Shown here piece after piece: positions 1 through 64,000 of a stretch of DNA of 64,000 nucleotides. Numbering within the stretch: position 1 is the stretch's first letter; each line of letters starts with the position of its first letter. The DNA comes from Clostridiales bacterium (GTDB taxonomy: Bacteria; Bacillota; Clostridia; Christensenellales; CAG-314), in assembly GCA_022508345.1 (NCBI GenBank), contig JAFLVK010000002.1, positions 325,649 through 389,648 on the forward strand. Reading direction: 5' to 3'. The notes beneath the pieces are model-generated. The model ran no database searches. It was not told where the DNA came from and was given only the letters and a program-made list of their open reading frames with translations. Made by a program: the position numbers and the translations under genes.

Positions 1-83
1 ACTTCGACAATGTTCCAACAGTATCCAACAATGACGACTCCTTTGTTGAATTTGCCCTATATGCTAAGTGGACAAAAAATTAA
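1..83 (+). CDS. 3' end of a surface protein (InlB/Listeria-Bacteroides-type repeat), truncated by window edge
   Basis: Frame starting at nt 3 reads FDNVPTVSNNDDSFVEFALYAKWTKN*, the typical '...F.LYAKW' end of an InlB B-repeat; stop at 81-83, followed by a terminator hairpin. Confidence 0.6.
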   Translation, partial: FDNVPTVSNNDDSFVEFALYAKWTKN

Positions 84-87
84 ATAC

Positions 88-123
88 AAAAAGTGCAAGC
101 AATTTGAATTGCTTGCACTTTTT
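88..123. terminator. Bidirectional intrinsic terminator
   Basis: AAAAAGTGCAAGCAATT TG AATTGCTTGCACTTTTT perfect inverted repeat with flanking A/T tracts. Confidence 0.75.
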
Positions 124-218
124 TCTTATTTCGTTTTGCATTCCGAAACACCAGAGGCGAGGGTGTTCGAATTAGCCACATCTCGAAGAGCTAGGAGCTA
201 AGACGAATACCCGAGCAT

Positions 219-1865
219 CTACTCTTCCACTTCGGCAAAGCAGCTACCACCGATAAATTCGCGTAGGAGCGAGTTGCAGGGTACCCACCTGTCTTCCATT
301 TCCTTGAAGTACTTGAGGAACTTGATTAGGCGGTTTGCCGTGATGTAATGGGGGCTTTCCGGTTTTACTTCCTGCAAGGCGGGCAGCGCGTACTTCTTCA
401 ATACGCACAGCTCGTAGGTTAATGCCGAGTTGTAAACGTAGTTACAGCCCTCTTGGTAGGGGTATATCCACTTGAATTCACCACGTCTCACCGACGGCCA
501 CATGTCCAGGGTTCTTTCGGCGGAGGCACCGCGGTACTTCTTGTCGCGAACAATGCGGCGAAGCAGGCGGATATCCGTGTAGCTTATCGGGTTGTGGTAG
601 TCGATGTTAAGCTGGAATTGCGGCGCAATAAAAATCTTGAACTTTTGGTGCTTGGGTATTGCGTAGGACAGCTGGTCGTTGAGCGCGTGTATGCCTTCGA
701 TAATGATGGGCGTGTCCGGTCCTATCTTGGTCTTGATGCCCTTTGCGGCGCGCCCCTGCTCAAATTGATAATTGGGCAGCTCCACTTCTTCGCCGTCGAT
801 TAGCGCAGACATATGCTCGTTGAACAATTCTACGTCCAGCGCGTTGATGTGCTCGAAGTCCTTTTGTCCAAATTCGTCCAAGGGTATTTGATCCCTGTCC
901 TTGTAGTACATGTCCAGCGATATGCGCAAGGGCTTTATCCCCCTGGACATCAGCTCGATACGCAGGCGGTTGCTGAATGTAGTCTTGCCCGAACTGGACG
1001 GACCTGCAATGCATATGAGACGGATATTTTCAATATCGTCGGCAATCTTGGTGCCCAACTCGTGCAGCATGTCATTGTGCAAGGTTTCGTTCATGTTGAT
1101 GAAGTCAACGTAGGTATCCTCGGCAACGTGGTCGTTCATTTTGGAAATGATTTCCGCGTTGCATATTTTCGCCCACTTGTGCGCGCCCTTCAACACTCTG
1201 CTAAATGTCGGCTCGTCGTTGAATTCGGGAATTTCGCCGTTGGCTTCGTAACGGGGATATTGCGCAATGAAATGTCCGTCGTAGCAGAACAGCTTGTATT
1301 TGTTCAGATACCCGGTGGAGGGCACCATGTATCCGTACATGTAGTTGAGGTAATCGTTGCAACGGTAGAAATGGCACACCTTTTCGGGGCGATACTTCAA
1401 TGCGCCCGCCTTGTCCTGCTGACCGTGCTCCACAAAGTACTTGTACGCGTCCTCCTTTTCCATGACGGTGCGCGTAAAGGGAATGTCCGCCTGTACAAGA
1501 CGGTCAAGCTCGCCAAGCACAGCGCCAAGCATCTTTTTGTCCATTGCTACCTTGGGCTCTACTATCGACACAAGTAGCGAACGGGATATTGCGTAACTGA
1601 TTTTTATTTGGTAATCGGGGTACAGATTGTGGAAAGCCAATGCCAACAAATACCTAAAGCTGGTCTCGTACACCTTTACGCCGTCGCTGGTTTTCAAATC
1701 GAGCAGCTCTACATCTGCGTCGAAGCTTAGCTCGTAAGTAAGCTCGCGCAGGCGGTTGTTGACCTTTGCAACTACAAACTCCTTGGAGGAGTTGTCAATC
1801 AATTTCAAAATGGGAGTTTTTTCCTTAAGCTTGTGGCTTTTGCCGGCTATGTTTATTGTAAACAT
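219..1865 (-). CDS. Nucleoside (uridine) kinase with N-terminal TGS-like domain
   Basis: 548 aa; P-loop GPSSSGKTTF, PRK/uridine kinase-like C-terminal half, TGS-like N-terminus. Confidence 0.8.
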   Translation of the reverse strand: MFTINIAGKSHKLKEKTPILKLIDNSSKEFVVAKVNNRLRELTYELSFDADVELLDLKTSDGVKVYETSFRYLLALAFHNLYPDYQIKISYAISRSLLVSIVEPKVAMDKKMLGAVLGELDRLVQADIPFTRTVMEKEDAYKYFVEHGQQDKAGALKYRPEKVCHFYRCNDYLNYMYGYMVPSTGYLNKYKLFCYDGHFIAQYPRYEANGEIPEFNDEPTFSRVLKGAHKWAKICNAEIISKMNDHVAEDTYVDFINMNETLHNDMLHELGTKIADDIENIRLICIAGPSSSGKTTFSNRLRIELMSRGIKPLRISLDMYYKDRDQIPLDEFGQKDFEHINALDVELFNEHMSALIDGEEVELPNYQFEQGRAAKGIKTKIGPDTPIIIEGIHALNDQLSYAIPKHQKFKIFIAPQFQLNIDYHNPISYTDIRLLRRIVRDKKYRGASAERTLDMWPSVRRGEFKWIYPYQEGCNYVYNSALTYELCVLKKYALPALQEVKPESPHYITANRLIKFLKYFKEMEDRWVPCNSLLREFIGGSCFAEVEE

Positions 1866-2035
1866 TATTGTCTCCTTGTACTAAGTTGTAATAACTACTA
1901 CTATTTTATTGCCTAAAACGGGCAGTAAGCCCACCTTTTTTACGGCGTAATGTATTATACATTATTTAAAAAAAAAGTCAATACCCAAATGAAAATTTAT
2001 CCGATCTAATAAGCTACACACAACGTCAAACAAAA

Positions 2036-2064
2036 AAAACTCTCCCCATATTGGAAGAGTTTTT
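2036..2064 (-). terminator. Intrinsic terminator downstream of cyclophilin gene
   Basis: AAACTCT...AGAGTTT hairpin followed on the minus strand by a T-run. Confidence 0.55.
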
Positions 2065-2087
2065 TGTTGCAAATTTTTATACTGCAA

Positions 2088-2606
2088 TTACATCTTTTCC
2101 GGGGCGGGAAATTGTTGCCCGAAAGTTTCAACGCGCACCGTTGCCATCACCTGCGGCTCGTAGGGCTTGTCGCGGAAGTCGGTGTACTCGTCTGCAATTT
2201 CGTCCACAACATCCATGCCGCTTGTAACCATACCGAATGCCGCATATGCTCCGTCAAGGTGTGGGGCATCGGCGTGCATTATGAAAAATTGACTGCCTGC
2301 ACTGTTGGGGTCCATTGCGCGCGCCATGCTGATTACACCGCGGGCGTGCTTCAGTCCGTTTTTAACCCCATTGCCCGAAAATTCCCCCTTTATGCTGTAT
2401 CCGGGGCCGCCTGTGCCTGTGCCCTGTGGACAACCGCCCTGTATCATAAAGCCGCGGATAACCCTGTGGAATATCAGTCCGTCGTAAAAGCCGCTGTTGG
2501 CAAGTGCGATAAAGTTATTTACTGTGTTGGGCGCAACCTCGGGGAACAGCTCCAACACTATTTGTTTGCCGTTTTTCATGTTTATTGTTGCGACAGGATT
2601 TTGCAT
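2088..2606 (-). CDS. Cyclophilin-type peptidyl-prolyl cis-trans isomerase
   Basis: [13 protein letters not shown] and GSQFFI motifs. Confidence 0.93.
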
Positions 2607-2720
2607 TTTTCATACTCCTTATAATTGAATAAATAAATTATATCACACCATTTGTCGTTTGACAATATATTCACCTTTTAATATAATAGTAACACAATAT
2701 CGCAAAGGAGCAAATAGTAA

Positions 2721-3956
2721 ATGTTAACAAACACTCAAATGGAAAAATTCGCCGAGTTGGCGGTTCTTGTGGGCGCAAATATGCAAAAAAATCAAGAGGT
2801 TGTTATCCGCACGGACGTGCAATGCAAGGATTTCGCCCACCTCATTGCCGAAAAGGCGTACAAGTTCGGTGCAAAGCGCGTGCACATTCAATGGCGTGAC
2901 GAGGTGTTGGACCGCCTCAACATGTTACATGCCGGCAAGGCTTCGCTTGTAAAAACCCCCGACATTGCATTACCCTCACAAAACAAATATTTCATTAAAA
3001 ACAAGGTGTGCCTCATTGCAATTTCTGCTGAGGATCCCAACAAATACAAGGGCTGCGACCCCGACAAGATTGCTGCAGCGCAATTGGCAAGGCTAAAGGT
3101 GGAAAAGAAGCGTATGGAAGCAACCATGTCCAACTACCTCAGGTGGACAATAGTGTCTATCCCCACTACGGCTTGGGCGAAGCAGGTGTTCCCCGATGTT
3201 GACCCACAAGTTGCCGTTGACAAGATGTGGGACGCTATCGGGCACATCATGCGCCTGGACACACCCGACCCAACTGCTGCATGGCGTAAGCATATTGCAA
3301 CGCTTCACCGCAGGGCAGATTTCTTGAACGCGCACAACTTCGAGTACATTCACATGAAAAACAGCCACGGCACCGACCTAATGGTTGGGCTTGCAACCGA
3401 CCACCAGTGGATTGCAGCTGAGGAGGAAGGTCAGGACGGCATACCCTTCACGGCTAACATGCCCACTGAGGAAATATTTACCGCACCCCACAACCGCAAG
3501 ATAAACGGTACCGTTGTTAACGCATTGCCCCTTGTAAACAACGGCAACGTAATTGACAACTTTTCAATCACATTTAAGGACGGCAAGGTTGTGGACTACA
3601 CAGCAGAAGTGGGCTACGATGCATTGAAGGGCATACTGACCTCCGACGAGGGCGTACTGTCCCTTGGCGAAATTGCGCTGATAGGCAAGCACTCCCCCAT
3701 TGCGGAAAGTGGCATACTCTTCTACAACACGCTGTTTGACGAAAACGCAAGCTGCCACCTGGCGTTTGGCGCAAGCTACCCCACCACTGTGAAAAACGGC
3801 AACAACTTGACGGCGGAGGAGCTTAGCGAACGCGGAATGAACAGCAGCATTCAACACGTTGACTTCATGGTGGGCACCAAGGACATAGACATCGACGGCA
3901 TCGACCACGACGGCAACGTCGTTCCCCTGTTCCGCGATGGAGAATGGGTAATTTAA
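2721..3956 (+). CDS. M29-family aminopeptidase (AmpS/PepS-like)
   Basis: 411 aa; EEIFTAPH, HLAFG and HVDFMVG motifs typical of M29 thermophilic metalloaminopeptidases. Confidence 0.9.
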   Translation: MLTNTQMEKFAELAVLVGANMQKNQEVVIRTDVQCKDFAHLIAEKAYKFGAKRVHIQWRDEVLDRLNMLHAGKASLVKTPDIALPSQNKYFIKNKVCLIAISAEDPNKYKGCDPDKIAAAQLARLKVEKKRMEATMSNYLRWTIVSIPTTAWAKQVFPDVDPQVAVDKMWDAIGHIMRLDTPDPTAAWRKHIATLHRRADFLNAHNFEYIHMKNSHGTDLMVGLATDHQWIAAEEEGQDGIPFTANMPTEEIFTAPHNRKINGTVVNALPLVNNGNVIDNFSITFKDGKVVDYTAEVGYDALKGILTSDEGVLSLGEIALIGKHSPIAESGILFYNTLFDENASCHLAFGASYPTTVKNGNNLTAEELSERGMNSSIQHVDFMVGTKDIDIDGIDHDGNVVPLFRDGEWVI

Positions 3957-4002
3957 GGCTCGGGAATTAGCTACCAAAACTAAAACCGATAATGAATTAA
4001 CA

Positions 4003-4027
4003 AAGACCGCAAGTTAATTGCGGTCTT
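4003..4027. terminator. Shared convergent terminator
   Basis: AAGACCGCAA gttaa TTGCGGTCTT between converging genes. Confidence 0.65.
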
Positions 4028-4325
4028 AATTTTTTATCATATCTACATATTTTATAGCTAGCTCAATTTCAAATATAGTGGAAATTATATCCCATTCTTT
4101 GTTGTACGCTTCCATTATCTCAGCAACATGTTCAAAAACCGATATAGGGTCAGGGTGAGTTCGCACTAAAAATCTTATCAACCACATCAAAGCATCTTGC
4201 CCGTTTTCCATATATTTAAGCTTATCAATTGCCATTAAAACTTCGTCTACATTATCTTGATTATAATAAACTTCCCTAGCTATAAAACTGTTGTAGATTT
4301 CCTCTTTTGAAAAAATTTTTTCCAT
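4026..4325 (-). CDS. Hypothetical 99-aa protein divergent from an XRE regulator
   Basis: Complete ORF with its own promoter-like sequence (TTGACG-N17-TATAAT on the minus strand). Confidence 0.6.
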   Translation of the reverse strand: MEKIFSKEEIYNSFIAREVYYNQDNVDEVLMAIDKLKYMENGQDALMWLIRFLVRTHPDPISVFEHVAEIMEAYNKEWDIISTIFEIELAIKYVDMIKN

Positions 4326-4358
4326 TTATTCACCATTATTCTTTTAAAATATCTCAAA

Positions 4359-4434
4359 ATACTGAGACGCATTACAACTATTATAATCTCGACATTTCGA
4401 GACGTCAAGTATTTTTAACCCGTCTCGGTATACT
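4359..4434. promoter_or_regulatory. Divergent promoter/operator region of the XRE module
   Basis: Three GAGACG boxes (4359-4369, 4398-4404, inverted 4421-4427). Palindrome CTCGA-CATT-TCGAG (4388-4401) lies in the 17-bp spacer of a minus-strand TTGACG/TATAAT promoter (4380-4408). TATACT at 4429-4434 upstream of the XRE start. Confidence 0.6.
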
Positions 4435-4440
4435 AAGATT

Positions 4441-4653
4441 ATGATAGAATTTGGTGAAATATTAAGAGAATTAAGAACAGATAAAAAATTAACTCAACCA
4501 CAGTTAGCAGAAGCTATCGGCGTAAGTAAAAGTATGATTTCAGTTTGGGAGACAGGCTTGAGTGAACCAACTGCAAGTAATATTATTAAACTTGCAAAAT
4601 ACTTTGAAGTGTCTACTGATTATCTGTTAGGTTTGAAAGTTGACATTAAATAA
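4441..4653 (+). CDS. XRE-family HTH transcriptional regulator
   Basis: 70 aa; LTQPQLAEAIGVSKSMISVWETGLSEPTASNIIKLAKYFEVSTDYLLG is a canonical HTH_3 sequence. Confidence 0.92.
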   Translation: MIEFGEILRELRTDKKLTQPQLAEAIGVSKSMISVWETGLSEPTASNIIKLAKYFEVSTDYLLGLKVDIK

Positions 4654-4677
4654 AAAATTTATAACGAGTAAAATATT

Positions 4678-4709
4678 GCACCCCGATTATTGTCTTGGGG
4701 TGCTTTTTT
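4678..4709 (+). terminator. Intrinsic terminator after XRE gene
   Basis: GCACCCC...GGGGTGCTTTTTT. Confidence 0.8.
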
Positions 4710-4723
4710 ATTAAATTAGTTTA

Positions 4724-5077
4724 TTAAATTTCTTTTGTTGAATTGCGCGCGATGTGCGCCTGTTGAATAGCATCCACAAGCCACAGTATAAGCAGTATTG
4801 GCGACAGTGCCACTACCAACAATATTACTGTCAGTACCTCCAGCGATACAAGCCACTGCTCAAAGCCGTTGACATGGTTGTTGCCTTTTGACGTTGTTGC
4901 AATTGTTGCAACAAGCAACTGTACCAACACAAATGCCCCTGCCGCGCCAAACAAAACGTAGCTGACAAAGTCGCCGTAATTGCCAAGCAGGCATATGCCA
5001 GTCACAAGACTTGCAACTGTCAATATCATAAATATGTAAAATACAGCGCGGTATTTGATTGCAGATTTGCTGTTCAT
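4724..5077 (-). CDS. Hypothetical membrane protein
   Basis: Multiple hydrophobic segments; start assigned to MNSKSAIKYR inside the ORF. Confidence 0.55.
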   Translation of the reverse strand: MNSKSAIKYRAVFYIFMILTVASLVTGICLLGNYGDFVSYVLFGAAGAFVLVQLLVATIATTSKGNNHVNGFEQWLVSLEVLTVILLVVALSPILLILWLVDAIQQAHIARNSTKEI

Positions 5078-5119
5078 ATCTACTCCATTTGTTTCCAAAA
5101 TCAATCTCAAGTGATGTTT

Positions 5120-5851
5120 TTAATAGTAAACAGTTTCTAAAGTCAGTCCTTTGGCAGGCAATGTGCGGAATTTCAGTTTTGTTCCGTTGAGCATATTGTG
5201 GACGTCTTCAAGGTTGAATTTGCCCTTGCCCACTTCCACAAGCAGACCGCACATTATACGCACTTGATTGTACAAAAATGCGTTGCCGTTTACAGTGAAC
5301 TTTACCGTGCCGTTTTCCTCACTCACGTCAAAGCTGTTCACCGTGCGTACGGTACCTTTCAGGTTGCTACCCGTCTTTTGAAATGCAACAAAGTCATGCG
5401 TGCCTACAAGTAGCTTGGCAGCGTTGCGCATTGCTTCAATGTCTAGCGGTTTGTACACCTGGGTGTGGTTTACGTCCAGTGTGGGCTTCCTCGTTGGGGA
5501 AACGTACACGCGGTAACAGTAGGTTTTGGATACCGCGCTAAACCGCGCATCGAAGCTGTCCTCTACCACTTGCGCATTGGTCACCGCAACGGTATCGGGC
5601 AGGTTGAGGTTTACGCCCAAGCACAGCTTGTAGCAGTTGACGGCTTTGTCCGTAGTGAAGTGTGCAACTTGCCCCTTGGCATGCACGCCCACGTCCGTTC
5701 GTCCGGCAGCATATATACGCACGAAGTCGCAGTCGAAGTATTTGCCCAGTGCATGCTCCACTGCATCCTGTACGGAGTTGCCGTTTGTTTGGCTTTGCCA
5801 GCCGCAAAAGCTTGTGCCGACGTATTCAATTGTCAACTTAATCTTAGTCAT
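5120..5851 (-). CDS. truA: tRNA pseudouridine(38-40) synthase TruA
   Basis: YVGTSFCGWQ, AAGRTDVGVHAKGQVAHF motifs. Confidence 0.96.
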   Translation of the reverse strand: MTKIKLTIEYVGTSFCGWQSQTNGNSVQDAVEHALGKYFDCDFVRIYAAGRTDVGVHAKGQVAHFTTDKAVNCYKLCLGVNLNLPDTVAVTNAQVVEDSFDARFSAVSKTYCYRVYVSPTRKPTLDVNHTQVYKPLDIEAMRNAAKLLVGTHDFVAFQKTGSNLKGTVRTVNSFDVSEENGTVKFTVNGNAFLYNQVRIMCGLLVEVGKGKFNLEDVHNMLNGTKLKFRTLPAKGLTLETVYY

Positions 5852-5869
5852 TTATTTTTGCGTTTTATT

Positions 5870-6715
5870 CTAAAAGTATAGCCAATTTAGCCAAGAAATC
5901 GCGCCCCAATTGCCTTGCATGCCATAAACAACAAATATTGTTGCAAAAAACAGCAGTACAAATATTGTGGCAACCGCATCTCGCCAACCAAGCTTCATCA
6001 CGCGCATTTGTGTGCGTTTGGTTGCGCCCTCGTAGCAACGGCTGTTCATTGCGTTTGCAAGCTCTTCCGCACGGCGGAAACCGCCCACAAGCAACGGTAT
6101 CAAGATGGGTACAAATGCCTTGGCACGCTTGATCAGTCCGCCTGTGTCGAAATCGGCACCGCGTGCTTTTTGCGCACGGATGATACGGTCCGTTTCCTCA
6201 ATGAGGCTGGGAATGAATGACAGCGTGAGGCTCATTATCAGCGCAAATTCGTGTACGGGGAACTTGATTATCCGCAGCGGCTTCAACAAGCTTTCCACGG
6301 CGTGGGTCAAGTCCACGGGCGTTGTGGTAAGTGTCAAAATACTCGACCCAATTACCAAATATGTTAACCGCAATAACATCTTGGCGGCGAAAATCAAGCC
6401 CTCTTGGTAGATTTCTATCTTCCACCACGACCACAGCAATGTGTCGCCCTTGTTGAAAAAGACGTTGAGCAATGCCGTCAAAAACAGCAGGAAGATTATC
6501 CCGCGAATGGACTTCAGCACCGACTTCAGCGGTACGCGTGACACCAGTATCACCGTGAGCAACAACACCGTGATAAAGGCAAACCCAACAAAGCTGACAA
6601 TGAAAAATATGCCCACCATGTACAGCAGCACCAGCACCAGCTTTACGCGCGCATCCATCTTGTGCACAAAGGAATTGGACGGGTAGTACTGACCGAAGGT
6701 TACGTCTCTAAGCAT
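5870..6715 (-). CDS. ecfT: ECF transporter transmembrane subunit EcfT
   Basis: Polytopic; HKMDARVKL start, 'ARGAD' coupling-helix motif; adjacent to two ECF ATPases. Confidence 0.93.
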   Translation of the reverse strand: MLRDVTFGQYYPSNSFVHKMDARVKLVLVLLYMVGIFFIVSFVGFAFITVLLLTVILVSRVPLKSVLKSIRGIIFLLFLTALLNVFFNKGDTLLWSWWKIEIYQEGLIFAAKMLLRLTYLVIGSSILTLTTTPVDLTHAVESLLKPLRIIKFPVHEFALIMSLTLSFIPSLIEETDRIIRAQKARGADFDTGGLIKRAKAFVPILIPLLVGGFRRAEELANAMNSRCYEGATKRTQMRVMKLGWRDAVATIFVLLFFATIFVVYGMQGNWGAISWLNWLYF

Positions 6716-7595
6716 GGCGCGCCTCCTTTAGTTTCAGTACGGCTTCGTACACTTCCTCTACCGTCTTGCAGTTGTCGGGGAGTGTGTAGCCCTGACGTTC
6801 CAGCTCGTTAGTAAACTGTGCCATTGCGGGAACTTCCAGGTTCATTGCCACAATCTCTTCCTCCAAGCGGAACAGCTCCCTTGGGGTTGTGTCGTGAACA
6901 ATTTGTCCGTCACGGAACACCACAACGCGGTTGGCGTTTTCGTACACCTCGTTCATGTCGTGGGAAACCATTATGACGGTTACACCTTGCGTTTTGTTGA
7001 TGTCCGAAACAAGCGACAGTATCTCACGCTTACCGCGCGGGTCCAGCCCTGCAGTGGGCTCGTCCATTACCAAGATTTTCGGCTTCATGGCAAGCACGCC
7101 TGCAAGAGCCACGCGACGCTTTTCTCCGCCCGAAAGGTCAAACGGAGATTTGTCCTTGATCTTGGCAAAGTTAAGCCCCACAAGCTCGATTGCTTCGCGC
7201 GCCATTTCCTCGCGTTGCTCCTTGCCTACGCCAAAGTTTTTCAGCCCAAAGCAAACGTCCTCTAGCACCGTGTCGGCAAACAGCTGATATTCGGGATATT
7301 GGAACACCATGCCCACTTCCTGCCGAAGTGCTTTCAAGTCGGGCTTTTTGACGGCAAGGTCACGCCCCAAAATGCGCAGCTGTCCGCTTTGCAAACGGAT
7401 AAGTGCGTTGAGGTGCTGTACAAAGGTTGTTTTGCCCGAACCCGTGTGACCAACTATCGCTACAAATTCGCCCTGTTCAATGTTGAGGTTGACGTCCACC
7501 AAAGCATGCTTGGCAAAGGGCGACTTGGCGTTGTAGGTGAAGTTGAGACCTTGAGCAGAAATTGCCGAGGCTACTTTTTGGTCAGTTGTTGACAT
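6708..7595 (-). CDS. ecfA2: ECF transporter ATPase EcfA2
   Basis: GHTGSGKTT, LSGGEKRRVALAGVLAMKPKILVMDEPTAGLDP. Confidence 0.93.
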   Translation of the reverse strand: MSTTDQKVASAISAQGLNFTYNAKSPFAKHALVDVNLNIEQGEFVAIVGHTGSGKTTFVQHLNALIRLQSGQLRILGRDLAVKKPDLKALRQEVGMVFQYPEYQLFADTVLEDVCFGLKNFGVGKEQREEMAREAIELVGLNFAKIKDKSPFDLSGGEKRRVALAGVLAMKPKILVMDEPTAGLDPRGKREILSLVSDINKTQGVTVIMVSHDMNEVYENANRVVVFRDGQIVHDTTPRELFRLEEEIVAMNLEVPAMAQFTNELERQGYTLPDNCKTVEEVYEAVLKLKEARHA

Positions 7596-8422
7596 ACTTC
7601 ACCTCCCAATTTGTGCGCGTCCGAACAGTTGGCAGTAACAGCAAAGCCTGCGCCTGCAAGCTTTTTGGCAAGGGCTACTGCGCGGGGCGGCTTGAGCCCC
7701 ACTTCCTCCAGCAACCGTTCATCGTCGAATATTTCGTTTGGCGTACCTGTCTTTACAACGTGACCGCCGTTCATGACAACAACCTTGTCACAGTCCAGCA
7801 CTTCCTCCATGAAGTGGGTAATGAGTATCACAGTCATGCCGGCCTTGTTCAGCTTGTGCGCAACCTGCAGCACTTCACGTCTACCCAGCGGGTCCAGCAT
7901 TGCGGTGGATTCGTCCAGCACCAGCACCTGCGGACGTATCGCCAGCGCGCCGGCAATTGCAATTCGCTGTTTTTGTCCGCCGGACAGTCTGTGCGGCGAA
8001 CGCTTGGCGTATTCCGCCATGCCCACCTGCTCCAATGCGCCGTACACACGCTCCACAATTTCCGCTTGCGGAACACCCAAGTTTTCCGGTCCGAAAGCAA
8101 CGTCCTCTTCCACTATGCTTGCCACCATCTGATTGTCGGGGTTTTGAAACACCATGCCGACGGTTTTGCGAATTTCAAAGATGTTTTCTTTCACGGCGGT
8201 GTCCAGCCCGTTTACGCTGACCACGCCGTTTTGCGGTATCAGCAAGCCGTTGAGTAGCTTTGCAAGAGTAGATTTGCCACACCCGTTGTGTCCAACAAGC
8301 GCAACAAAGGAGCCCTGCTCAATTTCAAGGGATACGCCCTCTACACCCATGGCTTGTCCGACTGTTCCGTCGTCGTTGTACGCTTTGTAGTAATAACTTA
8401 CGTTGTCTAACTTGATTATCAT
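7571..8422 (-). CDS. ecfA1: ECF transporter ATPase EcfA1
   Basis: GHNGCGKSTLAKLLNGL, LSGGQKQRIAIAGALAIRPQVLVLDESTAMLDP; start reassigned to MIIKLDNVSYYY (8422) instead of the longer ORF start. Confidence 0.93.
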   Translation of the reverse strand: MIIKLDNVSYYYKAYNDDGTVGQAMGVEGVSLEIEQGSFVALVGHNGCGKSTLAKLLNGLLIPQNGVVSVNGLDTAVKENIFEIRKTVGMVFQNPDNQMVASIVEEDVAFGPENLGVPQAEIVERVYGALEQVGMAEYAKRSPHRLSGGQKQRIAIAGALAIRPQVLVLDESTAMLDPLGRREVLQVAHKLNKAGMTVILITHFMEEVLDCDKVVVMNGGHVVKTGTPNEIFDDERLLEEVGLKPPRAVALAKKLAGAGFAVTANCSDAHKLGGEVCQQLTKK

Positions 8423-8511
8423 AGCAATATTTTCCAATGTACAATATTTTACCAAAAATACAACTATTTTGCAACAAGATTGTACAACTAGGTTAACCAA
8501 AAAAGTATCCG

Positions 8512-8540
8512 TTGACAATATCACAAATATAACATATAAT
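8512..8540 (+). promoter_or_regulatory. Consensus sigma-A promoter of the TIR-FtsK-like gene
   Basis: TTGACA (8512-8517), 17-bp spacer, TATAAT (8535-8540), 51 bp before ATG at 8592. Confidence 0.8.
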
Positions 8541-8591
8541 TTTAGCGCAACAACACAATTTCACAACAAAGAAAGCACACAGGGTGAAAAA

Positions 8592-10049
8592 ATGCAAGAG
8601 ATTTTTATTTCCTATTCCAGCAAGGATCAACAATGCGCAGATGAAATCGTGGCTTATCTTGAAGAGCGCGGTTTTAGCTGTTTTATCGCGCACAGAGATA
8701 TAAAAGCAGGCGAATCGTACGATATGCGCCTCATTGATGCAATTGACCGTGCAAAGCTGCTAGTTTTGGTTTTTTCCGACAATTCGGATATGTCCAAGCA
8801 TGTAAAGTCGGAAATTGCCATGGCATTTGACAACGAAACCACCATCATTCCGTACAAAATCACCGGCAGCAAGCCCACACAGCTGAAGTATTACCTTCAA
8901 ACAGCGCACTGGCTGGACGCTACTGCTCCCACAACAAACCACCTGGAAGATTTGTGCAGCCGAATAGCTGAAATTATCCAACCGTCTGACAACAAGCAAA
9001 AAGTAGTAATGGCTGTATCTCAACTACTCACTGAGCAAGGCTTCCAGTTCGAAATCGCAGACGTAATAGATGCGCCATGCTACACCACGGTTACGGTTCA
9101 ATTGACCAACACGCAAATACATCAAGGCATACTACAACGCAAACTGATGATGTTGGAAAGAGATGCCCGTTACAAGTTAAATACTCCTGCACGTGTGTAT
9201 CGCGAAAATAACGGTATACTCGGCGATTTAGTTTATAAATATGTATTTGAAATTACACATGACAAAACTGTCAGTTTTGATATGCAACAAGCGCTAGCCA
9301 AAACGCCCGAGTTAAAGGATATGCAACTGCCCATTGTCGTAGGAATGGATTACGACGGAAGCGTTGTATGCAAAGATTTACACGACACCGCTACTGTTTC
9401 CGTTTGTGGAGGCGAAGGGTCGGGGAAACGAAACTTTATTTACAACATGATACACAGTATCATATCCGTACGCTCTCCGCAGGAAGTAAATTTTGCCATA
9501 TTCGGCGACAAAACGTGTTACCAATTCCTGGAAAATTCGCCATATTTAGCTTTTGAAATAAAGCCAAGCGAATATAGCATATTTGAAAAAATCGAACAAA
9601 TAGCTGTACGCAGACTTGCCAAAACGCAACAAAAACCGATTGACGCATATAACGCAAACGCCACAGAAAAAATACCTCACCTTGTGGTTATATGTGAAGA
9701 TGCGGAATTGAATTACGATATACTAAGAAGATTCTTCGACAACACAACAAACAAAATTTTGTGGCAAGCAAGCGGAATTCATATTGTTGTAAATAGCGAA
9801 CACAGAAACAGCTTGTCACCTTATACGTTTGACACAACAATATATCACGCTATTCCAAGCGAAAATTATATGTCTCACAATGCCTACATATTGAGCTATG
9901 CTACGGGAGATATAATTTACGAAGATGGTGATGGCAGAATACAGCGTAGACTATTGTCGCCGTACGTCAGTGAGCAGTACATGCAAGAAGTTTCTGCGCA
10001 AAAGCAAAATCTAGCGCGGTCAAGCCACAAAGACACCTTTGACGAATAA
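8592..10049 (+). CDS. TIR-domain protein fused to a degenerate FtsK/SpoIIIE-like motor domain
   Basis: N-term MQEIFISYSSKDQQCADEIVAYLEERGFSCFIAHRDIKAGESYD...SKHVKSEIAMA...HWLDA is a TIR_2-type domain. C-term LPIVVGMDYDGSVVCKDLHDTATVSVCGGEGSGKRNFIYNMIHSIISVRSPQEVNFAIFGDK...PHLVVICEDAEL...QASGIHIVV...ATGDIIYEDGDGRIQRRLLSPYVSEQYMQEV follows FtsK/SpoIIIE order. Internal start chosen because the promoter lies inside the longer ORF. Confidence 0.85.
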   Translation: MQEIFISYSSKDQQCADEIVAYLEERGFSCFIAHRDIKAGESYDMRLIDAIDRAKLLVLVFSDNSDMSKHVKSEIAMAFDNETTIIPYKITGSKPTQLKYYLQTAHWLDATAPTTNHLEDLCSRIAEIIQPSDNKQKVVMAVSQLLTEQGFQFEIADVIDAPCYTTVTVQLTNTQIHQGILQRKLMMLERDARYKLNTPARVYRENNGILGDLVYKYVFEITHDKTVSFDMQQALAKTPELKDMQLPIVVGMDYDGSVVCKDLHDTATVSVCGGEGSGKRNFIYNMIHSIISVRSPQEVNFAIFGDKTCYQFLENSPYLAFEIKPSEYSIFEKIEQIAVRRLAKTQQKPIDAYNANATEKIPHLVVICEDAELNYDILRRFFDNTTNKILWQASGIHIVVNSEHRNSLSPYTFDTTIYHAIPSENYMSHNAYILSYATGDIIYEDGDGRIQRRLLSPYVSEQYMQEVSAQKQNLARSSHKDTFDE

Positions 10050-10066
10050 ACATATAAGCAAAGCAC

Positions 10067-10095
10067 AAGCCCCTTGGTAATTACCCAAGGGGCTT
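10067..10095. terminator. Hairpin terminator between TIR gene and rnpB
   Basis: AAGCCCCTTGG taattac CCAAGGGGCTT, 11-bp perfect stem. Confidence 0.6.
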
Positions 10096-10106
10096 CACAA
10101 TTTAAT

Positions 10107-10465
10107 GTAAGAGTTCAGTCTGTAAGCCGAGTTCTGTATTGGACGGTTATCTGTCTAGCACTGCCGTTACCGACAGCGTCAAGCGAATATGTCGAGATGC
10201 CGAGCAGGCATTTGATCTCATTTCTTGCACCGAGTGGGGTTTACATGCACACGATGTCACCAGCGTGTGTGTAGGCTCTTACCCTGCATTTCCACCCTTA
10301 CAGTGCAGTCTTACGACATGACACTGCGGTATATTTCTGTTGCACTTTCCTTAAAGTCGCCTTCACAGGCCGTTAGCCTGCACTCTTGCTCTGTGGTGCT
10401 CGGACTTTCCTCGTGGCCTAGCCAAACTTGGCTACCATCCACGCAACCGTCTGGCTGTCTCTTAC
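10107..10465 (-). ncRNA. rnpB: RNase P RNA (bacterial class A)
   Basis: Minus strand contains GAGGAAAGTCCGAGCACCACAGAGCA, AACAGAAATATACCGC, GGGTGGAAATGCAGGGTAAGAGCCTACAC, AAACCCCACTCGGTGCAAG, CGGCTTACAGACTGAAC. Ends GTAAGAG/CTCTTAC pair (P1). Confidence 0.95.
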
Positions 10466-10471
10466 ATGGTT

Positions 10472-10500
10472 AGTATAAGTATTTTTCTGCAATTTGTCAA
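10472..10500 (-). promoter_or_regulatory. rnpB promoter
   Basis: Minus strand TTGACA-N17-TATACT positioned 7 nt before the inferred rnpB 5' end. Confidence 0.8.
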
Positions 10501-10519
10501 CACATACTGCCAATTCTGC

Positions 10520-11143
10520 TTATAGCGACAACAAATATTTGTCGGCTGGGGTGTCGTTTACAAAAGCTTCAAGCTTTGTTATGCGGTAGTCGCCCGTGAG
10601 GTTGTGTGCGCGCATGAGGTGTGTTACAAGGCGGTCGGGGCGCAAGTTGTCGTTGCCGATTGCAAGCGTTACAAGCGCGGTGTTGCTGTCAACCTTTTTA
10701 GCAGTGAAGATGCGGCTAGACACCGTTTTCTCCACCCATTCGCCCTTTTCCTGATAGGAAATTGTGTACATGGGGTGCAAAATTTCCGATATTACGTCAC
10801 CAATGCCCTGCGCCGTCACTTGATAGGTTGCCCTGTTTAGCGTTGATGCAAGGTTAACTTCCGCATTAAAAAGTTTGCTAAATCGTATGCCGTTGGGGCA
10901 CACTGCGTTGAGCCTGTCAAGTAAATCCGTGCTGTAAGGAGTTTTCACAGAAACGTATTCCGCAACACTCTCCACACCGAGGGCTATCGGCGAAGAAAAG
11001 CCCAACTCCATGTGCGGGTTGAAGCCCTGCGAATACTCCGCTTGTAAATTTGCCCTGCGAAAAATATATGTAACTGCCCGTAGATTGTCCACGTGGGACA
11101 CCAACGCTGCCGTTCCCGTTTTTTCAAATTTTAGTACAACCAT
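10520..11143 (-). CDS. Radical SAM-associated protein (DUF2344/TIGR03936-like)
   Basis: MVVLKFEKTGTAALVSHVDNLRAVTYIFRRANLQAEYSQGFNPHMELGFSSPIALGVES; start moved to the downstream Met next to the upstream gene's stop. Confidence 0.88.
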   Translation of the reverse strand: MVVLKFEKTGTAALVSHVDNLRAVTYIFRRANLQAEYSQGFNPHMELGFSSPIALGVESVAEYVSVKTPYSTDLLDRLNAVCPNGIRFSKLFNAEVNLASTLNRATYQVTAQGIGDVISEILHPMYTISYQEKGEWVEKTVSSRIFTAKKVDSNTALVTLAIGNDNLRPDRLVTHLMRAHNLTGDYRITKLEAFVNDTPADKYLLSL

Positions 11144-11144
11144 A

Positions 11145-12947
11145 TTATTTCCCCAACTTTCGGTTTCCCTCATATGTAGAGCAATATCCGTGTTTTTTAA
11201 GTCCGCAACCGTTGCACTGCTTGTTGCAGGACGGTGTTGTATCCGCAGACATTGCCTTGTTGTATTCATGCCTTAGGTATTGCTTTGTCACGCCAATATC
11301 CACGAAATCCCACGGCAGTGTTTCGTCAAGGTCGTAGGCTCTCACAATCTCACTAACGTCTACGCCACACTGCTCAAATGCCTTGCGGTAGTAGTCGAAA
11401 TTGTAGTGCTCACTCCAAGCGTCGAAACGTGCGCCGTTGAGATATGCTTGGTAAAGGCTGTCGGCAATGCTGCGTCCGCCACGCGCCAGCACCGCTTCGA
11501 GAACGGAGCTGTCGTAGTCGTTGTAGGCGAAGCTGATACCGCTCTTTTTGAATGCGTCACTTAAATATTTTTGCTTGGCGTCGATGTCTTCACGGGTTGC
11601 AAATGCACACCACTGAAATGGCGTAAACGGCTTGGGGATAAAGGTTGAGCAGGAAACGGACAGGCGCAAGCCCTTGCCTGACGTACGCGTGCGTTTGTAC
11701 AATGATTTGACCTTGCAGGCAAGCTCGTAAATGCCCTGCACGTCCTCCATTGTTTCCGTGGGAAGCCCCAGCATAAAATACAGCTTGACGGAAGAATATC
11801 CCTCTTGGAAAGCTTCGGTAAGTGTGCCGAAAATATTTTCTTCCGTGATGTTTTTGTTGATGACGTTGCGTAGCCTTTGCGTGCCTGCTTCGGGCGCAAA
11901 TGTCAGTGAGCTTTTGCGATTGCCCTCTACCATTTGCCCCTTGAAACTATCCAAACGCATGCTGGGCAAATTTAGTTGAACGTGATGTTCCTTGGCGTAG
12001 GGGTACAATTTTTCAAGCAGTGGCAACAGCTCGCTGTAATCGCTTGTTGACAGGCTGTTTAGCGACAGCTCGTCGTAGCCTGTGCTTTCCAGTAACGCCT
12101 TGCACAGCTCAAATGCATTATCCGCCGAACGCTCGCGCACGGGGCGGTAGATAAACCCTGCCTGGCAGAAACGGCAACCGTTAGCGCACCCGCGGAACAG
12201 CTCCGCTACTGCTCGGTCGTGAACAATCTCCATGCTGGGCACAAGCTGCGTTGTGGGCGTAAAAACTGTGTTCATATCCGCTTCGATATTCCGCCAAACT
12301 GTCGTATTGGGTAATGCTTGTAGCCTATCTCCACTGTACGTAGCCTCGTGCAAGCATGGGACGTAAATGCAACTGTATTTTTCGTCCACGTAGCGCAAAA
12401 AGTCGCTCTTTTTCACCCCAGGCATGGATTTGTAGTCTTCAATTATCTGTTTCCAGGGCGTTTCGCCCTCACCCACGAAGAAGAAGTCGAAGTACTTGTA
12501 CATGGGCTCGGGATTGACGGTACACGGTCCGCCTGCAACAATAAAGGGGTAGTCCTCACCACGTTCCGCAGTTGTTACCGGTATGCCTGCAAGATGCAGC
12601 ATGTGGAATACATTACTGTAGCACATCTCGTACTGCAAGGAGAACCCCACAAAGTCGAAATCCTTGAGCGGTGTTTGCGTTTCCAGGCTCGCTAGAAGAA
12701 GATTGTTTGCCTTGAGGTAATCTTCATAATCCTTGAAGGGTGTGTAGCAACGCTCGCACACCACCTTGTCTATTGAGTTGAACAGATAATACAAAATGCG
12801 AACGCCCAAGTTGGACATTCCCACTTCGTAGCTGTCGGCAACGCACATGCAAAAGCGTACGTCGCACTGCTTGTTCATATCGGGCGTGTTGTATTCCCCA
12901 CCGAAGTATCGGTAAGGCTTTTGCACGCTGTCAGTTAATTTAGTCAA
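11145..12947 (-). CDS. B12-binding radical SAM protein (TIGR03960-like)
   Basis: FRGCANGCRFCQAGFIYRPVRERS cluster motif; adjacent to DUF2344 partner. Confidence 0.9.
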   Translation of the reverse strand: MTKLTDSVQKPYRYFGGEYNTPDMNKQCDVRFCMCVADSYEVGMSNLGVRILYYLFNSIDKVVCERCYTPFKDYEDYLKANNLLLASLETQTPLKDFDFVGFSLQYEMCYSNVFHMLHLAGIPVTTAERGEDYPFIVAGGPCTVNPEPMYKYFDFFFVGEGETPWKQIIEDYKSMPGVKKSDFLRYVDEKYSCIYVPCLHEATYSGDRLQALPNTTVWRNIEADMNTVFTPTTQLVPSMEIVHDRAVAELFRGCANGCRFCQAGFIYRPVRERSADNAFELCKALLESTGYDELSLNSLSTSDYSELLPLLEKLYPYAKEHHVQLNLPSMRLDSFKGQMVEGNRKSSLTFAPEAGTQRLRNVINKNITEENIFGTLTEAFQEGYSSVKLYFMLGLPTETMEDVQGIYELACKVKSLYKRTRTSGKGLRLSVSCSTFIPKPFTPFQWCAFATREDIDAKQKYLSDAFKKSGISFAYNDYDSSVLEAVLARGGRSIADSLYQAYLNGARFDAWSEHYNFDYYRKAFEQCGVDVSEIVRAYDLDETLPWDFVDIGVTKQYLRHEYNKAMSADTTPSCNKQCNGCGLKKHGYCSTYEGNRKLGK

Positions 12948-13007
12948 ATTGAACTCCTATATTGTTAATCGGTCTGCAATTAAGAAATTTGTGTAATGTT
13001 CCGTAGG

Positions 13008-13160
13008 TGTGAGTGGGTAAAAGCAAGGTAGGCGAGGCGCGCGCGGAAAACTCGAAGGAGTGTACTAAGCGTACATACTACGTGGCGTTCGCTTCGCTCG
13101 GCTAAGGACTGAGAGTTGCCACAGCGCAACAAAGTATTGCGAAGCTTATAGCCGCTCACA
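13008..13160. repeat. Dispersed structured repeat, copy A
   Basis: Shares AAGCAAGGTAGGCGAGGC, GGAGTGTACTNAGCGTACAT and AACAAAGTATTGCGAAGCTTATA with copies B and C; termini TGTGAGTGG/CCGCTCACA. Confidence 0.8.
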
Positions 13161-14400
13161 ACGCCATGGTTGCCATAAGCGTTCCCACCAAGTTTAAATC
13201 TTCACCTTGCAAAATTTTATATTTGATACCGCGCTTGCCTAAAATCTCATTCAAATACATTTCAAAGAAATCACGGTAGTAAGGCAGCTTGTTGAATGTT
13301 GTGCCTTCCGCTACTATTGCTACGGGCAGGGTCTTGTCCTTGCAGGAAGCTATTGCCAATGCAGCGTTGACTAGCGCGCCCATCTTTGCCGCGCGACGAA
13401 TCAACCCAACGCACACTTCAAAAGCAAATGCCCTGTCCTGCTCCGCTTCGAACTCGCAACAGAACTTGTCCTCTGCCAAAAATACGGAAACGTCCTTTAG
13501 CGTGAAGGGAACAATGTGTGTTTTGCCAACAAAAACTTTATCCCTTTCAGCTACACAAAGCGCCTCGTAAATTACGTCGGAAAGATACTTGCCACTGGTC
13601 ATCTTTTCAAACAGCTGCTTGTCGGGTACTGCCGTGCGGGCAATAGTTGCCTTGTCGAAATCTCCCTGTACAAAACCGTCGAAGTTGCCGCACTCGGTGT
13701 TGACCAACATCTTACCGGCGGGCAAGCCCTTAACCTTGGTTATCTTTGACGTGTGTTCAATATAGCAAACATTTGTACCCGTGCCGTAAATGTAGCCGAG
13801 ATATGCCGAAAACGGCTCGTCGTTTAAAGCCAATCCGCCAAGCAGTGTTGCCACCGTGTCGTTTAGAATAACAATGGAACGCTGTTCGTCACTGTACTGT
13901 TTGCAAGCGGCAAGTGTTTCCTGCCCTACGCGCGTACCGATAACCTCGGGCGCCTTGACTTCCTTGCTGAACATCACCACTTTGCCGTCAAGATCCTTGT
14001 CCATGTCCACCTGATAGGAAAAACAAAAACCGATATCCTTGCCTTCGTGCAACAGCCTTTTTATGTTTGCTGCGATAGCGTTGTAAAACTCGGCTTTGCT
14101 CAGTTGGGTGTCGGAAGCGGGCATTGTTGTCTTTTTCAAATTGTCAATGACAACCTTGCCCTGTTCGTCGAAGTACCCCAGCGCGCTACGGAAATTGGTT
14201 CCGCCGGCATCGATAAGTATGCGCTTGCCATGCTTTATTTTTGAACGGTCGACATTCATGAGATACGTGGGAATCATGGGCATGCCGCCTTTCCCGTCCA
14301 GCCCCAACTGCATTTGACCCCAAAAGTTATCTAGTGAGGATTGAATATCAACATTGTCGGCGCTTTGGTTGTGAAGTTTCAAAAATTCCAATGCTATCAT
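13156..14400 (-). CDS. Hexokinase-family (eukaryotic-type fold) sugar kinase
   Basis: RILIDAGGTNFRSALG, ILNDTVATLLGG, YIYGTGTNVCYIE, NTECGNFDG motifs. Confidence 0.82.
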   Translation of the reverse strand: MIALEFLKLHNQSADNVDIQSSLDNFWGQMQLGLDGKGGMPMIPTYLMNVDRSKIKHGKRILIDAGGTNFRSALGYFDEQGKVVIDNLKKTTMPASDTQLSKAEFYNAIAANIKRLLHEGKDIGFCFSYQVDMDKDLDGKVVMFSKEVKAPEVIGTRVGQETLAACKQYSDEQRSIVILNDTVATLLGGLALNDEPFSAYLGYIYGTGTNVCYIEHTSKITKVKGLPAGKMLVNTECGNFDGFVQGDFDKATIARTAVPDKQLFEKMTSGKYLSDVIYEALCVAERDKVFVGKTHIVPFTLKDVSVFLAEDKFCCEFEAEQDRAFAFEVCVGLIRRAAKMGALVNAALAIASCKDKTLPVAIVAEGTTFNKLPYYRDFFEMYLNEILGKRGIKYKILQGEDLNLVGTLMATMAL

Positions 14401-15341
14401 AATTTACCTTCCAAAATGTCCTGTATTGTTACGACCTCCAGGAGCCCCTGCTCCCTTAGTTCCTCCACACGCTTTTCGCGCATGACGTCCTGTTCAGTGG
14501 GGTTGTCCGCCTTTACGTACACGTTGCCCTTGAACAGCTTTGCCGTGTACCGTCCGCCCTTTTGAACGATTGTTTTGAGCACGTCGTACAGCTCACCGCT
14601 GTTGGACAGCTCCAGCGAACGCGCCAAGCAAAACGCCTTGTTGCGGTACTCGGAAGATGTCTTTTTTACCGCACCCACGTATTCTTTTATGCGTTCAATT
14701 GCAACCTGGGTGAGTTTTTTCTTGGATACCTGCCCTTCAAGCGACACGGGACGGTTCAACTCGAAATTGTTGTTTACGCCCTTGCGAACGTGATACTTTG
14801 CAAGCAGTTCTTCCACCGTCAGCCCGCTGTCTTCAACCAAATACTTTAGCGTCAACAGCGACACGTACGCATCCTCTTCCGAATTGTGTTGGTGAAATGT
14901 CACGCCCAGCTCGTCTGCAATCTTGTTGAGCCCCTTCACTTCCTTTTCGCCCTTGTACAGCCTATATAACAGCTGCGAACATATAAATTCGAAGTTGATA
15001 GATGGCAAATGATACCGCTCACATGCTTTGTTGAGCATGCGAACGTCACTGTCCACTGCGTGTCCCAACACAATGTACTGGGGGTCGGTTAAGAGAGCCG
15101 AAACCTTGCCGTACACCTCTCTGAAATCGGGCGACGCGTCCAACAACTTCTTGTCCAAATGCAAATCAATGCCTACGTTTGCGCGGGTGCCGTTCAGGTT
15201 GTACTTGGTCTTGGGGTTTATCCAGATGTTTTCGCGGCTGAGAATGTTGAAATGTTCGTCGGCAATGACCACACCGATACTGCATATGCTGCTTAGTAAA
15301 TAGCCGTTTGCCGCCTCTATGTCGAAAGCCAAATATTTCAT
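14397..15341 (-). CDS. DnaQ-like 3'-5' exonuclease
   Basis: MKYLAFDIEAANG...CSIGVV, VLGHAVDSDVRML, HNSEEDAYV exonuclease motifs. Confidence 0.8.
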   Translation of the reverse strand: MKYLAFDIEAANGYLLSSICSIGVVIADEHFNILSRENIWINPKTKYNLNGTRANVGIDLHLDKKLLDASPDFREVYGKVSALLTDPQYIVLGHAVDSDVRMLNKACERYHLPSINFEFICSQLLYRLYKGEKEVKGLNKIADELGVTFHQHNSEEDAYVSLLTLKYLVEDSGLTVEELLAKYHVRKGVNNNFELNRPVSLEGQVSKKKLTQVAIERIKEYVGAVKKTSSEYRNKAFCLARSLELSNSGELYDVLKTIVQKGGRYTAKLFKGNVYVKADNPTEQDVMREKRVEELREQGLLEVVTIQDILEGKL

Positions 15342-15395
15342 CAAATATACTGTACCAAATTTAACGCAAAGTGTCAATTCATTGTGAAGAGGAGC

Positions 15396-15842
15396 CTACT
15401 GCTCCGTGTCAGTAGACTCCTCTTCGACAAACACTCCTGTATCGGCAGGGTTGCATTGATTTACGCTTTTCTTTTGCTTGACAATAAACTTGATGGCTAC
15501 AATCAACTGCCAAATACCCACCGCTATCAAAAATATTGCAAAGCAAAGCCTGAGCACCTTGTTATCCGCCCTGTCGGCAATTAGCGCACCCACAACGGCA
15601 AACACAATGGCAGGAACAATCAGCCACCACACGTGCTTGGTTTGTACAAGCTTGTTTTTGGCATGAAACACAAGCGCAACACAGCACATGGGCAAAAAGC
15701 TGATAAGGTTTATTGCCTGTATCGTCTTTTGCGACATGTCAAGAAATGACAACAACGGAACAAGCACCGTGCCGCCGCCCATTCCCATTCCGCCAACTAT
15801 CCCTGCAAGAAAGCCAAATAATATTAGAAGAAATACCGTCAT
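15396..15842 (-). CDS. Half-size TauE/SafE (TSUP) permease
   Basis: GFLAGIVGGMGMGGGTVLVPLL motif; 148 aa. Confidence 0.8.
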   Translation of the reverse strand: MTVFLLILFGFLAGIVGGMGMGGGTVLVPLLSFLDMSQKTIQAINLISFLPMCCVALVFHAKNKLVQTKHVWWLIVPAIVFAVVGALIADRADNKVLRLCFAIFLIAVGIWQLIVAIKFIVKQKKSVNQCNPADTGVFVEEESTDTEQ

Positions 15843-15911
15843 AGAAACTCCTTAAATTATTTACGTATTGTGTTTTTATTTGAGGGGTTTAGAAGTAAGC
15901 TTACAAGCCCC

Positions 15912-16277
15912 TCAAAAAAGCATTTTAATGCCACCGGCAATTAAAACGAGGGCGAATATGATTTTTGCTACGTTTCCCTTTATCTTGGACAGCAAAAGTG
16001 CGCCTACAATACCGCCCACAACCACCCCTAGCGTTGCCCACAGTGTGGGGGTCCAATCGACGTTGCCCTTAATTAGGTACACTGCCGCGCTAACCACGGT
16101 TAACGGCAAAATAATCAAAAGTGCCGTTGCCTGAGAGTGCTTTTGATGCAGCTTGACCACTGCCAGCAACAGCGCAACAATCAAAACTCCGCCACCGCCG
16201 CCTAAAAATCCGTTTATAAACCCCGCCAAAGCGGAAAAAATAACCAATATCCATTTGTTTTTTGCCGTAAGATTCAT
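15912..16277 (-). CDS. Half-size TauE/SafE (TSUP) permease
   Basis: SALAGFINGFLGGGGGVLIVALLL motif; 121 aa, adjacent paralog. Confidence 0.8.
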   Translation of the reverse strand: MNLTAKNKWILVIFSALAGFINGFLGGGGGVLIVALLLAVVKLHQKHSQATALLIILPLTVVSAAVYLIKGNVDWTPTLWATLGVVVGGIVGALLLSKIKGNVAKIIFALVLIAGGIKMLF

Positions 16278-16315
16278 TTTTCTTTCCTTTATTTATTTTG
16301 ATTGCATTATTTTGA

Positions 16316-16344
16316 TTGACCTTTATTTTAGTTTGTATTAAAAT
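16316..16344 (+). promoter_or_regulatory. Putative promoter of the 936-aa surface protein gene
   Basis: TTGACC-N17-TAAAAT. Confidence 0.55.
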
Positions 16345-16410
16345 AGTAGTACGTATGTATTTATATATATACTACTTTAGAAACTCTATAGAAAAGGTAT
16401 TGAAACAACT

Positions 16411-19221
16411 ATGAACAAGAACAAAACAGTACAACCACTATCAGAGAACACGCGCAAGGCAATTATTATTGCCGCTATCGTTGCGGTTGCAGTTATCATA
16501 CTGTCAATATCGTTGGCTCTGATTTTGAAACCGACAGCACTGTCACCCGATGACGAATCCAGCTCCAGCAGCGGATCCAGTTCGTTGTCCATCAGAAACG
16601 GCGACTTCGAGTACACCACATCGGAAAACACTGCTTTCCCCAAGACCGCTCAAAACTGGACGAGATACGGTTACAAGAAGGCAGAGGGTACCTTGCACGA
16701 ATTTGAATCGATAACAAGTAACGACAAGGCCGTAATGGGTATTGTTAACGTATCCGAAGACGAAGATGACGATGTAACCTGGGCGAAAAATGTTTTGCCC
16801 GACCTGGAAGCAGAGGGCTTGGATGTAAAAAACCCCGGGCTTCACAAGGATATTGAAGAGGGCGACGACGCGAACAAGAATGTTTACATGATTGCCACCA
16901 AGGAACCCACCGCTGCCAGCATTTTGTCCGACAGCGTGTCTGTATCAAGTGGCGCATCTGTAAAGATTACCATTCGCCTCAACACTCGCCAAATTACCAG
17001 TGGCAGCGCAGTAGTAATGATACAAAAGTCTACTGTATCCGCTTTGTCCAAGAACTGGTACTCTTACACATTTGATGTAAACGACGATGATTTCAAAGTT
17101 GACGATAACGGCTGGCAAACACTTGTGTTCCACATCTTCAACCGTGACGCAAGCACCAAGTACATCCGCGTAAGCATTGGTATCGGTAACGTATACAGCG
17201 GCGAAGAAGATTTGAAGCTTGCAGATGCAGCTACACCTATCCAAGGCGAAGGTGTACTCTTCATTGACGACATCACCTACGAAACTGTTACCGCAAACGA
17301 TTACCGTGAAGTAGTTGACGCAGACTTGGAAGCAAAAAGCACAATGTACAAGATTATCGAAAACGAAGACATCGTTGACGAATCGGTATATCTTGGTTTG
17401 GACACAGAAAACACTGAAGTAACCGATAACGGTCCTACCACATTGAAGACCTTTACCGAAGCTTCCGGTAGTGACAGTGCATTTGATAAAGATTCAACAT
17501 TCTCTCCCTTCACCAACCGCGACGACTTTTACAAAGACAACAAGGATGGGCAACATTCAGACCCAACAGGCTTTACTGTCTACAAGCTTTCGCACGACGG
17601 TTCAAAGAACCTTGGAACACCGCTTGCATTGAGACTGAATGCCAGTGCGCTTAACAGTGATGGCGACAAAAATATCAATGTCAAGTCCAGCCTGATACTC
17701 AAGGACCACCACCACATCAGCTTTTGGGTGAGAGTAAATCAACGCAACAAAGTAGCTTATGCTAATGTTTACGTTCAAAAGAAAGCATCTGACGGTAGCT
17801 GGAAAGACTTGAGCACCAGTAGCAGTTGGACGCTCGTTACTACCAGCCAGGACATCGAAGAAGATGCTAACTGCGGTTGGGTAAAATACGACATCTATCT
17901 CAAGCCCTCCACTGCTGATGAGGAAATCAGCATTCTGTTTGTACTGGGTAAAAATGATGACTACACCTCCGACGAACAAAAGCTTGGTCTCATTCCTAAC
18001 GGAGACATGTATGTTACCAGCCCTGCTTACGAAAAGATTTCTTACAGCGATTACAACACAGCATCAAGCGGTAGCAACGTAAAGAAGCTTGACCTTGTGG
18101 GGACATCCGATTCCACTGCTATTACAAACGGTAGCTTCTCAACACTCGACAGCACAGGACGTCAACCGTCAGGCTGGACACCCGCTTTCGGTGGAGACAA
18201 CTCCATTTTCAGAGACGGTAAGGCTGACCATTTCAAAGACGAAGAGAGACTTGCTGAATTTGTAAAAGACAGCGGAACAGTTCAAAACTTCGGAGAATAC
18301 ATCAAGCATAACGATGGAACAAGGCTTGACGACGCTCAAAAGAATGTTTTGAGGATAAACAACGAAGCAGCAACAAGCTTTGGCTACTACTCGTCAGATT
18401 TCACACTATCCGCAAGGACAGCATACGTAATCTCCGTAATGTTTAAGCCGGGCGAAAACAACGCTAACGCTCACCCCTACGTCTACCTGTTAGATACAGA
18501 TGCTTCAGCTTACACAGACAATGACAAGGCTACGGCAAGAGAGCAAAGAATTCTTGCATCTGTTACGGACAACAAACAATTTGACTCCGATATTAAAGCA
18601 AGTATATTCGGCTTTGACTACAACAACGGTGAGTTTGGCAACGGTTGGGCACGCTACTGCATGATTGTTGTTACAGGTGACGATTCCATCGGCGTACGTT
18701 TGGCACTGTTTAACGGTAGCATCGACGGCGAAGTAAAGGAACAAGGCACAGTTTACTACGACAAGGTAGAAATGCACACACTGGGCAACTACTCCTTCGT
18801 AGAGGCTGAAGATGACGACATCAATGATGACAATGCTGAGTACTACAAAACTCACTACAAAGTAAAATGGAGCAATCATCCCTACATCACCGCAACGACG
18901 GAAACCAAAAACCTGTACGGTGAAAACTTCAACGAATTGTTGACAAAGGAAAGTTCCGAAGAAGGTAAAACTTTGCTTGAAGCTTGGGGCATTGATGTAA
19001 ACACGCTTGGACTTGAAGATCTTGAAGAAAGATCCATCATACCCGAAGAAGAGGAAACTGATGATGGCTACACAGATACCGGCACAACTACCGAACCTAG
19101 TAAAGTTGACCTTGGCTTGCTGTTCTCGGTAATTTCCAGCGTTGCACTGGTTGCCGCACTACTTGTAGTATTTGTAGTTAAGCTTTACAGAAATAAAAGC
19201 AGACATCCCAAAGCTGCGTAA
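16411..19221 (+). CDS. Large predicted surface protein with N- and C-terminal TM segments
   Basis: 936 aa; N-term IIIAAIVAVAVIILSISLALIL, Ser-rich linker, repeated 'NGDFEY../NGSFST..' modules resembling galactose-binding-like folds, C-term LLFSVISSVALVAALLVVFVVKLYRNK. Confidence 0.75.
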   Translation: MNKNKTVQPLSENTRKAIIIAAIVAVAVIILSISLALILKPTALSPDDESSSSSGSSSLSIRNGDFEYTTSENTAFPKTAQNWTRYGYKKAEGTLHEFESITSNDKAVMGIVNVSEDEDDDVTWAKNVLPDLEAEGLDVKNPGLHKDIEEGDDANKNVYMIATKEPTAASILSDSVSVSSGASVKITIRLNTRQITSGSAVVMIQKSTVSALSKNWYSYTFDVNDDDFKVDDNGWQTLVFHIFNRDASTKYIRVSIGIGNVYSGEEDLKLADAATPIQGEGVLFIDDITYETVTANDYREVVDADLEAKSTMYKIIENEDIVDESVYLGLDTENTEVTDNGPTTLKTFTEASGSDSAFDKDSTFSPFTNRDDFYKDNKDGQHSDPTGFTVYKLSHDGSKNLGTPLALRLNASALNSDGDKNINVKSSLILKDHHHISFWVRVNQRNKVAYANVYVQKKASDGSWKDLSTSSSWTLVTTSQDIEEDANCGWVKYDIYLKPSTADEEISILFVLGKNDDYTSDEQKLGLIPNGDMYVTSPAYEKISYSDYNTASSGSNVKKLDLVGTSDSTAITNGSFSTLDSTGRQPSGWTPAFGGDNSIFRDGKADHFKDEERLAEFVKDSGTVQNFGEYIKHNDGTRLDDAQKNVLRINNEAATSFGYYSSDFTLSARTAYVISVMFKPGENNANAHPYVYLLDTDASAYTDNDKATAREQRILASVTDNKQFDSDIKASIFGFDYNNGEFGNGWARYCMIVVTGDDSIGVRLALFNGSIDGEVKEQGTVYYDKVEMHTLGNYSFVEAEDDDINDDNAEYYKTHYKVKWSNHPYITATTETKNLYGENFNELLTKESSEEGKTLLEAWGIDVNTLGLEDLEERSIIPEEEETDDGYTDTGTTTEPSKVDLGLLFSVISSVALVAALLVVFVVKLYRNKSRHPKAA

Positions 19222-19245
19222 TAAACAATGTTCATAGTTAATAAA

Positions 19246-19278
19246 AAACTTCGTAACGAAATGTTACGAAGTTTTTTT
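19246..19278 (+). terminator. Intrinsic terminator
   Basis: AAACTTCGTAAC...GTTACGAAGTTTTTTT. Confidence 0.8.
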
Positions 19279-19298
19279 GTTGCCAATAATGCAATAAC

Positions 19299-19793
19299 TT
19301 ATCTGTTTAACCAATTGTATATTTGCTGTGCTAGCTGTTCGGGTGTTTTCCTATCGGTAGGAATGGTAACGTCAGCGTATTTGGCATACAGCGGGGCACG
19401 GCTTTGAATGTAGCTGTCCAATTGGCGCACTGTCAACCCGTCGAATAGCGGGCGCGCCACTCCACCAAGGCGCGAATGCACCGTTTCGGCAGATGCAGTA
19501 AGGCATATTACAATGCTGCCCTGCGCAAAAAGGGAAAAGCCCTGCGACAGCACAACCCCACCGCCACAGGCAACAACCGCGTTGTCCTGCGTTAGTGTGC
19601 GCAGCAGCTTGCTTTCCTCTTCACGAAAGAACGCTTCACCATGCGTTTCAAATATTTGTTGCACAGTCTTGTTACAAGCGCGTTCTATTTCCGCGTCCGT
19701 ATCTACAAAAGCGCAACTGAGCCTATCTGCCAGTAGCCTTCCCACTGTAGACTTGTAACAGGCGGCAAATCCTATCAAAACTATTTTTTTCAT
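19299..19793 (-). CDS. aroK: Shikimate kinase
   Basis: GFAACYKSTVGRLLADRL P-loop variant, FVDTDAEIE, FRxxE, CGGGVV. Confidence 0.9.
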   Translation of the reverse strand: MKKIVLIGFAACYKSTVGRLLADRLSCAFVDTDAEIERACNKTVQQIFETHGEAFFREEESKLLRTLTQDNAVVACGGGVVLSQGFSLFAQGSIVICLTASAETVHSRLGGVARPLFDGLTVRQLDSYIQSRAPLYAKYADVTIPTDRKTPEQLAQQIYNWLNR

Positions 19794-20212
19794 ATTTTCT
19801 TCACAAAGTAATCTATTGCCTCAATATAACTGTCGATACCCTTGCCGTAGAAACGGGCAACACACACGTCCGCCAACACGTCGTTGTGGCGAAATTGTTC
19901 CCTTTCGTAGATGTTGGACATGTGCACTTCCGCTACAGGCACCGATATACACTCGATACAGTCGTAGAGGGCGTAGCTGTAATGACTGTACGCGCCGGCA
20001 TTGAACACCACCGCGTCGCAGTCCGTCTGTTGCAGGATATTGACCAGTTCGCCTTCGATATTGCTTTGCGCGCATGTAAGCGTTACGCCCAGTTCGGCTG
20101 CGTACTTGGTTAACTTTTCTTCCAGCTGTGCTAACGTGTCCGTGCCGTAGAAACGGCTGTCGCGCTTGCCTAGCATATTGAGATTTACTCCGTTAAGAAG
20201 TAGAATTTTCAT
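19790..20212 (-). CDS. aroQ: 3-dehydroquinate dehydratase type II
   Basis: LLNGVNLNMLGKRD, QSNIEGELV, NAGAYSHYSYALYD, EVHMSNIYERE. Confidence 0.93.
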   Translation of the reverse strand: MKILLLNGVNLNMLGKRDSRFYGTDTLAQLEEKLTKYAAELGVTLTCAQSNIEGELVNILQQTDCDAVVFNAGAYSHYSYALYDCIECISVPVAEVHMSNIYEREQFRHNDVLADVCVARFYGKGIDSYIEAIDYFVKKI

Positions 20213-20224
20213 TTTTCCGTATCC

Positions 20225-22198
20225 TTATTTAATCTCTTTTAAAAATTGTGGATAATAATTTTGTACCGCAGTATTCGTCCACAGGGCGAAGCTTTTTGCC
20301 CCCTGGTGATACAGCATTTCCAGCCCGTCAATTACCGTTAAGCCGCGTTTTGTTGCCTGTTCGCGCAGGTTGCTGTGCCCCTTGTAATCGGCGACAAAAA
20401 CAAATTCAACACTGTCGGGGAAAGGCAAGCTTTGCTCAAAGGAGCATTGCGGAACAAAGCTCAATATTGCTACAGGGTTGGTTACCTCCACGGGAAGACT
20501 GTATTTATCAACCAGCCGCTTAGCATGAGATTTGGTACGGTTCAACACCTGCATTTTACATCCGTGTTGAACAAGCTCCCTCACACATGCCTCCGCCGCG
20601 CCACCTGCACCCACTATCCACAGGGGTTTATTTGTAATATCAATATTGTGTGAACGCAACGACTGAATTACACCGTAGCCGTCGGTAGACGTAGGTAAAA
20701 TGTTTTTCCCCACGGTATTGACTGACGGACAATCGGCATGTAGCAATGCTGCAACCCTGTTTTTGAAGGGCATGGTTACGTTCAAGCCGTCAAAGCTGCC
20801 TATTACCATGAGCAATTCGTCGTCGGAAATGTCTTTCGGCAGGTTGATTGTGTCGTAACTACAGCAAACACCCGCCTTGCCGGCTAGGTGAGCCATGAGC
20901 TCGGGAGATTTGCTATCCGACACACTTTCACCAATCAAGCCAAGCTTCAAGGGCGCAATGCCCAGCATACCGCAAAACTGCGGGAAAGATATGTCAAAGG
21001 GCGCATTGTCCACGCTACCGCCACCGACAATTATCGACAAAACCGTTTCGCACATGGCAATACGGTGGTCGTTGAAGCTACTGAAATGTTTGCCCTTGGG
21101 AAGCACTCCGTTAGATATTACTGTAAGGTCCTTGCCGTCAAAGCTTGCGATTTGATTGCATTTACTTGCAATATGCTCTATTGCCTGTATGCGGTTGCAC
21201 TCCTTGTACTGCAATTCGGCAACACTGCCAAATTTGTGCTCTCCCTTTACTGTCAACGCCAGTGTCGCAAGCAGCGGTACTTCGTCGATGCCGTCGCAAA
21301 CGTCCTGCTCAGTTGCAAACAAGGGCTTCAACACGCTCTTTTTAACCACGATATCCCCAACGCGCTCACCGAAAACTTCACGGATGTTGCAGTAGGTGAT
21401 ATTTGCCCCGCTACGCTGCAACACACGGTAAAATCCTAGCCGTGTGTCATTTAGCAACACATTGGTAAATGTGGCTTCTACACCCTTGGCAACCGCCAAC
21501 GCAACGCCAAACGCCACACTGGAGGGGTCGCTTGGAATGTCCACTTCAAATGGCGACAGAACGCTTTTGCTAACAGTGATAACATTGCCGTCAACTGAAA
21601 TATTGGCGCCGATGGACTTCAGCATCAATTCCGTATGGTTGCGCGTGTGGAGTTGCTCGACGTAGCGGGTTTCGCCCTCTGCAAACAGTCCTGCAAGTAG
21701 CACAGCGCTCTTTACCTGGGCGGAATTGACATTGGCGTTTATTGTCGCACCGTGGAGCTTTGCCGCGCGCAGCTCGAATAGGCAATTTTTACGCAAGACA
21801 AATTTCGCACCCATTGCCGTTAACGGTTCAATAACGCGTTGCATGGGGCGTTTTGTGAGCGAATGGTCACCGACAAATTTCGCATTTACACCCAGTCCTG
21901 CAACAACTCCTGCAAGCAATCGCGCAGTTGTGCCGCTATTGCCACAGTTGAGGGTGAGTCTCGGGTATTCGTGTTGCGGAATGCAACCTACTGTTACAGT
22001 TGTGCCTTTTACCTCAATTTTCGCGCCTAAACTGCGCAAACAATCTATCGTCGACAATATATCCGCCGATAGCGTTACGTTGCGAATTACGCTAGTGCCA
22101 GCTGCAAGCGCACCCAGTATCAATGCACGGTGAGTAATTGATTTATCGCCACAAACCACGTTGGTGTTGAGATTAAACTGTCCCGTCAAGTTAATCAT
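20225..22198 (-). CDS. Bifunctional EPSP synthase-shikimate dehydrogenase (AroA-AroE fusion)
   Basis: N-term GDKSITHRALILGALA, LNCGNSGTTARLL, FNDHRIAM (AroA); C-term LGLIGESVSDSKSPEL, GLNVTMPFK, STDGYG, VGAGGAAEA (AroE) in one continuous 657-aa ORF. Confidence 0.92.
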   Translation of the reverse strand: MINLTGQFNLNTNVVCGDKSITHRALILGALAAGTSVIRNVTLSADILSTIDCLRSLGAKIEVKGTTVTVGCIPQHEYPRLTLNCGNSGTTARLLAGVVAGLGVNAKFVGDHSLTKRPMQRVIEPLTAMGAKFVLRKNCLFELRAAKLHGATINANVNSAQVKSAVLLAGLFAEGETRYVEQLHTRNHTELMLKSIGANISVDGNVITVSKSVLSPFEVDIPSDPSSVAFGVALAVAKGVEATFTNVLLNDTRLGFYRVLQRSGANITYCNIREVFGERVGDIVVKKSVLKPLFATEQDVCDGIDEVPLLATLALTVKGEHKFGSVAELQYKECNRIQAIEHIASKCNQIASFDGKDLTVISNGVLPKGKHFSSFNDHRIAMCETVLSIIVGGGSVDNAPFDISFPQFCGMLGIAPLKLGLIGESVSDSKSPELMAHLAGKAGVCCSYDTINLPKDISDDELLMVIGSFDGLNVTMPFKNRVAALLHADCPSVNTVGKNILPTSTDGYGVIQSLRSHNIDITNKPLWIVGAGGAAEACVRELVQHGCKMQVLNRTKSHAKRLVDKYSLPVEVTNPVAILSFVPQCSFEQSLPFPDSVEFVFVADYKGHSNLREQATKRGLTVIDGLEMLYHQGAKSFALWTNTAVQNYYPQFLKEIK

Positions 22199-23114
22199 TG
22201 AGTAGCAGTTCCTTTACTTCGTCCATTGTCAAATGCACTTCATTAAACACTTCGGGCAGTACAAAGCACACCTTGCCGTACATGTTCTTTTTGTCGTTTG
22301 TCATTACTGACAGTATCTGTTCATTGAGCGGATATATGTGGAATTTACCGGAAACAACGCTCATCCACTTGCTTGCATATTCATGTGAACATATGTCCAG
22401 CTTAGCAGCTAGCATGGTTTCGTAGTAAATGCCGTTAGCCACAGCCACTCCGTGCGGAATGCCGTAGCTGAGCTCCAATGCGTGCCCCACTGTGTGCCCG
22501 AAATTGAGCATACTGCGAATATCCCTGCAAAACGGGTCGGTATCGCACACATATTGCTTGTAATGTACGCACGCCTTGATTACGTCCGTTAAGCTCCCTT
22601 TGCCGTCGTTGTAGGCTGCTTCAACATATTGACAAAGCATGCGATATTTCAACAGCTCCCCCTGCCCGCTAAGCAACTGCTGTTCGGGAAGGGTCGTCAA
22701 AAAGTCGACGTCGATTAGCGTATCTCCAAAGTGGTAGGTTCCAACGGCATTCTTGACACCGTCAAGGTCAATTGCCGTTTTTCCGCCGATGCTGCTGTCT
22801 ATTTGAGCAATAAGCGTTGTGGGCACGTGTAATATGTCTACACCGCGCTTGTAAATACTTGTAGCAAAGCCCACCGTGTCGCCAATGCTTCCGCCGCCCA
22901 CTGCCACCACTTTGTCGTTGGGGGCAAGCCCTCGGCTCAAAAACCAACTGCAAAGCGCCTGCACATGCTCGAAGCTTTTTGCCTGCTCGCCCTGCGGTAG
23001 CAGGTACACGTTGTCGCCGGATATGTTGTACAGCGAGGCAATCTTGCTGTCCGTAACAATGGGACAGTTGGCATATTTAGATAAAACGAATTTTTCAAAT
23101 GTTATATTACTCAT
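22191..23114 (-). CDS. aroB: 3-dehydroquinate synthase
   Basis: VGGGSIGDTVGFATSIYKRGV, HVPTTLIAQIDSSIGGKTAID, LNFGHTVGHALE. Confidence 0.94.
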   Translation of the reverse strand: MSNITFEKFVLSKYANCPIVTDSKIASLYNISGDNVYLLPQGEQAKSFEHVQALCSWFLSRGLAPNDKVVAVGGGSIGDTVGFATSIYKRGVDILHVPTTLIAQIDSSIGGKTAIDLDGVKNAVGTYHFGDTLIDVDFLTTLPEQQLLSGQGELLKYRMLCQYVEAAYNDGKGSLTDVIKACVHYKQYVCDTDPFCRDIRSMLNFGHTVGHALELSYGIPHGVAVANGIYYETMLAAKLDICSHEYASKWMSVVSGKFHIYPLNEQILSVMTNDKKNMYGKVCFVLPEVFNEVHLTMDEVKELLLND

Positions 23115-23117
23115 AAA

Positions 23118-24158
23118 CTATTTGTCTTGCTTAAGTATTTGGTTTGTAAGGACGTAGGCAAGGATATTGTCCGCAATAACACCCACGTTGGGCACAACGC
23201 ACACGTCAGCGCGTTCGTAATGCTGAACAGCAGCTTGCTTTGTAACGCTGTCCACAGTTTGGACGTTTTTGACAGTGGGTACAGGCTTTACTGTCAGGTG
23301 ACACAGTATGTCTGCACCTGTTGAAACGCCTGCTACAATGCCACCGCAGTTGTTGGTTGCGTAAACTATTTGTCCGTCCTGTAATGTCAATTTGTCATGA
23401 GCTTGTACACCGTTCATGTTGGCGTATTTGTCGCCTATGCCAAAGGTAATTCCCTTTACCGACGGTATGCCAACAAGGTTTGCCGCGATTACTGCATCCA
23501 GACGTTCGGTGTAAGGCAGGATTTCGCCCAAGCCCATGGGTACTCCCGTTGCTCCAACAGCAACTGTTCCGCCAAGACTGTTGCCCTCCACCCGCGCCTG
23601 TTCTATTGCCTGTGTCATGAGGTTGGTTGCGTAGCGGCACGGACAGTGTAACACTTCAAAATGCGGTTCCCTTTCCGACACACCAAAGCGGTAACGGTTG
23701 CGTGAGGCAATACCGCCAATCTTTTCCACATAGTGATAGGTGAAAATGTTGCGCCTAGCCAAAAACTGCTTGCAAATGGCGCCCAACACAACGTAGCACA
23801 CACTGTTGCGCGCTGACGTTATCTCGGCAATCTCGCGCACCGACATTTCGGGGTGTCGGGCTTGTCCAACCACGTCGCTGTGCCCGCTTCGCAAGGCGGT
23901 TATTTCGGGACGCTCCTCAACTGAACGGTTGGCAACGAAAAAGCGCAAGTCACCGTTAACAGTAACTTGCTTGTCAAAGCCCTCAAATACAACAGTATCG
24001 GGGTACACCTGCCGCGCGCTGCGTCCCAAGCCGTGCTTGCGCGCATAAAGCTCCTTGTTGACCTCCTCAACGTCGAATGTGAAGCCGTCAGGTAGTCCTG
24101 AAATCACCCCGCTGTATCCCTCGCCATGAGAAGTGCCGTGAAATTTAAAAGTAATCAT
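23118..24158 (-). CDS. aroC: Chorismate synthase
   Basis: FHGTSHGEGYSGVISGLP, GNSLGGTV, NNCGGIVAGVSTG. Confidence 0.94.
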   Translation of the reverse strand: MITFKFHGTSHGEGYSGVISGLPDGFTFDVEEVNKELYARKHGLGRSARQVYPDTVVFEGFDKQVTVNGDLRFFVANRSVEERPEITALRSGHSDVVGQARHPEMSVREIAEITSARNSVCYVVLGAICKQFLARRNIFTYHYVEKIGGIASRNRYRFGVSEREPHFEVLHCPCRYATNLMTQAIEQARVEGNSLGGTVAVGATGVPMGLGEILPYTERLDAVIAANLVGIPSVKGITFGIGDKYANMNGVQAHDKLTLQDGQIVYATNNCGGIVAGVSTGADILCHLTVKPVPTVKNVQTVDSVTKQAAVQHYERADVCVVPNVGVIADNILAYVLTNQILKQDK

Positions 24159-24162
24159 ATTG

Positions 24163-25326
24163 TCAGTTAGCCCACGCCGAAGGACAAGTTCTGTTATTCT
24201 TGAACCAGTCGGTGTCCTTTAGCTTGGTATCGTTGTTGGAAAAGTACATCGTAATTTTGCCATCGGTGCATGCGAAAACAATATTGCCGTTTAACGGTCC
24301 GTCGTCGATGTCCTTGTAGCTGCCGTTTTGTGTCTGTACCGTTGCCACGTCTGTTGCGTACACCTCGTCGGTGTAGGGTGCAATGCGGTTGATGAAATCC
24401 TGCGTTGGGAATGTGTTGGGCAGATTTTGAGTATATTCTACACTACCTGCAACACAGCAAATGCACACTATTTGCGGCTTGATTTTGCTTAGAAGCACTT
24501 CGTTAGCGGATGTTTTCGACCCGTGGTGTCCGCCCTTGTACAACACAGCCTGGGGCAAGTTGGGATTGCATTCAACAAGCGACTTCTCGCCTGCTTCTTC
24601 CAAATCGCCAAGCAACAGGTAATTGTTGGTTTTGGTTTCGCCGTCCTTTTGATAATCTTGTGTAATTAGCAAGCAAACGGAGTAATCGTTTTCGTTGGAG
24701 GTTTTTTGTTCGTAGAACTTTTGATACAGTATCTTCATTGTGATACCGTAGCTAAGCTCGTACTCGCGCTGTGCTCCGTTTGCATTGTTGTAGCACTCCA
24801 ATGCCGTGTAGACGTTGGCACCTCTAGCCTTTGCTGCGTCGCGCTTTGCACAAAAGTCTTTGTATATTTGCGTATTTTTGTTGGTGCGAGCAAACTGAAT
24901 GATAGTTTCGCACTCGTATCTGTCAAATATTCCCTTTGCAGCAGATGTTCCCACAAAGCCTGCAATGTGATCCTGGTCGGCATGGGTGGCAATGACGTAT
25001 TCCAGCTTGCCGTCGGTGCAGTATTGGTCAACGTAGTCGCCAATAGACTTGGCACTACCCTTTGCCGAGCCGGCATCAATCAAGATGTCAGTGTCGCCTG
25101 CCTTTATGTAAATGCTGTCGCCATTTGAACCGTTACCCAGCTCAATAAAGTGAATGGACAGCGTTTCATTTTTGATTGCGATAGCATCGTAGTTGGCGTT
25201 GGTTTTTTCAAGCAGCAAAGCGTCGAACCAGCCGTGAAAGTAGCCGTAAATGAGTGAGGCGACAATTGCAACAATTAGTACAACAAGCAACACCGTGTAC
25301 AGTGTCTTTTGCTTTTTGTGTGCCAT
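24163..25326 (-). CDS. ComEC-like metallo-beta-lactamase-fold hydrolase, membrane anchored
   Basis: N-term TM; ATHADQDHIAGFVG (HxDxDH), LLLGDLEEAGE, YKGGHHGSKTS. Confidence 0.85.
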   Translation of the reverse strand: MAHKKQKTLYTVLLVVLIVAIVASLIYGYFHGWFDALLLEKTNANYDAIAIKNETLSIHFIELGNGSNGDSIYIKAGDTDILIDAGSAKGSAKSIGDYVDQYCTDGKLEYVIATHADQDHIAGFVGTSAAKGIFDRYECETIIQFARTNKNTQIYKDFCAKRDAAKARGANVYTALECYNNANGAQREYELSYGITMKILYQKFYEQKTSNENDYSVCLLITQDYQKDGETKTNNYLLLGDLEEAGEKSLVECNPNLPQAVLYKGGHHGSKTSANEVLLSKIKPQIVCICCVAGSVEYTQNLPNTFPTQDFINRIAPYTDEVYATDVATVQTQNGSYKDIDDGPLNGNIVFACTDGKITMYFSNNDTKLKDTDWFKNNRTCPSAWAN

Positions 25327-25334
25327 AAATTACC

Positions 25335-27386
25335 CTATTCTTGCCATGCCGCGGGACACGTGCGATATTCCTTGAACCAGTCGGTATCCTTGAGCTTGAT
25401 ATTGTTGTTGGAGAAATACATGGTTATTTGTCCATTTGTGCAAGCGAACACAATGTTACCGTTTGCCGGCTCAAAATTCCCCGAACTGTAATTAGTTCCG
25501 TTAGTCGTTACGTAAACCTTGTCTGTATAGGGTGCTATTCTGTCAATAAACTCTTGAGCAGGGAATTGATGTTTATTATCATTAGTATACTCCGAGCTTC
25601 CAATACAGGTACATATGCAAATGCACTTGGGTTGTATCTTGCTCATTAATTCGGTGCTTGCTGCAGTATATGAACCGTGATGACCGCCTTTGTACAGCTC
25701 CATTTCGGGCAAATCGGGATTACATTCCACCAAAGATTTTTCTCCTGCTTCCTCCAAGTCACCCGTAAATAAATAATGGTTGTCGCCTTGAGATATCATC
25801 AAGCAAACGGAGTTGTCATTTTCGTTAGAGGATGCCGAGTGGTAATACTTGTGCTCAAGGATTTCCATTGTAATACCGTCAGCCAACTCGTAAATTTTTT
25901 GCGCTCCGTTACTGTTGTTTATGCACTCCAATGCAGTGTAGTGATTGGCATTGTCACTACTAACCTCATTATTACGCTTGGTATAATAGTCCTTTAATAT
26001 CTGAGTTTCCTTGCTACCTTTGTATGATGTTTGAGCGAAATCAATTATTGTTTCGCACTTATACCTGTCAAAGATACCTTTATTGCTGTTCCCTACAAAG
26101 CCCGCGATATGATCTTGGTGAGCGTGTGTTACGATTACATATTCCAATATTCCGTCTGTACAGTACTGATCTATGTAATTAGATATTGCTGTTGCACTGT
26201 CCTTACGCGAGCCTGCATCAATTAGAATATCCGTGTCGCCTGCCTTGATGTAAACGCTATCGCCCGTATATCTGTTGCCTAACATCAAGAAATGTATGGA
26301 GAGGTTTTCATTTTTGATAATGTTGACATCGTAGTCCGCTTCCTGCGGTTCTTTAATTTCGGCAACAGTGATTTTTATTATTACAGATTTGGTTACACCA
26401 TTGTCGGTGTAGGAAATTTCCCAGTCCTTTTGCCCCTCAGTAGACGTGTCAATAGTAGCAGGCAGCGTGATGTTGGTCACCGTCTTGCTTGTGCCGTTGT
26501 TGTAGTAAGCAGTTACAACAAGTTTGTTTCTGTCCGGTTGTGTGCCGATCATAACCTTGCCACCTTTGTACACTGCTTCAATGCGCTCCAGCGTTGCGGC
26601 AATTACGTTTACACTGAATGTTGCCGTCTTTGTTACGCCGTTTTCAACGTAGGTAACAGTTACAGTTTGTTGACCGACGTCGTTAAACACCTTGTTAGAC
26701 AGTGTGTAGCCGTTAACATTCTTGTTGCTACCATCGCTGTAATATGCAGTTACGGTAATTGTCGTGTCGTCAAGATAAAGTCCAACTACAACGTCACCGC
26801 CCGTATACACCGCTTCAATACGCTCAAGACGTGCAATTACTGTTACCGTAATGTCGTCGGTTTTGGTAACTTCGTCTTCGGTGTAGCTAACTGTTACTGT
26901 TTTGTCGCCTACAGTTGAAGTGTCGCACTCGCCAACGGTAAATGCCGTAACGGCTTTGCTGCTGCCGTCGGAGTACGTTGCAGTAACGCTAATGTTGCCC
27001 TTTGCAAGTGTATCGCCGGTCAATAGCTTTGCACCGTTGTAGGTTGCCGAAATGCCTTGCAACACAACAGGGTCGGGGGCGGGAGTGTTGTCCGTCCATT
27101 TGGCGTAAAAGGTAATGCTGTTTACCACCTTGTATCCCGATTCCGCAATAGGTTGCGTGCAGTTGGCATCTTTGTACCAGCCTTCCAGTGTAAAACCTTC
27201 GCGTGTGAGACTGGGCGGCACAACAATCGTGCCCTGTGCAACCGTTTTCGTTTGCAGCTGTGCCCCGTCGTAATTGGGGTCGAATGTAACCTTCACCATC
27301 ATCGTTACACTGCATGCTGCCAGCATCGTTGCAAGCAGGATAAAACAGCACATTATTGCCAGCGTGTATTTCCATTGACGTTTCAT
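25335..27386 (-). CDS. Lipoprotein with InlB-like repeat, three Ig-like repeats and ComEC-like MBL domain
   Basis: Lipobox LAAC; FTLEGWYKDANC...FYAKW; three Ig-like 'IxAxYxGGxV..' repeats; VTHAHQDHIAGFVG (HxHxDH); C-term paralogous to the neighbour. Confidence 0.85.
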   Translation of the reverse strand: MKRQWKYTLAIMCCFILLATMLAACSVTMMVKVTFDPNYDGAQLQTKTVAQGTIVVPPSLTREGFTLEGWYKDANCTQPIAESGYKVVNSITFYAKWTDNTPAPDPVVLQGISATYNGAKLLTGDTLAKGNISVTATYSDGSSKAVTAFTVGECDTSTVGDKTVTVSYTEDEVTKTDDITVTVIARLERIEAVYTGGDVVVGLYLDDTTITVTAYYSDGSNKNVNGYTLSNKVFNDVGQQTVTVTYVENGVTKTATFSVNVIAATLERIEAVYKGGKVMIGTQPDRNKLVVTAYYNNGTSKTVTNITLPATIDTSTEGQKDWEISYTDNGVTKSVIIKITVAEIKEPQEADYDVNIIKNENLSIHFLMLGNRYTGDSVYIKAGDTDILIDAGSRKDSATAISNYIDQYCTDGILEYVIVTHAHQDHIAGFVGNSNKGIFDRYKCETIIDFAQTSYKGSKETQILKDYYTKRNNEVSSDNANHYTALECINNSNGAQKIYELADGITMEILEHKYYHSASSNENDNSVCLMISQGDNHYLFTGDLEEAGEKSLVECNPDLPEMELYKGGHHGSYTAASTELMSKIQPKCICICTCIGSSEYTNDNKHQFPAQEFIDRIAPYTDKVYVTTNGTNYSSGNFEPANGNIVFACTNGQITMYFSNNNIKLKDTDWFKEYRTCPAAWQE

Positions 27387-27404
27387 AGTTATCTCCTTAG
27401 TTTT

Positions 27405-28214
27405 CTACTTTATCTGTAACAGTTGTTTTATTTCTTCCATTTTTTCCTTGGCTGCGCGGTAGCCCTCTTCCACCATCTCGTCGATGTACGCAAGACTTGC
27501 GCGACCGAATTCCTTTAGCTCCGGTTCAATAACCACGTCGCTGTTGTGCAAACCCTTGTACATGGTGGATTTGGACACAATTTGCCAACAGGCAAGCAGC
27601 GTGTTGTGAAGCTTTTTCGATGTTGTGCCCTCTCCGCGGTGGTGATTGAGGTCCACACCGATAACAATCTCCGCACCCATGGTGCGACACACATCAGCTG
27701 GCATGTTGTTGAGCAGCCCGCCGTCTACAAGCACCATTCCGTCCAATTCCACAGGCTTGAACAGCGCCGGCACTGCGCACGATGCGGAAACGGCTTGCCC
27801 AACGCTACCGCTACTTAACACCACCTCATGCCCGTCTACCAAATCCACCGCCACCGCCGCAAAAGGCGTTGACAGTTCATCAAAGCTCTTGTTTTGTAGC
27901 AATCTGTTGGCGATATTGGCAATGTTTGCCGAGTTGGAATTGATCCAAAAGCGGTTGACAACATCTCGGCGTGTTACGCGCTTAGATTCCTCTATCATTT
28001 GCTCGACGCTGACGTTTGCGCAGTACATCGCACCGATAATACTGCCGGCAGATGTACCTGCAACGCAATCGAACCTGATACGCTCCTCCTCAAACGCTTT
28101 CAGTACGCCAATGTGCGCAAAACCGCGCGTTCCGCCACCCGACAGGGCAAGCCCCAGCTTGAACCTCAGCTTGCGTGCATTTTCACTTTTGTTAGAAACA
28201 AGAGATTTTTTCAT
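27405..28214 (-). CDS. Patatin-like phospholipase (RssA-like)
   Basis: LSGGGTRGFAHIGVLKA, AGTSAGSIIGA (GXSXG), VDGGLLNNMP (DGG). Confidence 0.92.
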   Translation of the reverse strand: MKKSLVSNKSENARKLRFKLGLALSGGGTRGFAHIGVLKAFEEERIRFDCVAGTSAGSIIGAMYCANVSVEQMIEESKRVTRRDVVNRFWINSNSANIANIANRLLQNKSFDELSTPFAAVAVDLVDGHEVVLSSGSVGQAVSASCAVPALFKPVELDGMVLVDGGLLNNMPADVCRTMGAEIVIGVDLNHHRGEGTTSKKLHNTLLACWQIVSKSTMYKGLHNSDVVIEPELKEFGRASLAYIDEMVEEGYRAAKEKMEEIKQLLQIK

Positions 28215-28375
28215 AGTAATATATTATAAGTATATATTATTATACTACATATCTCGGCGTGTTGCAAGTACCTTTTCGAACAAGCAGAAAAGCCCATTGC
28301 TTGCCGTCAGCGCTAATAAAAAGCCTCTCCTGTGAAAGGAAAGGCTGATTTTTTTTAAAATGAAGCGTCTCAGAC

Positions 28376-28918
28376 TTATTTTTTGAAGTAACGGTTGTAC
28401 AGTCCTTGGAAAGCCTTGCCGTGGCGGGCTTCGTCGCGAGCCATTTCGTGAACGGTGTCGTGAATAGCGTCCAAGCCCAGTTCCTTAGCGCGCTTAGCAA
28501 GTTGAGTCTTGCCCATGGTTGCGCCGTTTTCTGCTTCGATACGCATTTGAAGGTTCTTAGCGGTGCTGTCTGTTACAACTTCGCCAAGCAACTCAGCAAA
28601 CTTTGCTGCGTGCTCTGCTTCTTCGTAAGCAGCCTTTTCCCAATACAAGCCGATTTCGGGATAGCCCTCGCGGAAAGCAACGCGAGACATAGCAAGATAC
28701 ATGCCAACTTCACTGCATTCGCCGTTGAAGTTCATTCTGAGATCGTCAATAATGTCTTGAGGAACGCCTTGAGCTACACCCACAACGTGCTCTGCAGCCC
28801 AGCTCATTTCCTGTGCTTGAGCAACGAACTTGCTCTTGGGAGCCTTGCATTGAGGGCACTTTTCGGGTGCTTCTGACCCCTCGTGAACATATCCACATAC
28901 TGAACATACAAATTTCAT
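28376..28918 (-). CDS. Rubrerythrin with N-terminal rubredoxin domain
   Basis: [27 protein letters not shown] then ferritin-like ExxxH segments. Confidence 0.92.
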
Positions 28919-28950
28919 GATAATAATTCTCCTTTAATTTTTAATAACTG

Positions 28951-29064
28951 TTATTCCTCTGTTTCGGAAAAATCTTCTGCGCCTACGCCACAAAGGGGGC
29001 AAACTTCGGGTGCTTCGTCACCTTCATGAACATATCCGCATACATTGCAAACCCATTTTTTCAT
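28951..29064 (-). CDS. Stand-alone rubredoxin-like mini-protein (37 aa)
   Basis: Hand-translated: [37 protein letters not shown]; below the ORF-track size cut-off; SD-like aggagaaac upstream. Confidence 0.8.
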
Positions 29065-29232
29065 AATTGTTTCTCCTTTTACTGTTTTCAGATGCTAAAC
29101 ATATGATAACACTTTTCCGTTGGTTTGTAAAGAAAGTAAAAGAAAATCATACGTCAAAACTTCGCTTTTGCAGTAGTTTTTTAGGCATAATTCGCGCTGT
29201 TTCGACATAACAGTATACTGTCGGAGTAGAGG

Positions 29233-29478
29233 ATGAAATCATACATTTGCGAGCGGGTATTGGAAATAGCCGACTACGTGATTGAACACAAATGCACCGT
29301 ACGGGAGGTTGCGCACATCTTTTGCGTGAGCAAGTCCACCGCACACAAGGACTTGAGCGAGCGACTGCCCGTTATTGACAAGCAAAGATACAGCCACATT
29401 GAACAAGTTTTGACAAACAACTGGGACGTGAGATACCTGCGCGGTGGCGAAGCAACCAAACGGAAATACAAAGGGTAG
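29233..29478 (+). CDS. spoIIID: Sporulation transcriptional regulator SpoIIID
   Basis: YICERVLEIADYVIEHKCTVREVAHIFCVSKSTAHKDLSERLP. Confidence 0.94.
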   Translation: MKSYICERVLEIADYVIEHKCTVREVAHIFCVSKSTAHKDLSERLPVIDKQRYSHIEQVLTNNWDVRYLRGGEATKRKYKG

Positions 29479-29527
29479 CGAATTTTCGCTACCCTTAATG
29501 TTTTTACACCAGTTAAAAATTTCGAAG

Positions 29528-29656
29528 GTTTGAGGTGGCTAGAAGCAAGCAAGACAAGGCACCTGCGTATTGACTGACGGAAGCGTACTAGACGTACGTG
29601 ACCAAGGGCAAACGTAAAGGTAACACAGTATTGCGACGCTTATAGACGGCTCAAAC
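29528..29656. repeat. Dispersed structured repeat, copy B
   Basis: GTTTGAG...CTCAAAC termini; AGAAGCAAG, AGCGTACTAGACGTACGTGACC, ACACAGTATTGCGACGCTTATA shared with A and C. Confidence 0.8.
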
Positions 29657-30660
29657 TACCATTTGTTATCCGCGTGCTCACAAAATGCCACAAATGGCGG
29701 AATTTTGATTTTTTTTCCGTCGTCCAGCACAACGTGACCGCGCCACTTACCAAACACCTGATGACACTTGTTGTTTACCCACAGCGCTTGAGTCTTGGTG
29801 AAGTTATCATAAATTAGCTCCACGTCGAAAACAAACCGTTTTGCATTGTCCTCGTAATGGAAGTTGTTACCAACACGCGTTTCAGTAACTGTTCCCAGCT
29901 TGTACGCCTTGTTGTCGTAGAAAAACATATTTTCCGTAGCAGCCTCGGTATTGCCAAAGCCCCAACCGATATTGAAGCCGAAGTGCTTGCCGTTTACCAT
30001 TGTGCCGCCGTTACCCCACGTCCACACATGACGGTACGGCCACACGCCCCTGCCCCAATCAAGCAGCCCGAAGCCATCTTTTATGTCATAGCACATATCT
30101 TCAATACGGCATGTTCCGTTTACAACAAAACAGTTTTCCTTGTAATTCAGGTAAAACTGCCCCTTTTTGAAAAAGGGCGTGGCAATGACCATCTTTTCCT
30201 TGGCGTTGCTGATGTTTGTTAGAAGCAGGTTAATTTCCGCCTTGACACCGTGTATATCTGTCTGCGTAAAGGAAAGGCGACGGTATTTGTCCGTTACCAG
30301 GAACTCAACGTGCAGGTCTTTGGAAAAATACTGCAACGTGTGCGCTACTTCGGGGTTAGTGGGCATGTTCTTTTTAAACGACGGCTCTACCAACGCAAGC
30401 TTGCCTGTCGAGCGTTTTTCGCCCGTGGCTAAATCCATTACTGTTGCAGCAACCTGCATTGCGTAGGAAACGTGCCCCAGTGTCAGCTGCACAACATATC
30501 TGTCGTCGAAGTGTATTTGATAAAAGTCCCACTCCTTTAGACGCAGTTGCTTTTTCACTGCCTTTTTGTCGTAAATAAAATTCATATGCCTGGCGTATCC
30601 CGCCACAGCAAGGTTGCCCTTTTTGTCCAGTAGATGTTGAGCTTTTGTAATTTCGTTCAT
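29656..30660 (-). CDS. DUF2804-like protein
   Basis: 334 aa; KEWDFYQIHF, GLLDWGRGVWPYRHVWTWGNG motifs as I recall for DUF2804. Confidence 0.75.
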   Translation of the reverse strand: MNEITKAQHLLDKKGNLAVAGYARHMNFIYDKKAVKKQLRLKEWDFYQIHFDDRYVVQLTLGHVSYAMQVAATVMDLATGEKRSTGKLALVEPSFKKNMPTNPEVAHTLQYFSKDLHVEFLVTDKYRRLSFTQTDIHGVKAEINLLLTNISNAKEKMVIATPFFKKGQFYLNYKENCFVVNGTCRIEDMCYDIKDGFGLLDWGRGVWPYRHVWTWGNGGTMVNGKHFGFNIGWGFGNTEAATENMFFYDNKAYKLGTVTETRVGNNFHYEDNAKRFVFDVELIYDNFTKTQALWVNNKCHQVFGKWRGHVVLDDGKKIKIPPFVAFCEHADNKW

Positions 30661-30663
30661 AAG

Positions 30664-31473
30664 TTATTTTCTCTTAGAGTTTGTGAAAAGCGCAAATATG
30701 CGAAGCAGTAGCTCCAAAATTTGCATGTAAAGGTAAATCAAGCTTGTTACCAGGCTGAACGCTACAGGCCACTCGTATTTTCTGTCTGCACCGCTCTCAA
30801 CAAGGTAATCGATGGTTTGCAAGTCCCAAATGATGGTCATGCTGGCAAAAACAATGCAAATAAATGTTGCTATTGTTTGTATCCAAATGAGCGCCGTGTA
30901 CATACCATCAGTGGGCGCAAACAGCATGATGGGAATAACGATAAGCTCAACCAGCACAAAGCACATCAAGGATATTGCCAATACGCGCACAAAGTTGCTC
31001 TTTATACGAACGCCAATCTTTTTGTACAGCAGTATGCACACAATAAACACTATCGCCGTACCCAGCATTGCAGCAAGGGTAACAAACGGCAGTATGATAT
31101 TGAGAAATGCCGCAACAAAGCCCAAAAACGCACCCTGAATCAACGCATATATGGGGCCGAAAACCTTGGCGGTTTTAGGAGCGACAGCAATACCGATTGC
31201 GCACACCAACATTAATATTACCGCTACACCCAAGCCTATAGCAAAGCCCATGACGGCAGCTTGGCTTATTGTAGCTTCCTGCATTGCAAACTGAAACATA
31301 CCGTACCACGTAGCCAGCATTGTAACAACAGCCGACAGAATTGTTAGCCCTATTAGCAGCACGGTTTTGCCAATTACACCGCGATAGGTTGCGCCTGCGT
31401 TTTCTATGGCTAGCGACCCTGTTTCGGACTTTTTCACCCAACGTCTGACGGACGGATTTCCGTATCTGAACAT
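30664..31473 (-). CDS. Bax inhibitor-1/YccA-like (YetJ-like) membrane protein
   Basis: Seven-TM-like profile; GPIYALIQGAFLGFVAA, FASMTIIWDLQTIDYLVESGADRKYEWPVAFSLVTSLIYLYMQILELLLRI. Confidence 0.85.
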   Translation of the reverse strand: MFRYGNPSVRRWVKKSETGSLAIENAGATYRGVIGKTVLLIGLTILSAVVTMLATWYGMFQFAMQEATISQAAVMGFAIGLGVAVILMLVCAIGIAVAPKTAKVFGPIYALIQGAFLGFVAAFLNIILPFVTLAAMLGTAIVFIVCILLYKKIGVRIKSNFVRVLAISLMCFVLVELIVIPIMLFAPTDGMYTALIWIQTIATFICIVFASMTIIWDLQTIDYLVESGADRKYEWPVAFSLVTSLIYLYMQILELLLRIFALFTNSKRK

Positions 31474-31601
31474 AATGCGCCTCCTTTGATTTCAATTGTA
31501 AATATTGTAGCACAAAATGCAAGCTTGTGCAATGATATTGTTAACAGCTACATAATATATAAACTACACACAAGCATTTTACGCAAGAATGTGGCAACTA
31601 C

Positions 31602-31630
31602 TTGACAAAATCGCGTCAAAATTTTAGAAT
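31602..31630 (+). promoter_or_regulatory. Promoter of glycyl-tRNA synthetase
   Basis: TTGACA-N17-TAGAAT, 30 nt before ATG. Confidence 0.7.
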
Positions 31631-31659
31631 GAAACTATATTTCAACAGGAGATATTATT

Positions 31660-33048
31660 ATGGCTGAATTAACAATGGACAAGCTGGTAAATTTGTGCAA
31701 AGGCCGCGGCTTTATCTACGCGGGAAGCGAAATTTACGGCGGACTTTCCAACTCGTGGGACTACGGTCCGCTGGGTGTGGAAATGAAAAACAACATCAAG
31801 CAGGTGTGGTACAGAAAGTTTGTCAAGGAAAACCCGCTAAACGTCGGCTTGGACACGGCAATACTTATGAACCCCAAAACATGGGAAGCAAGCGGACACT
31901 TGGGCGGCTTTAGCGACCCGCTGATGGACTGCAAGGGCTGCAAAACCAGATATCGCGCAGACAACCTTATTGAAGAGTACCAGGCAAAGCACAACCTGGC
32001 TAGTACCGTCGCATCGATGTCCGACGAACAGATGTCCGACTACATCAAGGAGCACGAAATACACTGCCCCGTGTGCGGAAAGTGCGATTTTACACCTATA
32101 CGCAAGTTCAACCTTATGTTCAAGACCTTTATCGGTGTTACGGAGAACTCCACGTCTACCGTGTATCTTCGCCCCGAAACAGCGCAAGGTATTTTCGTCA
32201 ATTTCAAAAATGTTTGCCGCACCACCAGGAGGAAATTGCCCTTCGGTATCGGTCAGATAGGTAAGTCATTCCGCAACGAGATTACACCGGGCAACTTCAT
32301 TTTCCGCATACGCGAATTTGAACAAATGGAATTGGAATTTTTCTGCAAGCCGGGCGAAGACCTCCAATGGTTCGACTACTGGAAGAACTTTTGCAAGCAG
32401 TGGCTGCTGGATTTGGGCATGAAGGAAGAAAATCTGCGCCTGCGCGACCACGACAAGGACGAGCTGTGCTTCTACAGCAAGGCAACCACCGACTTCGAGG
32501 TTAAGTTCCCGTTCGGTTGGGGTGAGCTGTGGGGAATTGCCGACCGCACCGACTACGACCTTACGCGCCATTCGGAAACAAGCGGCGAAACACTTGACTA
32601 CACCGACCCGCAAACAAACGAACGCTTTATCCCGTATGTAATCGAGCCCAGCCTTGGCGCGGACAGAGCATTCCTTGCGTTCCTTGCCAACGCGTACGAC
32701 GAGGAAGTTGTTGGAGAGGGCGACACACGCGTTGTGCTCCACCTCCACCCCGAGCTTGCACCTGTAAAGGCTTGCGTGTTGCCGCTGTCCAAAAAGCTGG
32801 CGGAACCTGCAACGGCGCTTTACAACGACTTGCTCAAGGAGTTTACCTGCGACTACGACGAAGCAGGCTCCATTGGTAAACGCTACCGCCGTCAGGACGA
32901 AATAGGAACACCATTCTGCATTACCGTTGACTTCGACACGGAAACAGACGGCTGCGTAACCGTTCGCGACCGCGACACCATGCAACAGGAACGCGTGGCA
33001 ATTGCCGAGTTAAAGGACTACTTGAAAAAGAGAATATTCATATATTAA
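31660..33048 (+). CDS. glyS: Glycyl-tRNA synthetase (alpha2 type)
   Basis: [62 protein letters not shown]. Confidence 0.95.
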
Positions 33049-33076
33049 AACAACACCTCAGTCACTTAACATCAAC

Positions 33077-33107
33077 AGCTCCCCTTACACAGGGGAGCTT
33101 GTTTTTT
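33077..33107 (+). terminator. glyS terminator
   Basis: AGCTCCCCttacacaGGGGAGCTTGTTTTTT. Confidence 0.8.
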
Positions 33108-33124
33108 GGGGAGGGAAAATGTAG

Positions 33125-33154
33125 AAAAAGGCTTGCGGTTCAAAACCGCAAGCC
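33125..33154 (-). terminator. Terminator of the Cys/His-repeat gene
   Basis: GGCTTGCGGTT caa AACCGCAAGCC with T-run on the minus strand. Confidence 0.75.
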
Positions 33155-33169
33155 TTATTTTTGTGTTAT

Positions 33170-36100
33170 TTAGTTGTTTCGGCTGTAGCCACAATCCTCG
33201 CAGATATCGCCATCGCCGAAACTGTGCTCTTCGTATACCCATTCTTCCTCAGTCTGGCAAAAGCCTTGATGTCTATCATCGTTAAACTCATTCCAAGATT
33301 CCACTTCGTGAATGTGACGCGGTGCCCCGCAATCGTCACAAACGTCAGGGTCTTCGTCAAACGAATGCTCTTGCCACTCGGTAAACTGACATACTGTACA
33401 TCTCTTTATATGACCGAAAAAATCCGTGTCTTCTACAACGTAGTTGTGCTCGTGTTCTTCGTACTCACACATCGTGCAAAAATGATCTTCGCCAAATTGG
33501 TGATCTTGCCAGTCGTACGTTCCACATCCCGGGCAATATACCGTGTGAGCGTATTGGTCGTAACTGTGTGTATATACCCAATGGTGATGATGTCTCTCAG
33601 CATGACAACGCTCACACGTTTCCAAATCGTCATCCTCACCGAAGTAATGCTCTTCCTCAATCATCACACCGCATTCGCAAACGGCAAAGTGCGTTGCGTA
33701 GTTATATGAGTTGTCAATGTAGTGATCCACGCTGTGCCCGTGATTTTGCGCCTGACAAACGGAACACAGTTCATCAGTTTCTTCAAAATCATGGTAATCA
33801 CTTTCTTCTTCACCGCAGTCGCAACGCCAATAATGACATTCAGCGTCTTGCTTGTAAAGTTGGAAATCGTGAACGTGCCTGATGTATCCGCACATGTCGC
33901 AAGTCACTTCGTCATCACCCCATTCGTGCTCCCCGTAAATGTCCTCTCCGCATTCGTGGCATTGACCGTAATGTGTGTAATCGTCGCCATCAAACCAGTA
34001 TATGTGATGCTCGTGAGCCTCGGCGTTGCAGTCTCTACAACGGCCGGTTTCTTCGTCAATATCATGTGGCTCTAGCAGGGCATCGTATATGTTGTCACCC
34101 TGCATCACACCGCATTCGCATGACCAGATGTGTCGATTGGGGTTGGAGGAGGGAGCCCATCTGTCATAGATGTGATCGTGATTGAGCGCATGACACACGT
34201 CACAAACGTCTCCCACAAATTTGTGCTCATCCCAAATGGAATCACCGCAAGACGTACAACTTATGCTGTGCTGTGTCTCGCTGATAAACCAAATTACCCA
34301 AGTGTGAACGTGACGCTCGTAACCGCAAACCTCGCAAATATTGTGCTCGTTGAAGGTGTGCTTTGCTCTAACGTAACCGAATTGTCCACACTCGCAGCCC
34401 ATTTCGTGATACTCGGTATTCCAGTCGTTGGGAATCCACTGATTGTACACGTGCTTGTGCTCCGGCTCGTTACAAACTACGCAAATACCGGCGCTGTTAA
34501 AGCGGTGTTCTTCCGTGTCACTGTAGCCACAGGTAGTGCAAACAATGTAGTGGAAGTAGTAATAATTGTTCTCGGGGTCAACTGTGAAGCTGTGTGTGTG
34601 ATATGCTCTACCGCAAACTATACAATAGGTGTTGCTCTCGTCCCACACGTGTTTTTCGTTTTGTATGAAATTACCGCATTCCTCACAGTAACCGAAGTGA
34701 CTTTCGCCGTCTTGGTCGCTATTATCTATACTATGGAAATGGCGGTCATATCCGCAAATTTCACATTTATTTTCTTCATTCCATTTGTGGTATCCGCCGG
34801 TGCCACTGTTACATATATGACACCACACGTCATGTTCAATTTCGTCGCAAAATGCAACATTATATTGGTGATAATGCCTTTCCTTGCCACATACAGAACA
34901 ATGGTCGGGGTCCGCGCCGTCAAATTCACACTCTACCGCGTGTCTCTCACCGCAATCGGAGCAATACAGTGTGTGATAGTTGAGTTCGCCAGAAACGGTA
35001 ACAGTCCACTGGTGAGTGTGCCTTGCTGCTCCGCAAGCTACACAGTGATCGGGGTCCGCCTCTGTGTAAATATGCTGACGGCTGCTGTCGCTACCGGTGC
35101 TCTGTACGCCACATTCCTCGCACACAAGGCTGTGCCATTCAATGTCGTTCCTTGAGGGAATCCATTTGTTAAAGTTGTGCTCGTGATTCATAGCTCCGCA
35201 AACGGTACAAACGCCGTCATTGTCGTAGTCGTGATCGCCACTTTCCCACATATAGCAAACCGGACATTCACGCGCGTGTTCGTCATCGTATATTATCCAC
35301 GACCAACTGTGCTCGTGAGGTGTTGCATTCGGTACGTCTATTACCGTTGAGCCAAGTTTGTTGAGAGTTACTGTAAATTTCTCTTCGTTGTTATCTATTT
35401 CGGTAATCTTAATTGAAACAACCTCTCCGTAATTGAAGACCAATTCGACTGTAGCATTGGTAAATTCTTTACCAATCAAGAAGTTATCCAACCTAAATTC
35501 CAAGCCTTCAGCAACGTACTTGTCTGTATTTAATGTAAAGTCGTCCCAGAAATCAGCCAAAACGTCAAATCCATAAAGGAAAAAGTCAACATAATTCAAA
35601 TATTCGGCAATTTCTTCGTATTCGCTTGCGTCCAGTTTCTCCCAAACACCGTCGGAAATTTCAATATATAGCCAGATAGCGCCGTCTTCATCAATCTCAA
35701 CTAGTTGGCTTGCGTATTCTGATACGATGAGCAACACGTTGCCAGCACGCTTGTACGCTTCCATTCCCTTGTCGCTTGTGCACGTCAAGGACCAATTGGA
35801 CAAATTTTTGAGTTCAAGTGCTTTGGCAAAGGTTTCTTCGTCCACTGTGGGGATGGAGGTATCGGGCTTGGAGTGTCCGCATACCGTACACTTGTTGTCC
35901 GTTCCCCAGGTGTGGGCTACTTTTACGTCAATTTCACCGTCGTGGCAGGTTGCTTCGTGCCAGTGGTAAACATTGTTGGAGCTCCACTCCGTTGAGAACT
36001 TGTGTTTGTGCAAGGGTTCAATTTCAAATGATGTGTTGCCCACCTTGTCCAGGGTGTATTCGTAGTAGTCGCCATCCTCGACAGAGCCCAGTGTAACGTG

Positions 36101-36991
36101 AGCATAGTACAAGCTGTTTCCCACAAAACGTACGGTAAACGTACCCCATCCGTTTTGATTGATTTCCCAAGTGTATTCGCCCGTTTCTTGGTTAAACGCA
36201 AACTCGCTGAAGCTGTCTGCAATCTGTAGCGAACCTATCACCGTTAAGCAATCCTCAAGACTGTTGTCTATGATAGCCTGTATTTCCAATTCCTCGTTGA
36301 ACCATGATGTCCATATACCACCCATCTTGTGATAGACAGTTGCGCCCACTTCATGGTAAATGACATACTGTTCCATGTCGTACCACTCATCATACAATAT
36401 AACATGCGCTTGATTGGATACGATTTCCGCAAATAACAGCTCTTCCATTTCGCCGTCACTGAACTTCTCTTTCCTGACGGTGAAATCGGTGATATCTGCC
36501 AGCGCACCAAATGCCGCTGCCCAGGTTGCTTCGTCTACTTGGCTGAACTCCAGCTTTCCTTGGTAGTCACACACAGTGCATCTATTTGCATTGTTAAGCT
36601 CGTGCTGAGCAGGCGTCGATGTTTCATCGCAGCCTTCGTTTTGACACACACGCCAGTGTCCGTTTTCATTCTTTTTCCATTCACCTGTGAAGTCATGGTC
36701 AAGCATGCCTACGGTTGTTTGTGCATTAAGTACCCTGTCGCAAACCGAGCACTTTTTACCCTCGGTAAGCCCCGTTTGAGTACAGCTTGCACCCACAGCA
36801 GGGACAACCTGTTCAGTGTGTGCTGCCACGTCGCTCTTTTCACCACAAGTGCACTCATGCCAGTGGTTGGTTCCGTCGCTGCTCCATTCAGCAGCGAACT
36901 TGTGAGTGTGCCCGTTATTGCAAGCCGAAAGCATGCCCACACAGCTGAGCGCAAGCACCAAGCACAACACTACCGTCAATACTCTTTTCAT
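33170..36991 (-). CDS. Predicted lipoprotein with 15 tandem HxH/CxxC zinc-ribbon-like repeats
   Basis: MKRVLTVVLCLVLALSCVGMLSAC lipobox; two diverged ~180-aa domains, then 15 units of H-x-H..H..C-x(1-2)-C..H..C-x2-C. Start set to MKRVL. Confidence 0.85.
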   Translation of the reverse strand: MKRVLTVVLCLVLALSCVGMLSACNNGHTHKFAAEWSSDGTNHWHECTCGEKSDVAAHTEQVVPAVGASCTQTGLTEGKKCSVCDRVLNAQTTVGMLDHDFTGEWKKNENGHWRVCQNEGCDETSTPAQHELNNANRCTVCDYQGKLEFSQVDEATWAAAFGALADITDFTVRKEKFSDGEMEELLFAEIVSNQAHVILYDEWYDMEQYVIYHEVGATVYHKMGGIWTSWFNEELEIQAIIDNSLEDCLTVIGSLQIADSFSEFAFNQETGEYTWEINQNGWGTFTVRFVGNSLYYAHVTLGSVEDGDYYEYTLDKVGNTSFEIEPLHKHKFSTEWSSNNVYHWHEATCHDGEIDVKVAHTWGTDNKCTVCGHSKPDTSIPTVDEETFAKALELKNLSNWSLTCTSDKGMEAYKRAGNVLLIVSEYASQLVEIDEDGAIWLYIEISDGVWEKLDASEYEEIAEYLNYVDFFLYGFDVLADFWDDFTLNTDKYVAEGLEFRLDNFLIGKEFTNATVELVFNYGEVVSIKITEIDNNEEKFTVTLNKLGSTVIDVPNATPHEHSWSWIIYDDEHARECPVCYMWESGDHDYDNDGVCTVCGAMNHEHNFNKWIPSRNDIEWHSLVCEECGVQSTGSDSSRQHIYTEADPDHCVACGAARHTHQWTVTVSGELNYHTLYCSDCGERHAVECEFDGADPDHCSVCGKERHYHQYNVAFCDEIEHDVWCHICNSGTGGYHKWNEENKCEICGYDRHFHSIDNSDQDGESHFGYCEECGNFIQNEKHVWDESNTYCIVCGRAYHTHSFTVDPENNYYYFHYIVCTTCGYSDTEEHRFNSAGICVVCNEPEHKHVYNQWIPNDWNTEYHEMGCECGQFGYVRAKHTFNEHNICEVCGYERHVHTWVIWFISETQHSISCTSCGDSIWDEHKFVGDVCDVCHALNHDHIYDRWAPSSNPNRHIWSCECGVMQGDNIYDALLEPHDIDEETGRCRDCNAEAHEHHIYWFDGDDYTHYGQCHECGEDIYGEHEWGDDEVTCDMCGYIRHVHDFQLYKQDAECHYWRCDCGEEESDYHDFEETDELCSVCQAQNHGHSVDHYIDNSYNYATHFAVCECGVMIEEEHYFGEDDDLETCERCHAERHHHHWVYTHSYDQYAHTVYCPGCGTYDWQDHQFGEDHFCTMCEYEEHEHNYVVEDTDFFGHIKRCTVCQFTEWQEHSFDEDPDVCDDCGAPRHIHEVESWNEFNDDRHQGFCQTEEEWVYEEHSFGDGDICEDCGYSRNN

Positions 36992-37065
36992 GTTTGTCTC
37001 CTTTTTTATTTTTGTTTTCCACATTAAATGTATATTATATATACTATTTATGTTATCTATCTGCT

Positions 37066-37094
37066 AGTATACCCTCCCCCACCTATCTTGTCAA
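37066..37094 (-). promoter_or_regulatory. Promoter of the Cys/His-repeat lipoprotein gene
   Basis: Minus strand TTGACA-N17-TATACT. Confidence 0.7.
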
Positions 37095-37260
37095 TTGTTT
37101 TGCATAAAAGTAAAAAATGAGACGTAATTTTTTCATTTATTATGCAAAGTTATCCACACCCAGCTGGCAAGAATCGCAGGTGCTTTTTTCGTTCAACCTG
37201 GGTATATTTGTGGCTTGTTTATTTGCAACAAAAATAAGGTTAATTTGCCTAATTTAGTAA

Positions 37261-37289
37261 TTGCAAAAAAATCAAAAATTAGGTATAAT
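37261..37289 (+). promoter_or_regulatory. Promoter of tex
   Basis: TTGCAA-N17-TATAAT, inside the longer predicted ORF, supporting start at 37318. Confidence 0.65.
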
Positions 37290-37317
37290 AAAAAACAGCA
37301 ACTACAGGAGCAAAACT

Positions 37318-39462
37318 ATGGATATCATTCAAAAAATTACCGAAGAACTTGAAGTGTCAAAGTGGCAGGTAGAAGCTGCCGTCAATTTGATTGACGAGGG
37401 CAACACCATTCCCTTTATTTCCCGTTACCGCAAGGAAGCTACGGGGCAGCTAAACGACGAACAGCTGAGAAAGCTATTCGAACGCTTGACGTATCTGCGC
37501 AACCTTGAGGAAAAGAAGGCGCAGGTGCTGAAGAGCATTGAAGAGCAAGGCATGCTCACAGACGAGCTGCGCGATCAAATAATTGCCGCCGAAACACAGG
37601 TTGCAGTTGACGACTTGTACCGTCCTTACCGCCCCAAGCGCAGAACGCGCGCAATCATTGCAAAGGAAAAGGGCTTGGAGCCGCTTGCCAACATAATTTT
37701 GCTGCAAACAACAGACAAGCCTATTATTGAAACAGCAGCGGAATACGTCAACCCCGAAAAGGGCGTGGAAACGGCGGAAGAGGCTGTACAGGGCGCATTG
37801 GACATCATTGCGGAAATCATTTCCGATGACGCCACCTACCGCACTGCTATTCGCGACCTCACATTCCGCTTGGGCAAGATAACCTCCGTTGCCAAGAAGC
37901 CGGAAATCAAGACGGTGTACGACAACTACTACAGCTACGAGGAAGACATTGCAAAGATACAGGGTCACCGCGTGCTTGCGGTAAACCGCGGCGAAGCGGA
38001 AAAGGTGCTTACGGTAAAGATTGTTGCTCCGACGGAAATTATCAACGATTACTTAGTACGTCACGTTGTAACACGCAGCAACGTACACACCGAGGAATTG
38101 CTGAAAACCGCAATCAACGACAGCTACACTCGCCTGATTGAGCCCAGCATTGCAACGGAAATACGCAACATGCTCACGGAAAAGGCAGAAGAGGGCGCAA
38201 TTGCCGTATTTGGCAAAAACCTCGAACAGCTACTCATGCAACCGCCCATCGTCGGTCAGGTTGTGCTTGGCTGGGACCCCGCATTCCGTACAGGCTGCAA
38301 GCTTGCAGTAGTTGACGCAACGGGCAAGGTACTGGACACAACGGTAATTTACCCCACAGCGCCCACCACTCCCGAAAAGATTGCCAAGGCAAAGCTAACG
38401 CTTCAACAGCTTATAAAGAAATACAATATCACGCTAATATCTTTGGGTAACGGCACAGCTTCGCGCGAAAGTGAACAGATAATTGTTGAACTGCTGCACG
38501 AAACAGGACTGCCCGTACAGTACGTTATCGTCAACGAGGCGGGCGCATCCGTTTACTCGGCAAGCAAGCTAGCTACAGAGGAATTTCCCACATTTGACGT
38601 GGGTCAACGAAGCGCCGCAAGCATTGCCCGCAGGCTTCAGGACCCATTGAGCGAACTGGTAAAAATCGACCCCAAGTCCATAGGCGTAGGTCAATACCAA
38701 CACGACATGAACCAAAAGAAGCTGGGCGAAACGCTAAACGGCGTGGTTGAAGATTGCGTAAACAAGGTCGGCGTAGATTTGAACACGGCAAGCGCCCCAC
38801 TGCTTCAATATGTGTCTGGCGTAACCAGCTCCATAGCTAAAAATATCGTAGCCTACCGCGAAAAGCACGGACGCTTCCAAAACCGCGAACAGCTGTTAAA
38901 TGTTGACAAGCTGGGTGCAAAGGCATATCAGCAATGTGCGGGCTTCTTGCGTATCAGCGGTGGCGACAACTTCCTAGACGGAACAAGCGTACACCCGGAA
39001 AGCTACGAAGCAACACTGAAGCTAATGCACATATTGAACATTGCCCCCGAAAACATCGGCAACCTAGCAGGACTTAGCAAAACCAGCATCAACTACGGCA
39101 AGCTATCCAAGGACTTGGACATCGGCGAACTGACACTACGCGACATCGTGTCCGAACTGGAAAAGCCCGCGCGCGACCCAAGAGACGAAATGCCCAAGCC
39201 AATACTGAGAAACGACGTCCTGGAAATGAAAGACCTGAAAGAAGGCATGATACTGAAGGGAACCGTACGCAACGTAATAGACTTCGGCGTGTTCGTAGAC
39301 ATTGGCGTACATCAGGACGGACTTGTGCACATTTCGCAGCTGTCCTCCACCAAGTTTGTAAAGCACCCGCTTGAGGTTGTAAAGGTGGGCGACGTTGTAG
39401 ACGTCAAGGTGCTGTCGGTAGATTTGGACAAAAAGAGAATATCTTTGACAATGAAGCTGTAA
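37318..39462 (+). CDS. tex: Tex-family S1 RNA-binding transcription accessory protein
   Basis: EGNTIPFISRYRKEATG, LGWDPAFRTGCKLAVVD, C-term S1 domain GMILKGTVRNVIDFGVFVDIGVHQDGLVHISQLS. Confidence 0.95.
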   Translation: MDIIQKITEELEVSKWQVEAAVNLIDEGNTIPFISRYRKEATGQLNDEQLRKLFERLTYLRNLEEKKAQVLKSIEEQGMLTDELRDQIIAAETQVAVDDLYRPYRPKRRTRAIIAKEKGLEPLANIILLQTTDKPIIETAAEYVNPEKGVETAEEAVQGALDIIAEIISDDATYRTAIRDLTFRLGKITSVAKKPEIKTVYDNYYSYEEDIAKIQGHRVLAVNRGEAEKVLTVKIVAPTEIINDYLVRHVVTRSNVHTEELLKTAINDSYTRLIEPSIATEIRNMLTEKAEEGAIAVFGKNLEQLLMQPPIVGQVVLGWDPAFRTGCKLAVVDATGKVLDTTVIYPTAPTTPEKIAKAKLTLQQLIKKYNITLISLGNGTASRESEQIIVELLHETGLPVQYVIVNEAGASVYSASKLATEEFPTFDVGQRSAASIARRLQDPLSELVKIDPKSIGVGQYQHDMNQKKLGETLNGVVEDCVNKVGVDLNTASAPLLQYVSGVTSSIAKNIVAYREKHGRFQNREQLLNVDKLGAKAYQQCAGFLRISGGDNFLDGTSVHPESYEATLKLMHILNIAPENIGNLAGLSKTSINYGKLSKDLDIGELTLRDIVSELEKPARDPRDEMPKPILRNDVLEMKDLKEGMILKGTVRNVIDFGVFVDIGVHQDGLVHISQLSSTKFVKHPLEVVKVGDVVDVKVLSVDLDKKRISLTMKL

Positions 39463-39475
39463 TATTTGATAACAA

Positions 39476-39505
39476 AAAACACCCCACTTGGGGTGTTTTT
39501 TTATT
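39476..39505. terminator. Shared terminator
   Basis: AAAAACACCCCacttGGGGTGTTTTTTT. Confidence 0.75.
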
Positions 39506-39516
39506 TTAATATCTTT

Positions 39517-40860
39517 TTACTTTTTCTTTATATGGCGGAATATTTCCTCTGTTGCAAGGCGTGCTTTCGCAACGGAAACGGAGCTGTCCTTTGGGAAACA
39601 ATAGTAAAGCATTGCGTTGTTACCTATGCAAATCACGTCGCCAATCTCATACCACAGATAATCGGCATACAAGCTGTAGGATACACTTGCCGGCTGGAAG
39701 TAATCTAGCTCACCCTCCGCTGCCGTTAAGTGGAAGCCCGTTACATCGTGTGTGAGATGCCCCGAACCTATGTTGTACACAGCCTTGGTGCCCTTCATCA
39801 CTATCACGTCTACGTCCGTATCCAGCCTGTATTGCCCTGCTTCAATTTCTTTGCGTACGCACTGCCTTTGCCAATTGTACCAGCTGGGGATGTGCGCTAT
39901 TTCCGTCTCACCGTTTACCGCACGCATAAAGCCGTGTTCGGTAAGCTCGTAAGTTTTGTTGCAGCTGTGGCAGGTAACGTGAATACCCTTGCCTTCCATT
40001 TGCCCTTCCGTGTTACAATGCGGACACTTGTACAGTACGCGCTGCAGGTGATCGGCGCGAAAGTCCTCGTCAATTACGATATCGTTGTCCTGTTGATAGC
40101 GGAAATTGTCAAAGGAGAAACGCTTGTGCACTTCTTCATTTATCTGCTCAACAGACATTTCTACAATTTGCTCGGGTGTGAGCATGTACTCCATTATTGC
40201 AGAAACCTCAACCTTGCGCTGTTGCAAGCCGTTGTACAATGGGTCGTACAAAAAATCGCCAAACGTAGTTACCATGACAACGGGCACCTTGAACATTTTG
40301 ATAAATTTGCCCAACCCGTAAGGCAACGTCGTTGCAGTGCCGTCAAACGAGTAGCTTGCTTCGGGAAACATCAATACGGAGGTGTGCAGCTTGTCAAAGC
40401 AGTGCTTCATGTGGCGCACCAGCGTTGTGTCGGTTACGAACTTTGTTGTGGGGATACATCCCAGTTGCGTCAGTAGCCACTTTTGACCGACAAATGCGTC
40501 GCTGGTACACACGATATTGAACCGTTGCGGAAATATCCTTTCGGCAATCTTGAGGTCCAAAAAGCTGGAGTGATTCATCAAATACAGGCAGGGCTGTTTT
40601 TTGTTGAAACGCTCCATGTTGACCTTTGTAAAGCGGAAATGCAGCCTTTTCAGCTCCCCTGCGCAGATAACATTTATCAGCGCGCGGAAAAACCTACTAG
40701 GCCGCTTGACCTTTACAGGCTTTTCGCCGGGTAATGCCAAAACCTCGCTGTACGTTAAGTTTTTAACCTTGATTTTCACTTGTTTCTTCTGTTTTCTCTT
40801 CTTCAGTGTGTTCTTCTGACGTCTGTTCTTCAAGTAGCTTTTTGCGGCTGAACGAAACAC
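39517..40860 (-). CDS. PlsC-type acyltransferase with C-terminal zinc ribbon
   Basis: LMNHSSFLDLKIA (HX4D-like), FPEASYSFDGT; YKCPHCNTEGQMEGKGIHVTCHSCNKTYELTEHG zinc ribbon. True start may be downstream of 40860. Confidence 0.8.
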   Translation of the reverse strand: MFRSAAKSYLKNRRQKNTLKKRKQKKQVKIKVKNLTYSEVLALPGEKPVKVKRPSRFFRALINVICAGELKRLHFRFTKVNMERFNKKQPCLYLMNHSSFLDLKIAERIFPQRFNIVCTSDAFVGQKWLLTQLGCIPTTKFVTDTTLVRHMKHCFDKLHTSVLMFPEASYSFDGTATTLPYGLGKFIKMFKVPVVMVTTFGDFLYDPLYNGLQQRKVEVSAIMEYMLTPEQIVEMSVEQINEEVHKRFSFDNFRYQQDNDIVIDEDFRADHLQRVLYKCPHCNTEGQMEGKGIHVTCHSCNKTYELTEHGFMRAVNGETEIAHIPSWYNWQRQCVRKEIEAGQYRLDTDVDVIVMKGTKAVYNIGSGHLTHDVTGFHLTAAEGELDYFQPASVSYSLYADYLWYEIGDVICIGNNAMLYYCFPKDSSVSVAKARLATEEIFRHIKKK

Positions 40861-41236
40861 ACAAATATTCCGTCACAACCACTGCCACAACAAACAGAAC
40901 AGCAATAGCCAGTGGGATAACAAACAAAATGTCCGTGTCAATGCCTGCCCTGTAATACAACACAGGAACAATTGCCCATATGAGCAAGCTACACACATAT
41001 CCCACGATATGAAGCACAAACATCGGGATAATCACGCCGAAATTTTGGACGTTATCCGTGTCGGACTTGTTGCCTATACCTGCAAATAACGCACTGGCAG
41101 GAAACGGAACCTTTACGCGCTTGAAAAAGCGTGGCTCAACGCGCAGCCTGCGTTGTCTCAACGGCACAAGCAATGCCGTACACAGGGAACAAACCAAAGT
41201 TAAAAATACTGTTAAAAATATCAAAAATACATCCAT
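40763..41236 (-). CDS. Hypothetical membrane protein
   Basis: 157 aa with hydrophobic segments; C-terminus overlaps the longest version of the acyltransferase ORF. Confidence 0.55.
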   Translation of the reverse strand: MDVFLIFLTVFLTLVCSLCTALLVPLRQRRLRVEPRFFKRVKVPFPASALFAGIGNKSDTDNVQNFGVIIPMFVLHIVGYVCSLLIWAIVPVLYYRAGIDTDILFVIPLAIAVLFVVAVVVTEYLCVSFSRKKLLEEQTSEEHTEEEKTEETSENQG

Positions 41237-41324
41237 AATGTCACCTAGAAATATTTTACTACAAAGCGCTAAATTGTCAACGAAATAGGCTTATGTTGAA
41301 AACCATAGCCAACAATTTAGAACT

Positions 41325-42785
41325 TTACTCCTCCACTTGCTCAATGGGTAATACGTCTGCGTTGATTTCCGCAAGCTTGGCAGTACGGAATTTGGAATTT
41401 TCGCGATGCACGAAGTAGGTAGGGATAAACATCAACAGCGACACTACTGCCGCAAACAGGAACAGTTCAAACGGGTACACGTGATTGCCTGTTTCATATC
41501 CTACGCCGCCCGGGATAGCGAAGTAACCCGCAGCAGGTGCAGCCGCCGAAAAGATTCCCTCTTCGATTTCCACAAACTCGCCCACAATCGGTCCAAAGCC
41601 GTTGATGATAAGCGGGCAGAATATGCTTGCAATTATCATGGGTAGCGTTACGTAAATGATTATCCTCACGCCCTGGAAGCAGCCTGCTTTTTCCGCAGGG
41701 GTGTAGTCGCGAGCCGTTGCGTTGAACAGCCCCGCAGCAAGCAAGGAGGCACTTTCAACAAGCGTTCCGCCAACGATAAACATGATATATGTTGCAATCA
41801 TATTGTTGTTGACAAACTTGATAAGGTAAACAAGTATGCCGCCCACCACGCCAAATGCAGCTACCGGGTAGAAGAACTTGTCTTTGCCGAACTTGTCCAT
41901 GAGCTTGCCACCCACCACAGCCATTGCCGCCGACAGCAAAATTACCGCCGCAAGAGGCAATACAAAGCCATCGCCGAAGCCAAGGGTGTACTGAAGTATC
42001 ATTATCATGTAGGGTTGCCACAGCTGCATTGCAAGGCCGGACAGCATCATACCGATAAGACAGATGTAAATCATCTTGTGCTTTTTGATGTTTTTGGGAG
42101 TAAAGCCGTACACAACCTCCTGCATGTATTTGCCCGAACGGTCGGGTTGAAGCTTGGGGCTGTCCTTTAGCAGGAACAAGCCCAACACACCCGCAATTGC
42201 CGTCATACCACCCAAAATGATGAAAAACAGCTTCCATTGCGGATTGTCTCCCTCGACCATCCAACCAAAGCCAACAAATATTATCATTAGCGCAGCAACA
42301 GGCATGATGGACAGTATTACATCCACAAAGCCGCGGTTGGTGATGTCGGTGACGTCGGTAACCCATGAGGAGAATGCCGCGTCGTTGGAAAGCGAACCGA
42401 ACACCGTCATTACGCAGTCCATGATAACGAAAATAGTCACCACCCACACTACGTCGCTGGCGTCATAGTGCTCGTTTCCGAAAAATGCGAAGCTGGCAGT
42501 TACAAGCCCCCAAATGATGTATCCCCATGAGATAAACACCTTGCGCTTGCCAAGTCTGTCCGACAGCACTCCGCCGAAGATTGTTACCAATGCCGCAACC
42601 ACTGCGCTGGCTGCAACCGTTGCGCTTGTAGCCCAGCCGTTGGTTGTGATTTGCTTTTGAATATAGGTGGAGAAATACATGTTTTCCACCATCCAGGCAA
42701 GCTGTCCCATAAGACCGAATATTACAATAGACAGCCATATCTTTGCGCCCAGCTTGTTGGATTTTTTTACTACTAAGTCAGCCAT
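41325..42785 (-). CDS. MFS/GPH-like transporter
   Basis: About 12 hydrophobic segments; GGVLSDRLGKRKVFI motif between TM2 and TM3. Confidence 0.85.
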   Translation of the reverse strand: MADLVVKKSNKLGAKIWLSIVIFGLMGQLAWMVENMYFSTYIQKQITTNGWATSATVAASAVVAALVTIFGGVLSDRLGKRKVFISWGYIIWGLVTASFAFFGNEHYDASDVVWVVTIFVIMDCVMTVFGSLSNDAAFSSWVTDVTDITNRGFVDVILSIMPVAALMIIFVGFGWMVEGDNPQWKLFFIILGGMTAIAGVLGLFLLKDSPKLQPDRSGKYMQEVVYGFTPKNIKKHKMIYICLIGMMLSGLAMQLWQPYMIMILQYTLGFGDGFVLPLAAVILLSAAMAVVGGKLMDKFGKDKFFYPVAAFGVVGGILVYLIKFVNNNMIATYIMFIVGGTLVESASLLAAGLFNATARDYTPAEKAGCFQGVRIIIYVTLPMIIASIFCPLIINGFGPIVGEFVEIEEGIFSAAAPAAGYFAIPGGVGYETGNHVYPFELFLFAAVVSLLMFIPTYFVHRENSKFRTAKLAEINADVLPIEQVEE

Positions 42786-42904
42786 AAAAATAACTCCTCA
42801 ATACGGATAAGTTTATTTTATCACATACAGCACCAAGTTGCAATACTTAAATAAAAGCCTCCCTTGTTCAAGGGGAGGCTTTCTTTGTTGTTTTAATAAG
42901 CAAA

Positions 42905-44689
42905 TTATTTGCACAGCTCTTCCAATTCGGAGAGAGTGTCTTGGAAAGACTTGGTTACGATATCGAACGGCTCTTGTGTGGTGAGGTCGACACCGGCAAC
43001 CTTAAGCTCGGATACGGGATCCATCGAACCGCCTAAAGACAGGAACTTCTTGTAGTTGTCCACTGCGGTAGCGCCATCTTTGAGTATCTTTTCGGCAATG
43101 CACACTGCGGATATGATACCCGTTGCGTACTTGTAAACGTAGAATGCGCGATAGAAATGAGGAATACGTGCCCATTCGTACTTGATTTCGTCGTTGTGAG
43201 TAACTGCGGGTCCGTAGTACATCTTGTTGAGCTCAAGGTACTTAGCGCACATCACGTCAGCTGTCAATGGTTGTCCGCTTTCCACAAGCGCGTGGGAAAT
43301 TTGCTCAAACTCAGCAAACATAGCCTGACGGTACATGGTTGTGCGCAGCATATCCAAGTAATATTGCAACAGATATTTCTTTACGTTTACGTCCTTTTCC
43401 GTAGCAAGCAGATACTTTAACAGCAGCACTTCGTTACATGTGGAAGCAACCTCGGCAACGAAAATCTTGTAGCCCTCCTTGGAGTACGGTTGCGTCTTGC
43501 AGCTGTAGTAGGTGTGCATGGAGTGACCCATTTCGTGCGCGATTGTGAAGATGTCGTGGGTTGTCTTTTGATAGTTCAACAGCATATAGGGGTGCACGCC
43601 CGTTACGCCACTGGAGTAAGCACCGCTGCGTTTTGTGGGAGTTTCGTGTACGTCAATCCAACGGTTATCGAAGGCTTCCTTTACAACCTTGAGGTAGTCC
43701 TCTCCCAGTGGAGCCAAACCCTTTAAAACAAGCTTGCACGCGTCTTCGTATTCGCAGGAGATGTCCGCGTCTTCGAATATTGCAACGTACAGGTCGTACA
43801 TGTTGAGCGTTTTGACACCCATCAGCTTTTTGCGCAAAGCAATGTATCTGTGCAGTGGCTCAAAGCTGTTGTGCATGCAGTTGATGAGGTTGTCGTAAAC
43901 TGCCTTGTCTACCTGCTCGTAGAACAACGCTCTTTCCATTGCACTGTTGAAGTTGCGCGCTTTAGCGGAGAAGCAATCACTCCTTACACTACCCTCGTAA
44001 AGTCCTGCCAGGGTGTTGATTTTTTCGATGTAGGACTTGTAGTAGGTTTTGAAAGCCTTTCTGCGCACCTTTTGGTCCTTGTGTTGCAAGCACATGGAAT
44101 AGGTGCCGTGTCCAAGCTGAACGCGTTTGCCGTCAACGGTGATTTTCGGGAACTTGATGTCGCCGTTGTCCAAACGGTTAAATACTTCGTGGAACTGTCC
44201 GCTGAAGCCGCCAACACCGGCAAGCAGCTTTTCCTCCCTTTCGGACAGAATGTGCGCCTTGCCCTTCAACAGGTTGGCAAGCATCACGTCGTAGTCGGAA
44301 AAATCGGGATTGTTGATGAGGGACTGGAGATGTTCATCGGGCAAAGCGGAAAGCTCGGGCGATACAAATGCCATAGCCTCGCTGTATTTGGTGAACAAGC
44401 CGTATATCCTTGCATAGCGCGCTTGACGTTCGGCATCCTGCACGTCAGTGTCGTAGTCCATGTGCGCGTAGCCGTACAGTCTTTCCAACTTCATTTCGAT
44501 TTCGTCGGACTTTCTCAAAAATTCCAACAATGTAGCAGAGTCTGCAAGCTTGCCTTGATATGCCGTGAGCACCTTGTACTCTTCGGAAATCTCAGCAAAT
44601 GCCTTTTCCCAATCCTCGGGGGTAGCAAATATGTCACCCAGGTTCCATTTATACTTTTCGGGGATTTCACTGCGTTTTGTGTAAGTCAT
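42905..44689 (-). CDS. pepF: Oligoendopeptidase F (M3B)
   Basis: WNLGDIFATPEDWEKAF; HEMGHSMHTYYS (HExxH). Confidence 0.95.
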   Translation of the reverse strand: MTYTKRSEIPEKYKWNLGDIFATPEDWEKAFAEISEEYKVLTAYQGKLADSATLLEFLRKSDEIEMKLERLYGYAHMDYDTDVQDAERQARYARIYGLFTKYSEAMAFVSPELSALPDEHLQSLINNPDFSDYDVMLANLLKGKAHILSEREEKLLAGVGGFSGQFHEVFNRLDNGDIKFPKITVDGKRVQLGHGTYSMCLQHKDQKVRRKAFKTYYKSYIEKINTLAGLYEGSVRSDCFSAKARNFNSAMERALFYEQVDKAVYDNLINCMHNSFEPLHRYIALRKKLMGVKTLNMYDLYVAIFEDADISCEYEDACKLVLKGLAPLGEDYLKVVKEAFDNRWIDVHETPTKRSGAYSSGVTGVHPYMLLNYQKTTHDIFTIAHEMGHSMHTYYSCKTQPYSKEGYKIFVAEVASTCNEVLLLKYLLATEKDVNVKKYLLQYYLDMLRTTMYRQAMFAEFEQISHALVESGQPLTADVMCAKYLELNKMYYGPAVTHNDEIKYEWARIPHFYRAFYVYKYATGIISAVCIAEKILKDGATAVDNYKKFLSLGGSMDPVSELKVAGVDLTTQEPFDIVTKSFQDTLSELEELCK

Positions 44690-44701
44690 ACTGTTTCTCC
44701 T

Positions 44702-45568
44702 TTATTTGTTCAATAAGTTTTGCAAAAATTGTTTGTACTGCTCGCCGTATTCGGCACTGTTCAACGCGTACGCGGTAAAGCCCTTGATGTACCCAAGCTT
44801 GTCACCGAAGTCGTAGCGCGTACCCTTGAAATCATAAGCATATACTTTGTGGGTTTTAGTGAGGCTGCGTATTGCATCAGTGAGGTAAACTTCGCCGTTG
44901 CGCGTTGGTGCCTTGTCAATCTCGTCGAAAATTTCCGACGTAAACAGGTACCTACCCAGCGGCGCAAGCAAGGAGTAAATCTCCGCATCCGTTTGCGGTT
45001 TTTCTATTATGTCCTGCAGCCTGTACAGCCTGCTATCCACTTGCTCCACCTTGCATGATGCGTATGAAGATATCGACTGCCTGTCAACGGGTTGCACACC
45101 CACAACGGAACCGCCGGTTTTGCAGTACGCTTCAACAAGCTGACGGGTAACAGGCTCATCTCCCAGCATTACGTCGTCGCCGTTTAGCACCACGAACGGT
45201 TCACCTTGTGTAAACTCTTTGGCAAGCTGCACTGCCTTTCCCGTTCCGTTTGGCACAGGCTGATAAACAAACGTAATGTTTGCAAGATTGTTCAGTTCCT
45301 CCACTGCCCTGGCTTCCTTTGTCTTGCCCTTGTGAGCAAGCTCCTGTGCCAATGCTACGTCCTTGTCGAAGTAACGCTTGATGTCTTGCTTTTCGGGGGA
45401 AATAACAATGAGAATATCCGTTATGCCCGAAGCAACAACCTCTTCAACAATCAATTGCAGGCTAGGTCTGTCAATTACTGCCAGCATTTCCTTGGGGTGC
45501 GCCTTAGTGTAAGGCAAAAACCGCGTGCCCTTGCCCGCTGCCAGTATTACCGCTTTGTTAACTTTCAT
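44702..45568 (-). CDS. galU: UTP-glucose-1-phosphate uridylyltransferase
   Basis: KAVILAAGKGTRFLPYTKAHPKEMLAVIDRPSLQLIVEE. Confidence 0.94.
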   Translation of the reverse strand: MKVNKAVILAAGKGTRFLPYTKAHPKEMLAVIDRPSLQLIVEEVVASGITDILIVISPEKQDIKRYFDKDVALAQELAHKGKTKEARAVEELNNLANITFVYQPVPNGTGKAVQLAKEFTQGEPFVVLNGDDVMLGDEPVTRQLVEAYCKTGGSVVGVQPVDRQSISSYASCKVEQVDSRLYRLQDIIEKPQTDAEIYSLLAPLGRYLFTSEIFDEIDKAPTRNGEVYLTDAIRSLTKTHKVYAYDFKGTRYDFGDKLGYIKGFTAYALNSAEYGEQYKQFLQNLLNK

Positions 45569-45718
45569 ATACTTTCCTTTTTTTTATGCAAATTTTCCTA
45601 TATACATTATATAAAACTTTTGTAAACCCGTCAACACGAAATATGACGAAACATTTGCGAATTTGAGCAAGCGAAATGACGCGGAGCAAGGACTTGAGCG
45701 GAGATAGCGAAAATTTGC

Positions 45719-45747
45719 GTAACTCTCGGGCGTGTACCGAGAGTTAC
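45719..45747. other. Perfect 11-bp inverted repeat
   Basis: GTAACTCTCGG gcgtgta CCGAGAGTTAC. Confidence 0.6.
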
Positions 45748-45799
45748 ACCTTGCGGGGGATGCTGGGGCATGCGACTCCCCAGCAAAAGTATAAAAAAG

Positions 45800-45827
45800 A
45801 AGGATGCGGGAGCATCCTTCCTTATTA
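45800..45827 (-). terminator. Intrinsic terminator downstream of ypeB
   Basis: Minus strand AAGGAAGGATGCTCCCGCATCCTTCTTTTTT. Confidence 0.8.
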
Positions 45828-45829
45828 GT

Positions 45830-45912
45830 CCGACCGCGTGGGTGCATAGCACACAAAGTGCAAGGTTGCGCAACACAGTTGCAGTCAACCAAGCCCACGC
45901 GCGTGTGGTCGG
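45830..45912 (-). ncRNA. Candidate structured 3'UTR element directly after ypeB stop
   Basis: CCGACC(45830-45835)/GGTCGG(45907-45912) and GCGTGGG(45836-45842)/CCCACGC(45894-45900) closing helices; internal GTGC/GCAC and GCAAC/GTTGC hairpins. Confidence 0.45.
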
Positions 45913-47256
45913 TTACATTACTGTATAGCCTTCAGTATTCTCAATAACCTTGAACAATTCCACCTCTTGTCCTGTCTTACTGTCAACGTACACGTAGTAC
46001 TGACGATCACCCATCATGCATTGGAATTCGTAGCAAGCGTAGTATTCGTTGTTCTTTTCAATTAACGCCTTTGCAACATTGGTAACCTTCAATGCACCGT
46101 TAATTGTTTGCTGTGCGTCATCCTGCGAAACTTCACCGAAGCTAACATCCCAATCGCGGTGATTCATAAGGTATGCCTTAGCCTCCAAGCCTACCACTTC
46201 ACCTGTTGTGTTGTCAATTGCTACCTTGATAAGGTCGGGGTACACAATTACATCGTCCACAACCGTTGTGCAGTTAACGTAGGTCAAAAAGTCTTGAGTT
46301 TTTGACACCCACACGCCCTTGACGTTGTAACCAAGCTTTTGGCAGAATTCCTCCGCAGTCTTGATGCATCCGTCTGCATCCACCTTGGTTTCGCCTTGTG
46401 CTTCGCTGTAGGTTTCGTACTGCACTACCTTGCCACCGGCAGTTAACATAACTCTGCCGTTTTCCAGTTCATACACATACATTACGCCCTTGCTGTTGAT
46501 TTCGTCCACAAACTTGCCCTCACCAAACAATTCGGACACAATTTTTGCACCCATGTCGTGAGAAATCTTGTGGTCGCATTTCAACACCTTTTCCTGAACA
46601 CTCTCAGAGAACGGTCCGTCGTAAATTAGCTTTTCGTAGCTGAAAGCGTTTTGTTCAACCTTGTTGAGGCTTTCGGAAAGTGCACCAACATTGTTCATGC
46701 CGTTGCCGTTGGTGATGAACAGTCCACTGTCACTTTCGGCGTATTCCTGTAAAAAGTCGTACAGACGTGTTGCTACGTTGTCCAAGTTGTCTAGCGCAAT
46801 GCGCTCGTCAGCAGTAAGCTTTTCCCCTTTGCTAAGCTTGCCCAGCAGATACGTTGCGTAGTCCTGCGTTTGGTTAACGAAGGTCTGAACAGCCATGAGG
46901 TTGTTGCTGTCTTCAATGGGCAGGTGGGACAAGTTTTGGTTGACTGCGTTAGCGTGAATGATAACGTAGGTTAGCATTTGCGTTTGATGCGCCACATCGT
47001 TACTGATTGTCAGCTTGCCGAGGTTGGCATCAAGGTTTTTCATGCTGTCGCAAGCAAGATACAGCGAACGCTTGTATTCGTTTTCCTGCGAAAGCTTGTA
47101 GTAGTTTTCGTCGGTAATTTGCGACATGCGCATGTTACTTATTTTGCTAGATAGCACCACTCCGATGATAACCGCCGTTGCAATTGCAAGAGCCGCAAGC
47201 ACACCGAAGAAAATCATCCAGAAATTTTTGATTACTTTGTTTTGTCTTACCATCAT
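45913..47256 (-). CDS. ypeB: Germination protein YpeB
   Basis: 447 aa; N-term TM, PepSY-like C-term repeats; directly downstream of sleB-like gene. Confidence 0.88.
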   Translation of the reverse strand: MMVRQNKVIKNFWMIFFGVLAALAIATAVIIGVVLSSKISNMRMSQITDENYYKLSQENEYKRSLYLACDSMKNLDANLGKLTISNDVAHQTQMLTYVIIHANAVNQNLSHLPIEDSNNLMAVQTFVNQTQDYATYLLGKLSKGEKLTADERIALDNLDNVATRLYDFLQEYAESDSGLFITNGNGMNNVGALSESLNKVEQNAFSYEKLIYDGPFSESVQEKVLKCDHKISHDMGAKIVSELFGEGKFVDEINSKGVMYVYELENGRVMLTAGGKVVQYETYSEAQGETKVDADGCIKTAEEFCQKLGYNVKGVWVSKTQDFLTYVNCTTVVDDVIVYPDLIKVAIDNTTGEVVGLEAKAYLMNHRDWDVSFGEVSQDDAQQTINGALKVTNVAKALIEKNNEYYACYEFQCMMGDRQYYVYVDSKTGQEVELFKVIENTEGYTVM

Positions 47257-47261
47257 TCACC

Positions 47262-48020
47262 TCACGAACAGAAGATATGCTTGCCGATAGTTACAAGCTG
47301 CGGACGAGACCATATCCATTTGCTGGTTGCCGTTGCGGGATTGAAATAGTAAATTGCGCCACCGGTGGGATCCCAGCCGTTCAAGGCGTCCTGAGCGGCA
47401 CGCGTGCACTCGTCGTTGGTACCCATGTTGATTTGTCCGTCGGAAACACAGGTGAATGCGCCTGCCTGGTAAATTACGCCGGAAATGCTGTTGGGGAAAG
47501 CGCTGCTCTTCACTCTGTTGAGAATGACAGCGGCTACCGCAACCTTACCTGTGTAGCTTTCACCGCGCGCTTCACCGTAGATACAGCAGGAAAGCAAATA
47601 CAAGTCGCTGTTGCTTAGCGAACCTGCTGTTGTGGTTCCGCTTGAGCTTGCTGTTCCTGACAGCGTGATTCCCATTGCCTTTGCCGTGGCAGAACCTACA
47701 ATGCCGTCGGCGGTTAGTCCGTTTTTACGTTGAAAGTACTGCACTGCCGATTTTGTTTTGGCACCGAAGATGCCGTCTACACTACCCGTGTAGTAACCCC
47801 AACGCTTCAGTTTGGTTTGAATTGTCTTGACTGTTGCGCCTGTTGAGCCCTGCTTGATAACTGCTGCGTCCGCCGTCGGTGCGGTAAACACAACCAGCAA
47901 TGTTACAAGCGTGAGTAACGCCAACACCATTGCAACTATCTTGACCGTTTTTGTTTGCGTCAAAATATATCCTCCTTGATTTTTTTGTTTAGTATGAGAA
48001 TTTGACGCGTAAATATTCAA
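47262..48020 (-). CDS. sleB: Spore cortex-lytic enzyme SleB-like
   Basis: PG-binding domain GSTGATVKTIQTKLKRWGYYTGSVDGIFGAKTKSAVQYFQRKNGLTADGIVG plus hydrolase_2 domain CIYGEARGESYTGKVAVAAVILNRV. True start likely internal. Confidence 0.92.
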   Translation of the reverse strand: MNIYASNSHTKQKNQGGYILTQTKTVKIVAMVLALLTLVTLLVVFTAPTADAAVIKQGSTGATVKTIQTKLKRWGYYTGSVDGIFGAKTKSAVQYFQRKNGLTADGIVGSATAKAMGITLSGTASSSGTTTAGSLSNSDLYLLSCCIYGEARGESYTGKVAVAAVILNRVKSSAFPNSISGVIYQAGAFTCVSDGQINMGTNDECTRAAQDALNGWDPTGGAIYYFNPATATSKWIWSRPQLVTIGKHIFCS

Positions 48021-48089
48021 AAAAAAGCCCGACTTGATGTCGGACTTGTAAATATGTACGTATGCGCAATTATTGCATAACTACACCTG

Positions 48090-48833
48090 CTACCACCTTT
48101 TGTCGTTAAAAGGCGGTTTTGTGTAATTGGGTTCGTGGTTTTCCGCCGTTTGCTCGTCTTCCGCAGTCGGTTCTTGCCATTCTTCATCCGTTGCCTGTCT
48201 AAGCGCAACGCCGTCAGCCTGATTTATCTTTACTATCTTTTGTATATCTTCATTCAAGGCAAGAATATCGTTTAGCAAGGGATATTTGTCAAACATTTGC
48301 TCCGTCAACTTGTCATTCTCACCCAGTTCGGATTTGTCCACCACCGTGTCGAACAGTTCGATGTAATCGTAGCTCATCTCACCGTCATTGCGAGCTATTG
48401 CTATCACGTATTGAACAATACATTTCTCATTGGACATATTGTACGGCAACACTTCTATACGTCCGCTTGCCACCCTGCTGAAAGGCACAACGTATCGGTA
48501 AATCTGATTGCTGGCAAATTGCTTGGTTTTGAAATCTATCATTACAACAACCTTGTTTTGCGCTGTTAAGTGATGTCCAATGTAAGATTTTTGTCCGCTA
48601 AAGCCTGAGCGATACATTTTGGTTTCAATGGTCTCACCCTTGTGTGTTTCCATGTAGTTACCCAGCAAAGCAAGGCAAAATACAGCCGCGGTAAATCCCA
48701 GTGGAACAAACACAAAAAATACCCAACTTAAATGCTCGCCCGAATTTGCCTTGTAGACAAAGGAGCCTATTGTAACTGCCACTATGCTTACGATACAGCA
48801 CAGTAATACCCATATCAAATATTTCTTTTTCAT
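48090..48833 (-). CDS. Hypothetical membrane protein (paralog of next)
   Basis: Two N-term TMs; C-term '..YPLLNDILALNEDIQKIVKINQADGV' matches neighbour's '..YPELSDMLALQDDLNKILEINAANGI'. Confidence 0.65.
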   Translation of the reverse strand: MKKKYLIWVLLCCIVSIVAVTIGSFVYKANSGEHLSWVFFVFVPLGFTAAVFCLALLGNYMETHKGETIETKMYRSGFSGQKSYIGHHLTAQNKVVVMIDFKTKQFASNQIYRYVVPFSRVASGRIEVLPYNMSNEKCIVQYVIAIARNDGEMSYDYIELFDTVVDKSELGENDKLTEQMFDKYPLLNDILALNEDIQKIVKINQADGVALRQATDEEWQEPTAEDEQTAENHEPNYTKPPFNDKRW

Positions 48834-48848
48834 AACCGTACGAATTTA

Positions 48849-49484
48849 TTAGTTGTATTGAATGTTGGAGCGAATACCGTTAGCAGCGTTGATTTCCAGT
48901 ATCTTGTTTAGGTCGTCCTGTAGCGCAAGCATGTCGGACAACTCAGGGTATTTATCTACCAATTGTGGAGATATCTGCTTGACGTCCTCGATGTCCGCGC
49001 TTTCCACCTTTACTTCAAATACAGGCAGGTACTGATACTCGTATTCAAAGCCCTCCTTTCTGAAAGATATTACAAGGCTTACAAAGCTTTGTTCGTCACT
49101 CAGTTCAACATCTTCACCCGTGCGATAGGTTTCCAAGCGAAAGCCTGCCACGTCCGCGAACTGTATTATTTCCCTGGTGGACAGGTAGTTGTTTGCAAGA
49201 CGACTGCTTGCAAAGTCCACATACAACAGATAGTTGCCCCACTTGTACTGCCTGTCCGTTACGATACCTTCGCTGAGCAGTAGGGATTCGAATCGCTTGG
49301 ATGAGCGTTGGGAAAGTATAATTACCAGGTAAACTATCAATGCGAAAATTACAAGTGCAGCAATAAAAGCCCACCAAGGCAAGTCAACACCTGTATAAGC
49401 CTTGAAAGTAACGGCAAATATTGTCAAAAACATCGCCGCGCACACTAAAATGATAATTAAAACAATCCATTTGTTTTTGGTCAT
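48849..49484 (-). CDS. Hypothetical membrane protein (paralog of previous)
   Basis: See neighbour. Confidence 0.65.
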   Translation of the reverse strand: MTKNKWIVLIIILVCAAMFLTIFAVTFKAYTGVDLPWWAFIAALVIFALIVYLVIILSQRSSKRFESLLLSEGIVTDRQYKWGNYLLYVDFASSRLANNYLSTREIIQFADVAGFRLETYRTGEDVELSDEQSFVSLVISFRKEGFEYEYQYLPVFEVKVESADIEDVKQISPQLVDKYPELSDMLALQDDLNKILEINAANGIRSNIQYN

Positions 49485-49612
49485 AAATTTGTGCTCCGTA
49501 ATTGTGTTTGCTTAATTATAACACACATCGATGTAAAATGCAAAGATATGCTTGTTTGTGAATTGTATTAAAAAAGGCCCTTGAAGTAAGGGCCCGTAAA
49601 ATGACTGTGCTG

Positions 49613-50143
49613 TTAATGTGCTGACTTCCATTTGTTTATGATTTCCATCAGCTTGGATTTGTAAATTATCTGATTTGTTCCGTTGCTTTCACCACCGACA
49701 AAGCACAACGGCGGATACACTACACACCACCAGTTGTTGCCGGCACCGCTTCCCAGTTCGATAATAAGCGCATCGTACACGCCTGCAGCAAGCGTAACGT
49801 CGCCGTAGCTTCTGTCAGGGAACTGCTCCTCCGTGAGCTTGGCATGGCTCTTGTATGCAAAGCCGTTTTGTTGAAGCACATTGTCGCACACGGCTTCGAT
49901 ATCGCGCAAATGCGATTTAACAATGCTCATTGCCTTTTGTTTGCTAGTTGCGTTGGCTAGGTATGGGGTGAGATAATCTACAACTGCGCTCTTGACCTCG
50001 TACTTTACGTTTTGATCGGCAGTGTCGTTGCTGTCCGCGCGGATATGTATCCTCAAAAAATCTGCATTTGTTTTGCTGGGGACTGCAGCTATCACTGCCA
50101 CCAATACTACAAGCGCTACCACTGCTACAACTATCTTTTTCAT
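49613..50143 (-). CDS. spoIIR: Stage II sporulation protein R
   Basis: FLRIHIRADSNDTADQNVKYEVKSAVVDYL; GAGNNWWCVVYPPLCFV. Confidence 0.94.
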   Translation of the reverse strand: MKKIVVAVVALVVLVAVIAAVPSKTNADFLRIHIRADSNDTADQNVKYEVKSAVVDYLTPYLANATSKQKAMSIVKSHLRDIEAVCDNVLQQNGFAYKSHAKLTEEQFPDRSYGDVTLAAGVYDALIIELGSGAGNNWWCVVYPPLCFVGGESNGTNQIIYKSKLMEIINKWKSAH

Positions 50144-50299
50144 ATCGCACCTCGCAAATACTGTTTACACTTTTGTTATTGACGGTTTTGCGACAGTACA
50201 AAAGAAAAAGCCACGCAAATTCGGCAGAATTTACGCAACTTTCAAGCTGTTTTGTCGAAAGGAGGTTCGGGTATTTCGCCCAAAACGGCTTCGCTTCGC

Positions 50300-50346
50300 A
50301 CACGCATACTTTTAGTAACTTGAACGAAATATAATTGTATGCGTGT
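50300..50346. other. Perfect 10-bp inverted repeat in spoIIR-ispE intergenic region
   Basis: ACACGCATAC (50300-50309) ... GTATGCGTGT (50337-50346). Confidence 0.5.
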
Positions 50347-50433
50347 ACTCGTTGCAGATTGTTTTGTAGCGTAACACCCTCACCTCTGCTGATGCGGTAT
50401 GCGATATGCGATACAATATGAATTTAGTTATTA

Positions 50434-51300
50434 TTATATCTCTATTATTCCATTTGGTACGGACTTGCAGACATCAGTTGTAAAACCGTGGGCGTTGAGT
50501 AGTTCCGCTACCTGCCACGCCTGTTCAGCCGTTTGACAGGCTACATAGTAGGCACTGCCACTTCCCGTCATGTTACAGCACATATTGTGAGCTTGAATAA
50601 AGTCCAAGTAGTCATTGGCGTAACTGCTAACGCTCAATGTCGCTTGCTGTAAATCATTGTTCAACAAGGTGATTGCCTCACCGTTTGCGCCCTGCTGTAG
50701 CAAGCTCAACACCCTCTCGGTGTTATTTACCTGCACCGCATTCAAGGTGTCGAAAGCGGAATAAATTACACCGCTGTTCATGCTGATGTCAAAGGTTGTC
50801 AATGCAAAATACAACGGTTGGGACTGCTTGCAGTAGGTTACGTCGTCCCCCTTGCCCGTTAGTCTACCCAGTCCGCCAAACAGCATAAAATTGATGTCGC
50901 TACCCAGTGCCGCGCATAGCTCGTGCACTTTAGGTGAGTGAATATCCACGTTAAAAAGCTTGCACATGCAGTACACAACCGCTGCCGCGTCAGCAGACGA
51001 ACCGCCCAGCCCACCGCCGAACGGAATGCCTTTCTGTATACAGATGTCCACCCCCGGTATTGCTGTTGATTTACCTGCAAATGCCTGCCTAAACGCCACT
51101 GCTGCCTTGTAGGCGGTGTTACGCTCCTGTTCGATTGTGTCAACACCGCTTACCTTTACAAGCGAATCGGCGCGTTTGACGACCTCTACAACGTCACTAA
51201 TATCCACAGACGTTGCCGCGCTGTCAATGGGGTGAAATTCCCCTTGCTTAGCACCGACACTCAACGTAAGATTAAGTTTTGCAAAAACCTTTACTTTCAC
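50434..51300 (-). CDS. ispE: 4-diphosphocytidyl-2-C-methyl-D-erythritol kinase
   Basis: KVFAKLNLTLSVG, KGIPFGGGLGGSSADAAAV, MTGSGSAYY. Confidence 0.94.
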   Translation of the reverse strand: MKVKVFAKLNLTLSVGAKQGEFHPIDSAATSVDISDVVEVVKRADSLVKVSGVDTIEQERNTAYKAAVAFRQAFAGKSTAIPGVDICIQKGIPFGGGLGGSSADAAAVVYCMCKLFNVDIHSPKVHELCAALGSDINFMLFGGLGRLTGKGDDVTYCKQSQPLYFALTTFDISMNSGVIYSAFDTLNAVQVNNTERVLSLLQQGANGEAITLLNNDLQQATLSVSSYANDYLDFIQAHNMCCNMTGSGSAYYVACQTAEQAWQVAELLNAHGFTTDVCKSVPNGIIEI

Positions 51301-51415
51301 ATCAATATTGTATCACAAATATAAGAAAAAAACAACCAAAGCATTTATATCTATGTTTGACAATATGTTATAATTATGCTATAATAAATACACAAAGATA
51401 CAGGAGGGAAATACA

Positions 51416-52339
51416 ATGGCAAAGGTCAAAAGAAAGTACAAATTTAACTTCAGAGAATACATTTTCCCCGCCCTGTACGTTGTGGAATTTCTAGGTGCGG
51501 CACTGATTGGATTTTTCGGCAAGTCCTTTTTTGCATACGAAGCATTCAATACCCTGTGGGCAAATATCTTTTATATACTGTTTATCTCAGCGCTGTATAT
51601 AACTGCATTTGTACAAGAGGTGCTCGCGTCACGCGCTACTTGCGACGTGTTGACCAACGGCGCAGTATTTGTTGGTGGCATGATTACATGTGTACTGATG
51701 TACATTTTCGCAAATATATTTACCTTTGTCGCACTTGCATTTTCTGCAATTATGACAGCGGTGATAGCCATTAGATATGCGCTGTTGCTGCGCAAAGATA
51801 CAACGCTTGAACCCGATGTCAAGCGGATACTGGCTGTAGTCATGCTGCTACTGTTTGCAATGGTACAACAATTGGGTGTTGAATATGTCAACAACGAAAT
51901 TTGGGCACGGTCGTTGATACCTGCAGCAATACTATTTGTAGTGGCTAGTGTGGTAGCTGTGTTGTTAGTAGGAAAAATCTGGACCGACATTTATTACACT
52001 ACCGCTGGGCGCATTGGCAATGCCATTTGTGCAGTGCTGATACTGTTCTTCTTGGTGTATATGTATTGCGTTACTGCAATAGGCGTGGCAAATTGCTCAT
52101 TCGACGGCGAACCCCAAAAAATCGAATGCACCGTATTGGAAAAGCATATTCAAACGGGAGGCACACACGGCGTTACTCAATTTAAAATCAAAATTGAAAT
52201 TGATTCAAACGAGAAATGGCTCAACTTGCCCGTCACGGAATACCACAAACTATCGGAAGGCGACACGGTAACAATCGATTACTATTCGGGTGCATTTAAC
52301 CTACCCTACTACACCTACGGCGAAAAGAGCTCCCCCTAG
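51416..52339 (+). CDS. Hypothetical polytopic membrane protein
   Basis: Multiple TM segments; soluble C-term. Confidence 0.65.
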   Translation: MAKVKRKYKFNFREYIFPALYVVEFLGAALIGFFGKSFFAYEAFNTLWANIFYILFISALYITAFVQEVLASRATCDVLTNGAVFVGGMITCVLMYIFANIFTFVALAFSAIMTAVIAIRYALLLRKDTTLEPDVKRILAVVMLLLFAMVQQLGVEYVNNEIWARSLIPAAILFVVASVVAVLLVGKIWTDIYYTTAGRIGNAICAVLILFFLVYMYCVTAIGVANCSFDGEPQKIECTVLEKHIQTGGTHGVTQFKIKIEIDSNEKWLNLPVTEYHKLSEGDTVTIDYYSGAFNLPYYTYGEKSSP

Positions 52340-52416
52340 CACAGGGGAGCTCTTTCATTATCCATTCTTTTTTTTTCATTTATTTTATCTTCATTTATTT
52401 AACATTTCATTCGTCA

Positions 52417-52542
52417 GTTTGAGACGGCAGAAGCAAGGTAGGCGAGGCAAGCGAGCATTTACAAGGGGAGTGTACTGAGCGTACATGACCCGCAGGAAAG
52501 CGGAGCTTAACAAAGCATACCGACGCTTATAACGTCTCAAAC
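52417..52542. repeat. Dispersed structured repeat, copy C
   Basis: Perfect termini GTTTGAGACG/CGTCTCAAAC; AGAAGCAAGGTAGGCGAGGC, GGAGTGTACTGAGCGTACATGACC, ACGCTTATA shared with A and B. Confidence 0.82.
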
Positions 52543-54015
52543 CTTGTTGAAGACAACAATGCGCGCATCCTGCTCCAACGGGTTGGAAATTTCCGGATTG
52601 ATTGCCAGCAAGTCCTCTTCCGACATGTGAAGCCCCTTGGCAAGCTGCCACAGCGTTTCGCCCTTGTGAGCAAGGCAAACTTCAATTGCCGGCAACTGTG
52701 TTTTGTCAAACGGTTGTTCCGTTGCTGATACAATCACTGCAAACGTCACGTCGCGTTCGCTCTCGATGGAGATACACAGCTCCATTTCCGCTTGCAAGCC
52801 GCCGTTGTCTCTTACTGCAAAATCCATAACGGTAACACTTGCAAAAGACTGACATTGCGGCATGAGGTAATCGACGTCCACTGTCTCGGAGAAGGGCAAT
52901 TCCAACTGAGCGCTTTCCGTGCCTGCTTCTGTCGAATACAGCAGCGTTGCATACACCACGCCCTCCACAAGCGCCCTGCGTTCCATCGACTGACAGTTGG
53001 TAACCACTGCGCCAACATTAACAGCTGTGAGCACTGTTTTGCCTGCTTCCAAGGGCAAGTTCGCCGTTGTACGCTTGCGCTCTGTTGTGCTACCGCATGG
53101 CAAGGTTGTTGTGATGCTCTTGCGTTCAAACAAGAAATCACAGCTTGAACCGTAAGCATCATTTACCACGTCCACAACGCCTATTGTTGTAGCTTCAACA
53201 CGCGCGTTTGCCGCAATCTCCACTGTGAACACGGTGTTGACTTCGTTTTCCGAAATATCCAGGCGAACCTTGGTGTTTTTGGGTGTAAGCGACAGCTTTA
53301 TCTGGCTGTCGGCGTCAATTCCCGTTGCGTCCAGTTCTCTTTCAAAGTTAAAGGGAAGTGTATCCGTTACAATGCTGCCCTCCGACACATATGTAAGCCG
53401 CACTGTTGCTTCGCCCGCAATGCGCAGCACGCCGTTGATGACTGTGTAGTCGCCCACGCACAAATTGCTTTCCGCAATCAATACAGTTGTGATGTTGCGG
53501 GTGGCATTCAACTCCTCGTCGATAACAAGCGGCAAGTTGACAATGTTGCACGACTGCAAAATTTCCATGCTGTCGGTTTTACAAAATACGTCTTCGCCAC
53601 TGGACATATAGGGTACAGCTTCGGAAACGTAAGCGTAGGCTGTTACTTCCAAAAGAATGGTCAGCGTTGCGGTGTTGGCGTTGGTGTCCACCTTGCTGTC
53701 TACCGTCACCACGTCGAAGGTAAGCTTGCTGTCGGTATCCAACAATTCGCTTGTCATGCTAGCAGTGAAGTCAGCACTGTAGCCGGAGCTTAGTACCGTT
53801 GTGCCGTCGGAGTACAGGAACTTGATGTTTGTTTTGCCGTAGAAGGATACTTCTCCGTGACTTGCTTCGTAGCTGTTGACAACGGAGTCCACTCCCACCG
53901 ACAGCACCTGCGCAATATCCGTTTTAACAGAAATGCGCACGCTTTCCGCTGTCTGAATTTTGCCTATAAATTTACGGGAAAGACAGGACAAATTTTGAAA
54001 TTGTACGTTTGACAT
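52537..54015 (-). CDS. DUF3794 repeat protein with C-terminal LysM (SpoVID-like)
   Basis: Repeated DUF3794-like segments; LysM AHKGETLWQLAKGLHMSEEDLLAINPEISNP. Start set to MSNVQFQ. Confidence 0.85.
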   Translation of the reverse strand: MSNVQFQNLSCLSRKFIGKIQTAESVRISVKTDIAQVLSVGVDSVVNSYEASHGEVSFYGKTNIKFLYSDGTTVLSSGYSADFTASMTSELLDTDSKLTFDVVTVDSKVDTNANTATLTILLEVTAYAYVSEAVPYMSSGEDVFCKTDSMEILQSCNIVNLPLVIDEELNATRNITTVLIAESNLCVGDYTVINGVLRIAGEATVRLTYVSEGSIVTDTLPFNFERELDATGIDADSQIKLSLTPKNTKVRLDISENEVNTVFTVEIAANARVEATTIGVVDVVNDAYGSSCDFLFERKSITTTLPCGSTTERKRTTANLPLEAGKTVLTAVNVGAVVTNCQSMERRALVEGVVYATLLYSTEAGTESAQLELPFSETVDVDYLMPQCQSFASVTVMDFAVRDNGGLQAEMELCISIESERDVTFAVIVSATEQPFDKTQLPAIEVCLAHKGETLWQLAKGLHMSEEDLLAINPEISNPLEQDARIVVFNKV

Positions 54016-54176
54016 AAAAACCCCCACTAGTTTTTTAATTGATTTCAATGTAATATACGGGCTTTCGTGTCGTGATAGACCAAACAAATTATTTTTAATT
54101 GATAACAGCTTTTGAAATTATATGTCAATAAAACAGGAAATATAGTATATGGGATAAAATTTTTGCAACACGCCCC

Positions 54177-54425
54177 TTACACTATCGGTGAGGCGTGCTC
54201 CTTCAATGATATTTCACCGCACACAAGGTCGATGTAGCTGCAGCTTATTCTGTCGAAAATATCGTCGGTAAGCTTTATTATAAATACGTTGGAATGCGCT
54301 TCGGAAATAACACCCTTGTAGTGTTTGATTTTGTTACGTCCGCGGTTTAGCTTGACGTCCACGTTGCGCCCTAACATATCAAATATAAACTGTTTTGCTC
54401 CGTCCACATCTATTGTTTTTTTCAT
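54177..54425 (-). CDS. veg: Veg-family protein
   Basis: RNVDVKLNRGRNKIKHYKGVISEAHSNVFII. Confidence 0.9.
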   Translation of the reverse strand: MKKTIDVDGAKQFIFDMLGRNVDVKLNRGRNKIKHYKGVISEAHSNVFIIKLTDDIFDRISCSYIDLVCGEISLKEHASPIV

Positions 54426-54526
54426 TTTACACTCCGCGTTACGTTTACATTATTGACAACTGAAACGAGATTTATTCGGCAACAAAAAAGACTTGGTTTG
54501 TTACGCCAAGTCTTGTAGTGTTTAAA

Positions 54527-55021
54527 TTAAAAGTCGTCGTCTTCGTCCTCTTCTTCATCATCGTCGTCGAAGTCGTCGTCGAAATCTACATCGTCGAAGT
54601 CGTCCGTGAGGTCGTCAGGATAGTCGTCCAGTTCGATATCCATGTTTTCTTCGTCCTCGAAATCGTCATCGAAGTCGGCATCTTCCTCCATTTCTTCAAG
54701 GGGAATAACGTCCTCTTCTTCGGTATCTTTGGTGTCCTCGTCGTCAAGATAGGTACGCCAGTCTTCGTTGTCCTCGTCCATTTCGCCGCTTTCTTGGCGC
54801 TTGTAGTTAGCAAGACAGTTTTCGCACATGTCCTCGTCCATGCCGATGTAGGACGTTTTGCAAACAGGACACAGCTTGAGTGGTTCGTCGTCGTCAATGA
54901 TGTCGTCCAACAGTACAATACGGCTGTCCAAGCCAAGCTCGGCTTTGCAGATATCGCACATTTCCTCTTCCTGCAAAATATAGTTCAGTTCGCAACGCGG
55001 ACATTTCTTGTATTTTCCCAT
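54527..55021 (-). CDS. Zn-ribbon protein with very acidic C-terminal tail
   Basis: Three CxxC-type pairs then a ~70-residue D/E-dominated tail ending DDDDEEEDEDDDF. Confidence 0.75.
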   Translation of the reverse strand: MGKYKKCPRCELNYILQEEEMCDICKAELGLDSRIVLLDDIIDDDEPLKLCPVCKTSYIGMDEDMCENCLANYKRQESGEMDEDNEDWRTYLDDEDTKDTEEEDVIPLEEMEEDADFDDDFEDEENMDIELDDYPDDLTDDFDDVDFDDDFDDDDEEEDEDDDF

Positions 55022-55202
55022 GTTATCACCGTTAGATTGTAGTTTGAATGTGTTTAGTAAAATGATATGCTAAGGTATTGTATCCAACTAGCGCAACTAA
55101 TTTACCATTATTCGGTAAAATTGTAAACTGTTTTAAGGTAAAAATAAAAATTTCCAATAAGAAAAATAAGGCGGGAACATTCCCGCCTTATTTTTGCTGT
55201 AA

Positions 55203-56366
55203 TTATTTGTTTTGTTCAAGTAAAATTGTTTGCTGCTCTATTGCCAGATTAAGTTTGGTTGTGCACCCCACGTTAGTTAAGCGCTTGAAACGGTACACCG
55301 CTTCATTTGTGGGCAAGTAGATGTATTCGTTGTTGAAGGACAGCGTATAGAATACACCTGCCTTGTAGTGAATGTTTTGGTCGGCAAAGGTTGCAGTGAT
55401 ACCCTCCTTGTCGTGCACCACCACGGCGTCGCCCATGTCTACGTATTTTTTGCCGACAAGCTTTTCCGCGCGGAAGAAGCCTTCGAAACGGTAATTGTCA
55501 TCGGCTACTTCTTGGCGAACACATTCCGTTTGCCATTGGTACCAATCTGTAACCTTGTCAAACTTTCCTCCGACAAGCTGTCCAAGCTTGTTTTGCGTGA
55601 CGGTGTGTCCGCACTTGGAGCAGGTGAGTTCGTGTCCGTGACCCGTCATTGCAAATTCCTGTCCGCACTCGGGGCATTTGTAAAGAATGTTCTCCAGACC
55701 TTCCACCAAATCGGGGACGTCTATTTCGATGTTATTTTCCAGCTGGTAAGCGTAATCGTCGTACGCCAGGTTTTGTACAATTCGGTTGTGAATTTCCTGC
55801 GGCGTGATGGTATCTACTTCTTCAGGAGTAACCGCGACCTTTACGTCCAGCCGCACAGGCACCTTGCGCTTGGTCTTTGTCCAACGCGGCTTGTGCAAAT
55901 ACGTCCCGTTGAAGCACACCGTTACAAGTGGCACCTTTAGCATCTTGACAAGCTTGGCAATTGCCGGCTTGATGATGTTGGGCGTGCCCACCACGGACAG
56001 CTTCGCCTCGGGGTAAATGACTACGGGGCGTTTCTTGGACAACACGTACTTGATGTCGCGAATGAGGGAGGTATCAACGGTAAATTGCTTTTTCGGCAAC
56101 ACGCCCATGCTCTTGATAAGCGACGGCCACTGCACCAGCTGCGTAACGGATATAACGAAGTTTGCGCAGTTGGGGTACATGGATATGATAAGTCCCCCCA
56201 CGTCCACAAAGCTGGCATGGTTTGCCACAACCACAAATGGCGGCTTGAGCCTTTTGAGCGTTCCGTCGGTTATCAGCTTGACGTGTTTTTTAAACGCGGT
56301 TTTGCCGTAGAGGTTGACTCCCGCTCCTATCAAAAATTTATTGGCGAGCTTAACTTTTTTTGCCAT
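55203..56366 (-). CDS. PlsC-type acyltransferase with C-terminal zinc ribbon (paralog of 39517-40860)
   Basis: VANHASFVDVGG; IYPEAKLSVVG; YKCPECGQEFAMTGHGHELTCSKCGHTVTQNKLG. Confidence 0.82.
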   Translation of the reverse strand: MAKKVKLANKFLIGAGVNLYGKTAFKKHVKLITDGTLKRLKPPFVVVANHASFVDVGGLIISMYPNCANFVISVTQLVQWPSLIKSMGVLPKKQFTVDTSLIRDIKYVLSKKRPVVIYPEAKLSVVGTPNIIKPAIAKLVKMLKVPLVTVCFNGTYLHKPRWTKTKRKVPVRLDVKVAVTPEEVDTITPQEIHNRIVQNLAYDDYAYQLENNIEIDVPDLVEGLENILYKCPECGQEFAMTGHGHELTCSKCGHTVTQNKLGQLVGGKFDKVTDWYQWQTECVRQEVADDNYRFEGFFRAEKLVGKKYVDMGDAVVVHDKEGITATFADQNIHYKAGVFYTLSFNNEYIYLPTNEAVYRFKRLTNVGCTTKLNLAIEQQTILLEQNK

Positions 56367-56490
56367 ATTATCTCCCGTATAACTGATTGTTGACTACATT
56401 TGACGTCAGTACACTACCCTAGCTGCAAATAACGCAAAAAGGAAAAAGAAAATCTCCCACCAGCCACACAAGCCGTGAGAGATTGCCTGT

Positions 56491-56784
56491 TTAATTTTGC
56501 GATAATTTCTTCTCTACCCAACTGATGTCATCTTCACTGATGCGTTCGTGAGCTTCTGCCCATTTTCTTACGTAATCGTTTGTTTGCATGTATTCTAGGA
56601 GCTCTTGCAGTTTGGTTTCGTCGTTGCGCGCTTCTTGAATGAGTTCTGCCATTTCTTTTGCGCGAGCGTTTAGTGACGACATCTGCGTCAGCGTTACCAG
56701 TAGCATGCAAAGAAGCAATACCAGTATCAGTATCGCCGCTACGAATATTGCTGCTGTTGACTTCCTGTAAAATATGCGTTCCAT
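56491..56784 (-). CDS. divIC: DivIC/FtsL-like septum formation initiator
   Basis: Single TM followed by short coiled-coil and YVRKWAEAHERI; directly downstream of yabPQ. Start set to MERIFYRK. Confidence 0.75.
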   Translation of the reverse strand: MERIFYRKSTAAIFVAAILILVLLLCMLLVTLTQMSSLNARAKEMAELIQEARNDETKLQELLEYMQTNDYVRKWAEAHERISEDDISWVEKKLSQN

Positions 56785-57106
56785 CGTTATCCACCAATTT
56801 AGTAGTGAACAGATTATACAGCATTGCAGACAGTTTGTCAAGCGTACTTTTGCAAGTAACAAAAGTAATTACGCATCCGAAAATAAGCGCAACGAACAGA
56901 AACGCGCGACACTCCCCATTGTTGAGTTCAAGGTTAACCTTCCAAATGACGTACGTTGCTACTGCGCCTAGTATCGAGTCGAATATGATTGCCGCAATTT
57001 TCGGCTTGGTCAACCCCACGCCGAATATGTATATGGCGGAAAACCCCGCCCCAAGCACGAAAAAAACGGCAAAAACGCACAGCTGCTCTATCCCTTTACC
57101 AAGCAT
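56534..57106 (-). CDS. yabQ: Spore protein YabQ (C-terminal tail overlaps divIC out of frame)
   Basis: N-term multi-TM YabQ-like, next to yabP; last ~83 residues lie in the divIC reading region. Confidence 0.7.
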   Translation of the reverse strand: MLGKGIEQLCVFAVFFVLGAGFSAIYIFGVGLTKPKIAAIIFDSILGAVATYVIWKVNLELNNGECRAFLFVALIFGCVITFVTCKSTLDKLSAMLYNLFTTKLVDNDGTHILQEVNSSNIRSGDTDTGIASLHATGNADADVVTKRSRKRNGRTHSRSAQRRNQTARAPRIHANKRLRKKMGRSSRTHQ

Positions 57107-57360
57107 TAACGGAACAGTCCTTTCAGATTGACACCGCTTTGGCGTAGTGACAGGCTTGATAGCGCCGCAACCTCCAACACTACTACACCCTGTTCCTTGT
57201 CCAGCTTTGTTACGTTTATTCCGCTACCCTTTACTGTCAAGGTGTTGCCATCAAGCTTAAATATTGCTTGCCTGTCGCTGATTTCCATTACCTGCTGAAC
57301 ACCCTTTACGGTGAGCACACTGTTGTCGAAATTAAATGAATACTGCTTTTCGTTTGGCAT
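57106..57360 (-). CDS. yabP: Sporulation protein YabP
   Basis: FNFDNSVLTVKGVQQVMEISDRQAIFKLDGNTLTVKGSGINVTKLDKEQGVVVLE. Confidence 0.92.
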   Translation of the reverse strand: MPNEKQYSFNFDNSVLTVKGVQQVMEISDRQAIFKLDGNTLTVKGSGINVTKLDKEQGVVVLEVAALSSLSLRQSGVNLKGLFR

Positions 57361-57406
57361 AAAATTCCCCTTGCACTAACATATGCAAGGGGAGTTAATA
57401 TTACAA

Positions 57407-58798
57407 CTATTTTAAAGATAATTCATATCCGTCCGCGGTATCCTTGACTGCGTATCCGCGTTCGGCAAGCTCGTTGCGCAGGCGGTCACTTTCTGCCCAG
57501 TTCTTGGCTTTGCGGGCTGCAAAGCGCGCCTCGGCAAGCTCGCGGATGTCAGCAGGAACGTCCAGCGCAGGCTTGGTTTCTTCCTTAACCTTGTCGAAAT
57601 CCAGCGCAAACACCTTGTCGAACTGCAATGCAAGCTTGTATATATCCTTGGACTTGGGCTGCTTCAGCATTGTCCAAAGCACGCCTATTGCAAGGGGGAT
57701 ATTCAAGTCGTCGTTGATAGCCTCCTCAAATTTTTGTTTAAAGTCGGCTAACACTTCACTGCTAGTTGTGGCGTTGCTGTTTTTGTGCGCTACCAGCTGA
57801 GCACACAGCTTTTCGTACGCTGTCTTTGCCGCAGCAAGCGCCTCCCAAGTGAAGTTTATCTTTTGACGGTACTGCACGTTCAAGCAGAAATATCTGAACA
57901 CCACCGGCGCGAACCCTTTTGCAACAAGGTCGCTTACCATGTAGGTGTTGCCTAAAGACTTGCTCATTTTGCCGCCGTCCACAAGCAAAAACTCGTTGTG
58001 CATCCAGTAGTTGACAATTTGGTGTCCCAGCCAACATTCGCCCTGCGCAATTTCGTTTTCGTGGTGAATGGGTATGTGATCGATACCGCCCGTGTGGATA
58101 TCAAACCTTTCGCCAAGATACTTTACGCCCATGGCGGTACACTCTATGTGCCAACCGGGGAAGCTACGTCCCCAAGGGCTATCCCACTGTTGCAGGTGAT
58201 TGGGTTGAGCCTTTTTCCACAGTGCAAAGTCGATTGGGTGACGCTTGAAGCTGTTAACTTCGACGCGCGCGCCGTGGCGCTGTTCTTCAAGATTGATACC
58301 GGAAAGCTTGCCGTAGCTGGGGAACTTCTCCACCGAAAAATATATGCCGTCCTCCGTTTCGTAGGCGTAGCCCTTGTCCAGCAGGCTTTGCACTATCTCA
58401 ATCATTTCGGGGATGTTGTCCGTAGCCTTGGGGCAAACCGTGGGACGCTTGATGTTCAACGCGTCAATGTCCTTCATAAATTGCTCGGTATAGAAAGCGG
58501 CAATTTCGAGGGGCGTTTTGCCCGTTTCGTGGGCGGACTTTTCCATCTTGTCCTCGCCGTCGTCGCCGTCGGATACAAGGTGCCCCACGTCGGTGATGTT
58601 CATGACGGACTTGACCTTCATTCCGTCGTATTCCAGCACGCGGCGTAGTTCGTCCATGAAAACATATGCGCGCAAGTTGCCGATTGTTGCGTACTTGTAC
58701 ACGGTGGGACCGCATGTATACATTGATATCTGTCCCGGCTTTATGGGGACAAGCTCTTCCTTTTTGCGAGTGAGAGTGTTATATACTCTAAGTTGCAT
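57407..58798 (-). CDS. cysS: Cysteinyl-tRNA synthetase
   Basis: [41 protein letters not shown]. Confidence 0.96.
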
Positions 58799-58997
58799 GA
58801 ATGTACCTCATGTAATATCAAATATGTACTATTGTAGCACAAATGCACCAACCAAACAAGTGTTAGACGGTTACTTTGTAAAACAATAGTCAAGTTATTA
58901 TTGTATTATACACAACTATTGACAAAAATGTAATTGCAAATATTAAGGCGGTGTGCTACAATATGCTGTGGATAAACGCAACAAAGGAGTAACAAAC

Positions 58998-60287
58998 ATG
59001 ATTGACGTTAATCTTATCAGACAGGATGCCGAAGCTGTACGTCAAAGATATTTGAAGCGCGGCAAGGATATTGATTTCAGCGAATTTTTAACGCTGGACG
59101 AACAGCGCAAAGCCCTCATTGCAAGCACTGAAGCAATGAAAGCGGAACGCAACAAGGTTTCGGGGGAAATTCCCAAGCTCAAAAAGGCAGGCAAGGACGT
59201 ATCTGCCACCATTGCGGAAATGAAAGCGCTGGGCGACAAAATTGCCGAACAGGATGCTGAACTAGATACAGTAAACGAAAAAATACGCGACTTTTTGCTG
59301 AGATTACCCAACCTTCCCGACGAAGATTTGCTCGCAGGAGGCAAGGAAAACAACAAGCCCATCAAAACATTCGGTACAAAGCCGTCCTTTAGCTTTGAAC
59401 CGAAAAACCACGTTGATTTGGCTAAGTCACTTGGTCTAATCGACTACGAGCGTGGGGCTAAACTGGCAGGCAACGGCAGCTGGATTTACACAGGCATGGG
59501 CGCACGCCTGGAATGGGCACTATTGAACTACTTCATTGATAGCCACATTGCAAAGGGTTACACATTCATGTTGCCTCCCTACATGCTGACGTATGAATGC
59601 GGGCTGACAGCAGGACAGTTCCCCAAGTTCGAAGACGACGTGTATCAACTGGCAAATGCCGAGGGCAAGAAGTTCATGCTCCCCACAGCGGAAACGGCGC
59701 TTGTCAATTTGTACCGCGACGAGATTTTGTCGGAAAGCGAACTTCCCAAGAAGTTCTTCGGTTACTCGGCATGCTTCCGCAGAGAAGCAGGCAGCTATCG
59801 CGCAGAGGAACGCGGCATGATTCGCGGACACCAATTCAACAAGGTGGAGCTGTTCCAGTACACCACGGCAGACAAGTCGGACGAAGCATTTGAAGAAATG
59901 GTAAATATGGCATGCGGGCTTGTTGAGGGCTTGGGACTGCACTATCAACTGAGCAAGCTTGCTGCAGGCGACTGCTCGGACAGCATGGCGCGCACCTACG
60001 ACATCGAGATATACATTCCCTCAATGAACATCTACAAGGAAGTAAGCTCTGCATCCAACGCGCGCGACTACCAGGCACGCAGGGGCAACATGCGTTACCG
60101 CAAGGACGCCGACAAGAAGTTGGAATTTATGCACACGTTGAACGCCAGCGGACTGGCTACAAGCCGCGTATTCCCTGCACTACTTGAGCAAAACCAAAAT
60201 GCCGACGGCTCTGTTACTATCCCCGAAGTACTGCGCAAGTACATGGGTGGCATTGAAAAGCTGGTGCCCATCAAAAACATTAAATAA
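58998..60287 (+). CDS. serS: Seryl-tRNA synthetase
   Basis: MIDVNLIRQDAEAVRQRYLKRG; FRREAGSYRAEERGMIRGHQFNKVE. Start set to MIDVNL. Confidence 0.96.
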   Translation: MIDVNLIRQDAEAVRQRYLKRGKDIDFSEFLTLDEQRKALIASTEAMKAERNKVSGEIPKLKKAGKDVSATIAEMKALGDKIAEQDAELDTVNEKIRDFLLRLPNLPDEDLLAGGKENNKPIKTFGTKPSFSFEPKNHVDLAKSLGLIDYERGAKLAGNGSWIYTGMGARLEWALLNYFIDSHIAKGYTFMLPPYMLTYECGLTAGQFPKFEDDVYQLANAEGKKFMLPTAETALVNLYRDEILSESELPKKFFGYSACFRREAGSYRAEERGMIRGHQFNKVELFQYTTADKSDEAFEEMVNMACGLVEGLGLHYQLSKLAAGDCSDSMARTYDIEIYIPSMNIYKEVSSASNARDYQARRGNMRYRKDADKKLEFMHTLNASGLATSRVFPALLEQNQNADGSVTIPEVLRKYMGGIEKLVPIKNIK

Positions 60288-60341
60288 CAAAACAATAAAT
60301 CTGCAAACATCCGTTTGCAGATTTTTTCCAAGGAGAGCAAC

Positions 60342-60956
60342 ATGACTGAAAAAGAGAAAATGCTTGCAGGAATGATTTACGATCCTTCCGATGCCGAACT
60401 TCAACATATGCGCACATCAGCACACAAGCTGTGCAACGCCTACAACAAGCTGGACGAAGACTCTAAACGACGTCAGGCAATTTTGGCTAAGCTTCTACCG
60501 CACGGCAACGGCGCATATCTGCAAGGTCCAATTTATTTCGACTACGGGCACTTCACCACCTTTGGGAACAATTGCTACGCCAATTTCAACCTGACGGTAT
60601 TGGACTGCTGCCCCGTTACAGTTGGCGACAATGTGTTTATGGGCACGGGCGTGAGCCTGGTTACTCCTGTGCACCCACTACTTTATGCCGAGCGCAACAT
60701 GTATGTAAATGAAAAGGGCGTACTAACGGACAAGGAATACGCCAAGCCCATAGTTATAGGCTCAAACTGCTGGATAGCTTCCAACGTCACTGTGTGTGGC
60801 GGAGTAACCATTGGCGACGGTTGCGTTATCGGTGCAGGCTCGGTTGTTACGCGCGACATTCCCGCGGGCAGCTTTGCCGCAGGCAACCCCTGCCGAGTTA
60901 TCCGCAAGCTCACCGAAGCGGACAGCATTCACCTAAAGAAAACGCTTTGGGAGTAA
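60342..60956 (+). CDS. Maltose/galactoside O-acetyltransferase (LbH)
   Basis: FTTFGNNCYANFNLTVLDCCPVTVGDNVFMG; hexapeptide repeats; GNPCRVIRKL. Confidence 0.93.
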   Translation: MTEKEKMLAGMIYDPSDAELQHMRTSAHKLCNAYNKLDEDSKRRQAILAKLLPHGNGAYLQGPIYFDYGHFTTFGNNCYANFNLTVLDCCPVTVGDNVFMGTGVSLVTPVHPLLYAERNMYVNEKGVLTDKEYAKPIVIGSNCWIASNVTVCGGVTIGDGCVIGAGSVVTRDIPAGSFAAGNPCRVIRKLTEADSIHLKKTLWE

Positions 60957-61014
60957 ATATATTTATAAAATGCAAAAAAATAAAGCCTAAGTCCATTTCG
61001 ACTTAGGTTTTATT

Positions 61015-61035
61015 TGGCGGAGAAAGAGGGATTTG
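61015..61035 (-). repeat. 21-bp duplicate of the tRNA-Ser 3' end
   Basis: TGGCGGAGAAAGAGGGATTTG identical to 61203-61223. Confidence 0.85.
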
Positions 61036-61139
61036 CAAGGAGCGTAGCGACGGAATAGGGATTGCTACGAAGTCAATCCCGTCACATTATTTCACTGCCC
61101 CCACTTTTGTAACGTAAAGGCGACAAGCATACAGAAGCA

Positions 61140-61172
61140 ATAGAAAAAGGAAGCCGTCTGCTTCCTTTTTCT
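61140..61172 (-). terminator. Terminator after tRNA-Ser
   Basis: AGAAAAAGGAAGC...GCTTCCTTTTTCT. Confidence 0.65.
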
Positions 61173-61202
61173 GTTGCGACCAATAGCGCTGTCGCCGTAC
61201 TA

Positions 61203-61294
61203 TGGCGGAGAAAGAGGGATTTGAACCCTCGCTACGCTAACCACGTACTACACCCTTAGCAGGGGCGCCCCTTCGGCCACTTGGGTATTTCTCC
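61203..61294 (-). tRNA. tRNA-Ser (anticodon GCU), CCA encoded
   Basis: Minus strand GGAGAAATACCCAAGTGGCCGAAGGGGCGCCCCTGCTAAGGGTGTAGTAC...GGTTCAAATCCCTCTTTCTCCGCCA; long variable arm. Confidence 0.95.
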
Positions 61295-61442
61295 AAATTC
61301 CGGTTCAAGCAACTATTTTGTTTGCTTGATTATTTTAACACAAAGTTGCCTTGAAGTAAAGTTTTTTTGACATATTCGTTGCAATTTTGTTCAGCAAGCC
61401 ACAACTACTACTATTTAATTGTTTTTACCAAATGTTCATAAC

Positions 61443-61475
61443 AAAAAAGGAAGCAAATGTTGCTTCCTTTTTCTG
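61443..61475 (-). terminator. Terminator after hypA-like gene
   Basis: AAAAAAGGAAGCA aatg TTGCTTCCTTTTT. Confidence 0.65.
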
Positions 61476-61504
61476 TATTTACCACTTTTGTTTATCGCAC
61501 AATA

Positions 61505-61858
61505 TTACCGGTTGTCGATGGCTTCGATTTCCTTTATGTAAATTTCGTTGCCTTTGAGCAAATAGGTATTTTCACTGCCGCAGTGCGGGCAAATCTTGCC
61601 GTGCGCAACTGTCGGATAATCTTGCAGGCACGCTTCGCAGTGCGTAACTGCAGGGATAACCTCGATATTCAACTTGCTGTCGGCAAGCAAATCTTCCTTT
61701 TTTATCGCCCAGTTCCAGCAATCTTCGAAGTAGTACGGAATTACCGTTGACACTTCGCCTATTTCAATGGTCACCGAGTTGATTTTTGTTACGTTGTTTT
61801 CCTGTGCGATATCCTTTATCTGCTTGATGCAGTGAAATACAACACCCAGCTCGTGCAT
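61505..61858 (-). CDS. hypA: HypA/HybF-like nickel/zinc-binding protein
   Basis: MHELGVVFH N-terminus; CEACLQDY..CPHCGSEN zinc site. Confidence 0.88.
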   Translation of the reverse strand: MHELGVVFHCIKQIKDIAQENNVTKINSVTIEIGEVSTVIPYYFEDCWNWAIKKEDLLADSKLNIEVIPAVTHCEACLQDYPTVAHGKICPHCGSENTYLLKGNEIYIKEIEAIDNR

Positions 61859-64000
61859 TAGTCCTTTTTCTCCTTAAAAGCCTTCTTTCTAGCCTTTACA
61901 AATTCCTTGTCTGCTTTGTCTTTCTTGGCGAAGGCAATTTTTACAGCGCGTTTAGCCATGTAGGGCAAGATGTGCTTGAACTTGTCTTCCGAAACGACCA
62001 TTTTGCTTGCTTCGGGGTGATCGCGATGCAATGTGATGGCGTCGAACTTGCACTTGGTTGTACAAATACCGCAACCGATACATCTGTTTTCGTCCACTAC
62101 TGTTGTACCGCAACCAAGGCAGCGTGCCGTTTCAATCTTTACTTGTTCTTCCGTCAAGGTCTTGTGAGCGTCGGCAAAGGACTTGTCGCCAATGCTTTCG
62201 TCCATGCCAGCTTCCTGACGTGAAGAATTGTCATAGCTTTCCACTCTTATGTCGCCTGTGTTGAACTGAACAAACTCTCTGCGGTTTCTGCCGATGGTCA
62301 TGTGTCCGTGTTGTACGTAACGGTGCAACGACTCTGCAGCTTCGTGTCCTTGAGCGATTGCGTCAATTGCAAATTTCGGTCCGGTGTAGACGTCACCGCC
62401 CACGAAGATATCCTCTTCCGCTGTTTGGTAAGTAAGGCTATCTGCAACAGGACCGTTACCCCTGCCCAGTTCCACCTTGCTACCGCTGAGCAAATCTCCC
62501 CAAACAATAGCCTGGCCAATTGCAAAGATAACTCTGTCAGCGGGGACGGTAATTGTGTTGTCGGCATAGATTGGGTCGAACTTGCCGTTTTCGTCGTAAA
62601 CGCTTAGGCATTTTTGGAACACTACGCTCACTGCCTTGCCGTTTTTGGTAAGCACTTCTTTGGGTCCCCAACCGCAGTTGATTTCCACTCCGTCAGCTCT
62701 TGCTTCGGCAATTTCCTCCTTGCTTGCAGGCATAGCCTCTTCCTGCTCTAGGCACAGCATGGTAACTTTCTTTGCTCCACTGCGTGCCGATACGCGTGCA
62801 GCGTCAATAGCTACGTTACCGCCACCTACCACTACTACTTCGCCGTCGAACTTGGTTTTGCCCGTGTTGGCAACCTTTAAGTAATCTACTGCTGTGGTTA
62901 CACCGTCAGCATCTACGCCAACGATTGTGGGCAACCTGCCACCTTGGCAACCGATTGCTATGTAAAATGCTTTGTAGCCCTGCGCGCGCAGTTCGTCTAT
63001 GGTAACGTCCTTTCCCACTTCTACGCCTAAACGAATGTCAACGCCCATTTCCTTCATGATGTCAATTTCCGCGTCGATAACATCCTTTTCCAGCTTGTAG
63101 GAGGGAATACCGTACGTCAGCATACCGCCGGCTTTTTCGTTCTTTTCAAATACTGTGGGGTAGTATCCCATTTGCGCAAGATAATATGCGCAGCTCAGTC
63201 CTGCCGGGCCGCCACCGATGATGGCAATCTTTTCCTGCCAACGTCCGCGGTTAGATGCAACCACGATATCGGGCACATACCTGTGTTCAGCGTGTAGATC
63301 CTGTTCGGCAATGAACTTCTTTACTGCGTCGATGGACACTGCCTTATCTATTGTGCCGCGCGTACAAGCGTCCTCGCAGCGACGGTTGCACACTCTGCCG
63401 CAAACAGCGGGGAACGGGTTTTCCTTTTTGATGATGGCAAGCGCCTCTCTGTAGTTGCCCTCTGCTGCCTTTTTGAGATAGCCCTGTACGGCAATGTGCG
63501 CAGGACATGCAGTTTTGCAGGGAGCAGTACCCGTGTCGTGACAGTTGATACGGTTTTTGTCGCGGTAATCTTCGTCCCACATGTGCTTGCCCCATGCCAG
63601 CTTGTCGGGCAACGGTTGCTTGGGATACTTTACTTCACTGCCGTCGACTTTGCACAGCTTTTGACCAAGCTTCAATGCGCCGGCCGGGCAGTACTCTACA
63701 CAAGCACCGCATGCAACGCACTTTTGCCTGTCAACATGCGCGCGGTAAGCGGATGCGGACATATTGGGTGTGTTGAACAGCTGCGACGTGCGCAACGCGT
63801 TACAAATCTTGACGTTGCAGTTGCAGATAGCAAATATCTTGTTTTCGCCGTCGATGTTGGTAATCTGGTGAACAAAGCCGTTGTCCTCGGCGCGCTTCAA
63901 GATTTCCATTGCCTGTTCGTAGGTAACGTCGTAGCCTCTGCCCGTTTCGCGACAGTAATCTGCCATGTCGCCAACGCCAATGCACCACCCCTCGTAGTCG
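61858..64000 (-). CDS. FAD-dependent oxidoreductase (GltD-like) with 4Fe-4S domains; 5' end truncated by window
   Basis: VACGACVEYCPAGAL, CPAHIAVQGYLK, IIGGGPAGLSCAYYLAQMGY, CIGCGICTTKCKFDAI. Frame stays open to the window edge (DYEGWCIGVGD-MADYC...). Confidence 0.9.
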   Translation of the reverse strand, partial: DYEGWCIGVGDMADYCRETGRGYDVTYEQAMEILKRAEDNGFVHQITNIDGENKIFAICNCNVKICNALRTSQLFNTPNMSASAYRAHVDRQKCVACGACVEYCPAGALKLGQKLCKVDGSEVKYPKQPLPDKLAWGKHMWDEDYRDKNRINCHDTGTAPCKTACPAHIAVQGYLKKAAEGNYREALAIIKKENPFPAVCGRVCNRRCEDACTRGTIDKAVSIDAVKKFIAEQDLHAEHRYVPDIVVASNRGRWQEKIAIIGGGPAGLSCAYYLAQMGYYPTVFEKNEKAGGMLTYGIPSYKLEKDVIDAEIDIMKEMGVDIRLGVEVGKDVTIDELRAQGYKAFYIAIGCQGGRLPTIVGVDADGVTTAVDYLKVANTGKTKFDGEVVVVGGGNVAIDAARVSARSGAKKVTMLCLEQEEAMPASKEEIAEARADGVEINCGWGPKEVLTKNGKAVSVVFQKCLSVYDENGKFDPIYADNTITVPADRVIFAIGQAIVWGDLLSGSKVELGRGNGPVADSLTYQTAEEDIFVGGDVYTGPKFAIDAIAQGHEAAESLHRYVQHGHMTIGRNRREFVQFNTGDIRVESYDNSSRQEAGMDESIGDKSFADAHKTLTEEQVKIETARCLGCGTTVVDENRCIGCGICTTKCKFDAITLHRDHPEASKMVVSEDKFKHILPYMAKRAVKIAFAKKDKADKEFVKARKKAFKEKKD

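Follow-up and report, generated by a model that had tools for sequence, protein, structure and literature searches.

Bacterial TIR domains are mostly effectors of biological conflict. In SpbK, the TIR NADase is activated by clustering on the phage portal (PMC12847820). Host division proteins can also enter immune recognition, as in CapRel-Ebc, which is triggered only by T7 Gp0.4 complexed with FtsZ (PMC13423816). In addition, ternary conflict systems have been reported to contain inactive FtsK and MinD domains and, rarely, FtsZ domains, and a decoy role has been proposed for the inactive enzyme domains of these systems (PMC7159879). In the open-access literature, we found no paper using the terms TIR-FtsK or TIR-FtsZ. 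Here, we analysed a stretch of 64,000 nucleotides from a gut bacterium of the Clostridiales (the window), in which a single gene joins a TIR domain to a degenerate FtsK. The features of the locus are as follows.

8512 to 8540, forward strand: sigma-70-type promoter, TTGACA-17-TATAAT, a 12/12 match to the consensus, conserved in the sister species
8592 to 10049, forward strand: TIR-FtsK fusion gene, an ORF of 485 aa; the ortholog in the sister species (G008) starts at the same point
8592 to 8945, forward strand: TIR domain, residues 1-118 (Pfam TIR_2, E = 4.7e-21)
8811 to 8813, forward strand: putative catalytic Glu74, kept in relatives and aligned to the Glu of 6wt6
8997 to 9296, forward strand: degenerate FtsK alpha-domain region, residues 136-235 (chromosomal-FtsK HMM; PADLOC SspH at residues 141-319)
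9309 to 9998, forward strand: degenerate FtsK beta (RecA-like motor) domain, approximately residues 240-469 (Pfam FtsK_SpoIIIE, 3.4e-10; hhalign 98.15)
9408 to 9431, forward strand: altered Walker A, GGEGSGKR, with Arg in place of Ser/Thr; Lys-Arg is also found in the G008 ortholog
9684 to 9701, forward strand: altered Walker B, VVICED; the G008 ortholog keeps Asp-Glu
10047 to 10065, forward strand: stop codon and junction where the gamma-like segment of the ortholog (~80 aa) is absent; homology to G008 resumes at 10065

The first-pass annotation, made from the letters and the reading frames, had described the gene as a TIR domain fused to a degenerate FtsK/SpoIIIE fold, and profile searches bear this out. 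Residues 4-119 match TIR_2 and residues 240-312 match FtsK_SpoIIIE, both over the curated Pfam cut-offs. An HMM built from the chromosomal FtsKs of the order matches the alpha and beta part (E = 1.4e-11), and the PADLOC SspH model, the C-terminal end of which is FtsK-like, covers the stretch listed above. When the C-terminal half was compared with chromosomal FtsK by hhalign (a 2-row against a 6-row profile), the match over ~300 columns had a probability of 98.15 and an E-value of 6.5e-14, spanning the beta domain and, via the G008 ortholog, the gamma domain. The annotation had allowed that the C-terminal half might turn out not to be RecA/FtsK-like; the sequence profiles confirm the FtsK relationship. 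AlphaFold2 run on the window protein alone gave a mean pLDDT of 39 and no usable structure model.

The motor signatures of the window protein are altered throughout. The Walker A pattern GxxGxGK[ST] is replaced by GGEGSGKR, exactly where the annotation had placed it and with the Ser/Thr-to-Arg change it had named. Its reading of Walker B as Glu-Asp is also correct, the position being 9684-9701 and not 9681-9707; Asp-Glu is present in three relatives (G008, G052 and G284). The sensor ATQRP has become VNSEH. As had been predicted, there is no TM segment or N-terminal membrane domain in the window protein (maximum 19-residue hydropathy of 0.88, versus 2.94 for the resident FtsK), and the gamma winged helix is absent from this copy. 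At the other end of the protein, Glu74 is conserved across the aligned relatives, its match to 6wt6 being one of alignment only. The window TIR is a predicted NADase effector, which would act by cleaving NAD+.

An ortholog was found in one further genome, that of the sister species G008, and 2 of the 25 genus genomes carry the gene. Both copies lie at the same site, flanked by ecfA1 on one side and the RNase P RNA gene on the other. In the window, the neighbours are an EcfA-type ATPase gene, named by reading the sequence, and rnpB, such that the TIR-FtsK gene stands alone among housekeeping genes, outside any recognised defence island. The perfect promoter is located 51 bp upstream of the gene, and a nearly identical promoter precedes the ortholog, with the surrounding DNA less conserved. 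The G008 protein is 607 aa long and has a Lys-Arg Walker A and an Asp-Glu Walker B, followed by a gamma-like winged helix that falls under the Pfam cut-off and is supported by hhalign. In the window copy, a stop replaces this gamma segment and the flanking homology resumes 16 bp on. Because the ortholog retains its gamma-like C terminus and homology returns right after the stop, gamma was probably lost in the window lineage. The absence of gamma that had been noted from the sequence therefore holds for the window copy and is a local feature.

Several other aspects of this site were recorded. The rnpB gene (10106-10462, reverse strand; bacterial RNase P RNA class A, 242 bits) lies a short distance beyond the TIR-FtsK stop codon, in opposite orientation. 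Wherever the ecfA1-rnpB junction was readable in other species, it held either a short empty gap or unrelated genes. In sister species the gap carries other single genes, making it a variable cargo site; for example, a protein of 417-433 aa with an N-terminal hydrophobic stretch is encoded there at L044:3412-4713 and L046:3001-4254, and a 347-aa protein at L051:3012-4055. The window also has three more perfect TTGACA-17-TATAAT promoters, at 2659-2687, 51357-51385 and 56813-56841, where 0.03 would be expected in shuffles.

The two orthologs differ in a highly uneven manner. Between the window and G008, dN is 0.031 for the TIR domain, 0.078 for ecfA1, 0.33 for the alpha region and 0.63 for the beta domain; the TIR dS is similar to or above that of ecfA1, and the synonymous sites of the beta half are saturated. 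The TIR domain is under strong purifying selection and is more constrained than the neighbouring transporter ATPase. Since this constraint exceeds that of ecfA1 and the promoter is conserved in the sister species, the window gene is a live gene. The possibility raised by the annotation that this copy is a lone pseudogene falls on the same grounds, the ortholog having the same Lys-Arg Walker A. The comparison thus presents a constant effector (TIR) and a fast-changing sensor (the FtsK half), in which ~40% of the C-terminal residues, including the Lys-Arg Walker A, are still common to the two proteins. Third-position identity at identical residues is 0.56 for TIR, 0.56 for alpha, 0.57 for ecfA1 and 0.39 for beta, with saturation at 0.40 (Fisher p 0.015). 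This is only suggestive of a wholesale swap of the beta half between species, because in a region that aligns poorly, matches by chance bias the result in the same direction.

A search for further TIR-FtsK proteins, as the annotation had proposed, gave four more genomes in the order (G008, G033, G052 and G284). The total of 5 in 396 order genomes is a lower bound, with few candidates scored in each of the genomes sampled (41 from the family, 396 from the order, 388 from the class and 398 from the phylum). The assemblies are drafts, most of them probably from metagenomes; two genomes confirm the architecture of the window protein, and one genome each the G033, G052 and G284 proteins. Outside the order, no TIR-FtsK protein was found among the 398 phylum genomes or among the TIR matches of the 388 class genomes. 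A search of genome and viral contigs with the window protein returned no related loci, and tblastn gave one weak partial match in plasmids and one in phages.

The relatives differ in how much of the motor they keep. At one end of the series is the 955-aa protein of G284, from a third family, in which the order of domains is TIR_2, Tubulin, FtsZ_C, FtsK_alpha, FtsK_SpoIIIE and FtsK_gamma (Pfam E-values of 4e-26 for Tubulin, 6e-16 for FtsZ_C, 2.8e-54 for the motor, which is intact, and 2.6e-22 for gamma). Its FtsZ part has both the GTPase and the C-terminal domain, in which the tubulin signature reads GGGMGSG instead of GGGTGTG, and is ~33% identical to the resident FtsZ. The G052 protein (585 aa, another family) has TIR_2, FtsK_alpha and FtsK_SpoIIIE over the Pfam cut-off and a weaker gamma match under it; Walker A and B are kept and the sensor glutamine is lost. 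In G008, both the Walker A Ser/Thr and the sensor are lost, and in the window protein Walker A, Walker B and the sensor are all changed. At the far end of the series, the G033 protein (617 aa, same family, other genus) has TIR_2, FtsK_SpoIIIE and FtsK_gamma all over the Pfam cut-offs, and its ATP site is erased (Walker A GGDSARD, Walker B VING) with gamma kept. Overall, four of the five proteins have a gamma or gamma-like end, over the Pfam cut-off in G033 and G284 and under it in G052 and G008. The dead motor seen in the first-pass annotation is therefore real in the window copy and not constant in the class: the Walker residues are altered or lost in the window, G008 and G033, and kept in G052 and G284.

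The distribution of these proteins does not go back to one event. Among 58 TIR domains placed in a tree, those of the window pair, G033 and G052 belong to separate starred clades, where their neighbours are TIR proteins with no recognised FtsK. Forcing the five fusion TIRs into one clade lowers lnL by 131 (p-AU 8e-62), thus rejecting a single ancestral TIR-FtsK gene; forcing the TIRs of the window, G008 and G033 together costs 76 log-likelihood units, and a grouping of G033 with G284 is weakly rejected (p 0.02). Since the TIR domains do not form one clade, the TIR-FtsK fusion arose repeatedly in the order. A TIR family of ~370-390 aa is also widespread in the order (L070-L074, L078-L080), with a C-terminal part that by eye resembles a GNAT-type acetyltransferase.

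The origin of the FtsK half is clear in one case. In G284, the FtsK part shares 68% identity with the FtsK of the same genome (a 1165-aa frame), and in the FtsK tree the two form a clade with the FtsKs of two sister species (98/99 support), which identifies the G284 part as a captured resident motor. In the same tree, the branches leading to the FtsK halves of the window, G008, G033 and G052 are too long for placement. Several soluble FtsK copies lacking a TIR also group with the FtsKs of their own genus, including a Sel1-FtsK with two gammas and short FtsKs whose Walker A is in some cases broken. It follows that members of the order copy their resident FtsK repeatedly and that the TIR is one of several partners. 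The Sel1-FtsK proteins (L203:1054-3285 and L204:1210-3417; G350, and G805 by eye) have a Sel1 repeat in front of FtsK alpha-beta and two gammas, and are sister in each case to that species' resident FtsK; they are locally captured, soluble and TIR-less. The short soluble paralogs (L205:111-1658 and L208:1316-2962; G809 and G397) are ~510-550 aa long and have damaged Walker A motifs (GNADGDNS and GATGTDKS), but resemble FtsK in all other respects, gamma among them. In genus g80, apparently coiled-coil proteins are fused to a gamma-less FtsK motor (L209, L210, L211 and L212).

We consider it an even call whether the window gene is a one-gene, NAD+-depleting alarm for abortive infection or division crisis, in which a captured FtsK serves as an integrated decoy and gates the TIR. 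At rest, the TIR domains would be held apart by the FtsK-like half. A phage protein attacking FtsK or the divisome, or an FtsK or divisome assembly disturbed by infection, would engage the bait, and this engagement would bring several copies together such that the TIR domains could assemble. The assembled TIRs would then cleave NAD+ in a Glu74-dependent manner and the cell would stop. The ATPase, and in the window copy gamma, could decay while the TIR is kept, because a bait need only be recognised. The annotation's suggestion of an immune effector encoded by one gene, with the motor half serving as sensor, is plausible. Somewhat more tentatively, the proteins may represent an undescribed class of one-gene immune receptors, in which TIRs repeatedly capture the cell's own FtsK, or FtsK and FtsZ, as bait; enzymatic decay, diversification of the bait surface and a route from divisome attack by phage to NAD+ depletion are part of this reading.

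An integrated decoy best fits the features taken together: an effector that stays constant, a division-protein copy that changes fast, fusion on repeated occasions, loss of motor chemistry and the case with both FtsK and FtsZ. The annotation had instead proposed a pseudo-motor turned DNA- or oligomerisation-sensing scaffold. That proposal is still a live rival, but imitation of the division apparatus is indicated by the one relative that pairs a recent copy of the resident FtsK with an FtsZ domain. Several observations speak against a decoy. The fast evolution of the beta domain could reflect relaxed constraint instead of conflict between bait and pathogen. The gene sits alone without a recognised defence island, and the fusion is rare. 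The intact motor and gamma of G284 suggest a possible role for DNA engagement. In addition, capture alone does not imply immunity, because the TIR-less soluble FtsKs were also locally captured.

The main rival, which we regard as unlikely, is that FtsK rings loaded on foreign or replicating DNA cluster the TIR, with gamma reading the sequence and no bait needed, similar to the FtsK capture in DndH. Such a sensor would be consistent with the gamma or gamma-like C termini of four of the five proteins, the intact G284 motor, the kept Walker A and B of G052 and the capture of HerA/FtsK motors by Dnd-type defence systems (PMC10853773). It is disfavoured by the window and G033 copies: the Walker site is lost or altered in three of the five proteins, and the window copy is gamma-less, yet its TIR and promoter are under selection. 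The fused FtsZ and a bait copied from the resident motor would also be left unexplained. A more doubtful explanation is that FtsK, a hexamer, and FtsZ, a filament, are only self-assembling folds that cluster the TIR after an unrelated signal, for example a nucleotide or a phage structural protein. The need of TIR activity for clustering (PMC12847820), the assembly-forming nature of both folds and the loss of catalysis are compatible with a generic scaffold. However, it was the resident FtsK, not just any available one, that gave rise to the G284 copy, FtsZ and FtsK serve one cellular process, and the very fast divergence of the window beta domain is unexpected for a conserved assembly surface.

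A housekeeping role, as a division- or segregation-linked checkpoint or a programmed-death switch (e.g., after failed chromosome segregation), is improbable, since a checkpoint would be expected in most genomes and the gene is patchy (2/25 in the genus, 5/396 in the order). The parts do come from division proteins, and the consensus promoter conserved in the sister species suggests steady expression, but bacterial TIRs serve mostly in conflict, which weighs against a non-immune function. We give very little credence to a decaying relic, in which the TIR alone still matters while the motor half decays to nothing, or the whole gene is in the course of being lost. The beta dN, the saturated synonymous sites and the lost gamma would suit a relic; the frame is nevertheless open, the promoter conserved, the TIR dN under that of ecfA1, and the shared C-terminal residues, with the Lys-Arg Walker A among them, have persisted.

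If the integrated-decoy reading is true, bacteria would wire decoys of their own division machinery directly to TIR effectors, in direct parallel to plant NLRs with integrated decoys. It would also make effector-triggered immunity in bacteria open to a simple genetic test and offer a route to discovering phage proteins that attack FtsK. The series from an intact capture (G284) to an eroded pseudo-motor (G033 and the window) provides ready-made natural stages, and, with the FtsZ-Gp0.4 trigger recently reported (PMC13423816), the idea that division proteins can be immune bait is both timely and testable.

Among known systems, chromosomal FtsK/SpoIIIE has the same order of alpha, beta and, in relatives, gamma; the window copy has a TIR in place of the membrane domain, and altered Walker motifs. 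Thoeris was rejected, as no ThsA was recognised by eye among the neighbours at 4-16 kb and the ThsB model matches are partial. In the DndH and Orc/Cdc6-linked HerA/FtsK capture systems (PMC10853773) and in PADLOC SspH, as in the G284 protein, an FtsK motor has been captured, including cellular FtsK with its alpha domain, and the SspH models match the FtsK part here. Those systems are multi-gene and combine the ATPase with an endonuclease effector, whereas here a TIR is encoded in one gene with an often dead motor; at the window locus there is no DndH-type nuclease effector or partner gene, the effector being the TIR and the neighbours the EcfA-type ATPase and rnpB. The MoxR-vWA (VMAP) ternary systems (PMC7159879) also contain inactive homologs of division proteins (FtsK, MinD/ParA and rarely FtsZ) in conflict proteins, for which a decoy role was proposed, but are multi-gene and chaperone-based, in contrast to the direct TIR fusion in a single gene. 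Membership in these systems was rejected, with no MoxR AAA+, vWA or VMAP/iSTAND gene recognised by eye in the neighbouring ORFs. SpbK (PMC12847820) shares with the window gene the form of a single-gene TIR protein, there an NADase of defence activated by clustering on its trigger, but it reads a phage portal protein and has no described FtsK or FtsZ part. CapRel-Ebc (PMC13423816) is alike in that a host division protein attacked by phage is involved in the immune trigger. In that system, FtsZ is a host protein distinct from the immune one, a toxin-antitoxin fusion, whereas here FtsK, and once FtsZ, has been copied into the predicted immune protein itself and the effector is a TIR.
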